From: Segatella maculosa DSM 19339 = JCM 15638
GTDB lineage: Bacteria; Bacteroidota; Bacteroidia; Bacteroidales; Bacteroidaceae
Direction: 5' to 3'
Length of the DNA: 64,000 bases
NCBI RefSeq assembly: GCF_000382385.1
Contig: NZ_KB908320.1
Span: 248,001-312,000, forward strand
A program made the translations under genes and the position numbers. A model generated the notes under the pieces. That model was not told the DNA's origin. It did no database searches and was given only the letters and a program-made list of their open reading frames with translations. This document shows, piece after piece, positions 1 to 64,000 of this stretch (its first letter is position 1; every line of letters begins with the position of its first letter).

Positions 1-1340
1 CCAAGGAGGAAGACGTGGAGGGAGGCATTGGGGCCGACGACATCGTGCTGCATTCGCACGAGGAATGCCTGCGCAATAAGCGGGCCGAGGCGGAGAACTA
101 CCGCCACATTGAGGAGGAGTCAAACAAGATACACGCCTGTCGCCTGTTGCAAAAGGTGGGCAATGTCTATGCGGTGGTCAACCCACCCTACCCCGTGATG
201 ACTACGGCCGAGTTGGACGCGACGTTCGATTTGCCCTACACACGGCTGCCACACCCGAAGTACAAGGGAAAGAAACTGCCGGCCTACGAGATGATCAAGT
301 TCTCCATTAACATGCATCAGGGTTGCTTCGGGGGATGCGCGTTCTGCACCATATCGGCACATCAAGGTAAGTTCGTGGTGTGCAGAAGCAAGGAAAGCAT
401 CGTCAATGAGGCCAAGCGCGTCATTGCGATGCCTGATTTCAAGGGCTATATATCCGACCTTGGGGGGCCGTCAGCTAACATGTACGGCATGCGTGGGCAC
501 AATCTCAAGGCCTGCGAGCGTTGCAAACGTCCATCGTGTATTCATCCGGCAGTCTGCCCGAATCTTGATACGGACCACACAAAGCTGCTTGATGTCTATC
601 ATGCTGTAGATGCACTGCCGGGCTTAAAGAAGAGCTTCATCGGTAGCGGTATCCGTTACGACCTGCTGCTGCATGAAGGAAAGGACGAACGGGTCAATGC
701 TTCGGCCCGGCAATACACGCGAGAACTAATTATGCGGCATGTCAGTGGCAGGCTAAAGATTGCGCCCGAACACACGCAGGACGACGTGCTAAGACTGATG
801 CGCAAGCCGTCGTTCGCACAGTTCCATGCGTTCAAACGTCTTTTCGACCGGATTAACAAGGAAGCCGGACTCAAACAACAACTTATACCTTATTTTATTA
901 GTTCGCACCCAGGCTGCCGCGAAGAGGATATGGCCGAGCTTGCTGTCATCACGAAAGCACTCGACTTTCATCTTGAGCAGGTACAGGACTTCACACCCAC
1001 GCCGATGACCATCTCTACTGAAGCATGGTATACGGGCTACGACCCCTATACGCTTGAACCCGTGTATAGTGCGAAGACACCAAGGGAGAAGCTCGCCCAG
1101 CGGCAGTTTTTCTTCTGGTATAAGCCCGAGGAGCGCAGGAATATAGCGCGGGAACTCAGGCGCATCGGACGCGAAGACCTCATCACCCGCCTCTTTCCGA
1201 AAGGCGAGAGCACCGACGAGGCCCGGCGGCATGAGGTTCGCTATAGCGACAGGCCCGTGGGAAGCACTTTCGACATCAAGGGCAAAGGCAGGAAGAGTTT
1301 CAATCCCAACTTCGGCAAAAGCAACCGCAAGCACCGATGA
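1..1340 (+). CDS. YgiQ family radical SAM protein (3' part)
   Basis: The reading frame is already open at the first bases of the window, so the true start lies upstream and only about the C-terminal 445 residues are present. The visible part carries the radical SAM cysteine motif CFGGCAFC (CX3CX2C) near base 324, which binds the 4Fe-4S cluster that cleaves S-adenosylmethionine. The downstream sequence fits the YgiQ/UPF0313 family, including a lysine/arginine-rich tail. The family is widespread, but its reaction is not established to my knowledge. The stop at 1340 is about 50 bases before the feoB promoter, so the two genes appear to be separate transcription units. Confidence 0.9.
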   Translation, partial: KEEDVEGGIGADDIVLHSHEECLRNKRAEAENYRHIEEESNKIHACRLLQKVGNVYAVVNPPYPVMTTAELDATFDLPYTRLPHPKYKGKKLPAYEMIKFSINMHQGCFGGCAFCTISAHQGKFVVCRSKESIVNEAKRVIAMPDFKGYISDLGGPSANMYGMRGHNLKACERCKRPSCIHPAVCPNLDTDHTKLLDVYHAVDALPGLKKSFIGSGIRYDLLLHEGKDERVNASARQYTRELIMRHVSGRLKIAPEHTQDDVLRLMRKPSFAQFHAFKRLFDRINKEAGLKQQLIPYFISSHPGCREEDMAELAVITKALDFHLEQVQDFTPTPMTISTEAWYTGYDPYTLEPVYSAKTPREKLAQRQFFFWYKPEERRNIARELRRIGREDLITRLFPKGESTDEARRHEVRYSDRPVGSTFDIKGKGRKSFNPNFGKSNRKHR

Positions 1341-1387
1341 CACATCATTATTTGTAGGTATTTATGCCCGTCATGTACGGACAAAGG

Positions 1388-1418
1388 TTGATGCATTCCC
1401 CTACTATTTATACCTTTG
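1388..1418 (+). promoter_or_regulatory. Bacteroidetes-type promoter for feoB
   Basis: TTG at 1388-1390, a 20-base spacer, then TACCTTTG at 1411-1418. This matches the primary sigma consensus of Bacteroidetes (TTTG/TTG, about 20 bases, TAnnTTTG). It lies 26 bases before the chosen feoB start, which supports the ATG at 1445 over an earlier in-frame ATG at 1364 that would place the promoter inside the coding region. Confidence 0.75.
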
Positions 1419-1444
1419 CAGGAGATAGGTTAAACGACAAAAAC

Positions 1445-3907
1445 ATGAGATTATCAGATTTACACACCGGCGAACATGGCATCATCGTCAAAGTAACGGG
1501 ACACGGAGGCTTCAGGAAGCGGATCGTGGAGATGGGCTTCATTAAAGGGAAAAAGGTAGAGGTGCTTTTGAATGCACCACTGATGGACCCTGTGAAGTAT
1601 AAGATCATGGGGTATGAGGTCTCGCTCCGCAGGACCGAAGCCGAAATGATAGAGATTGTCTCTGAAGCAGAGGCAAAGGAAATCAACAAGCGGGCAAGCC
1701 ATACAGAAAAGGGTTCCGAGATAACTCCTGTTGATGACCGTCCATTGACAGATAAGCAGCTGAAAGAAGCGGCTAAGATACGCCATCGCGTCATTAATGT
1801 GGCTTTGGTGGGTAATCCCAACTGCGGTAAGACCTCGCTGTTCAATTTCGCTTCGGGAGCTCACGAGCGCGTCGGCAACTACTCTGGCGTTACGGTCGAT
1901 GCCAAGGAAGGATATGCCGAATTCGAAGGCTACACGTTCAACCTTGTTGACCTGCCCGGTACCTACAGTCTCTCGGCCTACTCGCCTGAAGAGCTGTATG
2001 TGCGCAAGCAAATCATTGAGAAGACGCCCGACGTGGTCATCAACGTGATTGATGCCAGTAACTTGGAGCGTAACCTCTATCTTACGACGCAACTTATCGA
2101 CATGAACCTTCGCATGGTCTGTGCGCTTAATATGTTTGACGAGACCCAGAAACGTGGAGACAAGATTGATTACGCCAAGCTGTCGGAACTCTTCGGTGTC
2201 CCGATGATACCGACCGTCTTTAAGAACGGTACCGGCGTGAAAGAACTCTTTCACCAAATCATAGAACGCTATGAGAGCAATGAGGAAGAACTGCCTTACG
2301 CCCGCCATATCCATATCTATCACGGTCACGAGATAGAAGACGGCATCAGGCACATTCAGGAATATCTGAAGAAAGATGAGAGTGTGCGACGGTTATATTC
2401 CACCCGTTATCTGGCTATCAAGCTGTTGGAATATGATGCTGCTACGATGGAGTACATAGAGACCTTGCCAAACTCCGCAGAGATATTCAGGGTTAGAGAC
2501 GTTGCGGCCCGACGCGTGAAAGAGGAGACCGGAGAGGACTGCGAAACGGCTATCATGGATGCCAAATACGGCTTCATCCACGGTGCACTCCAAGAGTCAC
2601 AATATCAAACGGGAAAGAATAAGGACACGTATTTGATGACACATTATATAGATTATGTCATCACGAATAAATATCTGGGCTTCCCTATCTTTATCCTTAT
2701 ACTGTTCATCATGTTCTTTGCCACCTTTACCGTCGGACAGTATCCTATGGACTGGATAGATGCAGCAGTCGCTTGGTTCGGTAAAGTCATTTCACACAAT
2801 ATGCCCGACGGGCCGGTCAAAGCCATGCTCGTAGATGGCGTGATAGGCGGTGTCGGTGCGGTTATCGTGTTCCTGCCGCAGATACTCATTCTCTATTTCT
2901 TCATCAGTTTCATGGAAGACTCCGGCTATATGGCCCGGGCCGCATTCATTATGGACAAGCTGATGCACAAAATGGGGTTGCACGGCAAGTCGTTCATTCC
3001 GCTTATCATGGGCTTCGGTTGTAATGTTCCTGCCGTCATGTCCACACGAACCATCGAAAGCAGGCGTTCACGACTTATCACTATGCTTATTCTGCCCTTG
3101 ATGAGTTGCTCGGCCCGTCTCCCCATCTACATCATGATCACAGGCTCTTTCTTTGCGCTGAAATATCGTTCATTTGTGATGTTGTCTCTTTATGTCATCG
3201 GCATTTCCATCGCCGTTATCCTCAGCCGACTTTTCAGTACATTCGTCGTGAAAGGAGAAGATACGCCTTTTGTCATGGAACTTCCTCCCTACCGCTTTCC
3301 GACGTGGAAGGCCATGGGGCGCCACACATGGGAAAAGGGAAAGCAATATCTCAAGAAGATGGGAGGTATCATTCTTTTTGCCAGCATCATCGTATGGGCC
3401 TTGGGCTACTTCCCACACGACGATGCGCTCGATGCCCGACAACAGCAGGAACAGAGCTACATCGGACGCATCGGAAAGTTCGTGGAGCCCGTGTTCCGTC
3501 CACAGGGATTTGACTGGAAGATTGATGTCGGTCTGATTTCGGGCGTGGGCGCAAAGGAAATTGTTGCAAGTACGATGGGCGTACTTTATAGTAACAACGA
3601 CAGTTTCGGCGAGGACGACAGCTTCAACGACGAAGGCGGAAAATACCGGACACTACACCGACAGATGACAAGTGATCTGGCTCGACTACACGGCATCACC
3701 TACAAAGCAGCCGAGTCCGTCGCCACCCTCACCGCCTATTGTTTCCTGCTGTTCGTGCTGCTCTATTTCCCATGCATTGCCACAATCGCTGCTATCAAAG
3801 GCGAGACGGGGAGTTGGAAATGGGCCTTGTTTGCCGCCGGCTACACCACACTGCTTGCATGGGGCGTCAGTGCGGCCGTGTTTCAAATCGGACGTCTCTT
3901 CCTATAG
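1445..3907 (+). CDS. feoB: FeoA-FeoB fusion ferrous iron transporter
   Basis: This 820-residue inner-membrane protein imports Fe(II). Residues 1-75 form a FeoA-like SH3 domain, here fused to the N-terminus of FeoB, as is usual in Bacteroidetes. The G domain follows, with the P-loop GNPNCGKT at about 123-130, DLPGTYSL as the G3 region and NMFD as the G4 region. The C-terminal half holds the hydrophobic Gate and Core membrane segments. The start at 1445 is preferred because a good promoter ends at 1418 and the FeoA domain begins directly at MRLSDL. The T9SS plug gene follows after 7 bases, so the two are probably co-transcribed. No FeoC is seen. Confidence 0.95.
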   Translation: MRLSDLHTGEHGIIVKVTGHGGFRKRIVEMGFIKGKKVEVLLNAPLMDPVKYKIMGYEVSLRRTEAEMIEIVSEAEAKEINKRASHTEKGSEITPVDDRPLTDKQLKEAAKIRHRVINVALVGNPNCGKTSLFNFASGAHERVGNYSGVTVDAKEGYAEFEGYTFNLVDLPGTYSLSAYSPEELYVRKQIIEKTPDVVINVIDASNLERNLYLTTQLIDMNLRMVCALNMFDETQKRGDKIDYAKLSELFGVPMIPTVFKNGTGVKELFHQIIERYESNEEELPYARHIHIYHGHEIEDGIRHIQEYLKKDESVRRLYSTRYLAIKLLEYDAATMEYIETLPNSAEIFRVRDVAARRVKEETGEDCETAIMDAKYGFIHGALQESQYQTGKNKDTYLMTHYIDYVITNKYLGFPIFILILFIMFFATFTVGQYPMDWIDAAVAWFGKVISHNMPDGPVKAMLVDGVIGGVGAVIVFLPQILILYFFISFMEDSGYMARAAFIMDKLMHKMGLHGKSFIPLIMGFGCNVPAVMSTRTIESRRSRLITMLILPLMSCSARLPIYIMITGSFFALKYRSFVMLSLYVIGISIAVILSRLFSTFVVKGEDTPFVMELPPYRFPTWKAMGRHTWEKGKQYLKKMGGIILFASIIVWALGYFPHDDALDARQQQEQSYIGRIGKFVEPVFRPQGFDWKIDVGLISGVGAKEIVASTMGVLYSNNDSFGEDDSFNDEGGKYRTLHRQMTSDLARLHGITYKAAESVATLTAYCFLLFVLLYFPCIATIAAIKGETGSWKWALFAAGYTTLLAWGVSAAVFQIGRLFL

Positions 3908-3914
3908 ATAAAAC

Positions 3915-5147
3915 ATGATGAACCGCAAAAGACTTCCAACTATTTCATTCCTGCTGTGCATGGCCCTGTCCTGTCTTGCACAGCGAAATGAGATTTTCTC
4001 ACCCGACATCGCTACGCTGCAAGTAAACAACACGCGGCAAAGGCTGTCCGTGCTACCCGTCATTCAATTGGGCAGTGACGAACGCATTCAGATTTCGTTC
4101 GATTGCCTCGGCCATGAATATCGTCGTTTCACTTACAAAATCACACACAGCGAAGCCGATTGGTCACCCTCCACGCAATTGTTCGACAGCGACTATCTGG
4201 AAGGCTTCGGAAACAATCTTCTCATCGAAGACATCAAGGAGTCCGTCAACACAAACACGGAATACACCCACTATGCGTTAGCCTTGCCAAACGCCCAATG
4301 CCGCATGACCCTAAGCGGCAACTACAAGGTCAGTATCTATGACGAGGCTAATAACCTGCTACTCAACGCCAGTTTCATGGTTGTCGAACCGAGAATGCGC
4401 ATTGGACTTTCATACATGACGAACACCGACATCGACATCAATCGGGCGCATCAGCAAGTAGAAATGAAACTTGATTACGGCACGCTTACCGTCACCGACC
4501 CCGGCCGTCAGATAAAGACCGTCGTTCTGCAAAACGGGAATTGGAACGACGCCCGTGTCAACGTGCAGCCGCAATACACGCGGCGCGACGGCCTACAGTG
4601 GCAGCACTGCCGCGGATATATCTTCGAGGCAGGAAACGTCTACCGCAAGTTCGAATGTCTCTCGCTCGATCACCCCACGATGGGCATCGCGTCTATCGAT
4701 TGGGACGGCCGCAACTATCATGCCTGGCTGTGGCCCGACCTTCCGCGCCGTAACTACATACACGACGAAAGTGCGCAGGGAACCTTCGTCGTTCGCAACA
4801 GTGACAACCGTGGGAACGACTATCTCTCCGACTACGTGATGGTGCACTTCACCCTGCAGACCGACCCCACCGACGATAAAATATACGTCAGCGGAGGCTT
4901 CACGAACCACCTGCTGCTGCCCCAATATCAGATGCAACGCAATGCCGCTACCGGTAATTACGAACTCACACTACTGCTGAAGCAGGGTTATTATTCTTAT
5001 ACGTATGTGCAGGTCGGTGCCGACGGGTATGTCCGCAACCTTCCCTCCGAAGGCAATTTCTACCAGACCCAAAACCAATATCAGGCACTGATTTATTATA
5101 GAGGTCCGGGTGAGCGTACCGACCGTCTCGTGGCCGTGGTGCAATGA
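3915..5147 (+). CDS. Type IX secretion system plug protein (DUF5103 family)
   Basis: This 410-residue protein has an N-terminal signal peptide ending near LSCLAQ. The mature part resembles the DUF5103/type IX plug family, with beta-rich domains and the family-like segment CLGHEYRRFTYKITHSEADW. In Bacteroidetes this protein closes the periplasmic or lateral side of the SprA translocon while no substrate passes. An alternative start three bases later (3918) would remove one Met only. It follows feoB by 7 bases. The family call is from recognition of the sequence. The gene pairing with feoB does not by itself suggest a shared function. Confidence 0.82.
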   Translation: MMNRKRLPTISFLLCMALSCLAQRNEIFSPDIATLQVNNTRQRLSVLPVIQLGSDERIQISFDCLGHEYRRFTYKITHSEADWSPSTQLFDSDYLEGFGNNLLIEDIKESVNTNTEYTHYALALPNAQCRMTLSGNYKVSIYDEANNLLLNASFMVVEPRMRIGLSYMTNTDIDINRAHQQVEMKLDYGTLTVTDPGRQIKTVVLQNGNWNDARVNVQPQYTRRDGLQWQHCRGYIFEAGNVYRKFECLSLDHPTMGIASIDWDGRNYHAWLWPDLPRRNYIHDESAQGTFVVRNSDNRGNDYLSDYVMVHFTLQTDPTDDKIYVSGGFTNHLLLPQYQMQRNAATGNYELTLLLKQGYYSYTYVQVGADGYVRNLPSEGNFYQTQNQYQALIYYRGPGERTDRLVAVVQ

Positions 5148-5540
5148 CGAAACACGGTATAATGGACATTTGGTAGGCTGAAACCGCCATAAGATGAACA
5201 GCCCTCCCTGCGCAGGCATGAGGCCCCTGCTCCCCGAGTATCAGAAACAGCATACACGAACGCCCTCAAAGTAGACTGACGGTAGGCGGTTCGGAGATTG
5301 AAAGAGATTTCGATTGCCCCAGTTAAAAGATAAAAAACTCGTAGCGTATCAGAGATGAACTTGATTGTCGACAAGGGCGGCAATCAAATCCTCACGATGG
5401 TACGCCTTCAGAAGACCTTTTATCGCAAGTAAGGCAAAGGACAGCCATGCCACCCTCACGATGGTAGAGCGTAGCACGGGATAAAAGAACCTACCCGATA
5501 GCGCTACGGCGTCGGACGACAGTTCCTTTTAATATTTTTT
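5148..5540. other. Intergenic stretch without a gene, with short duplicated fragments
   Basis: No convincing coding sequence or RNA gene was seen. The 13-mer CCTCACGATGGTA occurs twice, at 5390-5402 and 5454-5466. A second fragment, GTAGAGCG(T/C)AGCACG, occurs at about 5464 and again at about 5736. These look like degenerate duplicated pieces and lead into the palindromic array that follows. Confidence 0.5.
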
Positions 5541-5544
5541 ATCA

Positions 5545-5682
5545 TCGCCCACGGGCGACGAACGTTCTTTTTACATTTTTTAGCTTCGCCCGCGGGCGAA
5601 GAGCATTCTTTTTTAATTTTACTATCTTCGCCCGCGGGCGACAAGCGTTCTTTTTTTGTTTTCCGCTAATCTGATGCTTCAG
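5545..5682. repeat. 41-42 bp palindrome array, CGCCCGCGGGCG core (array R1)
   Basis: Three near-identical palindromes, TCGCCC(A/G)CGGGCGA, start at 5545, 5586 and 5628, spaced 41 and 42 bases apart. The spacers are T-rich (for example TTCTTTTTTAATTTTACTAT). A degenerate fourth core, CTGA....TCAG, is centred about 42 bases further on, near 5676. The array lies downstream of the T9SS plug gene and upstream of pfkA. Each palindrome could form a stable GC hairpin in RNA or a cruciform in DNA, but the fixed spacing is not explained by a terminator. Confidence 0.85.
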
Positions 5683-5914
5683 AGACGCAGTTTTTCCTGT
5701 TTTTTCTCCGTAGGGCTCATATCGAACTCACATAGGGTAGAGCGCAGCACGAACTTCCTCATCATGGAATCAACAGGAGACCAAGGGAAAAATTGAACTT
5801 TGCAACACCGAAGTTGGAGTTTTACAAGTATTATTCGGAATGTTGCAGCTGGTTGACTCTCTACTCTTTTCGCTGGAAAATAAAGCGTCACGAGAAATAA
5901 AATGCGGTCTGATG

Positions 5915-5946
5915 TTTGCATATCCGAAGATTAATTTCTAACTTTG
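5915..5946 (+). promoter_or_regulatory. Promoter for pfkA
   Basis: TTTG at 5915-5918, 20-base spacer, TAACTTTG at 5939-5946. This is a near-perfect Bacteroidetes promoter. The pfkA start is 74 bases downstream of the -7 element, so the transcript would have a leader of about 65 bases. Confidence 0.8.
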
Positions 5947-6019
5947 CTTATCTAAATGGAAAATTCAGGCAATAGCATAAAGATTTTTCAACGGTATAAC
6001 TAAACAACGAGATTAAGTT

Positions 6020-6997
6020 ATGGCTAAAATCAAAACGATTGGAATTCTGACTTCGGGTGGCGATGCACCCGGAATGAACGCGGCTATACGTGCCGTGACA
6101 CGTGCCGGCATCTATAACGGCTTCCATATAAAGGCCGTCTATCGCGGTTATGACGGGCTTATCAATGACGAAATCGTGGATTTCACGACGGAGAATGTGA
6201 GCGGCATCATCAATCAAGGCGGCACAATGCTGAAAACGGTACGCTCGATGGAGTTCATGACCGCGGAGGGCATGCAGAAAGCTTATGACAACATCTTGAA
6301 AGAAGGCATCGATGCGTTGGTGGTGATCGGTGGAAACGGCTCTCTGACGGGTGCCATGAAGTTCGCGCAGGAGTATGATATCTGCTGCATCGGTCTACCG
6401 GGTACGATTGATAATGACCTTTACGGGACGGACAGTACGATCGGCTATGACACAACGATGAATACTATCGTGGAGTGCGTTGACCGGATCCGCGATACGG
6501 CCCAGAGCCATGAGCGTATTTTCTTTGTGGAAGTGATGGGGCGCGATGCTGGTTTCCTTGCACAGAACTCTGCGATTGCATCGGGTGCAGAGGCGGCCAT
6601 TATCCCAGAAGATAGTACCGACGTGGACCAATTGGCACAATTCATGGAACGTGGCATTCGCAAAAGTAAGAAGAGCTGTATCGTGATTGTCAGCGAGAGT
6701 CCCAAGTGTGGTGCCATATACTATGCCGACCGCGTGAAGAAAGAGTTCCCGCAGTATGATGTGCGGATATCAATCCTTGGACATCTGCAGCGTGGAGGCC
6801 GTCCTACAGCCCGCGACCGTATCTTGGCAAGTTGTACCGGAGTGGGCGCCGTGGAAGCAATCATGCAAGGTCAGCGTAACATCATGGTTGGCGTGCGTAA
6901 CAACGAGGTGGTTTATGTCCCCTTGAGCGAAGCTATCAGAAGTGATAAGCCTTTTGACAGAAAGTTGATAACGGTGCTTGATGAACTGAGTATCTAA
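6020..6997 (+). CDS. pfkA: 6-phosphofructokinase
   Basis: This 325-residue cytosolic enzyme has the length of bacterial PfkA and phosphorylates fructose 6-phosphate in glycolysis. Visible motifs are the nucleotide-site [12 protein letters not shown] (13-24), the catalytic GTIDND with D131, and MGRDAG. The metal/nucleotide motif reads GGNGS at 104-108, where classical PfkA has GGDGS. The Asp that helps bind Mg-ATP is thus Asn at residue 106, while the following Gly typical of ATP-dependent forms is kept. Bacteroidetes often carry several PfkA paralogues, and this one may be a divergent copy. It has its own promoter and is separated from atpD by another. Confidence 0.93.
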
Positions 6998-7049
6998 TAT
7001 TTAAAAGGTATTAAAAGGTAGAAAATCCATAAATAAATCCCAAGGTAAA

Positions 7050-7081
7050 TTTGCATTTTATATAAAATATAGGTACTTTTG
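7050..7081 (+). promoter_or_regulatory. Promoter for the ATP synthase operon
   Basis: TTTG at 7050-7053, 20-base spacer, TACTTTTG at 7074-7081, 41 bases before the atpD start. It is the only strong promoter match upstream of the nine-gene operon. Confidence 0.8.
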
Positions 7082-7098
7082 CCCAACAGTTTTTGTAA

Positions 7099-8649
<1,551 letters not shown>

Positions 8650-8700
8650 TGCACTGCGAGTAAAGTATCTGGTGAAGAATAACTAAACTTTAGAAAGCTT

Positions 8701-8943
8701 ATGTTGAGATTGAAAGTCGTATCTCCGGAGAAAGTGCTCTTTGATGGTGAGGTGACTCGTGTCATTGTTCCCGGAACTGCGGGGGAGTTTGAAATCTTAG
8801 AGCATCACGCCCCAATCATCTCTTCGTTGGAAAAGGGATGTGTCAAGTATCAGGCTCAAGCCACTCAAGAGGAGAGACTTGATATTCTTGGCGGATTTGT
8901 CGAAGTACAAAAAGACGAGATACGCATGTGCGTCGAACTATAG
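8701..8943 (+). CDS. atpC: ATP synthase F1 subunit epsilon (short form)
   Basis: The 80-residue product contains only the N-terminal beta-sandwich domain (LKVVSPEKVLFDGEV start, HAPIISSLEKG). The C-terminal two-helix domain that inhibits ATP hydrolysis in the roughly 135-residue forms is absent. The reading frame ends with a normal stop just before the next gene, so this looks like the natural short form common in Bacteroidetes, not a truncation. Regulation of reverse ATP hydrolysis must then differ from that in E. coli. Confidence 0.95.
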   Translation: MLRLKVVSPEKVLFDGEVTRVIVPGTAGEFEILEHHAPIISSLEKGCVKYQAQATQEERLDILGGFVEVQKDEIRMCVEL

Positions 8944-8952
8944 ACTATTTTG

Positions 8953-9357
8953 ATGAAAGAAGTGGTAAATATTCAATCGGCAAGTAAAAGATATATCCAA
9001 CAGGCTGTACAGATAGTCTTTGCTTTGTTCTTGTTGGAATTGTTGATTTTGCAAATGCTGGGTGCCGGTCTATTGCTGACTCCTATCCTCGTGAGTATGT
9101 GCTTTACATTGATTGTAGAATTAAGTGATGCTTTTATTTGGAAACGATTGGAAAATAAGACAGAGGAAACTAAGGCAACTTTCTTTATGGCTGTTTCAGG
9201 TTTCAGATTTCTTTTGTCATTATTGATGCTGTTCGTTTATTACTTTATGTCCGACCGTTCCGGAATGATTGCTTTCATTCTGTTGTTTGCACCATATTAT
9301 TTGGCTGTATTGGTCCATCATTCCATATTTTTCTCACATCTGCGTAGTAAATCGTAG
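8953..9357 (+). CDS. Small membrane protein of the ATP synthase operon
   Basis: This 134-residue protein has about four hydrophobic segments (for example VQIVFALFLLELLILQ and LLSLLMLFVYYFMS). I do not recognise a named family with certainty. Its position between atpC and atpB matches where AtpI- or AtpR-like assembly proteins lie in other operons, so a role in c-ring assembly is plausible but inferred. The ATG at 8953 is preferred over an in-frame TTG one codon earlier. Alternatively it could be an unrelated small integral membrane protein retained by operon structure. Confidence 0.75.
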   Translation: MKEVVNIQSASKRYIQQAVQIVFALFLLELLILQMLGAGLLLTPILVSMCFTLIVELSDAFIWKRLENKTEETKATFFMAVSGFRFLLSLLMLFVYYFMSDRSGMIAFILLFAPYYLAVLVHHSIFFSHLRSKS

Positions 9358-9386
9358 CCATTTATCAAGGGGGTTGATTAAATAAA

Positions 9387-10433
9387 ATGAGACAAATAAA
9401 ATCATTACTTCGTCTATTCGCACTTGCTATGTTTCCTTTGCAACTGTTTGCAGTTCATAGTACAGGAAAAGGAGAATTGAATATCTCAGAGATAGTGCTT
9501 GAACATCTCTCTGATGACTATGAGTGGCACATTGCCTCTTATGGAGGAAAGACCATCAGCATTCCACTTCCTATCATTGTAAAAAGTTCAGTCACGGGAC
9601 AATGGTCTTTCTGTACACCAAAGACATTACCTTCCAACTTCTTCTTCGATAGCGCACATCATGGGAAGATTTTTGAGAAAATGCCTGACGGAAATAATGT
9701 CCGGCCAATAGATTTGAGTATTACGAAGGCTGTGGCGCAAATATGGATAGTCGTCTTTATTTTGCTTGGAATATTTGCCTATTGTGCACGATGGTATAAG
9801 CATCGTGACATGAAAAGTTTAGCTCCTGGAGGTTTTGTCGGTGCCATGGAGATGATGGTAATGACAATTAATGATGATGTTGTTAAGTCTTCTATTGGTG
9901 AAAAGCATCATAAGACCTATGCTCCTTACTTGCTTACTGTATTCTTTTTCATTCTCACAACTAATCTGATAGGTCTTATCCCCATATTCCCCGGTGGTGC
10001 TAATGTGACAGGTAATATCAATATAACTTTATTTCTTGCGGTCTGCACGATGATTGTTGTAAACTTGTTTGGTAATAAAGAATATTGGAAAGATATATTT
10101 TGGCCACATGTTCCTTTATTTTTAAAGGCTCCTATCCCTTTGATGCCGCTTATAGAGTTATTCGGTGTGTTTACAAAACCATTTGCATTGATGATTCGTC
10201 TCTTTGCCAACATGATGGCTGGACACGCTGTGATATTAAGTTTCACATGCGTAATCTTCCTTGGATGGTCTATGGGGGTAGGCTTTGGCTTGGGCCTGAA
10301 TACGTTCAGTATTATCATGTTGCTTTTCATGAACTGCCTAGAGCTATTGGTTGCTTTTGTACAGGCCTATGTATTTACATTATTGAGTGCAGTCTTTATT
10401 GGATTGGCACATAAGGAGGAAGCGGCGGAATAA
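9387..10433 (+). CDS. atpB: ATP synthase Fo subunit a
   Basis: This 348-residue membrane subunit forms the two ion half-channels next to the c-ring. The essential arginine lies in the segment KPFALMIRLFANMMAGHA. The N-terminus is unusual compared with the roughly 270-residue E. coli protein. A signal-peptide-like segment (LFALAMFPLQLFAV) is followed by about 90 residues predicted outside the membrane before the first core helix, as commonly seen in Bacteroidetes AtpB. The gene is within the atp operon, 29 bases after the small membrane protein. Confidence 0.97.
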   Translation: MRQIKSLLRLFALAMFPLQLFAVHSTGKGELNISEIVLEHLSDDYEWHIASYGGKTISIPLPIIVKSSVTGQWSFCTPKTLPSNFFFDSAHHGKIFEKMPDGNNVRPIDLSITKAVAQIWIVVFILLGIFAYCARWYKHRDMKSLAPGGFVGAMEMMVMTINDDVVKSSIGEKHHKTYAPYLLTVFFFILTTNLIGLIPIFPGGANVTGNINITLFLAVCTMIVVNLFGNKEYWKDIFWPHVPLFLKAPIPLMPLIELFGVFTKPFALMIRLFANMMAGHAVILSFTCVIFLGWSMGVGFGLGLNTFSIIMLLFMNCLELLVAFVQAYVFTLLSAVFIGLAHKEEAAE

Positions 10434-10485
10434 AAAAATAGTCCTTTTATAGTAAAGAAATAGAATTAATAGTAATAACAATTAA

Positions 10486-10740
<255 letters not shown>

Positions 10741-10757
10741 AAACAGGATCAATACGA

Positions 10758-11276
10758 ATGGAGAATTTGCCATCAATATTAACGCCTGATCTTGGACTTC
10801 TGTTTTGGATGCTCCTTGCGTTTTTGGTGGTCTTCTTTTGTCTTGCCCGTTTTGGTTTTCCGGTCATCATCAAAATGGTTGATGAACGGAAACAATATAT
10901 TGATGAGAGTTTAGGCAAGGCACATGAAGCTTCTGAACGTTTGGCACATATCAAACAAGAAGGAGAGGCTTTGTTACAAGAGGCTCGAGAGCAACAGGCT
11001 AAGATAATGAAAGAGGCGGCTATGACTCGTGATGCTATTGTTGAACAGGCACAAGATAAGGCACATGAAGAAAGTGCTCGTCTCATCTCTGAAGCAAAGA
11101 AGCAGATTGAGATTGAGAAACAAGCTGCAATCCGTGATATCCGCTCACAGGTGGCTGAACTTAGTATTCAGGTTGCAGAAAAAATCCTTCAAGAGAAGTT
11201 ATCAAACGACAAATCTCAGATGGAATTGATAGACCGGCTATTGGATAAGGTTTCTAAAAGAGAGAATAAAGACTAA
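10758..11276 (+). CDS. atpF: ATP synthase Fo subunit b
   Basis: The 172-residue peripheral stalk subunit has one N-terminal membrane helix (LLFWMLLAFLVVFFCLARF), then a long charged coiled coil rich in Lys, Glu and Ala that reaches the top of F1. Length and layout are typical. It follows atpE by 17 bases and precedes atpH by 12. Confidence 0.97.
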   Translation: MENLPSILTPDLGLLFWMLLAFLVVFFCLARFGFPVIIKMVDERKQYIDESLGKAHEASERLAHIKQEGEALLQEAREQQAKIMKEAAMTRDAIVEQAQDKAHEESARLISEAKKQIEIEKQAAIRDIRSQVAELSIQVAEKILQEKLSNDKSQMELIDRLLDKVSKRENKD

Positions 11277-11288
11277 AAATTGTAGTTT

Positions 11289-11825
11289 ATGGATTTAGGT
11301 GTAATATCAGTTCGATATGCTCGTGCCTTATTGAAGGGTGCTGTTGCTAGAAACCAAGAAGATGAGGTTTACAGAGATATGCAAATTCTTCTGCAAAATT
11401 ATATCGCTGTGCCCGAACTGAGACTTACGATTGAAAACCCTATGCTTGCAAAAGAAAAGAAGCAAGAGGTTCTTGAAATTGCAAGTGGCAAGAATGTAAC
11501 ATTGCTAACGAAGCATTTTATAGCTCTTGTTTTGAAAGAAGATAGGGAGACTGCCCTGCAATTCATGGCTGCATCATACATTACTCTTTACAGAAAGCAT
11601 AAGAACATCACCTGTGGTAAGCTTATTACAGCCACAGCAGTTACCCAAGAGGTTGAAACTAAGATGAAGCAGATGGTTGAGAATAGGACTCAAGGTTCTG
11701 TAGAATTCAATGTGGAAGTTGATGAAGGCCTCATAGGCGGCTTTATCCTTGAATACGATGATTGCCGTATGGATGCAAGTGTAAAAGGCAAACTGCGTAG
11801 TATTCTGTCAGAACTAAAGAAATAA
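11289..11825 (+). CDS. atpH: ATP synthase F1 subunit delta
   Basis: The 178-residue OSCP/delta protein joins the peripheral stalk to the F1 head. It shows the N-terminal helical domain (VRYARALLKGAVARN) and the conserved C-terminal segment VDEGLIGGFILEYDD. Length is standard. It lies between atpF and atpA in the same operon. Confidence 0.96.
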   Translation: MDLGVISVRYARALLKGAVARNQEDEVYRDMQILLQNYIAVPELRLTIENPMLAKEKKQEVLEIASGKNVTLLTKHFIALVLKEDRETALQFMAASYITLYRKHKNITCGKLITATAVTQEVETKMKQMVENRTQGSVEFNVEVDEGLIGGFILEYDDCRMDASVKGKLRSILSELKK

Positions 11826-11850
11826 TAATTCAGTTTAATAAAAAGAAAAG

Positions 11851-13434
11851 ATGTCAGATAAAATTAAACCAAGTGAGGTGTCAGAAGTACTTCTCAAAGA
11901 GTTGCAGAGCATCAACAGTGGAGAACAGTTTGACGAGGTAGGTACTGTACTTACTGTGGCAGATGGTGTAGCACGTGTTTATGGCCTCCGAAATGTTGAA
12001 GCGAGTGAACTTCTTGAGTTTGAAAACGGTACGATGGCTATCGTGATGAACTTAGAGGAAGACAATATTGGCTGTGTACTTCTTGGTCCGACGGCTGGCA
12101 TTAAGGAAGGACAGACTGTAAAGCGTACACATCGTATTGCTTCTATCCGTGTGAATGATAACTTTCTCGGACGTGTTGTCAATCCTCTTGGGCAAGCCAT
12201 TGATGGTCTTGGTGATATAGAACTGACGGATGCCTTTGAGATGCCTTTGGATCGCAAAGCACCGGGAGTTATCTATCGCCAACCGGTGAAAGAACCTTTG
12301 CAAACCGGCCTGAAGGCTGTAGACTCGATGATTCCTATTGGTCGTGGACAGCGTGAGCTTATCATCGGTGATCGCCAAACGGGTAAAACCGCTATCGCCA
12401 TAGATACTATTATCAACCAGAAAAGCTTCTATGAAGCAGGTAGGCCTGTCTATTGTATTTATGTGGCCATAGGGCAAAAAGCCTCTACTGTTGCAGCTTT
12501 GGTACAGACACTGAAAGAATATGGTGCTTTGCCATATTCAATTATTGTAAGTGCAACAGCTGCCGACCCTGCAGCCATGCAGTATTATGCGCCTTTTGCT
12601 GGTGCAGCCATCGGAGAGTATTTCCGAGATCGCGGCTACAGTGCACTTGTTGTTTATGATGACCTATCGAAACAGGCCGTGGCCTATCGTGAAGTTTCCT
12701 TGATCCTTCGTCGCCCTTCAGGACGCGAAGCATATCCCGGCGATGTGTTCTATCTTCACTCTCGTCTGTTGGAACGTGCTGCACGTATCAATAATCAACA
12801 AGAGATTGCCGAGCAGATGAACGATCTTCCCGACTGTATGAAAGGCCATGTTCGTGGAGGAGGTTCGTTAACAGCCTTGCCTATTATAGAAACGCAGGCC
12901 GGTGATGTCTCTGCTTATATTCCTACGAACGTGATTTCCATCACCGATGGACAGATTTATTTGGAGACAAATCTATTCAACCAAGGTTTTCGTCCGGCAA
13001 TCAACGTTGGTATATCCGTATCACGTGTGGGTGGTTCTGCGCAAATTAAGAGTATGAAGAAAGTTGCAGGTACGTTGAAATTGGATATGGCACAATACCG
13101 TGAGTTGGAGGCTTTCTCAAAGTTCTCCAGTGATATGGATGCCGTGACTGCAATGACTTTGGATCGTGGCCGTAAGAATAACCAATTGCTCATTCAGCCT
13201 CAATATCACCCAATGCCGGTAGGTGAACAGATTGCTATTTTGTATTGTGGCGTACATGGTCTGATGCATGACGTGCCCGTGGATCATGTCCGTGATTGTC
13301 AAGACCAATTCTTGGATGCCATGCGCTCATCTCATGCAGACATTATCAATGCATTGGCTGAAGGGCAGCTGACAGATGAGGCTGTCAAGGTCATTGAAGA
13401 TACAATGGCAAATATTGTCGGACAATATAAGTAA
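11851..13434 (+). CDS. atpA: ATP synthase F1 subunit alpha
   Basis: The 527-residue non-catalytic F1 subunit has the P-loop GDRQTGKT at 173-180 and the family segment near [16 protein letters not shown]. It alternates with beta in the hexamer. It lies 26 bases after atpH and 13 bases before atpG. Confidence 0.98.
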
Positions 13435-13446
13435 AAAACCGTAGCA

Positions 13447-14415
13447 ATGCCTTCATTAAAAGAAATCAAGACACGTATTGCTTCTGTCAAAAACACCCGT
13501 AAGATTACGAGTGCAATGAAAATGGTGGCATCAAGCAAACTGCATCATGCGCAGACCGCCATTCAGAACATGTTGCCTTATGAAAATCTGCTTGAGCATA
13601 TTTTGAAGTCTTTTCTCATCACGGTTCCGGAAGTTCAGAATGAATTTGAAATGAAGCGTGAAATAAAAAGGGTGGCACTTGTTGTTTTCACCAGCAACAG
13701 TTCCCTATGTGGCGGTTTTAACAACAATGTGCTCAAGTTGCTTCAGAGCACTGTTGATGATTATACAGCCCAAGGCGTTGAGGACATTCTCATTTATCCG
13801 GTCGGGCGTAAAGCCGAAGAGTATGCCATCAAGCGCGGCTTTCGCATAGCAGGTAGTTTCCTTTCATTGGCAGAAAAACCGAAGGCGACAGACTGTGCGT
13901 TGATTTCGCAAGAATTGCAGACGAAGTTCGTCGCTCACGAGGTGGATAAGGTCGAACTTATCTATCATCATTTCAAGTCAGTAGGAAGTCAGGTCTTATC
14001 GCGAAAGGTTTTTCTTCCGATTGATTTGTCCACAGAGAATATCGGGCTTGAGAATGACCGCGATCTGTCTGGTAATGTAACTACGGCAAAAGCGCAAGAG
14101 TATATTAAGAATAAGGCAAAGGCAGAGACGAAAAAGAAGTCTTCGGCAGAGATGCTCAATGATAATTTTATTGTGGAGCCAAATTTGAATATGGTGCTCA
14201 GCTCCTTGGTCCCCAAGGAACTGAATCTACAAATCTACACAGCTTTGCTCGATAGCAATGCCAGCGAACATGCCGCACGTATGATTGCAATGCAAACGGC
14301 AACAGACAATGCCGACGAATTGCTCCGCGCCCTAAACCTCCAATACAATAAGAGTCGCCAGCAGGCTATCACCAGCGAGTTGCTTGACATCGTGGGCGGC
14401 AGCATCAATAACTAA
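13447..14415 (+). CDS. atpG: ATP synthase F1 subunit gamma
   Basis: This central rotor subunit of 322 residues is longer than the roughly 287-residue E. coli form, with extra sequence in the middle (the Lys-rich KAKAETKKKSSAEML region). Both coiled-coil ends are conserved: an N-terminal TRIASVKNTRKITSAMKMV and a C-terminal NKSRQQAITSELLDIVGG. It is the last gene of the operon. Confidence 0.97.
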   Translation: MPSLKEIKTRIASVKNTRKITSAMKMVASSKLHHAQTAIQNMLPYENLLEHILKSFLITVPEVQNEFEMKREIKRVALVVFTSNSSLCGGFNNNVLKLLQSTVDDYTAQGVEDILIYPVGRKAEEYAIKRGFRIAGSFLSLAEKPKATDCALISQELQTKFVAHEVDKVELIYHHFKSVGSQVLSRKVFLPIDLSTENIGLENDRDLSGNVTTAKAQEYIKNKAKAETKKKSSAEMLNDNFIVEPNLNMVLSSLVPKELNLQIYTALLDSNASEHAARMIAMQTATDNADELLRALNLQYNKSRQQAITSELLDIVGGSINN

Positions 14416-14503
14416 GCGAGTTCGGGATAAATCCCAATGGAGGAAAAATTAAAAAAAGAGCTTCGGTGCCTCCGCCGAGACTTCGAGAAACAAAAAATAC
14501 GTA

Positions 14504-14720
14504 GCGGAAACTCCGCCAGAAGCCAGGGGATAAAATACATATCAGTGGAAACTCCGTCGGAACTCAAAAGTTAAAAGACGTATCGGCGGAAGTTCCGCCA
14601 GGAGCCAAAAGTTAAAAGATGTGTTTGCGGAAGTTCCGCTATGAGTTAAAAGTTAAAAGATGTATCCGCGGAAATTCCGCCGAAAGTCAAAAGTTAAAAG
14701 ATGTATTGGCGGGAACCCCG
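14504..14720. repeat. 41 bp palindrome array, GCGGAAGTTCCGC core (array R2)
   Basis: Six cores of the form G(C/T)GGAA(A/G)(C/T)TCCG(C/T) begin at 14504, 14545, 14586, 14627, 14668 and 14709, each exactly 41 bases after the last; the final copy is degenerate. The linker between the later cores is A-rich and similar (CAAAAGTTAAAAGATGT). The array lies between the convergent atpG and dapA genes. Sequence and core differ from array R1, but the period is the same. Confidence 0.92.
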
Positions 14721-14780
14721 AAGAGGTGACGGACCAGCGGAAACAACTCCTGCTTCGTTCCGTCACCTCTTCAAGGTTCC
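14712..14780. terminator. Long inverted repeat between convergent atpG and dapA
   Basis: GAAGAGGTGACGGA (14720-14733) pairs with TCCGTCACCTCTTC (14759-14772). The stem continues outward through GGAACC and GGTTCC after a 2-base internal loop. The 25-base loop is long and there is no clear U tract on either side, so it may be a structural 3' end for both transcripts and not a classical intrinsic terminator. It abuts array R2. Confidence 0.55.
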
Positions 14781-14821
14781 AGCCGCTCTTGTTACGACAG
14801 TAAGGGCTACGCACAAGCCCC

Positions 14822-15709
14822 TTAATATCTTAGGTCTTTCAACAGTTCTGCCATCTTCTGCTTCGTAGTTATTGTAGTAGGCACAAGGGGAAGGCGCAAC
14901 ACGTTCTCTATCATTCCCATGTCGTTTAACAGCGCTTTGCAGCCCGCAGGGTTCCCATCTACGAAGAGTAACGAATAAAGTTCGGTAAACATGTGATGAA
15001 TCTTGCGGGCCGGTTCATATTCCCCATTGAATTCCAATCTGATCATGCGGCTGAATTCTTTGGGCAAGGCATTGCCTATTACGGAGATTACGCCGGCAGC
15101 ACCGCTGGCCACCATTGAAAACGTAAGTGCATCGTCACCGCTGATGACATCAAAGTTATCTGGTTTGTTCTTGATGATTTCATCTATCTGTTCCAAACTT
15201 CCGCTTGCTTCTTTCACGGCAACGATGTTGGGAAAGTCTTTCGCCAACCTGACCGTCGTCTCCGCCTTCATGTTGACCCCTGTCCTACCCGGAACATTAT
15301 AGAGAACTACGGGCAATGGACTCGCTTCCGCAATGGCTTTAAAATGCCGATAAAGTCCTTCTTGCGACGGCTTGTTATAATATGGGCAAATACTCAGTAT
15401 GCCGTCAATCCCCGACCAATCTGTCGTTTTGATTTCTTCAACGACGGCAGCGGTATTATTTCCACCACAATATTTGAGAATCGGAACCCTACCACCTACC
15501 AATTCCTTTATGAACACCGTCATCTCGTCTTTTTCCTGCTTAGACAAACAAGGGGCTTCGCCCGTAGTAGCCAAGATACAGAGAAAATCGGCCCCGTTGG
15601 TCAATTGATATTCTATAAGCCGCTTTAACGCCTTGTAGTCAATCTCGCCGTTTAATGTAAAAGGGGTTATCAGGGCTATACCAAGACCTTTAAAGATGTT
15701 ATGTGCCAT
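14822..15709 (-). CDS. dapA: 4-hydroxy-tetrahydrodipicolinate synthase
   Basis: This 295-residue TIM-barrel enzyme condenses pyruvate with aspartate semialdehyde in lysine and diaminopimelate synthesis. The Schiff-base lysine is K166 in VAVKEASGS, the proton-relay tyrosine is Y137 in VLYNVPGRTG, and the TTGE motif is at 48-51. Length is normal. It has a strong promoter of its own at 15741-15771 and converges on atpG. Confidence 0.97.
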   Translation of the reverse strand: MAHNIFKGLGIALITPFTLNGEIDYKALKRLIEYQLTNGADFLCILATTGEAPCLSKQEKDEMTVFIKELVGGRVPILKYCGGNNTAAVVEEIKTTDWSGIDGILSICPYYNKPSQEGLYRHFKAIAEASPLPVVLYNVPGRTGVNMKAETTVRLAKDFPNIVAVKEASGSLEQIDEIIKNKPDNFDVISGDDALTFSMVASGAAGVISVIGNALPKEFSRMIRLEFNGEYEPARKIHHMFTELYSLLFVDGNPAGCKALLNDMGMIENVLRLPLVPTTITTKQKMAELLKDLRY

Positions 15710-15740
15710 AAATGGTTCTTTTTACTTTCAATCTTGACCA

Positions 15741-15771
15741 CAAAGTTACAAGATTTACATCAAATTGCAAA
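15741..15771 (-). promoter_or_regulatory. Promoter for dapA
   Basis: Read on the minus strand: TTTG (15771-15768), 19-base spacer, TAACTTTG (15748-15741). This is an ideal Bacteroidetes promoter, about 32 bases before the dapA start. Confidence 0.82.
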
Positions 15772-15927
15772 AGTTTTTAATAAAATAATTCCGGAAAGAT
15801 ATATGCATGAAAGCGGACGATAACACCTTGCCCGCCCTCAATCATCTTCTTTTCTTCATCAAAGAGTAAAGCAACAAATCTGAAACTCCATTCATAAGCC
15901 CTTTGCTAATATAAAAAGACATTACAA

Positions 15928-15972
15928 GTATAAAATAACAAAACAGGGTCGGAATGCTAACCATTCCGACCC
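15928..15972 (-). terminator. Intrinsic terminator for hsp20
   Basis: On the minus strand an 11-bp perfect stem (GGGTCGGAATG with CATTCCGACCC, 5-base loop; 15946-15972) is followed by the T-rich run TGTTTTGTTATTTTATA. It lies 24 bases after the hsp20 stop. Confidence 0.85.
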
Positions 15973-15996
15973 CATCTTCATTTGATGTCTTATAAC

Positions 15997-16431
15997 TTAC
16001 AAAACATCTATGCTACGTTGCACTTTCTGTACTTCTTTAACAACTTTCGGCAAGTTTATTTCGAGCACACCGTCCGTCACCTTGGCCGAGATTTTATCTC
16101 TGTCTACGTCATCGGGCAGAACATAACTCTGCTGATAATTCGAATAAGAGAATTCACGACGCAAATAATGCTCCTTCTTACGCTCTTCCTTGTGCTCCAA
16201 TTTGTTCTCGATGGCCACTTCAAGATTGCCGTTATCATCAATATTCACACGGCAAAACTCCTTTTTGATGCCCGGCACTGCAACCTCCATCACGTAAGCC
16301 TTCTCGGTATCTTTGACATTGACAGCAGGTGCTGTAGAGTTCATCTTCGACAAAGCAGCGTCACTAAAGAAATCATTAAATGCATTGTCCAACCAATTGT
16401 TATTTGTACGCATTACTGGAAACAACATCAT
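15997..16431 (-). CDS. Small heat shock protein (Hsp20 family)
   Basis: The 144-residue chaperone binds unfolding proteins without ATP. A short N-terminal arm (LDNAFNDFF) precedes an alpha-crystallin domain with the conserved end VLEINLPK. It has a monocistronic layout with promoter 16522-16551 and terminator 15928-15972. The leader carries a strong Shine-Dalgarno AGGAGG at 16442-16437, 5 bases before the first ATG (16431) and 8 before the second (16428). Strong SD sites are rare in this phylum, so translation may be unusually efficient or controlled through leader structure. Heat control is not visible directly. Confidence 0.93.
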   Translation of the reverse strand: MMLFPVMRTNNNWLDNAFNDFFSDAALSKMNSTAPAVNVKDTEKAYVMEVAVPGIKKEFCRVNIDDNGNLEVAIENKLEHKEERKKEHYLRREFSYSNYQQSYVLPDDVDRDKISAKVTDGVLEINLPKVVKEVQKVQRSIDVL

Positions 16432-16521
16432 AAAAACCTCCTAATTATATTTTAGTTCTACATTAAATTTCTTTTGGATCTTCATGCCTTTCGGTTTCAT
16501 TATCCACCTCTACATTTGCAA

Positions 16522-16551
16522 CAAACATACCGCCGGGTTGAACATGACAAA
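16522..16551 (-). promoter_or_regulatory. Promoter for hsp20
   Basis: On the minus strand TTTG (16551-16548), 18-base spacer, TATGTTTG (16529-16522). The spacer is slightly short. It would give a leader of about 85 bases. Confidence 0.6.
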
Positions 16552-16699
16552 ATGTCCCTATTGTAAATCAATTTTAACCATATTTGCTGACATAGTAAGT
16601 AAAATTGTCAGTAAATCTTAATTATTTTAAGCTTTATAGTCTCTAAGCCTGCAATTCCATTCCGTTGTATCAGGAAATGGAATCCTCAAAAACCGTTTT

Positions 16700-16790
16700 C
16701 TAATCTCAGCTATTTTCCGTTACAAAATCAGCCACTTTACCGCATAATATAGCTGAGATTGCGCGGTAAAATCGCTGAGATGGTTTTGCA
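16700..16790. repeat. 22 bp repeat array, ATCAGC type (array R3)
   Basis: Four consecutive 22-base units contain (T)CAGC or its counterpart at 16706, 16728, 16750 and 16772, with no indels. Later units read as approximate reverse complements of the early ones (ATCTCAGCTATTTT against ATAGCTGAGAT). The units resemble arrays R4 (23977) and R6 (45905). The array starts about 30 bases 3' of the glyA stop. Confidence 0.82.
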
Positions 16791-16821
16791 GGTCCCTTCA
16801 CCCCCCACCACTACTCCTTGT

Positions 16822-18102
16822 TTAATAGGCAAAGAGCGGGTAGTCTTTCATCGTTGCATTGACCTTTTCGCGAACTCGTTTTATCACCACTTCGTTTTCA
16901 GGATCATTCAAAACCTCTTCGATAAGACCGGCAATAAGGTGCATCATGTCTTCCTTTGCACCACGAGTTGTTATAGCTGCCGAGCCCAAGCGTATGCCTG
17001 AGGTTAGGAATGCACTGCGCGTGTCGAACGGAACCATGTTCTTGTTGACCGTTATATCAGCGGCAACAAGGGCATTTTCGGCTAATTTACCGGTCAAATT
17101 GGGATATTTCGCCCGCAAATCAACCAGCATTGAATGATTATCCGTGCCGCCACTGACAATCGTGAAGCCTCGTTGCATCAAATCTTCGGCCAAAACCGCA
17201 GCATTTTTCTTTACCTGCATGGCATATTCTTTCCATGATGGATCGAGATTTTCACCGAAACCAACGGCCTTGGCTGCAATGACATGCTCGAGCGGACCGC
17301 CTTGTGTACCCGGAAAAACGGCTGAGTTGAGCAACATACTCATCTTCTTCACTTCGCCTTTCTTCGTCGTCAGGCCCCAAGGGTTATCGAAATCCTTACC
17401 CATGAGGATAATACCACCACGTGGTCCGCGAAGGGTTTTATGCGTTGTACTGGTGACAATATGTGCATATTTCAGCGGATTGTCAAGCAAACCTGCGGCT
17501 ATCAATCCGGCCGGATGGGCCATATCGATCAGCAATATGGCTCCAACCTCGTCGGCAATCTTACGCATACGTGCATAATCCCACTCACGACTGTAGGCCG
17601 ATCCGCCGCCGATTATAAGTTTCGGTTTATGCTCAAGGGCCAATCGTTCCATCTCGTCATAGTCCACACGTCCTGTTTCTCGGTTTAGATTATAACCTAC
17701 GGGCTTGTAAAGCAGACCCGAAGTGTTGACATGACTACCGTGAGAAAGATGCCCGCCATGGTCGAGATTCAATCCCATAAACGTGTCACCGGGTTGCAAA
17801 ACGGCCAACAATACGGCGGCATTGGCCTGCGCACCGGAATGAGGTTGCACGTTGGCAAACTCTGCATCAAACAATTTCTTGACACGATTCCGGGCAAGGT
17901 CTTCGACCTCGTCAACGACCTGACATCCCCCGTAGTAGCGCTTTCCGGGAAGTCCTTCGGCATATTTGTTGGTAAGACAAGACCCCATGGCAGCCATTAC
18001 TTCGTCACTAACAAAGTTTTCAGATGCAATCAGCTCCATTCCCTTCAATTGGCGTTGATGCTCTCTTTTAATAAGGTCGAAAATCTCTTGATCTTTTTTC
18101 AT
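16822..18102 (-). CDS. glyA: Serine hydroxymethyltransferase
   Basis: This 426-residue PLP enzyme interconverts serine and glycine and loads tetrahydrofolate with a one-carbon unit. The PLP lysine is K222 in [14 protein letters not shown], and the substrate-binding region SGAQAN is present. It follows pyrI by 52 bases on the same strand, so it may be transcribed with pyrBI. A link to thymidylate and purine synthesis fits that grouping. Confidence 0.97.
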
Positions 18103-18154
18103 TGCAAAATGCTATTTTGTAGTTAATAATTCCTTTCTTTGATACTGATTTGCA

Positions 18155-18610
18155 TCAGCAGAGTTTTATTTTATTTATATCTTGCTCTTTGTCGCAGTAT
18201 CTGCATTTCAAAATGCCATGTGCTTTGTCTACAACATTGAATACGGTCATCATCGGTTCATTGTTGGTGATGCATTTCGGATTGTTACACTTGACAATAC
18301 CTCTAAGCTCGTCGGGGGTCTCTACCGTCTTTTTTTCGACGACTTCATAGTCTTTGATAAGATTAAGTACAATCTTTGGGGCAACGACACTTAGTCGGCT
18401 GATTTCCTCATCAGAGAAGAACTTATCCGTGATTTTGATGATTCCTTTCTTTCCAATCTTCTCTGAAGGAAGGTTATAGCCAATGGTCACAGGCGTGGAA
18501 GAACCTCTTAATCCCAACAAATCAACAACCTGATAGGTCTTTTCGGCCGGAATATGGTCGATAACGGTGCCGTTCTCGATTGCAGAAACAAGCATTTCTT
18601 TCTTTCCCAT
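18155..18610 (-). CDS. pyrI: Aspartate carbamoyltransferase regulatory chain
   Basis: The 151-residue regulatory subunit binds CTP/ATP in its N-terminal domain and zinc in its C-terminal domain. The four zinc cysteines are visible as CNNPKC and CRYC. It lies 3 bases after pyrB. Its presence implies an allosteric B-type ATCase with catalytic trimers and regulatory dimers. Confidence 0.97.
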
Positions 18611-18613
18611 GAC

Positions 18614-19570
18614 TTAGAATTTAGAATGGATAATGGTTTTGTCATTCCTGATATCGTCTAATGTGATACCAAGACAATGACAGAAGATGGCCTCGCGTGC
18701 ATAAAGTCCGTTCCGAGCCTGTTGGATATAATAGGCATGAGGATTGTCATCAACATCATAGGCAATCTCATTTACGCGGGGAAGCGGGTGAAGAATCTTC
18801 ATATTGGACTTAGCAAGACTCAGCATTTTGTTCCTTAATATATACACATTCTTTACACGTTCATATTCCATCAAGTCGGAGAAGCGTTCCTTTTGTACGC
18901 GCGTCATGTACAGAATGTCGGCATCTGCAATCACTTTGTCATTGAATTCCGTATGCTCCTCGAACCTTATGCCATGCTCCTCACAATAGAGTTTGTATTC
19001 CTGCGGCATGGCAAGCTCTTCAGGCGCAATGAAATGGAACGTGGGATTGAAGTGACGCATGGCCATGATCAGCGAATGAACAGTCCGACCGTATTTAAGG
19101 TCACCGACAAGATAAATATTCAGATTTTCAAGTGTGCCTTGTGTTTGATAAATGGAGTAAAGGTCTAACAAACATTGTGAGGGATGCATGTGTGCTCCGT
19201 CTCCTGCATTGATAATCGGAACGGGTGCTATTTCCGAAGCATATTGCGCAGCACCTTCAATGTAATGCCTCATAGCGATGACGTCGGCATAGTTACTGAC
19301 CATGAGAATTGTGTCTTTAAGCGTTTCACCTTTCGAAACACTGGAAGCCTTTGCATCGCTAAAACCGATGACTTTTGCCCCAAGTCGATTGGCAGCAGTC
19401 TCGAAACTAAGTCTCGTTCTGGTTGAAGGTTCATAAAAGAGTGTGGCAACAACCTTTCCTTTTAGCAACTCCCTGTCAGGGTGTTTTTCGAACTCTTGCG
19501 CCATTCGGATAAGATAAAGCAACGCATTTTTATCCAAATCGGCAATCGTTACAAAATCATGTCTCTTCAT
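18614..19570 (-). CDS. pyrB: Aspartate carbamoyltransferase catalytic chain
   Basis: This 318-residue enzyme makes N-carbamoyl-aspartate from carbamoyl phosphate and aspartate, the first committed step of pyrimidine synthesis. The phosphate-binding motif [10 protein letters not shown] is at about 51-60, and HPLPRVNEI is near the C-terminus. It forms an operon with pyrI and perhaps glyA. A -7-like TAACTTTG lies at 19609-19602, but no -33 element is clear. Confidence 0.97.
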
Positions 19571-19601
19571 TTGTATATGGTTGATGTTCCGAATTCGTCT
19601 C

Positions 19602-19609
19602 CAAAGTTA
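19602..19609 (-). promoter_or_regulatory. Possible -7 element for pyrB
   Basis: TAACTTTG on the minus strand, 32 bases before the pyrB start. No TTG is found at the expected distance upstream, so the call is weak. A second -7-like TATTTTTG on the plus strand (19653-19660) faces the PBP gene. Confidence 0.45.
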
Positions 19610-19740
19610 AGCATTATTTCTGATTAGTGTGTGCTATTTGATGGAAAAATTGTATTTTTGCACCAAATATTGTCATGCTCGGCAAATGGTAAACGTGTCT
19701 ACTTTGCACTTGCCGGTAATACTTTTGCTAAAAAATCAAG

Positions 19741-22053
19741 ATGAGAAAGGCTTTTATTCACTTCTTATGGAGTGTGTTGATACTCTCAATATGTGGATCG
19801 GCATTAGCTTTCACCGCCATATGGAACGGTTGGATAGGCTACATGCCCCCGATAGAAGATTTGCAAAACCCGATAAATCGTTTTGCTACCCAAGTGTATT
19901 CCTCTGATGGAAAGGTTTTGGGAACCTACAATCTGAACAAAGAAAACCGAATAGTAATCCCATATAGCAAGATTTCCAAACATCTGATAGACGCATTGGT
20001 AGCAACCGAAGATGAACGTTTCTACGAACATAGTGGAGTTGACTTTATCGCATTGGGTAGAGCGATTGTTAAGCGTGGGCTCTTAGGACAGGCTTCTGCT
20101 GGTGGAGGCTCTACAATTACACAGCAATTGGCAAAGCAGTTGTATTCTGAACAAGTGCATAATTCCTTAGAAAGAATATTGCAAAAGCCGATAGAATGGG
20201 TTATTGCCGTGAAACTCGAGCGTAATTACACGAAAGAAGAAATCATAGCTTTATACTTGAACTATTTTGATTTCTTGCATAATGCGGTAGGAATAAAGAC
20301 TGCGGCAAACACTTACTTCAATAAGGAGGCCAAAGACTTGAATATTGCTGAATCGGCCATGCTTATCGGACTCTGTAAGAACCCATCTCTTTTCAATCCC
20401 GTCAGGTTTCCTGACAGAGCACGTGACCGTCGTAATATTGTTCTGGGACAGATGCTGAAGGTCGGCTATCTTTCCCAAGCCGAATATGATGAATATAGTG
20501 CCATGCCCATAACGCTGCACTTTCATAGGACGGACCATAAAGATGGAAACGCAACCTACTTCCGTGAATTTCTGCGCCAATATATGATGGCCGAGAAACC
20601 GGATATCACCGATTATCCTTCGTGGAACAAACAACAATACACACTGGATTCGATTGCATGGGTGAGCGATCCGCTTTATGGCTGGTGTAACAAGAACTTT
20701 AAAAAAGATGGTAAGCCTTACAATATCTATACGGATGGACTAAGAATATTCACCACAATAGACAGTCGAATGCAGCTATATGCCGAAGAAGCAGTCTACG
20801 GGCATGTCACGAAATTCTTGCAACCAGCCTTCAATAAAGAGAACCGCAGCAAGAAGAATGCGCCATTTACCGGGGCACTCAGTGCATCGCAACTGCGTTC
20901 TATCTTGAACCGGAGCATGTATCAAAGCGAACGTTATCGCAATATGAAGTCAACCGGTGCAAGCGAGGAAGAAATCAGGGCTTCATTCAACAAACCTGTC
21001 GATATGACGATATTCACTTATCATGGCGATATCGATACCCTTATGACTCCAATGGACTCCATTAAATATTACAAAAGCTTTCTGCGCGCTGGTTTTATGA
21101 GTATGGATCCCAAGACTGGTGCCGTTAAGGCCTATGTCGGCGGTTTGGATTATAATCACTTCATGTATGACATGGTAACCGGCGGACATAGGCAGATTGG
21201 TTCCACGATTAAGCCGTTCCTCTATGCATTGGCTATGGAGAACGGATATTCTCCATGTGACATGGCCCCCAATGTACAAAAGACTTATATCGTTGCGGGG
21301 CAGACTTGGACACCACGTAATGCCTCACACGCACGATATGGACAAATGGTCACTTTAAAGTGGGGACTGGCACATAGTAACAACTGGATATCAGCCTACC
21401 TGATGAGCAAACTCAATCCGCAACTGTTTGTATCCACCTTACATGAATTCGGAATCAACAATCCGGACATACATCCCTCCATGTCGTTATGCTTGGGACC
21501 TTGTGATGTAAGCGTTGCGGAGATGGTGAGTGCCTATTCCGTATTTGCCAACCATGGTATACGGACAGCCGCAATGTTTGTCAGCCGTATCGAAGATAAC
21601 GAGGGAAACGTTATCGCTAGTTTCCAACCACGTATGAACGAAGTCATCAGCGCAGAGAGTGCCAACAAGATGCTTGTGTTGCTGCGGGGCGTCGTCGATG
21701 GCGGAACTGCAGGAAGACTCCGCTATAAATATCACTTGGAAGGCGAAATCGGAGGAAAGACCGGAACTACCAATAAGAACAGCGACGCATGGTTTATCGG
21801 CTTCACGCCACAGTTGGTGACAGGGATATGGGTCGGTGGTGAAGACCGCGATATCCATTTCGACAATATGGCTATGGGGCAAGGTGCGACCATGGCACTG
21901 CCCATTTGGGCTTATTATATGAAGAAAGTCTACCGAGACAGGGCATTAGGCTATAATAACAAGGTCTCATTCGGGCTTCCCAAAGGTTTCGATCCCTGCC
22001 CGAAGCAGGATGCAGACAACACAGCGTATCAAATCGACGAAGTATATGAATAG
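19741..22053 (+). CDS. Class A penicillin-binding protein 1A
   Basis: This 770-residue bifunctional cell-wall enzyme has an N-terminal membrane anchor (residues about 5-30). A GT51 glycosyltransferase domain follows (EDERFYEHSGVD and GGSTITQQLAKQLY). The transpeptidase domain has SxxK (STIK in GGHRQIGSTIKPF), SxN (SNN) and KTG (KTGTT). It polymerises and cross-links peptidoglycan in the periplasm. The end overlaps the following TPR gene by 8 bases (ATGAATAG), which suggests translational coupling. Confidence 0.95.
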   Translation: MRKAFIHFLWSVLILSICGSALAFTAIWNGWIGYMPPIEDLQNPINRFATQVYSSDGKVLGTYNLNKENRIVIPYSKISKHLIDALVATEDERFYEHSGVDFIALGRAIVKRGLLGQASAGGGSTITQQLAKQLYSEQVHNSLERILQKPIEWVIAVKLERNYTKEEIIALYLNYFDFLHNAVGIKTAANTYFNKEAKDLNIAESAMLIGLCKNPSLFNPVRFPDRARDRRNIVLGQMLKVGYLSQAEYDEYSAMPITLHFHRTDHKDGNATYFREFLRQYMMAEKPDITDYPSWNKQQYTLDSIAWVSDPLYGWCNKNFKKDGKPYNIYTDGLRIFTTIDSRMQLYAEEAVYGHVTKFLQPAFNKENRSKKNAPFTGALSASQLRSILNRSMYQSERYRNMKSTGASEEEIRASFNKPVDMTIFTYHGDIDTLMTPMDSIKYYKSFLRAGFMSMDPKTGAVKAYVGGLDYNHFMYDMVTGGHRQIGSTIKPFLYALAMENGYSPCDMAPNVQKTYIVAGQTWTPRNASHARYGQMVTLKWGLAHSNNWISAYLMSKLNPQLFVSTLHEFGINNPDIHPSMSLCLGPCDVSVAEMVSAYSVFANHGIRTAAMFVSRIEDNEGNVIASFQPRMNEVISAESANKMLVLLRGVVDGGTAGRLRYKYHLEGEIGGKTGTTNKNSDAWFIGFTPQLVTGIWVGGEDRDIHFDNMAMGQGATMALPIWAYYMKKVYRDRALGYNNKVSFGLPKGFDPCPKQDADNTAYQIDEVYE

Positions 22054-22726
22054 GACTTTACTCGCAATTGCCCTTTGTTGCATTCAAGTAATCACAGGAT
22101 ATGCCCAAAAGACAAACCCTCTCCGCGACAGCCTGCACAAGGCCACGGAAGCATTGGCATACCACCCCGACAGCACAGAGCTGCGCTTGAAGAAGGCTTC
22201 ATGGAACATGCTGCTGCAGGAATGGGAGTATGCCAAGGAAGAATACGACCGCATACTGTCGAGAGACGCAGACAATCCAGCCGCACTTTATTTCCGTGCC
22301 TATGTCAACGGCAAACTGTCGAGATACAATTTTGCACGTTTGGACTATCAACACCTGCTGTGTATCGTGCCTGGAAATTTTGAGGCACAGTTGGGACTGG
22401 CCCTTCTCAACGAGACCGACAGGCATTTCACCGAGGCGTTCGACGGCATCAACCGCCTGATTTCACAGTTCCCCGACAGTGCCGTTGCGTATGCCGCAAG
22501 AGCAAACATGGAACGTGAACGGAATATGCTCGAGCTGGCAGCGTTCGATTATACGGAAGCCATCAAGCGGGAACCCCATAACCGTGATTACCGACTGTCG
22601 AGGGCTGACGTCAGACTCATGCTGAAAAAGAAAGAAGAGGCCTTGGAAGACTTGGAATATCTTGTGTCTTCCTTGGGTGTCGCGAGAGCTTCGTTGAAAG
22701 AATTCTTCGAAAGAGCAAGAAAATAA
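22046..22726 (+). CDS. Secreted TPR-repeat protein
   Basis: The 226-residue product has a signal peptide (LLAIALCCIQVITGYA) followed by several tetratricopeptide-like repeats (for example LEEWEYAKEEYDRILSRD-like and AAFDYTEAIKREPHN). The start at 22046 overlaps the PBP1A stop and is preferred over an in-frame ATG at 22010 because the signal peptide begins there. Function is unknown. Coupling to PBP1A suggests a periplasmic partner in cell-wall synthesis, by inference only. Confidence 0.8.
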   Translation: MNRTLLAIALCCIQVITGYAQKTNPLRDSLHKATEALAYHPDSTELRLKKASWNMLLQEWEYAKEEYDRILSRDADNPAALYFRAYVNGKLSRYNFARLDYQHLLCIVPGNFEAQLGLALLNETDRHFTEAFDGINRLISQFPDSAVAYAARANMERERNMLELAAFDYTEAIKREPHNRDYRLSRADVRLMLKKKEEALEDLEYLVSSLGVARASLKEFFERARK

Positions 22727-22758
22727 TTCACCAAAAACTTAACCCATACGTCGATTTT

Positions 22759-23643
22759 ATGAAAATCTTAGAACCGTCATTCGAGATCTGGCAACAAGAA
22801 AGCGGCCTTTTAGGCATATACAAACAAATCGAAAAGGCCGGAAGAGTCTGTTACAAAAGTGAACAAAACGTCTCCGAGGGCTCGGCGAAACCCTTCGTGG
22901 AACGCATGATTACGGCCGAACATACGGCCATGCTGGAGCATGGCACTGTCTATATGACCGTAAAAGAAGGCGAACGATCGGACTATTACGTGCGTAACCG
23001 TTTCTCACATGTGAACATCATCGGCCACACAGCCTATATCACGACCAATCTTAGGGTGCTAGCCGAGAACAAACGCATGGCCGATTTGGAACTTCTCACG
23101 GAGCTTTCCGAGCATCATGAGCGGCGCGTCACCGTGCACTTCACCACCCAAGTGGCCGTCACCCGCGAGTTCAACAGGCACCGTGCCAACTCAATGGCCG
23201 AGCAGTCCACACGTTATTGCAACTACGGCAAAAACAAATTCGGCGGCGAAATAACCGTCAACCTTCCCGAGTGGGTGAAAAACGAGCCGGATTATTCTCA
23301 AATACCGCAAACGACGGGTACCGAGCAATTGAAACGACTATGTAAGGACATGATTACCGCGGGCGAAACCAAGGCATGGAACGCCGTCGATAACTGGCTG
23401 TTTGCGAATCTTGCCTGCGAACTTGCCTACCTCAACCTGATTTCGCTGGGCAAAAAGCCCCAAGAGGCACGCGCCGTCCTCCCGCTTGACGTGAACACCG
23501 AGCTGGTGCACACGGCTTTCGTCAGCGATTGGAAGCACTTTTTCGACCTGCGAGCTATTGGCACTACCGGCGCACCTCACCCCGATGCAAAGGCCATTGC
23601 ACAGCCGCTCTACGAGGAGTTCGAGCGATTAGGGCTGCTATAG
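22759..23643 (+). CDS. thyX: FAD-dependent thymidylate synthase
   Basis: This 294-residue enzyme makes dTMP from dUMP with methylenetetrahydrofolate and a reduced flavin. The diagnostic ThyX motif RHRX7S is visible as RHRANSMAEQS at residues 140-150. It is somewhat longer than the usual 220-270 residues, with extra sequence at the C-terminal end (VSDWKHFFDLRAIGT and beyond). No thyA is seen in the window. It follows the TPR gene by 32 bases, so it may be in the same transcript. Confidence 0.95.
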   Translation: MKILEPSFEIWQQESGLLGIYKQIEKAGRVCYKSEQNVSEGSAKPFVERMITAEHTAMLEHGTVYMTVKEGERSDYYVRNRFSHVNIIGHTAYITTNLRVLAENKRMADLELLTELSEHHERRVTVHFTTQVAVTREFNRHRANSMAEQSTRYCNYGKNKFGGEITVNLPEWVKNEPDYSQIPQTTGTEQLKRLCKDMITAGETKAWNAVDNWLFANLACELAYLNLISLGKKPQEARAVLPLDVNTELVHTAFVSDWKHFFDLRAIGTTGAPHPDAKAIAQPLYEEFERLGLL

Positions 23644-23766
23644 TATGGCGAACAGATTATTCTTCTGATAAGACGGGTGGAAAATCAGGCACAAAATACA
23701 ACGAGTTTAACAAGCACCATGACCATGTCCCCTGATGAGTGCCCTTGATGTTTTCATGGTATTAGA

Positions 23767-23797
23767 TTTCGTCCCATGAAAGAAAATCTTAACTTTG
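23767..23797 (+). promoter_or_regulatory. Promoter-like site with no gene downstream
   Basis: TTTC at 23767-23770, 19-base spacer, TAACTTTG at 23790-23797, directed into a 340-base region that holds no coding sequence. Downstream a 17-base segment (GTAAACCCTTTCAGGAA) is present twice, at 23845 and 23877. It could serve a small RNA or be a relic. Confidence 0.45.
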
Positions 23798-23976
23798 CAG
23801 CCGACGGGGCCACTTCCAAGTTGCATGTAAAGAAGTTTGACGACGTAAACCCTTTCAGGAAAGTCTCATGCAAACTGTAAACCCTTTCAGGAAGCAAGTA
23901 AAAGATGTGGAAACAATATCAGTAACAATAACCAAAAACGTGTAAAGAGAAATCAAGCTTAGTCAATCGGTTTGTC

Positions 23977-24086
23977 ATATCAGCCATTTTGCATGCTAAT
24001 ATCAGCCACTTTACATTGTAATATGGCCCATATTACGCGGTAAAATGGCTGATATTGTAAGTCGAAATGGCCTATATTGGTTTATT
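23977..24086. repeat. 22 bp repeat array, ATATCAGCC type (array R4)
   Basis: Five units start at 23977, 23999, 24021, 24043 and 24065, each exactly 22 bases long. The first units read ATATCAGCCA followed by a T-rich half; units four and five carry the reverse complement (TGGCTGATAT). The array therefore flips orientation while keeping phase. It lies between the convergent thyX and lipoprotein genes. The remainder of 23644-24142 shows no gene. Confidence 0.88.
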
Positions 24087-24142
24087 TACCTGCCAATAAT
24101 ATACGAAGATTGCCTGAAAGCTTCAGCCCCGTATTCCCTACC

Positions 24143-25261
24143 CTATTTGATCGGATTTCCCTTCTTGTCTTTTCGTGACAGAGAGGCGACTTTGGTTTCA
24201 AAGTCCGTTTTGGTGTTATCATCGTCAACGAACTTCCTTCCATCCCATTTCCGAGTGAGTGCCAAGCCTGAATAGGTGGGCAAGTCGGATTGTTTGATGC
24301 TCGAAAAGTCAACGTCCGTGACAGCATTGTAGCCTTTATCGAGTTTACTGGGGCGCATTTGGAAACGGCTTCGTGGGCAAACAGTGATACAATCTATGAC
24401 GTTGGCAAAGGGAATCTCTATGGCATAGAAGTCGGCAAAGGCACTGCTTGTGACCGTGATGTAATGCAGATAGCCCTTTCGGTCTTTGGTATCAAGATAA
24501 TTGGCCTTGAAGTCTTCGGGCGTCCACGGCAACCTGATGAGCGCAATTCCGTTGTGTTCGGTAATGTCGGCTATCTGATGCTCCGGTCCTTTCTTTCCTT
24601 TCTTATCGGTGACGATGAGTATCGGCTGCATATCTGGTACGTTCGGATTGTTCTTCCCGCCCCATGTGAACTCCTGCTGTGTCCATTCAAAGTCAGCCTT
24701 TGAAAGATCAAGGAAGGCATCAAGCCCTTTATACATCGACAAGTCTATCTCTTCTCCATATTCTTTGGCCGAAGCGACAAGGTCATCAATGAATTTTGCC
24801 TTGTGATCGATAGCATATTTTGCCACAACGATTTCCTGTCCGGGCCGCACGGGGTGCTCGGTTCCTTTGCCAGGAAAGTAAGATACCGCAGCAGCACCAT
24901 AGTAGCGACCGACGAAATCGTCCTTTGGAGCGAACTGAATGGAGTTAGTGGGATCGATAGCATTGGTGCAGAGGGCCAATCCGTCAAGGTATTTCACTTC
25001 GCTCGTTGGGTTATAAATGATGATATATTGGTCGTCATTATACATTTGATAGAGGTTTTGGAGCCCCCATTTGTGTACGTCGCGCACCCAGTAGTGGCCT
25101 GCATAGAAGACTTCTTTGATCATAAGGTGGTCGATTTTCGTCTTCGAGGTAGACCGCTTTTCGGGCAGTTCGTTTCTTACACAGCCCGTCAATAAGGCAC
25201 AAGCCATGAGCAATAAGCCGTATTTCTGAAAATTTCGAATGTTTGTTTTCATTATATTCAT
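24143..25261 (-). CDS. DUF4876-like lipoprotein
   Basis: This 372-residue predicted lipoprotein has the lipobox LLTGC with Cys at residue 27. The segment IIYNPTSEVKYLDGLALC and the overall pattern resemble DUF4876 proteins, found in Bacteroidetes next to TonB-dependent receptors; I hold the family call with moderate confidence. It is the last gene of the four-gene operon that starts with the receptor at 30613. An alternative start is Met4 at 25252. Its function is unknown, and attachment to the outer membrane is inferred. Confidence 0.75.
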   Translation of the reverse strand: MNIMKTNIRNFQKYGLLLMACALLTGCVRNELPEKRSTSKTKIDHLMIKEVFYAGHYWVRDVHKWGLQNLYQMYNDDQYIIIYNPTSEVKYLDGLALCTNAIDPTNSIQFAPKDDFVGRYYGAAAVSYFPGKGTEHPVRPGQEIVVAKYAIDHKAKFIDDLVASAKEYGEEIDLSMYKGLDAFLDLSKADFEWTQQEFTWGGKNNPNVPDMQPILIVTDKKGKKGPEHQIADITEHNGIALIRLPWTPEDFKANYLDTKDRKGYLHYITVTSSAFADFYAIEIPFANVIDCITVCPRSRFQMRPSKLDKGYNAVTDVDFSSIKQSDLPTYSGLALTRKWDGRKFVDDDNTKTDFETKVASLSRKDKKGNPIK

Positions 25262-25273
25262 TTGAAAGAGTGA

Positions 25274-26680
25274 TTATAAGAACCAGTTGCCCAAGCCCGA
25301 ACCACCACCAACACCATGGGTCTGGAGGTTTTGAGAGGCTTCAAGGGCATCAAGGGGAGAGAGTCCTATCTCAAGACCCAAGTAATAATACAGTGGATCG
25401 TTGGGGTCAATGGTAGTCGGGTCAGTGTCAAAACTACTGCAAAACACCTTGATTGGGATATTGAAACGAATGACTTCCTTCCACTCTGAGTCTGCGCCAT
25501 AGTCCTTGGCTTCATCGGGATTGTAGGCTTCGGCACAGATAAAAGGACTCAAGAACTCATAAGTGGAATGCCGCCGTAAGTATTCATCGCGTGGAATAAG
25601 TGCTTTCTTACCTTTAGGACACTTCATTACGCGCACCGAGAGATAGAACTTGGGCAACAGATAGGACGGACGCGTGTATTTTCCAGCCTCACCTGTAACA
25701 GGATTCACGCGGCGTGTAATTTCAAGTGGCCATTCCGTGTGTCTTGAATCGTTTTCGTCGGCTTCAATATCAAAGTTGAAATGTCCTTTCAGTCCCACAC
25801 GGTCTTGGTCATAAGGGGCTACTGCCCAGTCGGCATCAGTGCGTCCAAGGGGTGGAAGTAGCCGTTGATTAAAGAGTTCACGGGCACCATCGGCCATGGC
25901 ATCATGGATCCAAGTGTCGCGATAGGTGTACTCGAAGATGCGGGGCGTAGCATCGGCACGCTGCTTCCATGAAATCTTGTCAGCAAAGAACGGAGACGGA
26001 ACAGGCTTTGTATCTATTGTTCCGCCCGCTTTCCACTCACCATACTTATCTTTCTTTGGATACCATGTGCCACGGCAGTCGGTAACGGTGTAAGCCTTGC
26101 CCTTATCGTCGACATCACTCACGCTGAAGAAAATCTGATATTCATCGGAATGCTCCAAAATATCATCGTTCAACAGCCTCCCATTTCTGTCGAAGAAGTA
26201 GAGACAAAGGCCCCAACGTTTCAGTCGCCCACCGATGATTCGGATGTAATCGGGGCCTTTCTTGCCGTCGTTCTGTTCAAGATAGGTGACAGTGCTCTCT
26301 CTTTGCACTTCCACCGCAGGCCATTTGTCGTTATTATTATGAATAATGACGAACTCTTCTTGCTTCCAAGGTGCGTTACGATAAACAAAATTACCGTGCA
26401 TCATGCCATCTCCGTGAGAATGTCCCTCCTTGAACATGGCCAAACAAGTGGCCCAGTTGTTGAAAGCACCTTGAGGGTCTGGGTTCTGCAAGCTGCCTTC
26501 GATTTTGATTTTCTTCAGACTGTCCACGTAGCGATCTGCTCCACTATGGGGAATAGGCTTTGCCGACAGCGGATTTTCGTCGTAGTTGATGTTCACGTTG
26601 CCGAAAATGAAATCGTCACACGATATGCACAGTGCCGAGAACGCTGTGACAAGCGTCATTATCTTTAGTTTATTACTCAT
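25274..26680 (-). CDS. Lipoprotein with His-rich segment, paralogue of the next gene upstream
   Basis: The 468-residue product has a lipoprotein signal (ALCISC, Cys21). A histidine-rich segment, KEGHSHGDGMMHG, lies near residue 85 and looks suited to metal binding. The central block IFEYTYRDT and the block DRVGLKGHFNF correspond to IFTYDYRDT and DRLGFKGILQF in the neighbouring lipoprotein, and further matching blocks lie in the same order, so the two are diverged paralogues. No family name is recognised. The operon context suggests a surface partner of the TonB receptor. Confidence 0.8.
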   Translation of the reverse strand: MSNKLKIMTLVTAFSALCISCDDFIFGNVNINYDENPLSAKPIPHSGADRYVDSLKKIKIEGSLQNPDPQGAFNNWATCLAMFKEGHSHGDGMMHGNFVYRNAPWKQEEFVIIHNNNDKWPAVEVQRESTVTYLEQNDGKKGPDYIRIIGGRLKRWGLCLYFFDRNGRLLNDDILEHSDEYQIFFSVSDVDDKGKAYTVTDCRGTWYPKKDKYGEWKAGGTIDTKPVPSPFFADKISWKQRADATPRIFEYTYRDTWIHDAMADGARELFNQRLLPPLGRTDADWAVAPYDQDRVGLKGHFNFDIEADENDSRHTEWPLEITRRVNPVTGEAGKYTRPSYLLPKFYLSVRVMKCPKGKKALIPRDEYLRRHSTYEFLSPFICAEAYNPDEAKDYGADSEWKEVIRFNIPIKVFCSSFDTDPTTIDPNDPLYYYLGLEIGLSPLDALEASQNLQTHGVGGGSGLGNWFL

Positions 26681-26732
26681 ATCTTCTATGTTACTTGGGT
26701 ATATTTTCCTTGTTTCTCCATACGTATTCCAC

Positions 26733-28160
26733 CTACATCACGACAATATTTCTGCGATATTTCCAAAAATAGTCGCCAGGACGGCTCAGCATCTCCCACA
26801 AAGTAGCCGCATCGGCATGGGGATAGAAGCGTTTTACATCGCTCACACATTTCTCCTGACCGTCATTGGTGTTGCCGATGACACGAATTGAAATCGGATA
26901 ATCAATGTCGAAACTGTCCCAACCGGGCTGTATTTGGTTAAAATCCCACATATAACCATGCTCACTATTATTGGTGTTGCAGTATTTTGCTGGACGTTCC
27001 GCCTCACCTGCATGCTGTTGCCCCTTATTAAGAATGTGACAGATTCTTACTTGCAGCTGAAAAGCAAGGTCAGCCTTGTGAAATTGCAGGATACCTTTGA
27101 AACCTAACCGGTCATATGGTGTATTTGATTCCAAACTTCTGTTTTGTCGTAACAAGCCAACAGTTTCACCATAGCGTTGACGAGGTGCTTCGGTATCAGG
27201 ATCTATGAAATCGTCATTGTAGGAATCAACAAAAAGCTTACCTAATTCTTCTTCAACGGGATCGGTATCGCGATAATCATAGGTGAAGATTTCGGGTGTC
27301 AGTTCGTTGAGACGCATCATATCGATGACTCGGAAAAGTCTATATCTCTTACCATCCGATGCAACATAGGGCTGTAAAGCCTCGGGTTTGCCAGATATTT
27401 CAATAGCTTTCCAAGCCAAGTCTTCATCATAAGGCACTTGGTTCTTACCGAAATTAAAGCCCTCAGGAGCAAAGATATTGGAAGCAGAAAATTTAGTTGC
27501 AGGCTCAACACTTCCTCCTTTTTCCCGAAAAGTATAGCGATCATAATAAGTAGAAGGAGTCTGGAGCGAACGCGGATAGGCCAATTGAATGCCTTTCACG
27601 GCCGCTTTTCCCGATTGATGAGCCTTATCAAGCGAACCGTTCCCCACACCAAAGAAGTGCTGATGAACTAACAATGTTGCATTATCTTCATCGGGAATAT
27701 TCGCCCCCTCTTTATCTTTCTTATAAGGATAGCCTGCAAACTGGTGATTGATGATGAGTCCGTTCTGATCGTAATAGAGCAGTTCCAATCCATAATAGAT
27801 ATTATCAGAAGCGATGACGTCGAAATGGTCTCGCTCGGTCGTGATGGTCATCTGGCCGTCATCGTCCTTTGCCATGTCTATTTCTTGCATGATGGGAAGC
27901 AAGGTTGAGTCGCCTGCCACATGATACATCGTGTAGCTGTCCACGGAATCAGTACCGTTGGGACCGACACCAATCAGTCCGCCTTTGTACCCCATACGTA
28001 GGATGGCATGAACGGCATATATTTGGTCGTGTCCTTTCACATCTCGATCGATGGATGAGGGAGGTGCCTTGATAAATTTCTTAAAGAAGTCGTCTACTTG
28101 GTCGTTGCTGCAGCCCACACAGAGCAATGCTGCGCAGAAAAGTATATAGAATTGTCTCAT
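26733..28160 (-). CDS. Lipoprotein of the TonB operon, paralogue of the downstream gene
   Basis: The 475-residue predicted lipoprotein has the signal LLCVGC with Cys at residue 17. It shares ordered sequence blocks with the next gene (IFTYDYRDT; YDRLGFKGILQF; a closing block with hydrophobic beta-strand character, YPISIRV). Near residue 45 it has KGHDQIYAVHAILRMGYKGG, which corresponds in position to the His-rich segment of the paralogue but keeps only two His. Function is unknown. It follows the receptor by 29 bases and is surely co-transcribed. Confidence 0.8.
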   Translation of the reverse strand: MRQFYILFCAALLCVGCSNDQVDDFFKKFIKAPPSSIDRDVKGHDQIYAVHAILRMGYKGGLIGVGPNGTDSVDSYTMYHVAGDSTLLPIMQEIDMAKDDDGQMTITTERDHFDVIASDNIYYGLELLYYDQNGLIINHQFAGYPYKKDKEGANIPDEDNATLLVHQHFFGVGNGSLDKAHQSGKAAVKGIQLAYPRSLQTPSTYYDRYTFREKGGSVEPATKFSASNIFAPEGFNFGKNQVPYDEDLAWKAIEISGKPEALQPYVASDGKRYRLFRVIDMMRLNELTPEIFTYDYRDTDPVEEELGKLFVDSYNDDFIDPDTEAPRQRYGETVGLLRQNRSLESNTPYDRLGFKGILQFHKADLAFQLQVRICHILNKGQQHAGEAERPAKYCNTNNSEHGYMWDFNQIQPGWDSFDIDYPISIRVIGNTNDGQEKCVSDVKRFYPHADAATLWEMLSRPGDYFWKYRRNIVVM

Positions 28161-28189
28161 ATCGTTATCGTTTATATAGGATTGACATA

Positions 28190-30613
28190 CTAAAACCTGA
28201 AGATGGTACGAATGGAATAGTTGGCCCCACGCTCATGTGCATAATATCTAAAGCGGTCGGTATACTCCTTATAAAGCGCGTTAAGAATGTTCTCTCCCAC
28301 CAACATGACCTTCCATTGTCGGCCGTGGGGCAGTCTAATAGAATAATCTGCCGTACCGTTCAGCAAGAAATAAGCCTCAGGTGAGTCACTGACGAGGTCC
28401 TTATCAGGGTCGAATCGAGTCTGTTTAGTAACATACACACCCGAAAGCGAAAGCGAGACCTGATGCTTTTTCGCTGTATCCAAGGGACGAACATAGGTTG
28501 CCGAGAGCCCATAACGATCGGATGGCATGAAAGGAAGCCAGTCGTGGCGCGTAATGTTGCGTGCAAACATCCATTCACCTTTCCCGACCAACGTGAGTTC
28601 TGCTATCGGATGAACCGTTGCCTCGATGTCCCCGCCATAGAGTTTCACGTCATCTTGGTCGTAGATGAACTTGGGATATTTCCCACTGGGGTGATTGTGG
28701 AAGCGGTCTTTACCTGTTCCGATATGATCGTAGATATAACTATCGATACGTTGATAGAAAGCACTCGGCTCAATAGAGAACCATGCATTGCGATAGCGTG
28801 CGCCGATGACCGATTTATAGCCGCGTTCACTGGCCAAATGCCGGTTACCGACCACCCAATAGGAGCCGTCTTGGAGCCCGATAGCATAGAGTTCATTGAT
28901 ATCTGGAGGCCGCCACGACCAACCGATATTAGCCCGCACGTCCCAATTCGCATTCAATTGATAATGGGCGGCAAGACTTGTGGTGAAATTGCTGTAGAGT
29001 TTGAAGTCATCATAGTAGGTGTAGTTGCTGAGACTCGTGTAACCGTTGACCGACATGACACGGAAGTCATAACGCATGCCCAATGCACATTGCAATTTGC
29101 CGAACTGCGCCTTGTGAAGGAAGTAACCTCCCATCGAAAGTGCGGCGAAATTCGGGACGAAAGCGGGCTGTTTGGTACCCGGATAGTTGTAGTTGGTCTG
29201 ATAAGTATTGGAAAGTCCGGCATCGGTAGTCATATTCCACAGCTTCCATTTCGCATGCCAGAGCACGTCGAACTTATAGGTTTTCAAGATGAGGTCCTGC
29301 ACAGGAATCCAACTCCATTGCGTTTTCTTTCGGTTTTCGAACTCTTGTCTGAGGTTCTCTTGAAAGGAAAGTGTGAAGTCAAGCCGGTGATTGGCACTGA
29401 TGTCCCATTTCAATTCACCCTTGAAAGTCACGTGTTGCGACTGCTGGAAAGGTGGTTTGATGCGATAGGAGAACGGGAAGAGCGTCTTAGGGTCGGGCCG
29501 ACCGTATTCAAAACGCTTGAGCAGCTGGTCCAAATCAGATATCTTGCTGGCATAATAGATGCCACTACGCTGATAATAGATACTCGAAAAAAGAGTTACT
29601 GTGAGATTTCTACCTTGCCAACCGGCCTGTCCCGAGAGGCTGATCGTATTATAGCCCGTGTTATTAAGGATATAGTCGGCAGTGCGATAGTCCCCACCTT
29701 TGGTGTACATGCCATGCAATCGCAGGCCGAATTGCTTGTAGCCGGCCTCGATACTACCGCTGCCACTGCCACCGCGGGCATTGGTGTCATAGCCCATATT
29801 GACATTACCTTTCACATTGACGTGGTGATGTCCATAGGGCAAAGGGGCATCATTGAGCAGCACCACACCGCCCATGGCTCCGAAACCATAGCGGATACAC
29901 TCGGCTCCTTTCACCACTTCAACCATACTCGAGCCCGTATAATCAAGCTCAGGGGCATGGTCGGCCCCCCAACTCTGGCTTTCGAGTCTCACACCGTTGT
30001 TCATCAAAAGGATACGACTACTGTGCATGCCTTGTATGACGGGCTTGGCAATGGTGTTGCCCGTGCTGATGGAACTCACGCCGGGAACGGTCTCAAGCAT
30101 CTTAGCCAGCGAACTTGCACCGCCTTTCTCCAATTCTTCTGAACCAATCGTAGCCGTTTGTTGCAGTACGGACGTATGCCGTTTCTGTGCCGTAACGACC
30201 ACGTTGTCGAGCATCTTGGCATCATCAGTCATCAGAATCACGACGGGTTTGTCGGGCGTAACGGCGATTTGCTTTGAAACTTTCTTGTAGCCGATGTAGG
30301 AAACCTCCACCCGGACGCTCTTCGCACTACCTTTCAGTTGCAACGTGCACTTGCCTTGCGCGTCGGTAGCAGCTCCCATGACGGCTTTGTCGCATCGCAC
30401 CGTAGCGCCGATGACGGGCTCTCGGGTGGTTGAAGATAACACAATAAACGCGACTTGCGTCGTTTCTGCTTGTTGATTGTTTTGTGGAAACTCGTCTGTC
30501 GAAGCCTTTCCGGGCGGAATTCCGGCGATGAACAGTAGGACCAACATGACTGTTTTGAGTTGTAGGCGGCTGCACCACGCAGCGCTTTCCAACATAATAC
30601 AGGGTATCTGCAT
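28190..30613 (-). CDS. TonB-dependent outer-membrane receptor
   Basis: This 807-residue receptor has a signal peptide, then a carboxypeptidase-D-like regulatory domain (about residues 50-135: STTREPVIGATVRCD, VSYIGYKKVS). The plug follows (VVKGAECIRYGFGAMGGVV), and the 22-strand barrel ends in aromatic IRTIFRF. The plug resembles ZnuD-type metal receptors, and GHHH after the plug plus HNH in a barrel loop could bind metal, so zinc or copper uptake is a possible role; this is inference. It is neither SusC-like in length nor followed by a SusD. Start at 30613 or Met7 at 30595. Confidence 0.92.
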   Translation of the reverse strand: MQIPCIMLESAAWCSRLQLKTVMLVLLFIAGIPPGKASTDEFPQNNQQAETTQVAFIVLSSTTREPVIGATVRCDKAVMGAATDAQGKCTLQLKGSAKSVRVEVSYIGYKKVSKQIAVTPDKPVVILMTDDAKMLDNVVVTAQKRHTSVLQQTATIGSEELEKGGASSLAKMLETVPGVSSISTGNTIAKPVIQGMHSSRILLMNNGVRLESQSWGADHAPELDYTGSSMVEVVKGAECIRYGFGAMGGVVLLNDAPLPYGHHHVNVKGNVNMGYDTNARGGSGSGSIEAGYKQFGLRLHGMYTKGGDYRTADYILNNTGYNTISLSGQAGWQGRNLTVTLFSSIYYQRSGIYYASKISDLDQLLKRFEYGRPDPKTLFPFSYRIKPPFQQSQHVTFKGELKWDISANHRLDFTLSFQENLRQEFENRKKTQWSWIPVQDLILKTYKFDVLWHAKWKLWNMTTDAGLSNTYQTNYNYPGTKQPAFVPNFAALSMGGYFLHKAQFGKLQCALGMRYDFRVMSVNGYTSLSNYTYYDDFKLYSNFTTSLAAHYQLNANWDVRANIGWSWRPPDINELYAIGLQDGSYWVVGNRHLASERGYKSVIGARYRNAWFSIEPSAFYQRIDSYIYDHIGTGKDRFHNHPSGKYPKFIYDQDDVKLYGGDIEATVHPIAELTLVGKGEWMFARNITRHDWLPFMPSDRYGLSATYVRPLDTAKKHQVSLSLSGVYVTKQTRFDPDKDLVSDSPEAYFLLNGTADYSIRLPHGRQWKVMLVGENILNALYKEYTDRFRYYAHERGANYSIRTIFRF

Positions 30614-30719
30614 TTCGCTAATAAGTTTGAATATAAAAATTGTTTAACAAGGTTGCCCTACGGGAATTGTCTTTTCTTGTTTTCCGGCAAATGCTCGCAG
30701 ACAATCATTTTTGTGAGTG

Positions 30720-30750
30720 CAAAATTAAAACGAACAAATAAAACAGGCAA
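30720..30750 (-). promoter_or_regulatory. Promoter of the TonB receptor operon
   Basis: On the minus strand TTG (30750-30748), 20-base spacer, TAATTTTG (30727-30720). It gives a leader of about 100 bases before the receptor start. No obvious Fur or Zur operator was recognised by eye. Confidence 0.7.
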
Positions 30751-30844
30751 TACCTAAATTTAAGTAATCGAAGCACGCCCGATAAGCGGGGTGATACTGC
30801 CCCACTCCCATCTTCGTGCCCCATAAATACTATAGTTCTGTGCG

Positions 30845-31110
30845 AAAAGTAGTATCGTTTTCATCAAAAGATACTGCCGTTTTATGGAAAGCTATACCCT
30901 CCCTTTTAAAAAGGTGCGTACTTTTAACTGAAAAGGTATATACTTTTAATTGGAAAGGTATATACGTTTTAACGAAAAGGTATATACCTTTTTGAGGAAA
31001 GATACTGTTGTCTTTTTGATAAGGTGCTATTGTATCATTTAAAAAGTACTATCCCTTCATCAAAAAAGTTTTATCGTTTTACAAAAAACTGTTATCGTTT
31101 TCTCCGGCTT
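30845..31110. repeat. 22 bp repeat array with A-tract, TATATA core and T-tract (array R5)
   Basis: Twelve units are marked by an AAAAG or AAAGG start at about 30845, 30867, 30888, 30910, 30932, 30954, 30976, 30998, 31020, 31042, 31065 and 31085. Period is 21-23 bases, mostly 22. The central units contain GGTATATAC, in one case the full palindrome AAAGGTATATACCTTT, then TTTTAA. Outer units are degenerate. The array lies between two divergent promoters (TonB operon at 30720-30750, small secreted protein at 31255-31285). Confidence 0.85.
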
Positions 31111-31254
31111 CTCCCATCATGTTTGAGAAAACGGTGCATCTTCCCCGGAAAAACAACCTCCGGTTATATATAATAAGGTACTTATAATCCGAAAGCCACA
31201 CTATTGATTTATGTCAATAAAAGCACCTGTTTGCGCAAACAATCTTATATTTGC

Positions 31255-31285
31255 TTGCAGATGTTGTGTTTCTGTCATACCTTTG
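31255..31285 (+). promoter_or_regulatory. Promoter for the small secreted protein
   Basis: TTG at 31255-31257, 20-base spacer, TACCTTTG at 31278-31285. It predicts a leader of about 95 bases before the gene at 31386. Confidence 0.78.
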
Positions 31286-31385
31286 CAACGTCTTAAGGAA
31301 ACAAAAAGACATTTTAGGATAAACATAAAAAGTATAACAGGACCGAAAAGAAAAGGGTCCACAAACAAAGAAAGGTAAAAAGATT

Positions 31386-31748
31386 ATGAAAAAGATGATT
31401 TTGACACTCGTTGCAGTTATGAGTATGACAATGGCTTTTGCCGAGGGTGAGAACACAAAGGCAGCCAACACGGTTGCTGCTTATGACATGACTGTTAACT
31501 ATGGCAAGCTGGCTCAGGCCCTTGGTCTCTCAAGCGACCAGCTCGAAAGTGTGGAAGATGTACACAAAACTTTCTGCATCGAGATGATGAACGCAGCCAA
31601 TGCACCCAAGGACGAGCGCAAGGCTATGGTCGACAAGGCCATCGAGAAGAACCTCAAATACATGCACTACATTCTGAACAACAGCCAGTACAGCAAGTAT
31701 CTTCTTCTTCTGAACACCACAATGAACAACCGTGGTCTCAACATGTAA
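31386..31748 (+). CDS. Small secreted protein of unknown function
   Basis: The 120-residue product has a signal peptide (LTLVAVMSMTMAFA, cleavage near AFA-EG), leaving about 100 mostly helical residues rich in Met, Asn and Leu. A single Cys (in TFCIEMMN) remains after cleavage. No family is recognised. The gene stands alone with a strong promoter and a 17-bp perfect terminator hairpin, which suggests high, independent expression. I cannot say what it does. Confidence 0.8.
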   Translation: MKKMILTLVAVMSMTMAFAEGENTKAANTVAAYDMTVNYGKLAQALGLSSDQLESVEDVHKTFCIEMMNAANAPKDERKAMVDKAIEKNLKYMHYILNNSQYSKYLLLLNTTMNNRGLNM

Positions 31749-31774
31749 TCTGAATATTGAAGAGAGCATATAAC

Positions 31775-31811
31775 AAAAAGCTGCATATCCATCGTGGATA
31801 TGCAGCTTTTT
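31775..31811. terminator. Bidirectional intrinsic terminator
   Basis: A perfect 17-bp stem (AAAAAGCTGCATATCCA, 31775-31791, pairing with 31795-31811) has a 3-base loop. Flanking A and T tracts serve both strands. It ends the small secreted gene on plus and the polysaccharide operon (last stop 31900) on minus. Confidence 0.9.
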
Positions 31812-31899
31812 CGTTATGTTTCTTCTAACAAACTGCCTGGTGGAACGGCAGAAGAAGGACTTTGTAGCCTTCTCGGTTCCCTGTAGTGATAGATTGGTC

Positions 31900-32730
31900 C
31901 TATCTCGAAACAGAACTTTTAGCGGAGCTACAAATATCTTGCAGAACTTCCCGATTCCATTCTGAACGTTCCTTATCAAAAAACCATCCCCATTTATTGA
32001 AATAGCTAATAGCACTTTTAATATGTATCTTAAGGAGTCTCCGGTTTTTATAAGACTCTCTTTTATGATTATGTACGATTGTAACTTTCGGCCAAAAGAT
32101 TGTTTTTGCGCTCTTATGGATTCTCCTTGTTAAATCAACATCTTCCATATACATAAAGAAAGTCTCGTCAAAGCCTCCTGTTTTTTCTAAACTACAGTTA
32201 CGAAAAAACATGAAGCATCCCATATGAAATGGAACATTGAGTATAGAATCATGTTTCCAGTCCTTCAAAAGAAACCTGTCATTCTGTTTCTGAAACCACG
32301 ATTTGGGTAGGAATCTCCTAAAAATCAAAATCATTGGTGTTGGCAATAATCTAACTACATATTGTATATCATCATTGGGATATATCGTGTTTGGTATCAA
32401 TTGCCCGACATCAGGATGTAAATTCATATAGTTTTCTATTTCATTGATAACATCAGGAGAGAAGTAAACGTCACTATTTAGAACTAAATGGTAATCTGCA
32501 TTCAGTGCTATTGATTTTCTAATTGCAATGTTATGTGCTGCCCCATATCCTATATTCTTTTGTGGAATATATTCAACATTTGTCTTGGAGAAACAAAATC
32601 GCCTAATAGCTTCATCCTTAGAATTATCTATTATAAAAATCACACTTATGCTTCGCGACTCTAAAGCTTTTAAGCATTGGGTGAGCTCATTTAAATCGGT
32701 ATGAAAGGTAACTATCGATACTGTTATCAT
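31900..32730 (-). CDS. Glycosyltransferase family 2
   Basis: The 276-residue GT-A enzyme has an N-terminal nucleotide-sugar fold (VSIVTFHTDLNELTQCL), the metal motif region LNSDVYF, and the catalytic-type acidic motif MEDVDLTRR. It resembles rhamnosyltransferase-like GT2 enzymes, but the sugar cannot be told from sequence. It is the last gene of the polysaccharide locus and lies before the shared terminator. Confidence 0.9.
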   Translation of the reverse strand: MITVSIVTFHTDLNELTQCLKALESRSISVIFIIDNSKDEAIRRFCFSKTNVEYIPQKNIGYGAAHNIAIRKSIALNADYHLVLNSDVYFSPDVINEIENYMNLHPDVGQLIPNTIYPNDDIQYVVRLLPTPMILIFRRFLPKSWFQKQNDRFLLKDWKHDSILNVPFHMGCFMFFRNCSLEKTGGFDETFFMYMEDVDLTRRIHKSAKTIFWPKVTIVHNHKRESYKNRRLLKIHIKSAISYFNKWGWFFDKERSEWNREVLQDICSSAKSSVSR

Positions 32731-32744
32731 AGCTTATATGCATT

Positions 32745-33956
32745 TTATATATTACTAAAAATTTTTTCTAAGTTCATAAGATATACTTGCATTGAGAAAG
32801 TGGGTAACTTTGATGCTTTCATTTTTGTAGCCCAGTCTGATATATCAATCTCTTCGAACTGCTTAATGGTATCTTTTAATTGGACTAGATTCCCCATTTC
32901 ATAATTTAGTCCATTCACCCCATTTTTAATAAGTTCAGCAGCTCCACAACCTAAAGGCACAATGCATGGCACACCCATCGACAGCATTTCGGCCACGCTC
33001 AGCCCAAAAGTCTCATTCACTTTTGACGGAAAGACGAGGCATTTAGCCTGTTTTAAATAGGTCATCTTGTCGTTTCCATTCACCCAACCCGCAAAGGTGA
33101 TGTTGGGATATTGATGTTTTAAGTCGTCAAGCAAATAGCCATCGCCCAAGACAATACCCTGTAATTGCAGTTCAGTCATCACCTTACAAAAGTCATGGAT
33201 TCCCTTTTCTTCGGACAACCGCCCAATGTATAAGAAGGCGTTATTGCGAGAAATATCTATGGGGTGGTCTAAAAGGCGTATCACCGGGTTATAGAGCACG
33301 CCGCTTTTTGTGGCAAACTGCGTTACATAGGGGCACAACTTTTCTTCGCATAACTTCGAAACAGCGTAGGCATGGATATATTTTTTCGCACGACGTAGAC
33401 AATGGTTTAACACGCTTTGGCGCACACATCGATAGAGCTTATAGGCGTAATTGCGCGAATCACAATGGGTTAACACGCAGCGAGTGGACATGGCTTTGCA
33501 GGTGCAACATGCATTTTTTTGGTAGTTAAAGAACCCACCATTGGGGCAAGCCGTGAAGTAATCGTGCAGGGTCAGAATGGTTTTAAACTGCCGTTTTCTA
33601 AAGGTTGAGAAGATAGATGCCGACAAAGTCTTTACATAACCATGCACCATCACCACCGTGTCTTGTGGACTATATTGTGCTAAACATTTGAGACTCTCGC
33701 GATAGGCCTTGCGGTTCCAAATGTTTCTACATGCAGAAGCCATTTTATTTTTATCGGAAAGGGCATCGGCTTGATTTAGGAAAACCACCTCAATGCCGTG
33801 TACTTCGAGCTGTGACTCAACGGGACCTGTGGCGCAAAAGAACACCACATGATAGCCTTTCTGCGCCAACGCAAGGGCGCTATCGAATGCAATTTTGCCC
33901 GCACCCCCATAAATATGTCCATAATCATTATAGACAATGATATTTTTTACTTGCAT
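32745..33956 (-). CDS. Glycosyltransferase family 4
   Basis: This 403-residue GT-B enzyme of the polysaccharide locus has an N-terminal acceptor domain with a glycine-rich start (YGHIYGGAGKIAFD). The C-terminal donor domain has YIGRLSEEKG and the EX7E region NETFGLSVAEMLSMG. A cluster of cysteines in the middle (CCTCKAMSTRC) could bind a metal and is seen in some GT4 relatives. Donor and acceptor are unknown. Confidence 0.9.
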   Translation of the reverse strand: MQVKNIIVYNDYGHIYGGAGKIAFDSALALAQKGYHVVFFCATGPVESQLEVHGIEVVFLNQADALSDKNKMASACRNIWNRKAYRESLKCLAQYSPQDTVVMVHGYVKTLSASIFSTFRKRQFKTILTLHDYFTACPNGGFFNYQKNACCTCKAMSTRCVLTHCDSRNYAYKLYRCVRQSVLNHCLRRAKKYIHAYAVSKLCEEKLCPYVTQFATKSGVLYNPVIRLLDHPIDISRNNAFLYIGRLSEEKGIHDFCKVMTELQLQGIVLGDGYLLDDLKHQYPNITFAGWVNGNDKMTYLKQAKCLVFPSKVNETFGLSVAEMLSMGVPCIVPLGCGAAELIKNGVNGLNYEMGNLVQLKDTIKQFEEIDISDWATKMKASKLPTFSMQVYLMNLEKIFSNI

Positions 33957-33968
33957 GATGGCGTGGCG

Positions 33969-34703
33969 TTAGTGCATCAATCGGTTGCGGGTAATCGCTC
34001 CTATGCCTTTGCAAAAATAGAAAAGGTTGAGTGGAAGCGATAGGGAATGGTGTAGTTTGCGCACTTGAAAGGCCTGGAAAATGGCTTGATAAGTGGTGCT
34101 TGCACCGCGATCTTGCATGCAAAGGACGGTCTCATTGACAAACAAACTCTTGAGCTTCTTTCGTAAAAGAAATTCATAATCGGCGCAGATGGAGTAGTGT
34201 AAGCTAAACAAACCTACCTCTTGAAAGAGCTTTTTATTGTGGAGTGATGCCCCATGGGCTATCAACATTTGCTTGCGAAAATCGTCCCAATGATAGGGTT
34301 TTCCAATGGTTTTGAGCACTTTCCCCGACGCATCTACCAATAGTTCCTTGGCACAAATGAGGTCGTATGAGGTGTAATCCTCTTGTGATAACAGGCTTAA
34401 ATAGGTTGATAGCCCGCCATTCATCAGATAATCATCGGCACCGATAAACATCATCCAATCGCCTTTGGCATGGGCAATGCCCTTGTTCCAAGCATCATAA
34501 ATACCTTTGTCGGGCTCGGAGCAGCTGTAATCAATGGTGTCTTGATAGGTGTTGATGATATCGAGAGTATTGTCTTTCGACCCGCCATCTATCACAAGGA
34601 GTTCAATCTCGTTGGTCTTTTGTTCGCGAATGCTTTGCAAACAGCGTGCAAGCGTTTTGCCTGCGTTGTAAGTTGCAATGATAATCGAAATCTTAGGGCT
34701 CAT
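33969..34703 (-). CDS. Glycosyltransferase family 2
   Basis: The 244-residue GT-A enzyme has the start ISIIATYNAGKTLARCLQSI and the motif MFIGADDY (DXD-like), as in WcaA/family 2 enzymes. It overlaps the wzy gene upstream by 4 bases (ATGA), so translation is coupled. The sugar transferred is unknown. Confidence 0.92.
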   Translation of the reverse strand: MSPKISIIIATYNAGKTLARCLQSIREQKTNEIELLVIDGGSKDNTLDIINTYQDTIDYSCSEPDKGIYDAWNKGIAHAKGDWMMFIGADDYLMNGGLSTYLSLLSQEDYTSYDLICAKELLVDASGKVLKTIGKPYHWDDFRKQMLIAHGASLHNKKLFQEVGLFSLHYSICADYEFLLRKKLKSLFVNETVLCMQDRGASTTYQAIFQAFQVRKLHHSLSLPLNLFYFCKGIGAITRNRLMH

Positions 34704-35932
34704 TTCTTTTCGTTTCTTAGTCGTAATCGTTGTGTTATTTTGGCTTCTTTATAGGAGAAATAATAAAGCATATTGTAAAAAATCATGCCATAAACAAAGT
34801 AGTTTCCTCCGCGGATAAAGGTGCCCAACAGATAGAAGAGCACGCAGGTGTTAATCATAGATTGCTTGCTCCTGCATTTGAATAGGAACACGATATACAC
34901 GAGGAGACCGAGAATTCCCGTCTCCGATAGCAAGCGATTGAACAGCGAATAGCCATCCTCTTCGTTGAGACCATAGAGTGGTCTGTTGGATTGATACACC
35001 GCATGGTAGTTGAGTTTGTGCGTACCTAAGCCTGTTCCCGTCCATCGCAGCGGTGCATGTGTGGCCACATAGGTATTGGCTAAGAGGGCATACGACGAGT
35101 TATTCAAACTTTCTATGACATAAATGTTGTTCAAACTCGACAAGGCTGTGACCGTTTGTTGAAGCCTAAGCATGATGCCACTAAACCCTTTTTCAGAATC
35201 GCTTTGCTTTGTTGTTGAAACAAAGAAGATGACGATTCCTATAGCACAAGCACCAATCATCTTGAACAAAATGCCTTTGTTCACCCGTTGGTAGAACCAT
35301 TTGAACAGGCAAATGGCGGCTGTAATGAATGCAATGGTCGATAAAGAGCATGCTAAACTCGTGAAGATGAGCACCAATTGCCACCGTTTGAAAAGATGGA
35401 ATTTATCTTTATAGAGGATGATATAGGCGATAAACGGGCTTAGAATGGTGCCATAATAACCGCCTTCGGCTAAGGTGCTATGCACACGAATGATGTGTGG
35501 CGCCACCTCGGTATTGGTTTTTGCCCACAAGGTGAACGAGAAAATATCGATATGTGTGGCAGCATAGGCGCAAAGTTCGATGAAACCGAGCAGACCAACC
35601 ACCTTGGCTACCTTCAAATAGACGATGAATAGCCCCTCGATATTGGCCTTTTGCTGTGACAAGAGACTATAGTAAATCAGGATGTAGAGGGTGAGTAGCA
35701 CATATTGCTGCAAGCCCTTGCTTATGGGATAGCCCAAGATGGTGGTTGCCACCACGACAGAATAGGCAAAGAACAGCGTTAAATAAACCAGCACATGAGG
35801 CGCTCTCACCAGCGAATGGCGAATGAGATAAAGCAGCGTCAGCAGCAAAACACCAAGTTCTATGGTGCTATAGCAGAAGGTGCTAAACACCACAATATAG
35901 AGCCAGTTGGCTTTGATTTTATGTAATAACAT
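34700..35932 (-). CDS. O-antigen/capsule polymerase (Wzy-like)
   Basis: The 410-residue integral membrane protein has about 10-12 hydrophobic segments and a large loop before the last third (region with THAPLRWTGTGLGTHKLNYH), the layout of O-antigen ligase/polymerase proteins. With the flippase at 38006-39292 it implies a Wzx/Wzy-dependent export route. Sequence conservation in this family is low, so the call rests on topology and context. Ligase activity is an alternative. Confidence 0.8.
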   Translation of the reverse strand: MLLHKIKANWLYIVVFSTFCYSTIELGVLLLTLLYLIRHSLVRAPHVLVYLTLFFAYSVVVATTILGYPISKGLQQYVLLTLYILIYYSLLSQQKANIEGLFIVYLKVAKVVGLLGFIELCAYAATHIDIFSFTLWAKTNTEVAPHIIRVHSTLAEGGYYGTILSPFIAYIILYKDKFHLFKRWQLVLIFTSLACSLSTIAFITAAICLFKWFYQRVNKGILFKMIGACAIGIVIFFVSTTKQSDSEKGFSGIMLRLQQTVTALSSLNNIYVIESLNNSSYALLANTYVATHAPLRWTGTGLGTHKLNYHAVYQSNRPLYGLNEEDGYSLFNRLLSETGILGLLVYIVFLFKCRSKQSMINTCVLFYLLGTFIRGGNYFVYGMIFYNMLYYFSYKEAKITQRLRLRNEKK

Positions 35933-36148
35933 CGTTGGTTCCGCTGTCTTCTTATGTGGTAGTTGTTGAGACTATGCCTTTAAAGACTTGCATGACCTTG
36001 TGTCTCAGTTGGAAAAAGCGTGTGAATTGATACTTAAAAGCTATTCTATTTGCAGGCAATTTGCACGATAAAGCGTGATAATTACGTATGAATTACTTTG
36101 CAGGTAGTATCACCTTTATGGAATGTATACCATCATCCATGCGGCCTT

Positions 36149-36826
36149 TTACGCTTTGTCGTAATAGGCTTTGAGCTTATCGATGTCGCAAAGCAGTGAC
36201 CAATGCGCTCTAAACCAGGCAATAGGGTTGTTCCACCATTGCACGTTGAGTAGCCATTCTATCGTTGCTTCGTCATAGCGGTAGCCGATGATTTTAGCAG
36301 GGACACCGCCCACGATGGCATAGGGTGGAACATCTTTCGTGACAACGGCGTGGGCAAGCACCACCGCTCCGTCGGCAATGTGAATGCCACCATTGATGAA
36401 TACTTCCTCGCAAATCCATACATCGTTACCGATTTCACAACCAAAACGTTTGTCATCATCGGTTGTTCGCAATTCAGTAAACATTTGTTGGGTAGCGAAA
36501 GTGGCTCCGTTTTGCTTACGAAGAGAGAAAAAGCAGGGCGAAGTAGTGGCGAAAGGTGCTTGGAAAGGGTGGATGCCGTGGTTGCAAATCACGTGGTTAG
36601 AGATGGAACAAAAGCGACCTATTTTGGCCGTTAGGCTCGAATGATGGCCAATATACGAGCCATAACCGAGGATTCCGCCAAAGGAACTGTGGCTATAAAT
36701 CTTGTTCATGCCTTCGAATTGAGCCTGTAAAGCAATGTCGCAACCCTGCTCAAACTGAAGTTTCCCGTGCCATTTCAGACGGAGAAACCATCGTTTGAGC
36801 AACTGTTTCATCCAGCAATGCATCAT
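36149..36826 (-). CDS. Hexapeptide acetyltransferase (CatB/XAT type)
   Basis: The 225-residue left-handed beta-helix enzyme probably acetylates a sugar of the polysaccharide. Visible repeats include IGNDVWICEEVFINGGIHIADGA-like hexads (shown in part) and the XAT signature VPPYAIVGGVPAKIIG, followed by a C-terminal helix with WWN. The start overlaps the glycosyltransferase gene upstream by 4 bases. Confidence 0.9.
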   Translation of the reverse strand: MMHCWMKQLLKRWFLRLKWHGKLQFEQGCDIALQAQFEGMNKIYSHSSFGGILGYGSYIGHHSSLTAKIGRFCSISNHVICNHGIHPFQAPFATTSPCFFSLRKQNGATFATQQMFTELRTTDDDKRFGCEIGNDVWICEEVFINGGIHIADGAVVLAHAVVTKDVPPYAIVGGVPAKIIGYRYDEATIEWLLNVQWWNNPIAWFRAHWSLLCDIDKLKAYYDKA

Positions 36827-37980
36827 TTTATGAGTTTTTTACACCATCGTTTGCACCCCATCATGACGAGATTGGCGATGCCAACGGCCTTCAATAAGGA
36901 TAGTATCTTGAACCGATAACTATATTGCAGCAAGGTAATGGGCTTTATCGTTTTCGGTTTTTTGCCTTTGGTGTGTGTGTCGTAAAGATAGATTTCTTGC
37001 CCTTTCTCTTGCAGCATGATGTTCGTTTCCATCGGATGATAGCGCAAACCAAAACTGTTGACGACCTTCAAAGGAAGCGACCGGGTGGTTAAAAGATAGC
37101 GCTTGACGTGTTGGAGTTTGCGTTTCCCCCAGAAATCTACTGTCAAATCGTCTTCTGAAAGCTGGAGATAGTGGGCTAAAAAAGTAGGTGAAAAGAAACC
37201 ATCATATTTCACTATGCCCTCATCAAGCGCAGGCAATCGGTAGGTCTTTTGGGGCAAAACCTGCAGCGAACTGGCAAAAATATTGGTCTCTTCTTGTGCC
37301 ACATGTGTGCCTGCATCATTGTTATTGGAGGACAATGCTTGGTAGGGATAGACGAAATATTTATTTTCTTCGATGCAATAGCGTGTGTGATATTTTAGCC
37401 AAGAGCTCTTGGGCCAGTCGTTAAGTGCCTGTGGAAGGTAATCGAGTTGAAATTCATCGTGATGCGTTTCATACCAGGTCATGAAGGTTTGCCATTGCTT
37501 TTTCAGCCAAATTTGTCCCCACGATTGTGCACAATTCATGAAATAAACATCGGCATCTGCCTGCAAAGGTGTGAACGGAAGACCGTTCTGATAGTCCACA
37601 GGGAAGTTGTATAGGCTGATACCCGCTATTCTTTCATCATCCTGATACTGGGCAATGGTTTGGCAAGCATATTGATAATAATAGGGCGAAACGGTGATGT
37701 CGTCTTCTAAAACAATGAGCGCGTCATAATCATTCAGTAGTTTTCCCACCTCCATGACATGTGCTCGGAGCCCTAAATTGTGTGGATGCTTGATGGCTTT
37801 GAGTGTTCCATGTGCCCAATGGTAGGCCTCAACGAAGTCTTCAATGGCCGTCGTTTCGCTCTTGTCAATGCTGATGATGAGTGGAATGGGGGCATCATAA
37901 TGTGCCGCTTCCAACGATTTCAGCACGCGTTTTAAGGGTGCTATGCGATTATAACAGATGACGCAGATGGCTAAAGACAT
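36823..37980 (-). CDS. Glycosyltransferase (GT-A, family 2-like)
   Basis: The 385-residue product begins MSLAICVICYNRIAPLKRVL and carries LIVLEDDITVSP, an acidic donor-site motif. The second half is specific to a group of Bacteroidetes enzymes I do not recognise further. The start at 37980 is used; a longer in-frame version beginning at 38052 would overlap the flippase gene and lacks homology in its extra residues. Confidence 0.88.
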   Translation of the reverse strand: MSLAICVICYNRIAPLKRVLKSLEAAHYDAPIPLIISIDKSETTAIEDFVEAYHWAHGTLKAIKHPHNLGLRAHVMEVGKLLNDYDALIVLEDDITVSPYYYQYACQTIAQYQDDERIAGISLYNFPVDYQNGLPFTPLQADADVYFMNCAQSWGQIWLKKQWQTFMTWYETHHDEFQLDYLPQALNDWPKSSWLKYHTRYCIEENKYFVYPYQALSSNNNDAGTHVAQEETNIFASSLQVLPQKTYRLPALDEGIVKYDGFFSPTFLAHYLQLSEDDLTVDFWGKRKLQHVKRYLLTTRSLPLKVVNSFGLRYHPMETNIMLQEKGQEIYLYDTHTKGKKPKTIKPITLLQYSYRFKILSLLKAVGIANLVMMGCKRWCKKLIK

Positions 37981-38005
37981 GCTGTTTGATGAGTTTTTAT
38001 GAATG

Positions 38006-39292
38006 TTACTGCACAGAAAGTGGCAGATTTTGTTGCAAAATTCGGTGTGCATAGTGTCTCACGAGCACTAAGATGACGGCTTGAACCAGCACGTAGATGA
38101 TGGCCGTTAGATAGAGCGAATATTGCGTAAGCAGCAGAGATAGTGCGAGATGCAGCAGGGATGAGCCAAAGGTGATATACATCAGTTGCTTTGTTTCTTT
38201 ATAGAAAAACATGTAGTTGCAATAGAGAAAATAGAAACATTGCAAGAGTCCGTAGCCACAAAGAATAAGAAAATAGGGGATGGCTGGCGTGTATTTGGGT
38301 AGTGCCAGATAGCAAATGGGGACAATACATAGCACATAAGCCGCACTTGCTGCAATATAAACGAGGGCAATCGTCTTGGTTTGCCGGCGCAACGCCATGT
38401 GCTTCTCTACGTTTGAAGTTGTTTTGTTGCCCAAAATCTGATAGAGTGTTACGGAATTGGTGGCATTGAATGCCGACCCAATCATGACAATAACAGTAAC
38501 CAAGTTAATGGCAAAACTGAAGATACCCACCTCATAAGTAGAGTAATGATAATTGATAATATAGCGGTCTAAGCCCTGTTTTATCCATAGACTTGCGAGA
38601 TGTGGTATCATGGGAAGACCGAAAAGGAGAATTGTCCGATAGCGCTTCCATGAATAATTTACATGAAAAAGTCGAGTATGATAAAACGAAATGAGAGCCA
38701 ATGTCGCAAAGATAATCATACAGACTAACTGCGCATTAATACGTCCAAGCCAACCTTGTCGGAACGAAATCACAAAGATGATGGTAAGAATAAAGTTCAA
38801 AAGTGCATTACCAACGCTCCAGATGCCATAGCCTTTGAGCCTTTCCTTAATACGAAGATAGTCCTGATGAATGTTGAACATCAGGTTTCCGAAAGAGATA
38901 ATTAACGCATAATAAAGTAGAGGACGCGTAGTTTCCAAAGCTTTAACCATATTTTCGGTCAGCAATGAGGCTACCAAAGTGAGCACAAGGAACGACAAAG
39001 CGTGAATGAAAATAATAGCCGTAAAGTCCTTTCTGAATACAGAATAGGTCTCTCTGAAATAGGAAATCGATACATATCCATAGGTAGAAAGCCCGATAAG
39101 ATAGCCGGAAAAGGTCGCAATGGTATTAAAAATGCTGAGTTTTCCATAATCAGCAGGTAAGATATAACCAGCAACCAAGATAAGAATAAGGAAATTACAG
39201 CCTTGTCCAAAGAATGAAAATAGCGAATAGAGCGAGCCGTTAATTAACGTTTTATTGTTTGTAATACGTTCAAACTTTGTGGAAAATATCAT
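38006..39292 (-). CDS. Polysaccharide flippase (Wzx-like)
   Basis: The 428-residue membrane protein has about 12 predicted helices and an N-terminus (LINGSLYSLFSFFGQGCNFLILILVAGY) typical of the MATE/PST superfamily (only its character is noted here). It would move lipid-linked repeat units across the inner membrane. It lies centrally in the locus, together with the polymerase at 34700. Confidence 0.88.
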   Translation of the reverse strand: MIFSTKFERITNNKTLINGSLYSLFSFFGQGCNFLILILVAGYILPADYGKLSIFNTIATFSGYLIGLSTYGYVSISYFRETYSVFRKDFTAIIFIHALSFLVLTLVASLLTENMVKALETTRPLLYYALIISFGNLMFNIHQDYLRIKERLKGYGIWSVGNALLNFILTIIFVISFRQGWLGRINAQLVCMIIFATLALISFYHTRLFHVNYSWKRYRTILLFGLPMIPHLASLWIKQGLDRYIINYHYSTYEVGIFSFAINLVTVIVMIGSAFNATNSVTLYQILGNKTTSNVEKHMALRRQTKTIALVYIAASAAYVLCIVPICYLALPKYTPAIPYFLILCGYGLLQCFYFLYCNYMFFYKETKQLMYITFGSSLLHLALSLLLTQYSLYLTAIIYVLVQAVILVLVRHYAHRILQQNLPLSVQ

Positions 39293-39372
39293 AAGATGGG
39301 TAGAATAATCCTTAAATACTGGCCTAATTAATCAAAAATCTCATAACCGATTGCTTGCATCGTCAGTCATTT

Positions 39373-40376
39373 CTATTCAGCATATATGGTTTTTATCCCA
39401 TGTTCTTCATAGTAACTGGTGACGATTTCTATTTGTTTGATAAAGTCATTTGTAGCTTTCACATTAAAAACTACATTTTCTATGATAGTTGTTGGAAACA
39501 ATAATCTGATATTATAAAGTGCTGTTGAGGTATAACCCAATACACAATAGGGTTGGTATCCAAGGTTGGAAAGGAATAGCTCAACGGTCATTTCCGGTCG
39601 AATATATTGCACATTATACTTTGAACACAATGATTTGGGAAGTTCATGTGTATCTCTTCCATGTGGAATATAGTAAATGTTGTGTTGGCTTCCATACCGT
39701 TCTTGCAGTTCTTTGAACGTAGCTTCTAAGTTATTCATCACCCTATCAAAAGGCAGATTGCCCGGTTCGCAGAAGCGATCGTAGTTGGTTCCGATGAAAA
39801 AGACGTTGCGCAGGTCGCCATGATTCTGCTGACGGGCCACCTGTTGGAAATCGTTTTGCCGAATATGGAAGGCAGGATTGGGAATATCTCCATAGACGGT
39901 GTAGATGTTGTTGTGGTTGTTAATGCCCCGCACTTTGCATGCCCATGCGAATAAAGATTGGAATAACTGCACTCGTTTCTCTACTTTGGGCTGATGTCCT
40001 TTCAGCAGAAAGATGTTGTCGTTGCCATCATCTAAATAGACCATACAGCCACCATTGCTCACTTTCGACAGGCCAATGAAGTATTGAGAGATGTTGCGTG
40101 CGTCTCCAATAAACAATCTTTTGTATCTTGAGAAGTGTGGTAAAAGGAACTGTAAGCGGTCTGATCTCGTTAAATTTTCGATGTTTACGACCTCATAAGC
40201 AATGCCTTGCTGTTGGAAAAGCGTAAAGAGTTGCTCATTACGAATGTCTTCTATGAGTGCTAAGTAGAAGCGATAGTCGGTGATTTCAAATGCTTTGATG
40301 GCATTAAATGCACAAAGCGCTTGAAAAGGGGAGGTGACAACGAAGATAGAAGGCGTTGATTGTTGAAAGGGTTGCG

Positions 40377-40380
<4 letters not shown>
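39373..40380 (-). CDS. Sialyltransferase-like glycosyltransferase (GT52-type, tentative)
   Basis: The 335-residue protein starts with IFVVTSPFQALCAFNA, like bacterial GT52/capsule sialyltransferases. Motifs match the bacterial sialyltransferase pattern: DDG at 117-119 (D/E-D/E-G), PHG at 239-241 in place of the usual HP, and a Thr/Ser motif TST at 284-286. The position directly downstream of the nonulosonic acid genes (4-base overlap with the DUF4910 gene) supports a role in adding the CMP-activated acid. Family assignment is inference, and linkage is unknown. Confidence 0.62.
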
Positions 40381-43197
<2,817 letters not shown>

Positions 43198-43207
43198 ATC
43201 GTTACGT

Positions 43208-43954
43208 TTATTTGCTATTCTGCTTGATTTGCGCTTCCATTTGCTGATAGAATGCGGGGTGATGATCTAAGAAATCGATTACTTCGGCAATGGAAGGATA
43301 GGGGTTTTTGCTGCATAATGCACTATAAACCTGCTGTGCTGTCTCGAAATCCGAGCGTGTGTCGGTAGTTAATCTCACGTGAGAATGAGTAGCCAAAACC
43401 GCAGGACCGTCTAACCATTCAATGGAAAAATCATCGGGATGGCTATAGATGTAGTTCGTGACATGCTCGTGATAGAGTGGCTCTTGCGTGGCGTTCTTCA
43501 CACATTCCAAGGCATTGCGCGTCACATATTCTGTCCAAAAGCCATAGTGTGTTTTAATCGATGGTGTTCCATTGATATTGAAACTCATATAATCGCAATT
43601 GCTCTGCCGTGCTTTTTCCACCAATTGCCGGATGGAATGAAGCTCTAAAAAGGGATTGTCAGAGCAGATGCGAATGAGTCTTTCTGCATCAAAGGCATGG
43701 GCCGCATCGATAAATCGTTGTAATACATCGTTCTCTTCGCCTCGGAAACAATGCACACCTTCTTGCTTAGCCAACGCTTCTATCGCATCGTTTTGCGGGT
43801 CCTTAGAGGTCGCTATCACGATATTCGTACCTTCAACCTGCTTGAGTTTATCAAGCAACAGTTGCAAAATACACTTGTTTTCATAGAAAGGCAGGAGTAT
43901 TTTGTTGGGTAATCGCGTTGAACCCACACGCGCCTGAATCATAAATGTAATCAT
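43208..43954 (-). CDS. SpsF-like nucleotidylyltransferase
   Basis: The 248-residue protein has the nucleotide-binding signature IQARVGSTRLPNKIL and later CSDNPFLE, as in SpsF/COG1861 and CMP-sugar synthetases. It most likely activates the acid made by the NeuB-like enzyme with CTP. NeuB and SpsF lie 10 bases apart. The enzyme differs from classical NeuA, whose signature is IPARxGSK, so it may act on a less common acid. Confidence 0.87.
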   Translation of the reverse strand: MITFMIQARVGSTRLPNKILLPFYENKCILQLLLDKLKQVEGTNIVIATSKDPQNDAIEALAKQEGVHCFRGEENDVLQRFIDAAHAFDAERLIRICSDNPFLELHSIRQLVEKARQSNCDYMSFNINGTPSIKTHYGFWTEYVTRNALECVKNATQEPLYHEHVTNYIYSHPDDFSIEWLDGPAVLATHSHVRLTTDTRSDFETAQQVYSALCSKNPYPSIAEVIDFLDHHPAFYQQMEAQIKQNSK

Positions 43955-44006
43955 AAGCCCGTTCTTTTATTATAATTTCCAACCACTTGTCTTATTTTAT
44001 TCTATC

Positions 44007-45260
44007 CTAATCTCTTCTGAACAAGTCTCTTGTATAAACCTTTTCTTTGACATCTTCCAGACAATTATCGTAGCGATTAGCTATGATAGCCTGACAACGC
44101 TGTTTGAACACGTCAAGATTATTAATGACTTTGCTGCCAAAGAACGTTGAACCGTCTTCAAGTGTAGGCTCGTAGATGATGACATCGGCTCCCTTCGCCT
44201 TGATACGCTTCATTACACCCTGAATACTTGACTGGCGGAAATTGTCGCTGTTGCTTTTCATCGTCAGTCGATAAACGCCGATGACACATTGCCGCTCTTG
44301 TTTTGAATCATAATCTCCACGATGATAATAGTCATAGTAGCCTGCTTTGTGGAGCACACGATCTGCAATGAAATCCTTACGTGTGCGATTACTTTCCACA
44401 ATAGCCTCAATCAGGTTTTCAGGAACATCTGCATAGTTGGCCAATAACTGCTTCGTATCTTTGGGAAGACAATAGCCTCCATAGCCGAAAGAAGGATTAT
44501 TATAGAACGTACCAATGCGTGGGTCAAGCCCTACCCCTTCAATTATATCCTTACTCTTGAGTCCTTTCATCTCAGCATAAGTATCCAATTCATTGAAGTA
44601 GCTGACACGCAAGGCAAGATAGGTGTTGGCAAAAAGCTTAACGGCCTCGGCTTCCGTCAATCCCATGAACAATGTTTCGATATTTCGCTTGATAGCACCC
44701 TCTTGCAAGAGGCTGGCGAAACAGTGTGCCGCCTTATCCAATCGCTCATCTCCTTCAGGTCGGCCGACAATAATGCGACTGGGATAGAGATTATCATAGA
44801 GTGCCTTACTCTCGCGCAGGAATTCTGGCGCGAAAATGATATTATCGGAATGGTATTTTGCACGAACGCCTTCGGTATAGCCCACAGGAATCGTGGACTT
44901 AATCACCATGATGGCCTGTGGATTCACCTGTAAGACAAGTTCGATAACCTCTTCCACATGCCGGGTATCGAAATAGTTTTTTACGGGATCGTAGTTGGTA
45001 GGCGTGGCTATCACTACGAAATCGACATCTTTGTAGGCCGAAGCAGCATCGAGTGTGGCTGTCAAATCCAGCTTTTTTTCGGCGAAATACTTCTCAATAT
45101 ACTCGTCCTGAATGGGTGAAACGCGCCTGTTCAGCACCTCCACTTTTTCGGGTATGACGTCTACCGCCACCACATGATGATGTTGTGCCAACAACGTTGC
45201 GATACTGAGTCCCACATATCCGGTACCCGCAATAGCTATTTTCATATTATTATTTTCCAT
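44007..45260 (-). CDS. ugd: UDP-glucose 6-dehydrogenase
   Basis: The 417-residue enzyme makes UDP-glucuronate for the polysaccharide. It has the N-terminal NAD fold GTGYVGLS, the central helix, and the catalytic Cys264 in [13 protein letters not shown]. It is the first gene of the locus and follows a leader of about 330 bases. The start at 45260 (MENNN) or the second Met at 45245 are both possible; the family usually begins at the latter. Confidence 0.95.
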
Positions 45261-45342
45261 TGATAACTTTTAATTTATGGCAAATTAGAATCCCGTCTAT
45301 CCCCAACCGGATAGTAAAACCGTACTGACAAGAACTCTCCTC

Positions 45343-45372
45343 CTACTCACTCCATGCTTATGGAATAAGTAG
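45343..45372 (-). promoter_or_regulatory. Stable hairpin in the leader of the polysaccharide operon
   Basis: CTACTTATTCCAT (45372-45360, minus) pairs with ATGGAGTGAGTAG (45355-45343) over 13 base pairs including two G-U pairs, with a 4-base loop. It lies about 85 bases before ugd and has no U tract, so it is not a standard terminator. Confidence 0.5.
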
Positions 45373-45600
45373 TACGAGAACATGCACGTAATCAAACCAC
45401 ATATAAGAGCGTCCGTAAGGATAGAGAAAGAATGGCGTAGAAAGGCAAATCGTGCTAACTATATCTGCAATACACCTATAAATTTTGTCGTTTTATAACC
45501 TTATAATTCTCTAATTCCTTGCTCTGCAACCTTGTTTTATCTAAAATTGCGTCACAACCATCTTACAGTCTGATCAATAGTTTGTTCATAACAGACCTTG

Positions 45601-45608
45601 CAAAAATA
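45601..45608 (-). promoter_or_regulatory. Possible -7 element of the polysaccharide operon
   Basis: TATTTTTG on the minus strand (45608-45601). No clear -33 TTG stands 19-21 bases upstream. If used, it gives a leader of about 330 bases, long as in many Bacteroidetes capsule operons. No Upx-type antiterminator gene is in the window. Confidence 0.4.
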
Positions 45609-45810
45609 CAAAAAAAACACATAAAACCATCATAAGTCGGTCTGTAAAATCAATCACATGCAGGTTTCTTTGTGTTTTTTCTTTGCTAATAGCCGAATGC
45701 TGTATGTAAATATGGCTTACATTCCTTTCTATCTCCTCTGTTTTACGACACAATATGACCAAGCCAAGGAGGTGGCATCATTGGAATTGAATATATATAC
45801 ATGACTGTTT

Positions 45811-45842
45811 GAGCGGACACGTGAGCTGTACGTCCCTACAAT
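45811..45842. repeat. Degenerate copy of the repeat at 63895-63992
   Basis: The segment from GCGGACAC to CGTCCCTACA matches one arm of the large inverted repeat near the window end at roughly four of five positions. It stands alone here. Confidence 0.5.
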
Positions 45843-45904
45843 TTATTCAAGCTGTTTGGAATACCAGTTATATTGACTATCAACAGCTTATGACTTGCAT
45901 TTCA

Positions 45905-46014
45905 ATCTCACCCATATTACGTTCTAATATCAGTCATTTTAGACTGTAATATCAGCTATATCAAGCTGTAAAATAGCTAAGATTACGTTCTAAATCTCAC
46001 AACGTGAGTGTCAC
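45905..46014. repeat. 22 bp repeat array, ATATCAG type (array R6)
   Basis: Five units start at about 45905, 45927, 45949, 45971 and 45993, each 22 bases apart with no indels. They read AATCTCAC..., ATATCAGTCATTTT..., ATATCAGCTATATC..., AAATAGCTAAGATT... and AATCTCACAACG.... The sequence is the same family as R3 and R4. It lies downstream of the ompA terminator. The rest of 45261-45904 holds no gene. Confidence 0.86.
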
Positions 46015-46023
46015 AACCGTATA

Positions 46024-46065
46024 AACAAAAAACATGAGTCCGATACACCACGTACCGAACTCATG
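46024..46065 (-). terminator. Intrinsic terminator for the OmpA gene
   Basis: On the minus strand CATGAGTTCGGTAC (46065-46052) pairs with GTATCGGACTCATG (46046-46033), 14 pairs with two G-U, 5-base loop, then a TTTTTTGTT tract. It lies 88 bases after the ompA stop. Confidence 0.85.
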
Positions 46066-46152
46066 CATTATTTATCTTTTAACTACCTTTTTTATCGGGG
46101 GGACAAGGATTCTGTCACCCCAAAAAGGTCCTCTATGGATTTAATTCTTGCT

Positions 46153-47241
46153 TTATTTTACGTAGATTATAGCAAGACGGTTAGAAGTAATGCCTTGAAC
46201 ACCCTTACCATCAGCCTTTTCTACGGTCACACCCTTATTCTTCAAGTAGTTAGCAACAACGTTTGCACGGTTCTGAGAAAGTCTATTGTTGAATGAGGTT
46301 GAGCCTTCAGGAGAAGACGTACCAACAATCTGAACCTTGCTACCCTGTGCAATATTATCAAGAACTTTCTTGGCATCGCTTGTAAGTTTAGACTTGCCTT
46401 GAGCGAATGTTACGAACAGAGGATTGGTGCAAGCAGTGTTTCCTTCAGCAGGAACTTCCTTAACAACCTCTCTGATAACCTCTTTTGGCTTCTTTGCAAG
46501 TTCGTCACGAAGATCACTAATCTGTGAATTGAGTGCATCAATTTCGCTCTGATCACGCAATGTTGCAATCTTGAAGTTATGAGTACCGTTAGAAGTCTTG
46601 AACTTGTAAACCAAACCGGCATTCAACTGCACAAAGCTGTGATTTACATTGTACTGGATAAGGTCGTTACCCAAGTTGTAAGGAGTGTTGGACCTGTCGT
46701 TGAGACCATAGATGATAGCCGGCTCGACATAAATCTGCCATGCTTTGTCTGCACCTAAGTTGAAAGCGAAGTCAAGTCCCAACTTTGAAGTAAGGTCATT
46801 GTGGCACTTAGCTGCTTTATACTGCTTCGTATTACCGAACAGATGGCCCCAACCAATACCGCCGACAGCAACAACTTCGAACGTACGTGGCTGACCTTTA
46901 TAACCGCCAAACCAGTTGCTCAGATTAACAGTACCGAGAAGGCTTGTATTCAAAAAGCGAACAAATGTGCCAGTTGACTTCCAAGGCTTATTTGAGAAAT
47001 AAGCATTGCTTTCAACAGCCAAGCCAAATACTGGGGTGAACCAACGACCTACGCGGATACCTGCATTGGGATCCAAAGCCTTCACAGCACCCTTTACTCC
47101 ACCATTTTCTGTTGTCTTGGTTGCGACACCACCGTTGATACCAACATAGATGTTATCGAACGTCTTGCTCTCCTCTACAGTTTGCGCAGAAGCAGACACT
47201 GCTATAGTAGCCGCAGCGAACAATAAAACTAACTTTTTCAT
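46153..47241 (-). CDS. OmpA-family outer-membrane porin
   Basis: The 362-residue protein has a signal peptide (LVLLFAAATIAVSASAQ), an N-terminal beta-barrel, a short charged coiled segment (near DALNSQISDLRDELAKK), and a C-terminal OmpA peptidoglycan-binding domain with NNRLSQNRANVVANYL. It anchors the outer membrane to the wall. The gene has its own promoter and terminator, typical of an abundant protein. Confidence 0.94.
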   Translation of the reverse strand: MKKLVLLFAAATIAVSASAQTVEESKTFDNIYVGINGGVATKTTENGGVKGAVKALDPNAGIRVGRWFTPVFGLAVESNAYFSNKPWKSTGTFVRFLNTSLLGTVNLSNWFGGYKGQPRTFEVVAVGGIGWGHLFGNTKQYKAAKCHNDLTSKLGLDFAFNLGADKAWQIYVEPAIIYGLNDRSNTPYNLGNDLIQYNVNHSFVQLNAGLVYKFKTSNGTHNFKIATLRDQSEIDALNSQISDLRDELAKKPKEVIREVVKEVPAEGNTACTNPLFVTFAQGKSKLTSDAKKVLDNIAQGSKVQIVGTSSPEGSTSFNNRLSQNRANVVANYLKNKGVTVEKADGKGVQGITSNRLAIIYVK

Positions 47242-47300
47242 GTCTCTCTAAAAATTAATTAATGATTATTGAATTTATTCTTTTTCTTATTTTACGGGTA

Positions 47301-47332
47301 CAAAGTAATTAAAAAATATTGGAACCACCAAA
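47301..47332 (-). promoter_or_regulatory. Promoter for the OmpA gene
   Basis: On the minus strand TTTG (47332-47329), 20-base spacer, TTACTTTG (47308-47301), one mismatch to TAnnTTTG. Leader is about 55 bases. Confidence 0.72.
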
Positions 47333-47455
47333 TTTTTACAAATAAAATTATGCTACAAAGCATAAAAAGTGAGAAAAAACAATTGACTTTATCAATTTTA
47401 TACCTTTTTCTCTATTGTTTCTTAAGTCATCATCGGTTCTTAGATAAGTTTTTAT

Positions 47456-47463
47456 TATCTTCG
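47456..47463 (+). promoter_or_regulatory. Possible -7 element next to cobU
   Basis: TATCTTCG ends 4 bases before the cobU ATG. No -33 element is clear. If used, the mRNA would be nearly leaderless. No cobalamin riboswitch was recognised upstream. Confidence 0.3.
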
Positions 47464-47467
47464 CATC

Positions 47468-47995
47468 ATGAAAAAAATTATACTGATTACCGGCGGACAA
47501 CGGTCTGGTAAAAGCATGTATGCCGAACAATTGGCGCTATCGCTTTCTGACAATCCTATTTATATGGCTACAGCGCACATATGGGACGAAGAATTCAAAG
47601 AACGCGTAAACCGACATCGGGAACGTAGAGGAGCAAACTGGACGAACATAGAAGAAGAGAAATATCTGTCAAGGCACTATATATATAATAAGGTGTGCGT
47701 GATTGACTGTATCACGCTTTGGTGTACAAACTTCTTTTATGATAAAGATAGAAAAGTAGGAGAACAGCCCGGAGTTGACGAAGCCTTGGAGGCTATCGAA
47801 AGAGAATTCGATAAATTCACAGCCCAAGAGGCAACATTTATCTTCGTAACCAATGAAATCGGGAGCGGTGGCGTCAGTGATAATGCCATTCAAAGAAGCT
47901 TTACCGATTTGGAAGGCTGGATGAACCAATATGTAGCAGCCAAAGCCGACGAAGTTATCTTGATGGTTGCAGGGATTCCGGTTAAAATCAAATAG
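47468..47995 (+). CDS. cobU: Adenosylcobinamide kinase/guanylyltransferase
   Basis: The 175-residue bifunctional enzyme phosphorylates adenosylcobinamide and adds GMP to give adenosylcobinamide-GDP. The P-loop GGQRSGKS is at the N-terminus, and the family segments RHRERRG and NEIGSGGV (usually NEVGxGIV) are present. It is the first of four genes for cobalamin lower-ligand assembly, with cobT starting 3 bases later. Confidence 0.95.
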   Translation: MKKIILITGGQRSGKSMYAEQLALSLSDNPIYMATAHIWDEEFKERVNRHRERRGANWTNIEEEKYLSRHYIYNKVCVIDCITLWCTNFFYDKDRKVGEQPGVDEALEAIEREFDKFTAQEATFIFVTNEIGSGGVSDNAIQRSFTDLEGWMNQYVAAKADEVILMVAGIPVKIK

Positions 47996-47997
47996 AG

Positions 47998-49035
47998 ATG
48001 AAGTTCAATATAGAAGCACCCAAAGAGGATATCAAAGCTTTACTTGTCGAGAAGATTGACAATCTGAATAAACCTAAGGGTTCTTTAGGGAGATTAGAAG
48101 AACTGGCCCTGCAAATCGGACTTATTCAACAAACATTTTCTCCTACACTTTCCCACCCTTGCCATTTGCTCTTCGGAGGAGACCACGGCATTGAACGCGA
48201 AGGCGTATCGGCCTCTCCCCGCGACGTGACATGGCAACAGATGATTAATTTCACTAAAGGTGGTGGCGGAGTCAACATGCTATGCCGGCAGCATGGCTTC
48301 AAACTACATATCATTGATATGGGAATAGACCATGAACTCACGGCCTATCCCACCATCATCGACCGTAAGATAGCCTATGGCACTAAGAACTTTCTGCATG
48401 GTCCGGCCATGACGGAAGAAGAATTCGACCGAGCCATCAGTACAGGGAAAGAAATGACCGACCGCTGTTTTGAAGAAGGATGCACCGTTATTTGCATGGG
48501 AGAAATGGGGATTGCTAATACATGTCCGTCGAGTATCTGGATGAGTCTTTTCGGAAACATTCCACTAAGCGAATGTATCGGGGCCGGTTCGGGACTCGAC
48601 AACGAAGGCATACGCTACAAAAAAAACGTTTTGAAGAATGCCCTAATCCGCTTTAATGCTCGTTCCTACCAAACAATTGACGCCATTCGCTATTTCGGAG
48701 GCTTTGAGATGGTAGGAGCTATCGGGGCTATGCTCCGTGCTGCCGAGCACCACATGATCATCATGGTTGATGGCTTTATTATGACGGCCTGCATGCTGGC
48801 GGCATCAAGATTATATCCGAACATTCTACATTATGCCGTCTTTGGTCATTGCAGTGGCGAAAGCGGGCACCGCAGAATGCTCGACTGCATGAACGCCAAG
48901 CCTCTACTATCCTTAGGTATGAGGCTCGGCGAAGGTACTGGAGCCCTGTGCGCTTATCCCATTATCGAATCTTCCGTACGCATGATGAACGAGATGAACA
49001 ACTTCGACAATGCCCATATCACTAAATATTTCTGA
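47998..49035 (+). CDS. cobT: Nicotinate-nucleotide-dimethylbenzimidazole phosphoribosyltransferase
   Basis: The 345-residue enzyme makes alpha-ribazole phosphate from nicotinate mononucleotide and a benzimidazole-type base. Visible segments are LNKPKGSLGRLE, MGEMGIANT, and the C-terminal GHCSGESGHRRML and LRLGEGTGA-like MRLGEGTGA. Length is normal for CobT. It follows cobU by 2 bases. Confidence 0.96.
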   Translation: MKFNIEAPKEDIKALLVEKIDNLNKPKGSLGRLEELALQIGLIQQTFSPTLSHPCHLLFGGDHGIEREGVSASPRDVTWQQMINFTKGGGGVNMLCRQHGFKLHIIDMGIDHELTAYPTIIDRKIAYGTKNFLHGPAMTEEEFDRAISTGKEMTDRCFEEGCTVICMGEMGIANTCPSSIWMSLFGNIPLSECIGAGSGLDNEGIRYKKNVLKNALIRFNARSYQTIDAIRYFGGFEMVGAIGAMLRAAEHHMIIMVDGFIMTACMLAASRLYPNILHYAVFGHCSGESGHRRMLDCMNAKPLLSLGMRLGEGTGALCAYPIIESSVRMMNEMNNFDNAHITKYF

Positions 49036-49038
49036 CCG

Positions 49039-49812
49039 ATGAATATTCGTCTTCCATGGCGCGACCGCCTTTTCGCCGCTTTCATATTCTTCACTCGCCT
49101 ACCTTTCTGGCGTATCTATCAACCCCGAAAAGAAGCCTACGAAACCGTAGTCGAACTATGGCCGCTCACTGGCTGGCTCACCGCCGGTTGCATGGCAGCC
49201 ACCCTTTACTTTGGTTCGTTCATTGTGCCCACAGCGTTGGCCGCCACAGTAGCCATCATCGTGCGCATTCTCATCACCGGAGCCTTGCATGAAGACGGAC
49301 TTGCCGACTTCATCGACGGCTTCGGTGGAGGCGGAACCGACCGCAGACGCATTCTCGACATCATGAAAGACAGCCACATCGGCACCTATGGCGTCGTGGG
49401 GCTCATCCTCTATTTCATGCTGCTCCATCAAAGTCTGACGATACTCCCGCCACGCATCACGGCACTGATGATACTTGCAGCAGACCCTTTCTTCAAGATG
49501 ATGACCGCCCAACTCATTCAGATGATGCCTTACGCACGGACGGCCGAAACGGCAAAAGGCCAAGTAGTCTACCGCAAAATAAGCATCAAAGCCGGTTTGT
49601 TGCTCCTCATACAAGGCACACTTCCCGCCATCGGCTTGTGGTATTTCGCAGGCCTGCCCTACCTCTGCATCGCCATACCTGCACTCGTGTTCTATCTGCT
49701 CTACCTATTGATGCATCGCCGTATCAACGGCTACACAGGCGACTGTTGCGGAGCCGTGTTCCTGCTGACCGAACTCACTTTCTATCTCACCTACATCACA
49801 CTCAATTCATGA
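49039..49812 (+). CDS. cobS: Adenosylcobinamide-GDP ribazoletransferase
   Basis: The 257-residue membrane enzyme joins adenosylcobinamide-GDP to alpha-ribazole (phosphate). It has several hydrophobic helices, the aspartate-rich motif HEDGLADFIDGFGGGG, and a late RINGYTGDCCGA segment. It lies 3 bases after cobT, and its stop overlaps the next start as ATGA. Confidence 0.96.
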   Translation: MNIRLPWRDRLFAAFIFFTRLPFWRIYQPRKEAYETVVELWPLTGWLTAGCMAATLYFGSFIVPTALAATVAIIVRILITGALHEDGLADFIDGFGGGGTDRRRILDIMKDSHIGTYGVVGLILYFMLLHQSLTILPPRITALMILAADPFFKMMTAQLIQMMPYARTAETAKGQVVYRKISIKAGLLLLIQGTLPAIGLWYFAGLPYLCIAIPALVFYLLYLLMHRRINGYTGDCCGAVFLLTELTFYLTYITLNS

Positions 49813-50345
49813 AAGTAACACTCATCAGACATACCAAGGTGGCCCTCCCCGAAGGTACATGCTATGGCTGGAGCGACGTAGCTCTTGCCGACACATTCGA
49901 GCAAGAGGCTGCTGCCACCAAGTACAACCTTCAAAAGAACCTACCTTTCGATGCCATCTTCTCTTCGCCGCTGACGCGTGCCCGCCAGTTGGCGGCCTAC
50001 TGTGGCTACCCCACCCCTACGCTCGACGACCGTCTCAAGGAGATAAACATGGGCGAATGGGAGATGCGTCGCTACGATGACATCGAACGCGAAGACCCGC
50101 ATATTCTTGCGTGGTACGAAGACTATATGCACCTCGAAGCTACCGGCGGCGAGAGTTTTCCCATGCTCTACCGTCGCGTCGCGGCCTTTCTCGACCAACT
50201 CAAAACTCGCTCCTACAACCGTGTCGCCGTGTTTTCTCATGGCGGAGTCCTCATCTGTGCCGGCATCTACAGCGGTTTGTTCACTAAGGAAAATGCCTTC
50301 GAGAACCTCGTGCCATTCGGAGGAATCGAAGAGATTGAAATATAA
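49809..50345 (+). CDS. cobC: Alpha-ribazole phosphatase (histidine phosphatase)
   Basis: The 178-residue phosphoglycerate-mutase-like enzyme has the catalytic RHT in TLIRHTK and the second His in FSHGG. It removes phosphate from alpha-ribazole phosphate or adenosylcobalamin phosphate. The start at 49809 overlaps the cobS stop; a longer in-frame version from 49638 would lie inside cobS and is rejected. The activity is assigned from the family and the operon. Confidence 0.93.
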   Translation: MKVTLIRHTKVALPEGTCYGWSDVALADTFEQEAAATKYNLQKNLPFDAIFSSPLTRARQLAAYCGYPTPTLDDRLKEINMGEWEMRRYDDIEREDPHILAWYEDYMHLEATGGESFPMLYRRVAAFLDQLKTRSYNRVAVFSHGGVLICAGIYSGLFTKENAFENLVPFGGIEEIEI

Positions 50346-50570
50346 AACTAAAATCTTGGAACAACACCAAGCCGTCATAACTCGGGCGACCCGTTGATTT
50401 ATAGTCCTTGGTACAGACGATTTCCATAATACTTCGTAGGGGGAAGTCCGGTCGGTTATCCTGTCCGTCTGGGAGGAATGAGCACACCATCACCATGAGC
50501 TACAGCGGCAAGATGACGAAGGCATAAAACGCCAATCCCCCCGAAACAAGAAAACCAAAGGGGCGCGGGG

Positions 50571-50880
50571 CTTCCACCATGGTGGAAAGGGGGTGAACAG
50601 AGAAAAAACGCCCGTCTTCCATGGAAGAAATAAAAAAATGTAAAAAAGACGCTCGTCTTCCATGGAAGACGAAGGATATTTTAACGGAAAACATTTTCTT
50701 TCACGGGAGAAACAAAAAAATGTAAAAAGAACGGTCGTCTTCCATGGAAGACAAAGGATTTTTTAACAATCACCTCTTTTCTTCCATGGAAGACGACAAA
50801 AAAACAAGAAATAACCCTTGTCTTCCATGGAATACATTAAAAAAAGAAACAAAAAACATTCGTCTTCCATGGAAGATGAC
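50571..50880. repeat. 41-42 bp palindrome array, TCTTCCATGGAAGA core (array R7)
   Basis: Palindrome centres fall at about 50579, 50621, 50662, 50703, 50744, 50786, 50827 and 50869, spaced 41-42 bases without exception. Seven cores hold CCATGG inside CTTCCATGGAAG, flanked in several by GTC/GAC. The copy at 50703 is degenerate (CTTTCACGGGAGA) but keeps phase. Spacers are A-rich (AAAAAAATGTAAAAAG). The array lies between the convergent cobC and zinc-ribbon genes and fills most of 50346-51002, which has no gene. Confidence 0.93.
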
Positions 50881-51002
50881 AACGAAAATAAAAAATATCA
50901 CAGAGATACGGCAGATTGACGCTACTCGCGACGAATCGTATTGCGCCCTGCAATTCACAGTGCGGGCGGCCAAGCATCGCCGTGCGGCTGATAGTATCGT
51001 CG

Positions 51003-52019
51003 CTAATCATTCCACGCCCCACAATGCGGACAGCGTCCCTTTCGGCGCATCGCACGGCCACAGTTGCCGCAGATGAACGATGTGCCCGATTTTGTGGCAT
51101 AGCGATACAGCGCAAAATAGACATAGGCCGCCAGCAGCAGATAGCCGATATAATAAAGCGACAAAATGCTGAAAACAATATAATCCACAGCGCAGACACC
51201 TATCAACCCACATATATAAAGCACGGCCTCGGCCGCAGGGAGTTTATGGAAAGTGTCGTCCACGGCAGCGATGCCCACGATAAGCATAGCCCATACGGAG
51301 GAAAGGAAGATAGCGAGCAACGGCGGAACGGAACAGGGATTGAGCGTCGGATGGAAATAGAAATGCCGCCACACGTCGGGGGCGAAGTTCTGTATGCCGG
51401 CATAGAGGGCTGCGGCCGACGCGACGATGAGGGTCAGCAACGTAGGGTAAAAGGAATCGATGTCGCGGAAATGCACCAGATGGGCATTCTTGCGCATGAG
51501 TTTGCGAATGACGTAGCCGGCCAATATCCCGACAATGACAATCAGGAATATCAGCAGATGGATATCGGAGAAGGTGGAGATGAACTGCGAAATCGGGTCG
51601 TCGGGCACCACCTTGGGCAGCAGATAGGATTCCCGTTGCCAGCCGAACGTGGATTGGTCGCGCGCCACCTGCACCCAGACCGAGTCTATCGAGTCTGTGG
51701 GCATGATTCTGATATCAGCCACGACCAGATGATCGTGCTTGCGGACATAAATCGTGTCGGTGGGTAGCAGGGCCGACACCTCTTCGGGCTGCTGTCGGAT
51801 AAGGGCCAGCGAGTCGGCCTTCACAATGAAATTAAAATTGTTGGTGTAGTGGTGCTTGGTTTGAAACGACAGAGAGTCGAGCTGCTTCGCATTATACGTC
51901 ACCGCAGCATCGTGCGTGGTCTGCTTGCGGTGGTAGCACGAGGTCAGCAGCAAGATTGCCGCCACCGCGCATGCACAGCGGAAAAGCTGTCGGACCGTAT
52001 GGTTTCTGTCAATGTTCAT
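51003..52019 (-). CDS. Lipoprotein with membrane segments and C-terminal zinc ribbon
   Basis: The 338-residue product starts with a lipoprotein signal (AILLLTSC). The middle has several hydrophobic helices (for example YPTLLTLIVASAAALYAGI). It ends in a zinc ribbon of CGNCGRAMRRKGRCPHCG. I recognise no named family. A lipoprotein signal together with a zinc ribbon at a membrane protein's C-terminus is unusual. The start at 52019 follows the U32 gene stop by 8 bases, so it is the last of a metA-U32 operon. Function is unknown. Confidence 0.78.
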   Translation of the reverse strand: MNIDRNHTVRQLFRCACAVAAILLLTSCYHRKQTTHDAAVTYNAKQLDSLSFQTKHHYTNNFNFIVKADSLALIRQQPEEVSALLPTDTIYVRKHDHLVVADIRIMPTDSIDSVWVQVARDQSTFGWQRESYLLPKVVPDDPISQFISTFSDIHLLIFLIVIVGILAGYVIRKLMRKNAHLVHFRDIDSFYPTLLTLIVASAAALYAGIQNFAPDVWRHFYFHPTLNPCSVPPLLAIFLSSVWAMLIVGIAAVDDTFHKLPAAEAVLYICGLIGVCAVDYIVFSILSLYYIGYLLLAAYVYFALYRYATKSGTSFICGNCGRAMRRKGRCPHCGAWND

Positions 52020-52027
52020 ATCTTTTT

Positions 52028-53896
52028 TTATTCTGCATAGATGTTCATTTGGCACGCCGCACAGTTGAATTCCAGTCGGAAACGTCGTCCGTCTCCCAAC
52101 CGGAGATAAAGCGGCTCCGTCCATGTGGGTTGTTTGCCGCCTCGCTTGACACAAAAGCCCAGCGAATATTTAATGCAATGCCGGCACTGCATAATCAAGG
52201 GTTCCTTCGTCGGCGCCAATTCAAAAGCCGGACGGATGTTTTCTAATCCGTGCGCTTGATAAAAACGCTCAGCAAGGTGGTTGGAAATATTATAGAGATA
52301 GGGAAACTGCGCGTATTCCCGCGGCACGTCCCCCACTCCGCGGGCGCAACTTTCTGTCGGCTTCCGGTTCGGCGCTTCTTTGCTCAAGACCGTTTTTTGC
52401 GCCAATTGCCGGACGGCATCTCTCCGAAGTTCCGCCAACAGACTTGATGGAACAAACAGCCTTGCGGCCTCTTCCTCCACCTCGACATCGCTGCACGAAT
52501 AGACGGTGTTACCCAACTTTGTCAGTTGCTTCTTTATATTATCGTATTGCGGCCGACGGGCCTCCTGATGCGCGAACGTTATTTCCGAGCGAACCTCTAC
52601 CCCCGTCTCTACGCTTGCAACATGAAGCGCGAAACCATCGGCAGTCGCACGGAATTTCATTTTGACGGGGAGCCTGCGTTCGGCCGTTACACCCGACAGT
52701 AGCCGGGAAAACGCTACGTCGTTGTTGCGATAGAGGGCTACGCCGGGTTTTAAGTCGGCCGGCATTTTCAGCGGATAGAGTCTATTTCCGACAGCCTTGT
52801 TGATGCGAAAACCTTCCAACTCATGCCGGTCGTTGACGAAACACAGCCCGTCGCCATTCTCAAACGACGCCGTGCCGGCCACATTGAAAGAGCCGCCGCG
52901 CAACTCCTTCACCTTGCCCACATACTCGCCCATCGCTTTCGGCGTGTCGAAGCAAGCGATGTCGTTTTGGCGACCTTCCAGAAAATAATTGGTGAAACCG
53001 CGATTGAATGTCTTTCGCAGATTGGACTGGAACGTATAGTCTACTTTACCGTAGGAAGCGCGCCGATAGTCGTCGGGGCGTTTCGCTATGAGCTTGTCCA
53101 ACTCGCGACTATACGCGCTGACCACGTTCTTCACGTATTCCACATCTTTCAGTCGGCCTTCAATCTTGAACGAGCAGGCACCGCTGTCGGCAAGCAATTC
53201 GAGATGGTCAATGCGGCACATGTCGCGCATCGACAGCAAATAGCGCTGACGCTCCACCGCTCTTCCGGCATTATCCAACAAGTCGAACTTCATTCGGCAG
53301 AACTGCGCACAGGCCCCACGATTTGCGCTTCTGTGGAAGCAATGCTCTGAAGCGTAGCACACGCCGGAATAACTGACACACAACGCGCCGTGCACAAAGA
53401 CCTCTAACTCCATGTCGGGAACCTTTTCGCGGATTTCCAAAATATCCTTGGCCGAAAGTTCACGCGCCAACACGGCCCGCTTGAAACCAAGTTCCTGCAG
53501 CCATCTGACCTTCTCCGCAGAGCGGTTGTCGGTCTGTGTCGAGGCATGCAGTTCCATCTTGAAAGGTTCCGGCTCCCGCCACTCTGCCACCATTTCCAAG
53601 ATGCCCATATCCTGCACCAGCAGTGCATCGACACCGCAGGCATTCAGGTTTTTCAGCAACAGCCGAGTAGCGGAGAGTTCGTCTTCGTAGATGATTGTAT
53701 TCACGGTAACATAAACCCGTGCGCCATATGAGTGGGCATACTCACAGAGCCGGCGAATATCGTCGACGCTGTTTCCTGCAGCCGCACGGGCACCGAAGCG
53801 CGTGGCCCCGATATACACAGCGTCTGCCCCGTGGTCGATAGCCATCTTGGCGCATTCAAGGTTCTTGGCCGGAGCCAGCAGTTCCAGTGTGCGCAT
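52028..53896 (-). CDS. U32 family protein (RlhA-like, tentative)
   Basis: The 622-residue protein starts MRTLELLAPAKNLECAKMAI with HGADAVYIG, the U32 signature fold. It carries conserved cysteine-rich segments (HGALCVSYSGVCY; CRMKF) and a long C-terminal part as in YdcP/RlhA-type members. E. coli homologues hydroxylate RNA bases (23S rRNA or tRNA), so RNA hydroxylation is more likely than proteolysis, which the family name suggests. The assignment to a subtype is inference. It lies 3 bases from metA. Confidence 0.88.
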   Translation of the reverse strand: MRTLELLAPAKNLECAKMAIDHGADAVYIGATRFGARAAAGNSVDDIRRLCEYAHSYGARVYVTVNTIIYEDELSATRLLLKNLNACGVDALLVQDMGILEMVAEWREPEPFKMELHASTQTDNRSAEKVRWLQELGFKRAVLARELSAKDILEIREKVPDMELEVFVHGALCVSYSGVCYASEHCFHRSANRGACAQFCRMKFDLLDNAGRAVERQRYLLSMRDMCRIDHLELLADSGACSFKIEGRLKDVEYVKNVVSAYSRELDKLIAKRPDDYRRASYGKVDYTFQSNLRKTFNRGFTNYFLEGRQNDIACFDTPKAMGEYVGKVKELRGGSFNVAGTASFENGDGLCFVNDRHELEGFRINKAVGNRLYPLKMPADLKPGVALYRNNDVAFSRLLSGVTAERRLPVKMKFRATADGFALHVASVETGVEVRSEITFAHQEARRPQYDNIKKQLTKLGNTVYSCSDVEVEEEAARLFVPSSLLAELRRDAVRQLAQKTVLSKEAPNRKPTESCARGVGDVPREYAQFPYLYNISNHLAERFYQAHGLENIRPAFELAPTKEPLIMQCRHCIKYSLGFCVKRGGKQPTWTEPLYLRLGDGRRFRLEFNCAACQMNIYAE

Positions 53897-53899
53897 TTT

Positions 53900-54817
53900 T
53901 TATCTGATGTCGTCAATGTTATACGGAGTCTGCTGGTAAACGTAATAGTTTATCCAGTTGCTGTAGAACAGGTTGGCATGCGCCCGCCACGACACCACCG
54001 GTCCCGCTTCGGGGCGATTGTCACGATAATAGTTGACAGGCAGTTCCACGTCGTCGCGAACGTCTTTGTCGCGTCTGAATTCGCGATCAAGCGTATTCGG
54101 CCCATACTCCAAGTGCCCGGTGATGAAGAATTCCCGACCTCCACGCGCCATGACGATACTGACACCGCTCTCGGGAGACGCCGCAATGATTTCGAGTCCG
54201 GGCACGGCTTCGATGTCTTCGCGCCTCACCTCCGTGTGCCTGCTCTGCGGCATGAAAAAGCTGTCGTCAAAACCTCGGAATATGGGCAAAGCCTGTGACA
54301 AAGGGTATTGTCGGAAGATGCCGAACATCTTCTTCGGCAGCGCATATTTAGGAATGCCGTAGAAATGATACAGACCGGCCATCGCGCCCCAGCACAGATA
54401 CATGGTGCTCGTGACGTGCGTGCGCGCCCAGTCGAATATCTCTCTGATTTCCGCCCAATATTCCACCTCCTCGTAATCCATCATTTCGATGGGTGCGCCG
54501 GTGATAATCATGCCGTCGAACTTATGCGTGGCCAGTTCATCGAAATCCTTATAGAACATCATCATGTGCTCCACGGGCGTGTTCTTGGGCGTATGGCTTC
54601 TGAGTTTCATAAAGCAGATTTCCATCTGCAACGGCGTGTTCGAGAGCAGACGCACGAGGTCGGTCTCCGTGGTTATCTTCAGCGGCATCAGATTGAGCAC
54701 CACGATTCGCAGCGGACGAATTTCCTGACTGTGGGCTCGCGTCTCGTCCATGACGAAGATGTTCTCATGCTTCAGAATATCGATTGCAGGCAATCTGTCG
54801 GGTAATCTTAACGGCAT
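53900..54817 (-). CDS. metA: Homoserine O-acetyltransferase of the MetA family
   Basis: The 305-residue enzyme starts methionine synthesis by acylating homoserine. The catalytic Cys is C142 in MYLCWGA. Position 111, which sets acyl-donor choice in this family, is Glu (GAPIEMMDYEE). Glu is linked to acetyl-CoA and Gly to succinyl-CoA, so the enzyme is predicted to be an acetyltransferase although MetA is often annotated as succinyltransferase. It is the first gene of a three-gene operon. Length is standard. Confidence 0.92.
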   Translation of the reverse strand: MPLRLPDRLPAIDILKHENIFVMDETRAHSQEIRPLRIVVLNLMPLKITTETDLVRLLSNTPLQMEICFMKLRSHTPKNTPVEHMMMFYKDFDELATHKFDGMIITGAPIEMMDYEEVEYWAEIREIFDWARTHVTSTMYLCWGAMAGLYHFYGIPKYALPKKMFGIFRQYPLSQALPIFRGFDDSFFMPQSRHTEVRREDIEAVPGLEIIAASPESGVSIVMARGGREFFITGHLEYGPNTLDREFRRDKDVRDDVELPVNYYRDNRPEAGPVVSWRAHANLFYSNWINYYVYQQTPYNIDDIR

Positions 54818-54845
54818 ATCTCGTTTTCTTATGAGTTCGGTGATG

Positions 54846-54877
54846 CAAAGATAACGGTTTTTATTCGAAAACGGAAA
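54846..54877 (-). promoter_or_regulatory. Promoter for metA operon
   Basis: On the minus strand TTTC (54877-54874), 20-base spacer, TATCTTTG (54853-54846). The start codon is 28 bases downstream. No S-box or SAM riboswitch is seen. Confidence 0.6.
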
Positions 54878-54916
54878 AGAGTATGCCGCAAACCCGCCGT
54901 ATTCGCCGTTTTTGTC

Positions 54917-55114
54917 AGCCGTAGATGTTTTTTAAAACAGAGGGGGATGTCTTTCGAAACAGATGGGGATATCATGAGCATGAGACCCGGGTCTCACAAG
55001 CGCGAGAATGGGATGTCACGAGCGCGAGACCCGGGTCTCATGAACGCGAGAGGGGGATGTAAATGAAATTAGATCCCCCTCTCTTTTGAATTAGAGCTAT
55101 GTCTCTTAAAAAAC
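54917..55114. repeat. 22 bp repeat array, nine units (array R8)
   Basis: Nine units start at 54917, 54939, 54961, 54983, 55005, 55027, 55049, 55071 and 55093, all exactly 22 bases with no indel. The units from 54939 begin AGA; several hold GGGATGT, and units 54983 and 55027 hold the palindrome GAGACCCGGGTCTC instead. The array ends 17 bases after the 3' end of the OprP-type porin gene, as read along its transcript. The opening units (AGATGTTTTTTAAAAC) match array R9. Confidence 0.93.
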
Positions 55115-55131
55115 AGGTCGGTGACGGGCGT

Positions 55132-56256
55132 TCAAAACCTAAAGTCCACCTCCACGTCTATCACATTATAATTATGCGCCGTCTTCAGACCTCGGTCGTT
55201 GATGCGTGCATACTCGAGGTTGATTTGAAAGTTCTTGTGGAACAGATAGTCGGCTCCCACCTCATACTGCGTGCGCGCCCTGCCCCACTCCGCACTCGGT
55301 CGGTAGAGGTCGTAGCGCGCCTTCACGTGCAACTTGTTCCTGACGACGGGCGCGATGACCAAGCCGTAAAATCCGTCGGCCTTGCTGCCCAAGGTCTCGT
55401 TCACCTCGCAGTTCGTGAAGCCGGGGTCCTGTGCATTCGTGTTGCCGATGGGCTTTGCGAACGCGCGGCCTGTGGAGTGGACATACTCCGAGCGCAGTGT
55501 CCAGTCGTCGAACTTGTATTCGCCGCTTATGGCGTAGCGGTGCTTCGGCAGCGAACGAATGCCCTCATAACGCGTCGTGCCTTCGAGCCATTTGCCCTTG
55601 CGGGCCACAGAGCCTTCCCAGCCGAACACGCCGAGCCGCATGCCCGCCACGGGCATCACCCACAAGCCGCCGATAAGGTCTTTGCGCTGGTCTACATCTT
55701 TCGTGTTGATGCCTTGCCCGTTGAAGAGTCCGAGCTGATAGTGCAGCAGATGCCGACCGGCCGCATTCTTGAGGAAATCGCCTTGGATTTGCAGCCCCAT
55801 ATCGCGGCCGTTGCTGGGCTGTTCGCCGCTTCGGTCGCTGAAGCCGGCCAGTTTCGACACGGCCTGCCCCACGCCCATGAAGCCCTGATCGATGGGGTGC
55901 ATGGGGTTCTCGAATGTGAACGGCCGCTTGTATTGACCTATCTTGACCTTAAAGAAATCATACTTCTGCCATTCGGCAAACAAATCGACGACGCGCGGAC
56001 TACTACCCAAGGTCGATGTGTTTCCGTTGAACTGAATCTGCGTCTTCCAATAGAAATCGTTCAGGATACGCCCATCGAGCGACAAGCGGAGCAGCCGCAG
56101 ATTGAACGTGTTGCTCTTGCTTCCTTCCTGGTCGCTGCATTGATACTGGGCCATGCCGTAGCCGGACAGCCTGACATTGCTGAACCATTCTTTTTGCTGC
56201 GCGCTGCCACTGAGCGCGGAGAGCGCAAGCAGCACGGCGAATAAAGTCTTTTTCAT
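55132..56256 (-). CDS. OprP-family porin
   Basis: The 374-residue outer-membrane protein has a signal peptide (FAVLLALSALSGSAQ), then a beta-rich body with VRLSGYGMAQYQ and RLLRLSLDGRI and a C-terminal strand ending VEVDFRF. The sequence fits the phosphate-selective porin OprP/OprO superfamily, but the charged phosphate ladder residues cannot be checked by eye. It lies downstream of rlmD by 17 bases on the same strand. Confidence 0.88.
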   Translation of the reverse strand: MKKTLFAVLLALSALSGSAQQKEWFSNVRLSGYGMAQYQCSDQEGSKSNTFNLRLLRLSLDGRILNDFYWKTQIQFNGNTSTLGSSPRVVDLFAEWQKYDFFKVKIGQYKRPFTFENPMHPIDQGFMGVGQAVSKLAGFSDRSGEQPSNGRDMGLQIQGDFLKNAAGRHLLHYQLGLFNGQGINTKDVDQRKDLIGGLWVMPVAGMRLGVFGWEGSVARKGKWLEGTTRYEGIRSLPKHRYAISGEYKFDDWTLRSEYVHSTGRAFAKPIGNTNAQDPGFTNCEVNETLGSKADGFYGLVIAPVVRNKLHVKARYDLYRPSAEWGRARTQYEVGADYLFHKNFQINLEYARINDRGLKTAHNYNVIDVEVDFRF

Positions 56257-56273
56257 CTTTTTCAGTTGGTATT

Positions 56274-57719
56274 TTAGTTGTCTCTTTTTTCCAGTAAGAC
56301 CACGTTCTCTACGTGGGGCGTGTGAGGGAACATATCGACGGGCTGAACCGCCGTCACCTTGTATGCCGCATCCATCAACTGTAAATCGCGCGCCTGCGTC
56401 GCGGGGTTGCAGCTCACGTAGACGATGCGCCGCGGGGCTGCGTTCAGTATGACGCGCACCACGTCGGGGTGCATGCCTGCACGCGGCGGGTCGGTGATGA
56501 TTACGTCGGGGCGACCGTGTTCGGCGATGAAGCCGTCGGTGAGAATGTTCTTCATGTCGCCTGCGTAGAACAGCGTATTGGCGATATTGTTCACCTTGCT
56601 GTTTTCTTTTGCGTCTTCAATGGCCTCGGGCACATATTCTATACCAATGACCCGGCGGGCGCGGCGGGCCACGAAGTTGGCTATCGTGCCCGTCCCGGTG
56701 TAGAGATCGTAGACGAGTTCCTCGCCCGTGAGTGCGGCGAACTTGCGAGCGACATTGTATAAATGATAAGCCTGCTCGGTATTCGTCTGGTAGAAACTCT
56801 TCGGACCTACTTTGAATTTTAGGTCTTCCATCGTTTCATAGATAAAGTCCGTCCCCTTGAACGTCGTCAGTTCCAAGTCGCCGAAGGTGTCGTTTCCCTT
56901 TTGATTATCCACGTAAATCAGACTTGTTATCTGTGGGAAGCGGTCGGCGACGTGCCGAAGCAGGCTTTGTGCGCGTTGCTCGTCGCCTTCTTCGTCATAG
57001 TGAAACTGCACCAAAAGCATGAACTCTCCGGTATTGGAATTGCGCATCATCAAGCCACGCAGCAAACCGTGCTGTGCGCGGATGTCATAGAACGACATGC
57101 CTTGTGCTTTCGCATAGCGGCTTATCTCGTTGCGGATTTGATTGTGCAGGTCGTCCATCAGCAGACATTTCTCTATCGGATAGATTTTGTCGAATGCGCC
57201 TGTGATATGAAATCCGATAGCACTCTCGTTCAAATTGCCCTCCTTTCCCGCTTCACGGGGCGGCATCGCCTCTATTTCCTCCTTGGTGTACCAGCGTTTA
57301 TTGGCACAGCCAAACTCTAATTTGTTACGATATTCTTTCGTCTTGACACTACCCATGATGGGATTGAACTCCGGGAGAGCAATCTTTCCGATACGTGTCA
57401 ATTGGTCGAAAACCTGCTGCTGCTTGGCTTTCAATTGCTCCTCGTAGGGAAGGTTCTGCCATTTACATCCGCCGCAAATACCGAAATGAGTGCACATCGG
57501 TGTCTCGCGCACCTTACTATATTGTACTATCCGCACAATCCTGCCCTCCATGAAACTGTGTTTCTTCTTGGTGATTTGCACGTCCACAATGTCCCCCGGA
57601 ACACAAAAAGAGACGAAGACCACTTTGTCTTCGTAATGGAAGAGGCATTTGCCTTCGGCTGCAATCGCCTCAATCACCACATTTTCTAATATAGGGAAAG
57701 GCTTATGCTTTCTTGTCAT
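56274..57719 (-). CDS. rlmD: 23S rRNA (uracil-C5)-methyltransferase, RlmD family
   Basis: The 481-residue protein has an N-terminal TRAM domain (KPFPILENVVIEAIA onward), a 4Fe-4S cysteine set CTHFGICGGC, a Rossmann methyltransferase with YDLYTGTGTIA, and the catalytic SCNPAT near the end. It methylates uracil C5 in RNA; RlmD and RlmCD-type enzymes cannot be told apart with certainty. The start at 57719 (MTRKHK) is preferred over 57797, since the promoter overlaps the longer form. Confidence 0.9.
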   Translation of the reverse strand: MTRKHKPFPILENVVIEAIAAEGKCLFHYEDKVVFVSFCVPGDIVDVQITKKKHSFMEGRIVRIVQYSKVRETPMCTHFGICGGCKWQNLPYEEQLKAKQQQVFDQLTRIGKIALPEFNPIMGSVKTKEYRNKLEFGCANKRWYTKEEIEAMPPREAGKEGNLNESAIGFHITGAFDKIYPIEKCLLMDDLHNQIRNEISRYAKAQGMSFYDIRAQHGLLRGLMMRNSNTGEFMLLVQFHYDEEGDEQRAQSLLRHVADRFPQITSLIYVDNQKGNDTFGDLELTTFKGTDFIYETMEDLKFKVGPKSFYQTNTEQAYHLYNVARKFAALTGEELVYDLYTGTGTIANFVARRARRVIGIEYVPEAIEDAKENSKVNNIANTLFYAGDMKNILTDGFIAEHGRPDVIITDPPRAGMHPDVVRVILNAAPRRIVYVSCNPATQARDLQLMDAAYKVTAVQPVDMFPHTPHVENVVLLEKRDN

Positions 57720-57740
57720 ATCTGATATTGAATTTGTTTG

Positions 57741-57774
57741 CAAAAGTAGTAAAATAATCCCAAAGTCTGACGCG
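57741..57774 (-). promoter_or_regulatory. Probable promoter for rlmD
   Basis: On the minus strand TTTG (57774-57771), 22-base spacer (slightly long), TACTTTTG (57748-57741). It lies about 20 bases before the rlmD start. Confidence 0.5.
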
Positions 57775-57934
57775 GAACTGCCATTTAATTCACTCATGCC
57801 TGCCTATATGGTGAAATGTAAGGTGCGGTTTACAAAAAAGAAACTAAAAGTTTGGTAACTTAATTTATTTATACTATATTTGCGATACAAAAAATAAATT
57901 TAACGAAATAAAACTATCAGACACCTATTCAACT

Positions 57935-60652
57935 ATGAGTGAGAAAAGAGTTTATACTTTCGGAAACGGTAAGGCCGAAGGTGGAGCAGATATGAGAAAT
58001 CTGCTTGGTGGAAAAGGAGCAAACCTTGCCGAAATGAATTTGATTGGCGTTCCCGTGCCTCCCGGATTTACAATCACGACAGACGTCTGTAACGAATACT
58101 TCGAGAAAGGCAAGCAGGAAGTTGTCAACCTGTTAAAGCAAGAAGTCGAAACTTCGGTCAAGCATATTGAGACCTTGATGAAGTCGAAGTTTGGCGATGT
58201 TGACAACCCACTGCTCGTCAGTGTGCGCTCCGGTGCACGTGCGAGTATGCCAGGCATGATGGATACCATCTTAAACCTTGGTCTTAATGACGAGGTGGTA
58301 GAAGGTTTGGCCCGCAAGACCGGTAATGAACGCTTTGCATACGACAGTTATCGTCGCTTCGTACAGATGTACGGAGATGTCGTCCTCGGCATGAAACCAG
58401 TCAACAAAGAGGATATCGACCCCTTCGAGGCCATCATCATGGACGTGAAGCGGCAGCGTGGAATTACGCTTGACAACGAAATGAACGTCGACGAACTGAA
58501 GCAATTGGTAAGGGCTTTCAAGGCAGCCATCAAGCAGCAGACGGGCAATGACTTCCCCACAGACCCGATGGAACAGTTGTGGGGTGCCATCTGTGCCGTA
58601 TTTGATTCTTGGATGAACGAACGCGCCATTCTTTATCGCAAGATGGAGGGAATTCCTGCTGAATGGGGAACCGCAGTCAATGTTATGGCCATGGTTTTTG
58701 GCAACATGGGAAATACATCGGCTACCGGCGTTTGCTTCAGCAGAGACGCGGCCACAGGCGAGAATTGTTTTAATGGAGAATATTTGGTCAATGCACAAGG
58801 CGAGGACGTTGTTGCAGGAATTCGCACCCCACAGCAGATTACCAAGAAAGGTTCTTTGTGTTGGGCCGAACAACAATGCATCGACGAGAGCGTCCGTGCT
58901 TCAAAGTATCCGTCGATGGAGGAAGCCATGCCCGAGATTTATGCACAATTGAACGATATTCAGCAGAAGTTGGAAGCACACTACCATGACATGCAGGATA
59001 TGGAGTTCACGGTGCAGGAAGGACACCTATGGTTCCTTCAGACACGCAATGGTAAGCGCACCGGCACTGCCATGGTAAAAATAGCCATGGATTTGTTGCG
59101 TGAAGGCGAAATCGACGAGAAAACGGCACTCCTACGTTGTGAGCCTAACAAGTTGGACGAGCTGCTTCACCCCGTATTCGATAAGGAAGCCCAACTCAAT
59201 GCCAAGGTGCTAACGCGAGGCCTCCCTGCAAGTCCGGGTGCAGCCTGCGGTCAAGTCGTTTTCTTTGCCGACGACGCAGAGAGATGGCACGAAGAGGGAC
59301 ATCAGGTCATTATGGTTCGCATCGAGACGAGTCCTGAAGACCTTGCCGGTATGAGTGCAGCCGAAGGCATACTGACCGCACGTGGCGGCATGACCAGCCA
59401 CGCCGCAGTCGTAGCCCGCGGTATGGGAAAGTGTTGTGTCAGCGGTGCCGGTGCCATTAATGTGGACTACAAGGGACGCACGGTCGAAATCGATGGCAAA
59501 CTCATTCACGAAGGTGACTACATTTCCATCAATGGCTCCACGGGCGAAGTCTATCTCGGTGAAGTCAAGACCAAACCAGCCGAAGTCACGGGAGACTTCG
59601 CACAGTTAATGGAGTTATGCCAGAAATATACGAAGCTCGTTGTCCGTACAAATGCTGATACGCCCCATGATGCAGAAGTGGCACGCAATTTCGGCGCGGT
59701 GGGCATCGGTCTGTGCCGCACAGAACACATGTTCTTTGAAAATGAAAAGATAAAGGCCATGCGCGAAATGATACTTTCCGACTCCAAAGAAGGGCGCGAG
59801 AAAGCACTCGAGAAGCTGTTGCCCTATCAGAAGCAAGACTTCTACGGCATCTTGAAAGCGATGGACGGCTACCCTGTCAATATCCGACTGCTCGACCCAC
59901 CCCTACACGAGTTCGTTCCCCACGACCTTGCCGGGCAGAAAGTCATGGCTGAGGAAATGGGACTTTCCGTCGAGGAAATCCAGCACAGAGTGAACTCCCT
60001 AAGCGAACACAATCCGATGCTCGGTCATCGCGGCTGCCGCTTGGGCAACACCTATCCTGAAATAACGGCCATGCAGACGCGTGCCATTCTCGGCGCAGCC
60101 ATCGAGCTGAAGAAAGAAGGCTACCGGCCACAGCCCGAAATCATGGTGCCACTTATCGGCATCGTCAACGAGTTCGATATGCAGAAAGATGTCATTCGCT
60201 CAACGGCAAAAGCCCTTTTCGAGAAAGAAGGTGTCGAGATTTCGTTCAAGGTCGGAACGATGATTGAAGTCCCACGTGCCGCCTTGACAGCCGACTACAT
60301 CGCCAAGGAAGCCGAATACTTCAGCTTCGGGACGAACGACCTCACGCAGATGACGTTCGGATACAGCCGCGACGACATTGCAAGTTTTCTGCCCGTATAT
60401 CTTGAGAAGAAGATACTCAAAGTCGATCCATTCCAAGTCTTAGACCAGACAGGCGTAGGGCAACTTGTCGAAATGGCCGTAGAGAAAGGACGCTTCACCC
60501 GTCCGGACCTGAAGTGTGGCATTTGCGGCGAACATGGTGGCGAGCCTTCGTCCGTCAAATTCTGTCATCGCGTCGGTCTCGACTATGTGAGCTGCTCACC
60601 GTTCCGCGTACCCATCGCCCGATTGGCAGCAGCACAGGCAGCAATAGAATAA
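57935..60652 (+). CDS. ppdK: Pyruvate, phosphate dikinase
   Basis: The 905-residue three-domain enzyme interconverts pyruvate, ATP and Pi with phosphoenolpyruvate, AMP and PPi. It has an N-terminal ATP-binding domain (GGKGANLAEMN), the central phosphohistidine domain with H489 in GGMTSHAAVVARGMG, and a C-terminal PEP/pyruvate barrel with CGICGEHGG. Length matches bacterial PPDK. A TATATTTG -7-like site is at 57885-57892 without a good -33. The terminator is at 60714-60756. Confidence 0.97.
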   Translation: MSEKRVYTFGNGKAEGGADMRNLLGGKGANLAEMNLIGVPVPPGFTITTDVCNEYFEKGKQEVVNLLKQEVETSVKHIETLMKSKFGDVDNPLLVSVRSGARASMPGMMDTILNLGLNDEVVEGLARKTGNERFAYDSYRRFVQMYGDVVLGMKPVNKEDIDPFEAIIMDVKRQRGITLDNEMNVDELKQLVRAFKAAIKQQTGNDFPTDPMEQLWGAICAVFDSWMNERAILYRKMEGIPAEWGTAVNVMAMVFGNMGNTSATGVCFSRDAATGENCFNGEYLVNAQGEDVVAGIRTPQQITKKGSLCWAEQQCIDESVRASKYPSMEEAMPEIYAQLNDIQQKLEAHYHDMQDMEFTVQEGHLWFLQTRNGKRTGTAMVKIAMDLLREGEIDEKTALLRCEPNKLDELLHPVFDKEAQLNAKVLTRGLPASPGAACGQVVFFADDAERWHEEGHQVIMVRIETSPEDLAGMSAAEGILTARGGMTSHAAVVARGMGKCCVSGAGAINVDYKGRTVEIDGKLIHEGDYISINGSTGEVYLGEVKTKPAEVTGDFAQLMELCQKYTKLVVRTNADTPHDAEVARNFGAVGIGLCRTEHMFFENEKIKAMREMILSDSKEGREKALEKLLPYQKQDFYGILKAMDGYPVNIRLLDPPLHEFVPHDLAGQKVMAEEMGLSVEEIQHRVNSLSEHNPMLGHRGCRLGNTYPEITAMQTRAILGAAIELKKEGYRPQPEIMVPLIGIVNEFDMQKDVIRSTAKALFEKEGVEISFKVGTMIEVPRAALTADYIAKEAEYFSFGTNDLTQMTFGYSRDDIASFLPVYLEKKILKVDPFQVLDQTGVGQLVEMAVEKGRFTRPDLKCGICGEHGGEPSSVKFCHRVGLDYVSCSPFRVPIARLAAAQAAIE

Positions 60653-60671
60653 GAGCCTCCCTCCGAAAGCC

Positions 60672-60705
60672 TCTCCCCCGGCCCCTCCCCGAAGAGGGAG
60701 GGGAG
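60672..60705. repeat. GC hairpin/G-tract repeat, copy 1
   Basis: A C-rich run followed by GAGGGAGGGGAG. On the minus strand it holds four G tracts (GGGGAGGGGCCGGGGG and flanks). It lies 20 bases after ppdK. Confidence 0.8.
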
Positions 60706-60713
60706 TGAAATGC

Positions 60714-60756
60714 AAATAGACCTTGCGAACACTTTAGTTCACAAGGTCTATTTTGT
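60714..60756 (+). terminator. Terminator of ppdK
   Basis: AAATAGACCTTGCGAAC (60714-60730) pairs with GTTCACAAGGTCTATTT (60737-60753), one mismatch, 6-base loop, then TTGTTT. The A-rich 5' side may let it work on the other strand too. Confidence 0.8.
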
Positions 60757-60797
60757 TTATCATGCATTATCCATCATTAGCCCGCAAGCTCTCTTCT

Positions 60798-60826
60798 CCC
60801 CTCCCTTGGGAGGGGATGGGGGTGGG
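60798..60826. repeat. GC hairpin/G-tract repeat, copy 2
   Basis: CCCCTCCCTTGGGAGGGG is a near-perfect hairpin and runs on into GATGGGGGTGGG. The plus strand has four G runs of at least three. Confidence 0.85.
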
Positions 60827-60949
60827 CTTTTGGGTGAGGCTTTCCGGGTGTGTATTAAAACGGGGAGGACACACAGACAAGCGAGTTAATCATAAGGTGA
60901 ATTTTGATTTTGACTAAATACAGGTAAGTCGTGCGCCCTCCCCTTGAAA

Positions 60950-60978
60950 CCTCCCCCAACCCCTCCGAAGGAGGGGAG
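60950..60978. repeat. GC hairpin/G-tract repeat, copy 3
   Basis: Inverted relative to copy 2: CCTCCCCCAACCCCTCC, then GAAGGAGGGGAG. The G-rich side is on the minus strand. Confidence 0.82.
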
Positions 60979-61017
60979 CACAAACAGCGTGCAAACTAAT
61001 TCCTCGCAAGCTCGCAG

Positions 61018-61050
61018 CTCCCCCTCCTTTGGAGGAGGTTGGGGGGAGGC
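61018..61050. repeat. GC hairpin/G-tract repeat, copy 4
   Basis: CCCCCTCCTTTGGAGGAGG followed by TTGGGGGGAGG, plus-strand G-rich, adjacent to copy 5 with only a few bases between. Confidence 0.8.
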
Positions 61051-61054
61051 TCTC

Positions 61055-61086
61055 CTCCCCTCCCTTCGGGAGGGGCCGGGGGTGGG
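61055..61086. repeat. GC hairpin/G-tract repeat, copy 5
   Basis: CCCCTCCCTTCGGGAGGGG hairpin with GGGAGGGGCCGGGGGTGGG on the plus strand, a canonical four-tract G-quadruplex motif. It lies 12 bases from the stop of the HU-like gene. Confidence 0.87.
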
Positions 61087-61097
61087 TTTGAGGGCTC

Positions 61098-61538
61098 TCA
61101 ATTCCCGTGCTGCCCTATCCCTCCTTTGCCTTTCTTCTTGTCTTCCACCTGTTCGAAGCTCGCGTCGTTCAGCTCGAAATACTTCTTCGAGGGCATAAGG
61201 TGGACAACGGGCTTCACGATGTGCTTGACAGCATTGAACTTCTCGTCCTTGGGCACCGCCTTACTCTTGAACGAAGGCAGCAGCGTTCCCATGTCGCCGA
61301 ACTCCACCGTGTCGCCGTTGGCCACGAAGTTGCGTGCCGTGGCAATACTCATGTTCAGCACGGCGTGCACCTCCTCGGGCGAGAACGTGGTGTTGTTCGA
61401 CACCGCCTTGCAAAACGAGCGGAAGTCAACTCGCTTGCGCCCCGTGGGAACGGCCACTTGCATGTCAACTCTGTTTTCCTTGCCTTTCACTTTCAGTTTG
61501 CGCAGTCTCAAGACAAACTGCAATGGACGATTTGCCAT
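61098..61538 (-). CDS. HU-like DNA-binding protein
   Basis: The 146-residue protein has the Bacteroidetes HU-HIG type layout: basic N-terminal region (LRLRKLKVKGKENRV), helical dimer region (FRSFCKAVSNNTTFSPEEV), GDTVEFGDMGTLLPSF as the beta arm, and a Lys/Gly tail (KKKGKGGIG). It likely binds DNA as a dimer, but the role (nucleoid or regulation) is unknown. It is longer than classical 90-residue HU. A ribosome site AAAGGA precedes the ATG. Confidence 0.88.
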   Translation of the reverse strand: MANRPLQFVLRLRKLKVKGKENRVDMQVAVPTGRKRVDFRSFCKAVSNNTTFSPEEVHAVLNMSIATARNFVANGDTVEFGDMGTLLPSFKSKAVPKDEKFNAVKHIVKPVVHLMPSKKYFELNDASFEQVEDKKKGKGGIGQHGN

Positions 61539-61641
61539 AGTTATTCCTTTCTTTTAATGCGGTTAAAAAATTGATTGTTATGATGATAAATCTCTCATTT
61601 CCTCTTGTCGCTTCCGGCCCTTCCCGCCCCTTTTTGGGAAA

Positions 61642-61773
61642 CATCTAGATGTTTTTTAAAAAAGATCTAGATGTTTTTCCAAAAAGATCAGGATGTTTTT
61701 TCAAAAAGATCAGGATGTTTTTTCAAAAAGATCTAGATCTTTTTCCCATTACATCCCTATCTTTTTCCAAACG
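61642..61773. repeat. 22 bp repeat array, GATCNGGATG type (array R9)
   Basis: Six units start at 61642, 61664, 61686, 61708, 61730 and 61752, exactly 22 bases apart. They read as a core (ATCTAGAT or ATCAGGAT) with T-tract GTTTTTT and A-tract CAAAAA between cores. The last unit is degenerate. It lies 34 bases after the 3' end of the fimbrillin-like gene, as read along its transcript, and shares GATGTTTTTT with array R8. Confidence 0.93.
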
Positions 61774-61806
61774 GGCGGAAATGTGGATTGCATTCGGGCC
61801 ACAGTC

Positions 61807-63528
61807 TCACTCGAACGCCCGCACTACAAGACCAAGCCTACGGCTACTGCGACCCACGTACATGCTCGGGGTGCCGGCGCCGCCAAACCTGGAAAAATAC
61901 AGGATGTACGCAGCTACAGGTTGCTGCGGATGGGCATTCGACGACCAATATTGACCCAGCACTCCTAAAGAGACTAGTATGTTCCCGCCGTAGCTGCCTG
62001 TCGTGGGTAGGAAGAAGTAGTCACCTGGGGTGGAAAGCGCGCTGGAACTGCTGATAATGGGAATGTAGCCCCCGGGAAACGAAGAGCCGGGAGTGATACG
62101 CCAATCTGTGTCGGTGCCGGGAGAAGTATTAGCCTGATAATTGCTCGGGAATCTATTCGAGAAGCGCGCTGTACCACCATTCGCAGCAGAGAAAGCCTGA
62201 CCACTGCCACTGTTGTCGCGGATAATGGCGGCCTTCTTTTTCAACCACACACCACCATTAGCAACCAAGTGCCCGTTGCTGACGGCTATATTGCTCTGCC
62301 AATGAGGATCGCCCAGCGTGACATACCAGCACAGCTCGTTGACATTGGGGCAGATGGCGCACGACTGACTGGCTGTGATAACCCCGCTACCCTCGTGAAA
62401 CCAGCGATTATTCAGCTCTCCCGGATTGTAGTCCTTGTCAGGATAATGCTGCCCTTGACCACCGTTAACTGTTGGTGCAAAGCTCTCGTAGCCATACCAG
62501 AAGGGATTTACGGCATCCCACATGTAGTAGCTCCCAACGACAGGGACAGGAACAGGCGTCTGTGGCGTGATGTCGTAAATAACGTCATTGATTTCACCCT
62601 TGTTCAAGGTGACATTTGTGAGTGTCTGCACGACGGGGCCTTCCACATTGTTCGCCCAGTCCCTTATCGTGTAGTCGATCAAAAAATCGTAGGTGCCGGG
62701 GGGAATGGCAAGGTAGGTAGCATTGGCCGTCTGGTTGGCGGTGGTAGAGAGAGGGAAGTTTTGGAGGGTAACTTCGATGTTGTTGTAGACAGGGGGAGTG
62801 CCTGTGCCAATATTCTCTCCATCAAAAATGAACAAACCAGAAATATGCCCACCATTGAGGACCGTGATTTTGATATTCTTCAGCTGCACATTGGGGGCCA
62901 AAGCAGCATTTCCGCAACGGGGCAGAAAACAGAGATAGGAGGACTTGTGCGACAATGTAAAGTTGAATTTGTCGGGATTGCCCGTGTTGTGTGCTACGCC
63001 CGAACCGCAGTCGCCCCAATCGCCAGCACGGCTGAAGTCGTTGGCCGAGAAGCGGCTCTGGTTAGTTGCTATCGATACAAGCATGTGTTTACCAACCGAA
63101 GGCAAAAAACCGGAAATTCCCGTATAGCGCACTTCGCAGCCGTCAGCATAGTCGGACTTACTGCCTGGCAGGGTGAACTCTGCGCTGGCGCCGCCATCGT
63201 GGAGTTCTATACCTATACTCTGTTGCCAATTCCCATTCTTGTCTTTCACCCAGATATTGTCGCTGCTTGTCCAATAGGCGTCGGCTCCGTTACCGGGTGT
63301 GTGTTTGATGTTCGTGCGTGTCTTCGCGCCGGCAAACTCGTCTTCATCTATGAAGCGGCGCTTTGCCGAAATCTTTGTGTCATTGGTCGCGAAGACTACG
63401 CCGCCTTTCGGTGCTTCCGTTCCGTTCTCTTTCTTTTTGTCCTGTGCAATTTCTTCATTGGTACAAGCTGCAAGCAATACCGCCATCATGAATAGTTGGC
63501 CAGTCTTTATTATTGTCTTTACTTTCAT
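61807..63528 (-). CDS. Fimbrillin-family lipoprotein with FISUMP-like C-terminus
   Basis: The 573-residue protein has a lipoprotein signal (MMAVLLAACTN), then fimbrillin-type domains (for example WTSSDNIWVKD and IPPGTYDFLIDYTIRD). The C-terminal part resembles the Fib_succ_major/FISUMP domain (YFFLPTTGSYG, GQYWSS, and a final GLVVRAFE). Such proteins are surface fimbria or adhesin components, secreted as lipoproteins. The small gene upstream (63595-63828) probably belongs to the same transcript. The ligand is unknown. Confidence 0.85.
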   Translation of the reverse strand: MKVKTIIKTGQLFMMAVLLAACTNEEIAQDKKKENGTEAPKGGVVFATNDTKISAKRRFIDEDEFAGAKTRTNIKHTPGNGADAYWTSSDNIWVKDKNGNWQQSIGIELHDGGASAEFTLPGSKSDYADGCEVRYTGISGFLPSVGKHMLVSIATNQSRFSANDFSRAGDWGDCGSGVAHNTGNPDKFNFTLSHKSSYLCFLPRCGNAALAPNVQLKNIKITVLNGGHISGLFIFDGENIGTGTPPVYNNIEVTLQNFPLSTTANQTANATYLAIPPGTYDFLIDYTIRDWANNVEGPVVQTLTNVTLNKGEINDVIYDITPQTPVPVPVVGSYYMWDAVNPFWYGYESFAPTVNGGQGQHYPDKDYNPGELNNRWFHEGSGVITASQSCAICPNVNELCWYVTLGDPHWQSNIAVSNGHLVANGGVWLKKKAAIIRDNSGSGQAFSAANGGTARFSNRFPSNYQANTSPGTDTDWRITPGSSFPGGYIPIISSSSALSTPGDYFFLPTTGSYGGNILVSLGVLGQYWSSNAHPQQPVAAYILYFSRFGGAGTPSMYVGRSSRRLGLVVRAFE

Positions 63529-63563
63529 TTGCTCTTTCCTTTTAATTATTCTACAAGTTTATT

Positions 63564-63593
63564 CTCCCTCCCTTTGGGAGGACCGGGGTGGGT
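63564..63593. repeat. GC hairpin/G-tract repeat, copy 6
   Basis: CTCCCTCCCTTTGGGAGG then ACCGGGGTGGGT. Plus-strand G tracts. It lies between the fimbrillin gene and the small gene. Confidence 0.82.
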
Positions 63594-63594
63594 A

Positions 63595-63828
63595 TTACTC
63601 TTCCCACACATTATAGCTTGGCAGGGTGTTCTCCCCTCCTTCGGAGGGGTTGGGGGAGGTCTCCTCCCATTCTTCATCACTATACTGCTTGGCATTGCCA
63701 AACGTTCCACCTTGTCCGATGTGCTTGTGCTGACCACTGACGGCCTGCAGGAGATAGTCTTCCTGCATCGGTATGACTGTGCACCGAGGGGCAATGTAAT
63801 GTAGTCTTTCTTTCTGTTCTTTGTTCAT
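63595..63828 (-). CDS. Small protein with a repeat-derived insertion
   Basis: The 77-residue protein starts MNKEQKERLHYIAPRC and carries TVIPMQEDYLLQAVSGQH, a pattern common in small Prevotella proteins beside fimbrillin genes. Residues TSPNPSEGGEN near the end are encoded by copy 7 of the GC hairpin repeat (63631-63665), inserted in frame between EEWEE and the final VWEE. The start at 63828 is preferred over 63885, because the extra 19 residues look non-coding. Function is unknown. Confidence 0.72.
   Translation of the reverse strand: MNKEQKERLHYIAPRCTVIPMQEDYLLQAVSGQHKHIGQGGTFGNAKQYSDEEWEETSPNPSEGGENTLPSYNVWEE
63631..63665. repeat. GC hairpin/G-tract repeat, copy 7, inside a gene
   Basis: CTCCCCTCCTTCGGAGGGG then TTGGGGGAGG. 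The plus strand is G-rich. It lies wholly inside the coding sequence of the small protein and keeps the frame open. Confidence 0.87.
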
Positions 63829-63894
63829 AATCTCTAATTTATAGGGTAAATATTCTTTTGCTTTGTTTTCTTTGTCTCGTTGCATGCCTGGCGC

Positions 63895-63992
63895 ATGTAG
63901 GGACGCACGGCTCGTGCGTCCGCTCCAATGGCTTGTTAACTGCCAACTTGTTAACTGTGGTGGGCGGACGCACGAGCCGTGCGTCCCTACAT
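63895..63992. repeat. 29 bp perfect inverted repeat, arms themselves palindromic
   Basis: The arm at 63895-63923 and its exact reverse complement at 63964-63992 flank a 40-base spacer. Each arm contains GGACGCACGGCTCGTGCGTC, which is internally almost self-complementary. The spacer has a direct repeat CTTGTTAACTG (63932 and 63947). It is a dispersed, REP-like element by appearance. A degenerate single arm is at 45811. Confidence 0.88.
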
Positions 63993-64000
63993 TTTGCTCC

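Follow-up and report, generated by a model that had tools for sequence, protein, structure and literature searches.

How does a short palindrome scattered through a bacterial genome come to be read as part of a protein? The question is raised by a small gene of Segatella maculosa DSM 19339 = JCM 15638 in the window, i.e., the whole stretch of 64,000 nucleotides analyzed here. The earlier note on this DNA had proposed that a dispersed repeat is inserted in frame in this gene, that the encoded peptide looks foreign to the rest of the protein, and that the locus shows the repeat to be capable of moving into coding sequence and adding protein segments.

A palindrome read as ten codons of a small gene

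The repeat does lie in frame inside the small coding sequence, with coding sequence on either side (Table 1). It is 30 nt long and fills ten whole codons (ACC TCC CCC AAC CCC TCC GAA GGA GGG GAG), and the C-terminal part of the protein, as translated from the minus-strand ORF, reads ...SDEEWEE-TSPNPSEGGE-NTLPSYNVWEE*. The related copy that follows the stop codon, absent from the earlier note, has its counterpart in a similar arrangement behind the P. oulorum homologue (L127).

Table 1. Positions in the window of the small gene, its neighbors, and the repeat copies around it
Feature	Position	Strand	Basis or remark
Small protein gene, 77 aa, ATG start	63595..63828	-	ORF reading; upstream of lipoprotein-like and HU-HIG genes
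30-nt palindrome in frame, codons 57-66, peptide TSPNPSEGGE	63631..63660	-	Sequence, genome copy search
C-terminal tail NTLPSYNVWEE, 3' of repeat	63598..63630	-	
Related repeat copy, first base directly after the small gene's stop codon	63564..63594	-	Reads TACCCACCCCGGTCCTCCCAAAGGGAGGGAG
Lipoprotein-like gene, 573 aa, downstream of small gene	61807..63528	-	No family above cut-off
HU-HIG DNA-binding protein gene, end GGIGQHGN	61098..61538	-	PF18291, E 3.4e-15
Extragenic copy, 0 mismatches in 24-mer	60949..60978	+	
Extragenic, more distant copy	60675..60705	+	Palindrome search
Extragenic, more distant copy, family D7	60791..60830	-	Palindrome search
Extragenic, more distant copy, family D7	61013..61052	-	
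Extragenic, more distant copy, family D7	61050..61089	-	Palindrome search

In the 3.31-Mb S. maculosa genome, a 24-mer of the element is matched 95 times with ≤3 mismatches, compared with 1 match for a reversed control pattern, and strict palindromes of the form CCCCTCC-N1-8-GGAGGGG number 169, compared with 9 for the control. The repeat is thus not a product of chance, and the segment that had looked foreign is repeat derived. Recovery and alignment of the full set of 95 gave the 30-nt consensus GCCTCCCCCRRCCCCTCCRAAGGAGGGGAG, again ten codons long, which starts with GCCTCC and ends with GGGGAG between variable flanks. Stop codons are absent from all six frames in 85 of the 95 copies, against a fraction of 0.485 among 20,000 shuffles of the element. 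At ≤2 mismatches the 24-mer is present in 124 of the 398 genomes of the genus, about one third. The family exists as 30-nt monomers and as inverted pairs (78 to 178 nt in eight pairs, including a few flank bases), the inverted, head-out order being found in 10 of 20 close neighbor pairs in S. maculosa and in 12 of 25 in the nine other genomes described below. Pairs such as GCCTCCCC...GGGGAGGC in L305 and L319 have terminal inverted repeats, a feature of miniature inverted-repeat transposable elements (MITEs); monomers have an internal palindrome only. A special RNA structure was set aside: two hairpins form, yet the stretch as a whole is no better than its shuffles (z -1.26; 20 of 200 as good), and no Rfam family matched above the gathering cut-off in positions 60400 to 64000 of the window.

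The reading frame is short, no Pfam or NCBIfam family matches its product above the cut-off, and the four paralogues with the short repeat variant reach only 10 to 13 bits of coding score, all of which would suit a spurious ORF overlapping a merely extragenic repeat. This reading is highly improbable, given that dS exceeds dN in all 15 homologue pairs (a hand-picked set), that the family profile matches in 102 of the 398 genomes of the genus, the source genome counted, and that the N-terminal motif of the family is conserved. A single-sequence search gave matches in 7 of 100 relatives, again counting the source. The dS/dN comparison and the breadth of the family support translation of the small gene and indicate that it is under purifying selection; the repeat-derived segment is almost surely translated with it.

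Several observations concern the neighborhood of the gene in their own right. The ending GGIGQHGN is shared by 14 predicted genes of the source genome, the one scanned being an HU-HIG gene and two at contig ends looking alike, so that they may be one gene; 25 of the 95 repeats lie ≤600 nt from a gene with this ending. The lipoproteins of these loci, including the one in Table 1, have C termini that diverge around a YWSS-like motif, recalling variable lectin-like domains, and among three lipoproteins scanned beside small genes, one (L088) matches the fimbrillin-like family Mfa_like_1. A diversity-generating retroelement behind these variable lipoproteins was set aside, as no RVT_1 reverse transcriptase matched in the source genome. 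The idea that the small gene came from a phage or plasmid was likewise set aside, its DNA being unmatched in plasmids and its protein in phages. A second palindrome, ATGTAGGGACGCACGGCTCGTGCGTCC..., stands at 63895-63992, where it forms a perfect 29-nt inverted pair, and also precedes all six paralogues that carry the repeat. Tandem arrays with a period of about 22 or 41 to 44 nt occur in the window at 5515-5655, 14503-14706, 30919-31101, 50603-50876, 54924-55060, and 61639-61744, several with palindromic cores.

Gene ends, paralogues, and the age of the in-frame copy

Genes are strongly avoided by the repeat in the source genome. While 75% of the examined DNA is called coding by our home-made gene finder, the same finder places 91 of the 95 close copies outside predicted genes and the other four inside, all in the small-protein family. 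Palindrome searches gave the same picture, with 4 of 143 short, 2 of 10 long, and 0 of 72 CCCTCCC palindromes in genes (overlapping sets counted in the same segments), all six belonging to the small-protein family, and no other gene of the source genome was found to hold the repeat with coding sequence on both sides. Since in-gene copies are confined to one family, the window alone does not show the repeat invading genes at large.

A copy lies within 40 nt of 21 predicted gene ends; 18 of these are 3' ends, and there the copy is oriented like the gene. This arrangement favors a stop-loss route into the protein, by which a repeat located directly downstream of the small gene was taken into the frame once its stop codon disappeared, reading then continuing through the repeat into the present tail. 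In three paralogues, L047 to L049, one A separates the stop TAG from the repeat GCCTCCCCC, which leaves that route open, and two ORFs (C13:5783 and C7:9239) begin coding-like and, past a repeat, become non-coding-like. However, the motif that ends the tail beyond the repeat is also found in repeat-free members of the family (TTYNPWDE in L119, GSVWEE in L122, NGYSLWEE in L125), and the present stop is itself already followed by another repeat, likewise in P. oulorum. We regard stop loss at this gene as quite unlikely. One of the two crossing ORFs, L011 (G000:C13:5783), encodes a Lin1244_N-like product (a weak match, below the cut-off), reads the repeat in the PNPSEGGE frame, and then enters non-coding-looking sequence; it is a candidate for such an extension.

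The source genome has 15 paralogues of the small gene that we found, a lower bound because the profile search scored 14 candidates per genome and more may exist. Four carry the short repeat, two (L045 and L046) a longer variant, and nine none. In all six carriers the repeat stands in frame at one site, between EEWEE and a terminal SYN(V/A)W(E/G)E. Among 102 homologue tails scored, with individual scores read for the best 45, an intact or near-intact repeat was recognized in 7 and a decayed-looking one in 5; the other 90 had lower scores, borderline ones from genome G248 among them. A tail was called decayed at a score of 14 to 17 that also exceeded all 60 of its codon shuffles; four genes of G248 (L131, L168, L171, and L172) also beat their shuffles with lower values. 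Given 102 tails and two forms of the repeat, some passes by chance are to be expected, and L104 is probably one of them. Homologues without the segment thus exist, as had been anticipated, both among the paralogues of the source genome and in other species. The expectation that such proteins would end after EEWEE was mostly wrong: most continue into another variable tail, often with a W and an acidic end, and only a few stop at about that position (...TEENEE in L032, ...DEDEE in L099).

The repeat-bearing paralogues are mosaics. L031 and L044 are identical at 65 of 72 positions in the N-terminal part, 54 of 93 in the middle, 37 of 39 in the insert, and 27 of 27 at the C-terminal end, while for L031 and L038 the corresponding counts are 37 of 75, 78 of 93, 39 of 39, and 27 of 27. 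The tail DNA beyond the repeat is the same in L031 and L038, and L041 and L044 differ by one base each. Judged by its N-terminal part, L044 clusters with genes from other species that lack the repeat (support 97/95, in a tree from 49 columns with many open forks). The mosaic structure implies that the repeat-bearing tail moved between paralogues, probably by homologous exchange.

The P. oulorum homologue L127 retains a decayed repeat, TSPTTSEEGENTQPNYDMLEE, with a fuller reading EEWDENQTSPTTSEEGENTQPNYDMLEE and then TACCCACCTACCCCTCCAAAGGGGGAG at its stop, and groups with L038, L041, L045, and L046 (support 91/83). By a count made by eye, it differs at 6 of the 30 positions of the element and at 7 of 36 in the flanks, and neither the 24-mer (≤2 mismatches) nor the 13-mer CCCCCANCCCCTC was found in the P. 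oulorum genome (G187). On the ground of L127, a recent insertion at the small-gene locus was rejected. The claim that this locus is a sign of the repeat moving is not supported in its recent sense, as six paralogues share the site and P. oulorum keeps a decayed copy.

Exchange could also account for the repeat itself: gene conversion with other copies may have acted on a preexisting similar tail (T-S-x-x-S-E-E-G), with no insertion of a mobile unit. The differences counted in P. oulorum, set beside short copies of the source genome that match the consensus, fits this reading, as do the close paralogues L041 and L045/L046, which carry unlike variants of the repeat between the same flanks. Presence and absence of the repeat in unrelated genes elsewhere, described below, show however that the family also adds length, and conversion alone seems to us unlikely.

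A paralogue of genome G248, L132, has a near-intact long variant in frame, and several of its sister genes have graded look-alikes; L132 may represent a second capture or else an older relic. A dispersed family of such close copies in G248 was set aside, as the 13-mer CCCCCANCCCCTC occurs there once, in the small gene, and a 38-mer of that copy once at ≤3 mismatches. Abundance of the repeat alone was likewise rejected as the cause of in-gene copies: genomes G003, G026, and G387 have 65, 86, and 34 long palindromes, yet none of the 9, 4, and 14 homologues examined in them scores as a carrier of one.

In-frame copies in nine other genomes

A search with the 29-residue tail found the peptide in other proteins, with matches at E ≤0.1 in 21 of the 398 genomes of the genus, the source genome included, and many of them inside long ORFs. 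Nine of the 20 other genomes were picked for their in-gene matches and moderate copy number, and all 141 of their copies at ≤2 mismatches were taken and recovered. On 63 fetched stretches, some overlapping, 75 of the 141 copies proved internal, i.e., in frame and flanked on both sides by ≥10 bits of coding signal in a single frame; the number is 79 at 5 bits, 57 at 30 bits, and 40 at 50 bits. By genome, the internal copies amount to 23/27 in G352, 4/5 in G209, 3/3 in G383, 5/22 in G364, 11/23 in G051, 7/7 in G295, 6/21 in G240, 9/18 in G336, and 7/15 in G181. When the 16 peptide matches through which these genomes had been chosen (13 being internal) are left aside, 62 of 125 copies remain internal. 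Of 229 random positions in the nine genomes, 162 qualify as in-gene by the same rule, so that genes are not preferred over chance and are mildly avoided. The proposal that the repeat can enter coding sequence is well supported by the 75 internal copies of these nine genomes; in the source genome, in-gene copies were found in one family only.

The internal copies are read mostly in one frame: PNPSEGG in 50 of the 75, PPSEGLG in 14, PSFGGVG in 7, PLLRRGWG in 3, PQPLRRR in 1, and PPTPPKEG in none (chi-square 145, a bias inflated by the choice of genomes through the PNPSEGG-type peptide). The dominance of hydrophilic, small-residue readings among in-frame copies suggests that selection keeps the harmless ones.

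The host genes resemble those of valyl-tRNA synthetase, the DNA polymerase III alpha subunit, glycogen synthase, and beta-galactosidase. Gene names in other species come from PDB matches where these were run; the remaining names (DsbD, PurF, PurL, glycogen synthase, and others) are what we take the genes to be. Several hosts are longer than their solved relatives where the repeat lies. In the beta-galactosidase-like protein, 43 unmatched residues stand where positions of 7cwd are 6 apart (412|418 versus 420|464 in the query), and in the pullulanase-like protein, 29 residues stand where 6jeq has 2 (304|307 versus 288|318). The DnaE-like protein exceeds 2hpi by 29 residues over the unmatched region in which the repeats lie (322|368 in 2hpi versus 334|409). 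The inserts of the beta-galactosidase-like and DnaE-like genes are each an inverted repeat pair, and that of the pullulanase-like gene looks like one from its peptide. In the valyl-tRNA synthetase-like protein the repeat stretch is longer than in 1gax, and two species (L219 and L293) carry it at the same site in unequal decay.

Presence and absence were also seen between species. The glycogen-synthase-like gene L245 of G352 has the repeat and the 65% identical L081 of the source genome lacks it, and the PurF-like gene L319 of G336 has an inverted pair, starting GCCTCCCC and ending GGGGAGGC, that is missing from the 79% identical homologue L262 of G352. No target-site duplication was found, the junctions L319/L262 and L245/L081 being too diverged. 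UvrA is weak as a case of insertion because the net gain is small, and MetRS is weak because the site is a variable linker. In EtfB, four species share the site, and the repeat region is unmatched in the two solved homologues shown.

Two further arrangements were observed. In L252 (G352:C119:10157-10304), tandem 39-nt copies within one gene encode SPDPSKGGEIIPPSPDPSKGGEIIPPSPGPSKGGE, an in-frame amplification of the peptide. In G336 and G051 (L305, L319, L296, and L297), a composite of about 100 nt recurs, with inverted repeats around a spacer in a MITE-like manner; the spacer peptide is often DV...NQT, and the composite is in frame in the DnaE-, PurF-, and DsbD-like genes and in another gene.

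A model of capture and the known repeat systems

Altogether, we consider it probable that a REP-like (repetitive extragenic palindrome) repeat lodged in frame in the small-protein family before the split of S. maculosa and P. oulorum and then spread among the paralogues; the same repeat family lies in frame within proteins of other species. We propose a model in which some activity distributes copies of a small palindromic element, free of stop codons, over the genome, each copy arriving by DNA insertion. One copy would have come to lie between EEWEE and the terminal x-W-E-E of the small protein in a single old event, placed before the separation of the two species by the one decayed homologue; duplication and exchange of gene ends would have then spread it among paralogues, two of which may have switched to the longer variant. 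The captured copy would since have served as an inherited part of the protein and as a shared stretch for the exchange of tails. In the source genome at large, selection or targeting would leave the element outside genes, often behind stop codons. Once in a reading frame, the element would persist only in tolerated frames and places, with purifying selection filtering both frame and site and the peptide being mostly tolerated rather than useful.

The comparison covers one genome per species, and the insertion event itself is not directly seen. Net gain of length at the small-gene site is not proven, because H. marshii L125 has a tail of equal length with no obvious repeat; as the tail region is also hypervariable in the family, replacement instead of net insertion is possible there. 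Stop loss or conversion could likewise have been the first step at this locus.

A broader reading, to which we give an even chance, is that a REP-like family shifts its lifestyle between related species of the Prevotella group: kept outside genes in some, it would be in others a largely intraprotein, hydrophilic module of 10 residues (single, tandem, or in inverted pairs), and besides a recombination handle that swaps the tails of small proteins between paralogues. If true, a genus whose members are common in the gut and mouth would possess an extensive and so far unreported equivalent of the Rickettsia elements. The best-known protein-coding palindromes are those of Rickettsia, whose members are intracellular and reduced; the present ones are found in a large, free-growing genus for which hundreds of genomes can be compared, and in which in-frame copies in essential-looking genes, empty sites in relatives, and decayed copies are all available. 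Tests become feasible of the rate at which protein segments are added by mobile DNA, of the sites and frames that tolerate them, and of whether any such segment acquires a function. As a warning, SPNPSEGGE-like stretches in such proteins are repeat derived and not features of a domain.

Rickettsia palindromic elements (RPEs) were reportedly described in 2000 and 2002 by Ogata and colleagues. RPEs are palindromic repeats found in frame in unrelated genes, with both intergenic and in-gene copies (PMC10969869, PMC5896051, PMC3733652); the first are given as about 150 bp in a review, and RPE-4 and RPE-6 are counted among short CGTC repeats (PMC3733652). The present repeat resembles RPEs in its in-frame presence within ORFs of unrelated function (75 of 141 copies in nine genomes) and in a preferred frame giving a compatible peptide (50 of 75 copies in one frame, a bias partly due to the choice of genomes). 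The present unit measures 30 nt, single or in inverted pairs, beside RPEs that range from short CGTC repeats to about 150 bp; it belongs to Prevotella-like Bacteroidota, and the likeness drawn here is one of description. Being in frame inside many ordinary enzymes of related species, it acts as a portable protein segment in the manner of RPEs.

The GTAG- and CGTC-tagged REPs surveyed by Di Nocera and colleagues in 2013 are palindromes of 20 to 40 nt in high copy number, mostly intergenic near 3' ends, with some copies, single or dimeric, inside genes for repair, replication, and tRNA synthetases, and hypothetical proteins of <120 aa were excluded from the survey (PMC3733652). Size, copy number, and symmetry of the present repeat (30 nt, 95 copies, 169 strict palindromes) agree with those features. 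The mostly intergenic location near 3' ends agrees in the source genome only, 75 of 141 copies being intragenic in the nine others. Neither the GTAG nor the CGTC tetranucleotide stands at either end of the consensus of the 95 copies, in contrast to the tagged REPs as characterized there. A mobilizer of the Y1/RAYT type was ruled out for the source genome, in which no Y1_Tnp transposase (PF01797) matched, with 5 of 14 control genomes giving matches. RAYT is a feature of GTAG REPs, and CGTC REPs likewise lack it (PMC3733652).

Repeat units of QMITE in Coxiella burnetii extend or enter ORFs in frame (PMC5896051). The present repeat shares this in-frame entry, whereas QMITE is a named MITE family of another phylum, likened here by that description. 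Porphyromonas gingivalis, the host of the MITE BrickBuilt, belongs to the same bacterial order as S. maculosa. BrickBuilt is described as exclusively intergenic and made of 23-nt tandem units (PMC4596501), unlike the in-frame 30-nt palindromes found here. Our literature search, which covered few subscription journals, found no published description of this repeat in Bacteroidota. We regard the repeat as a new family of REP- and RPE-like protein-coding palindromes: it works like RPEs and intragenic REPs, yet without the GTAG or CGTC tag and, in the source genome, without the Y1 transposase.
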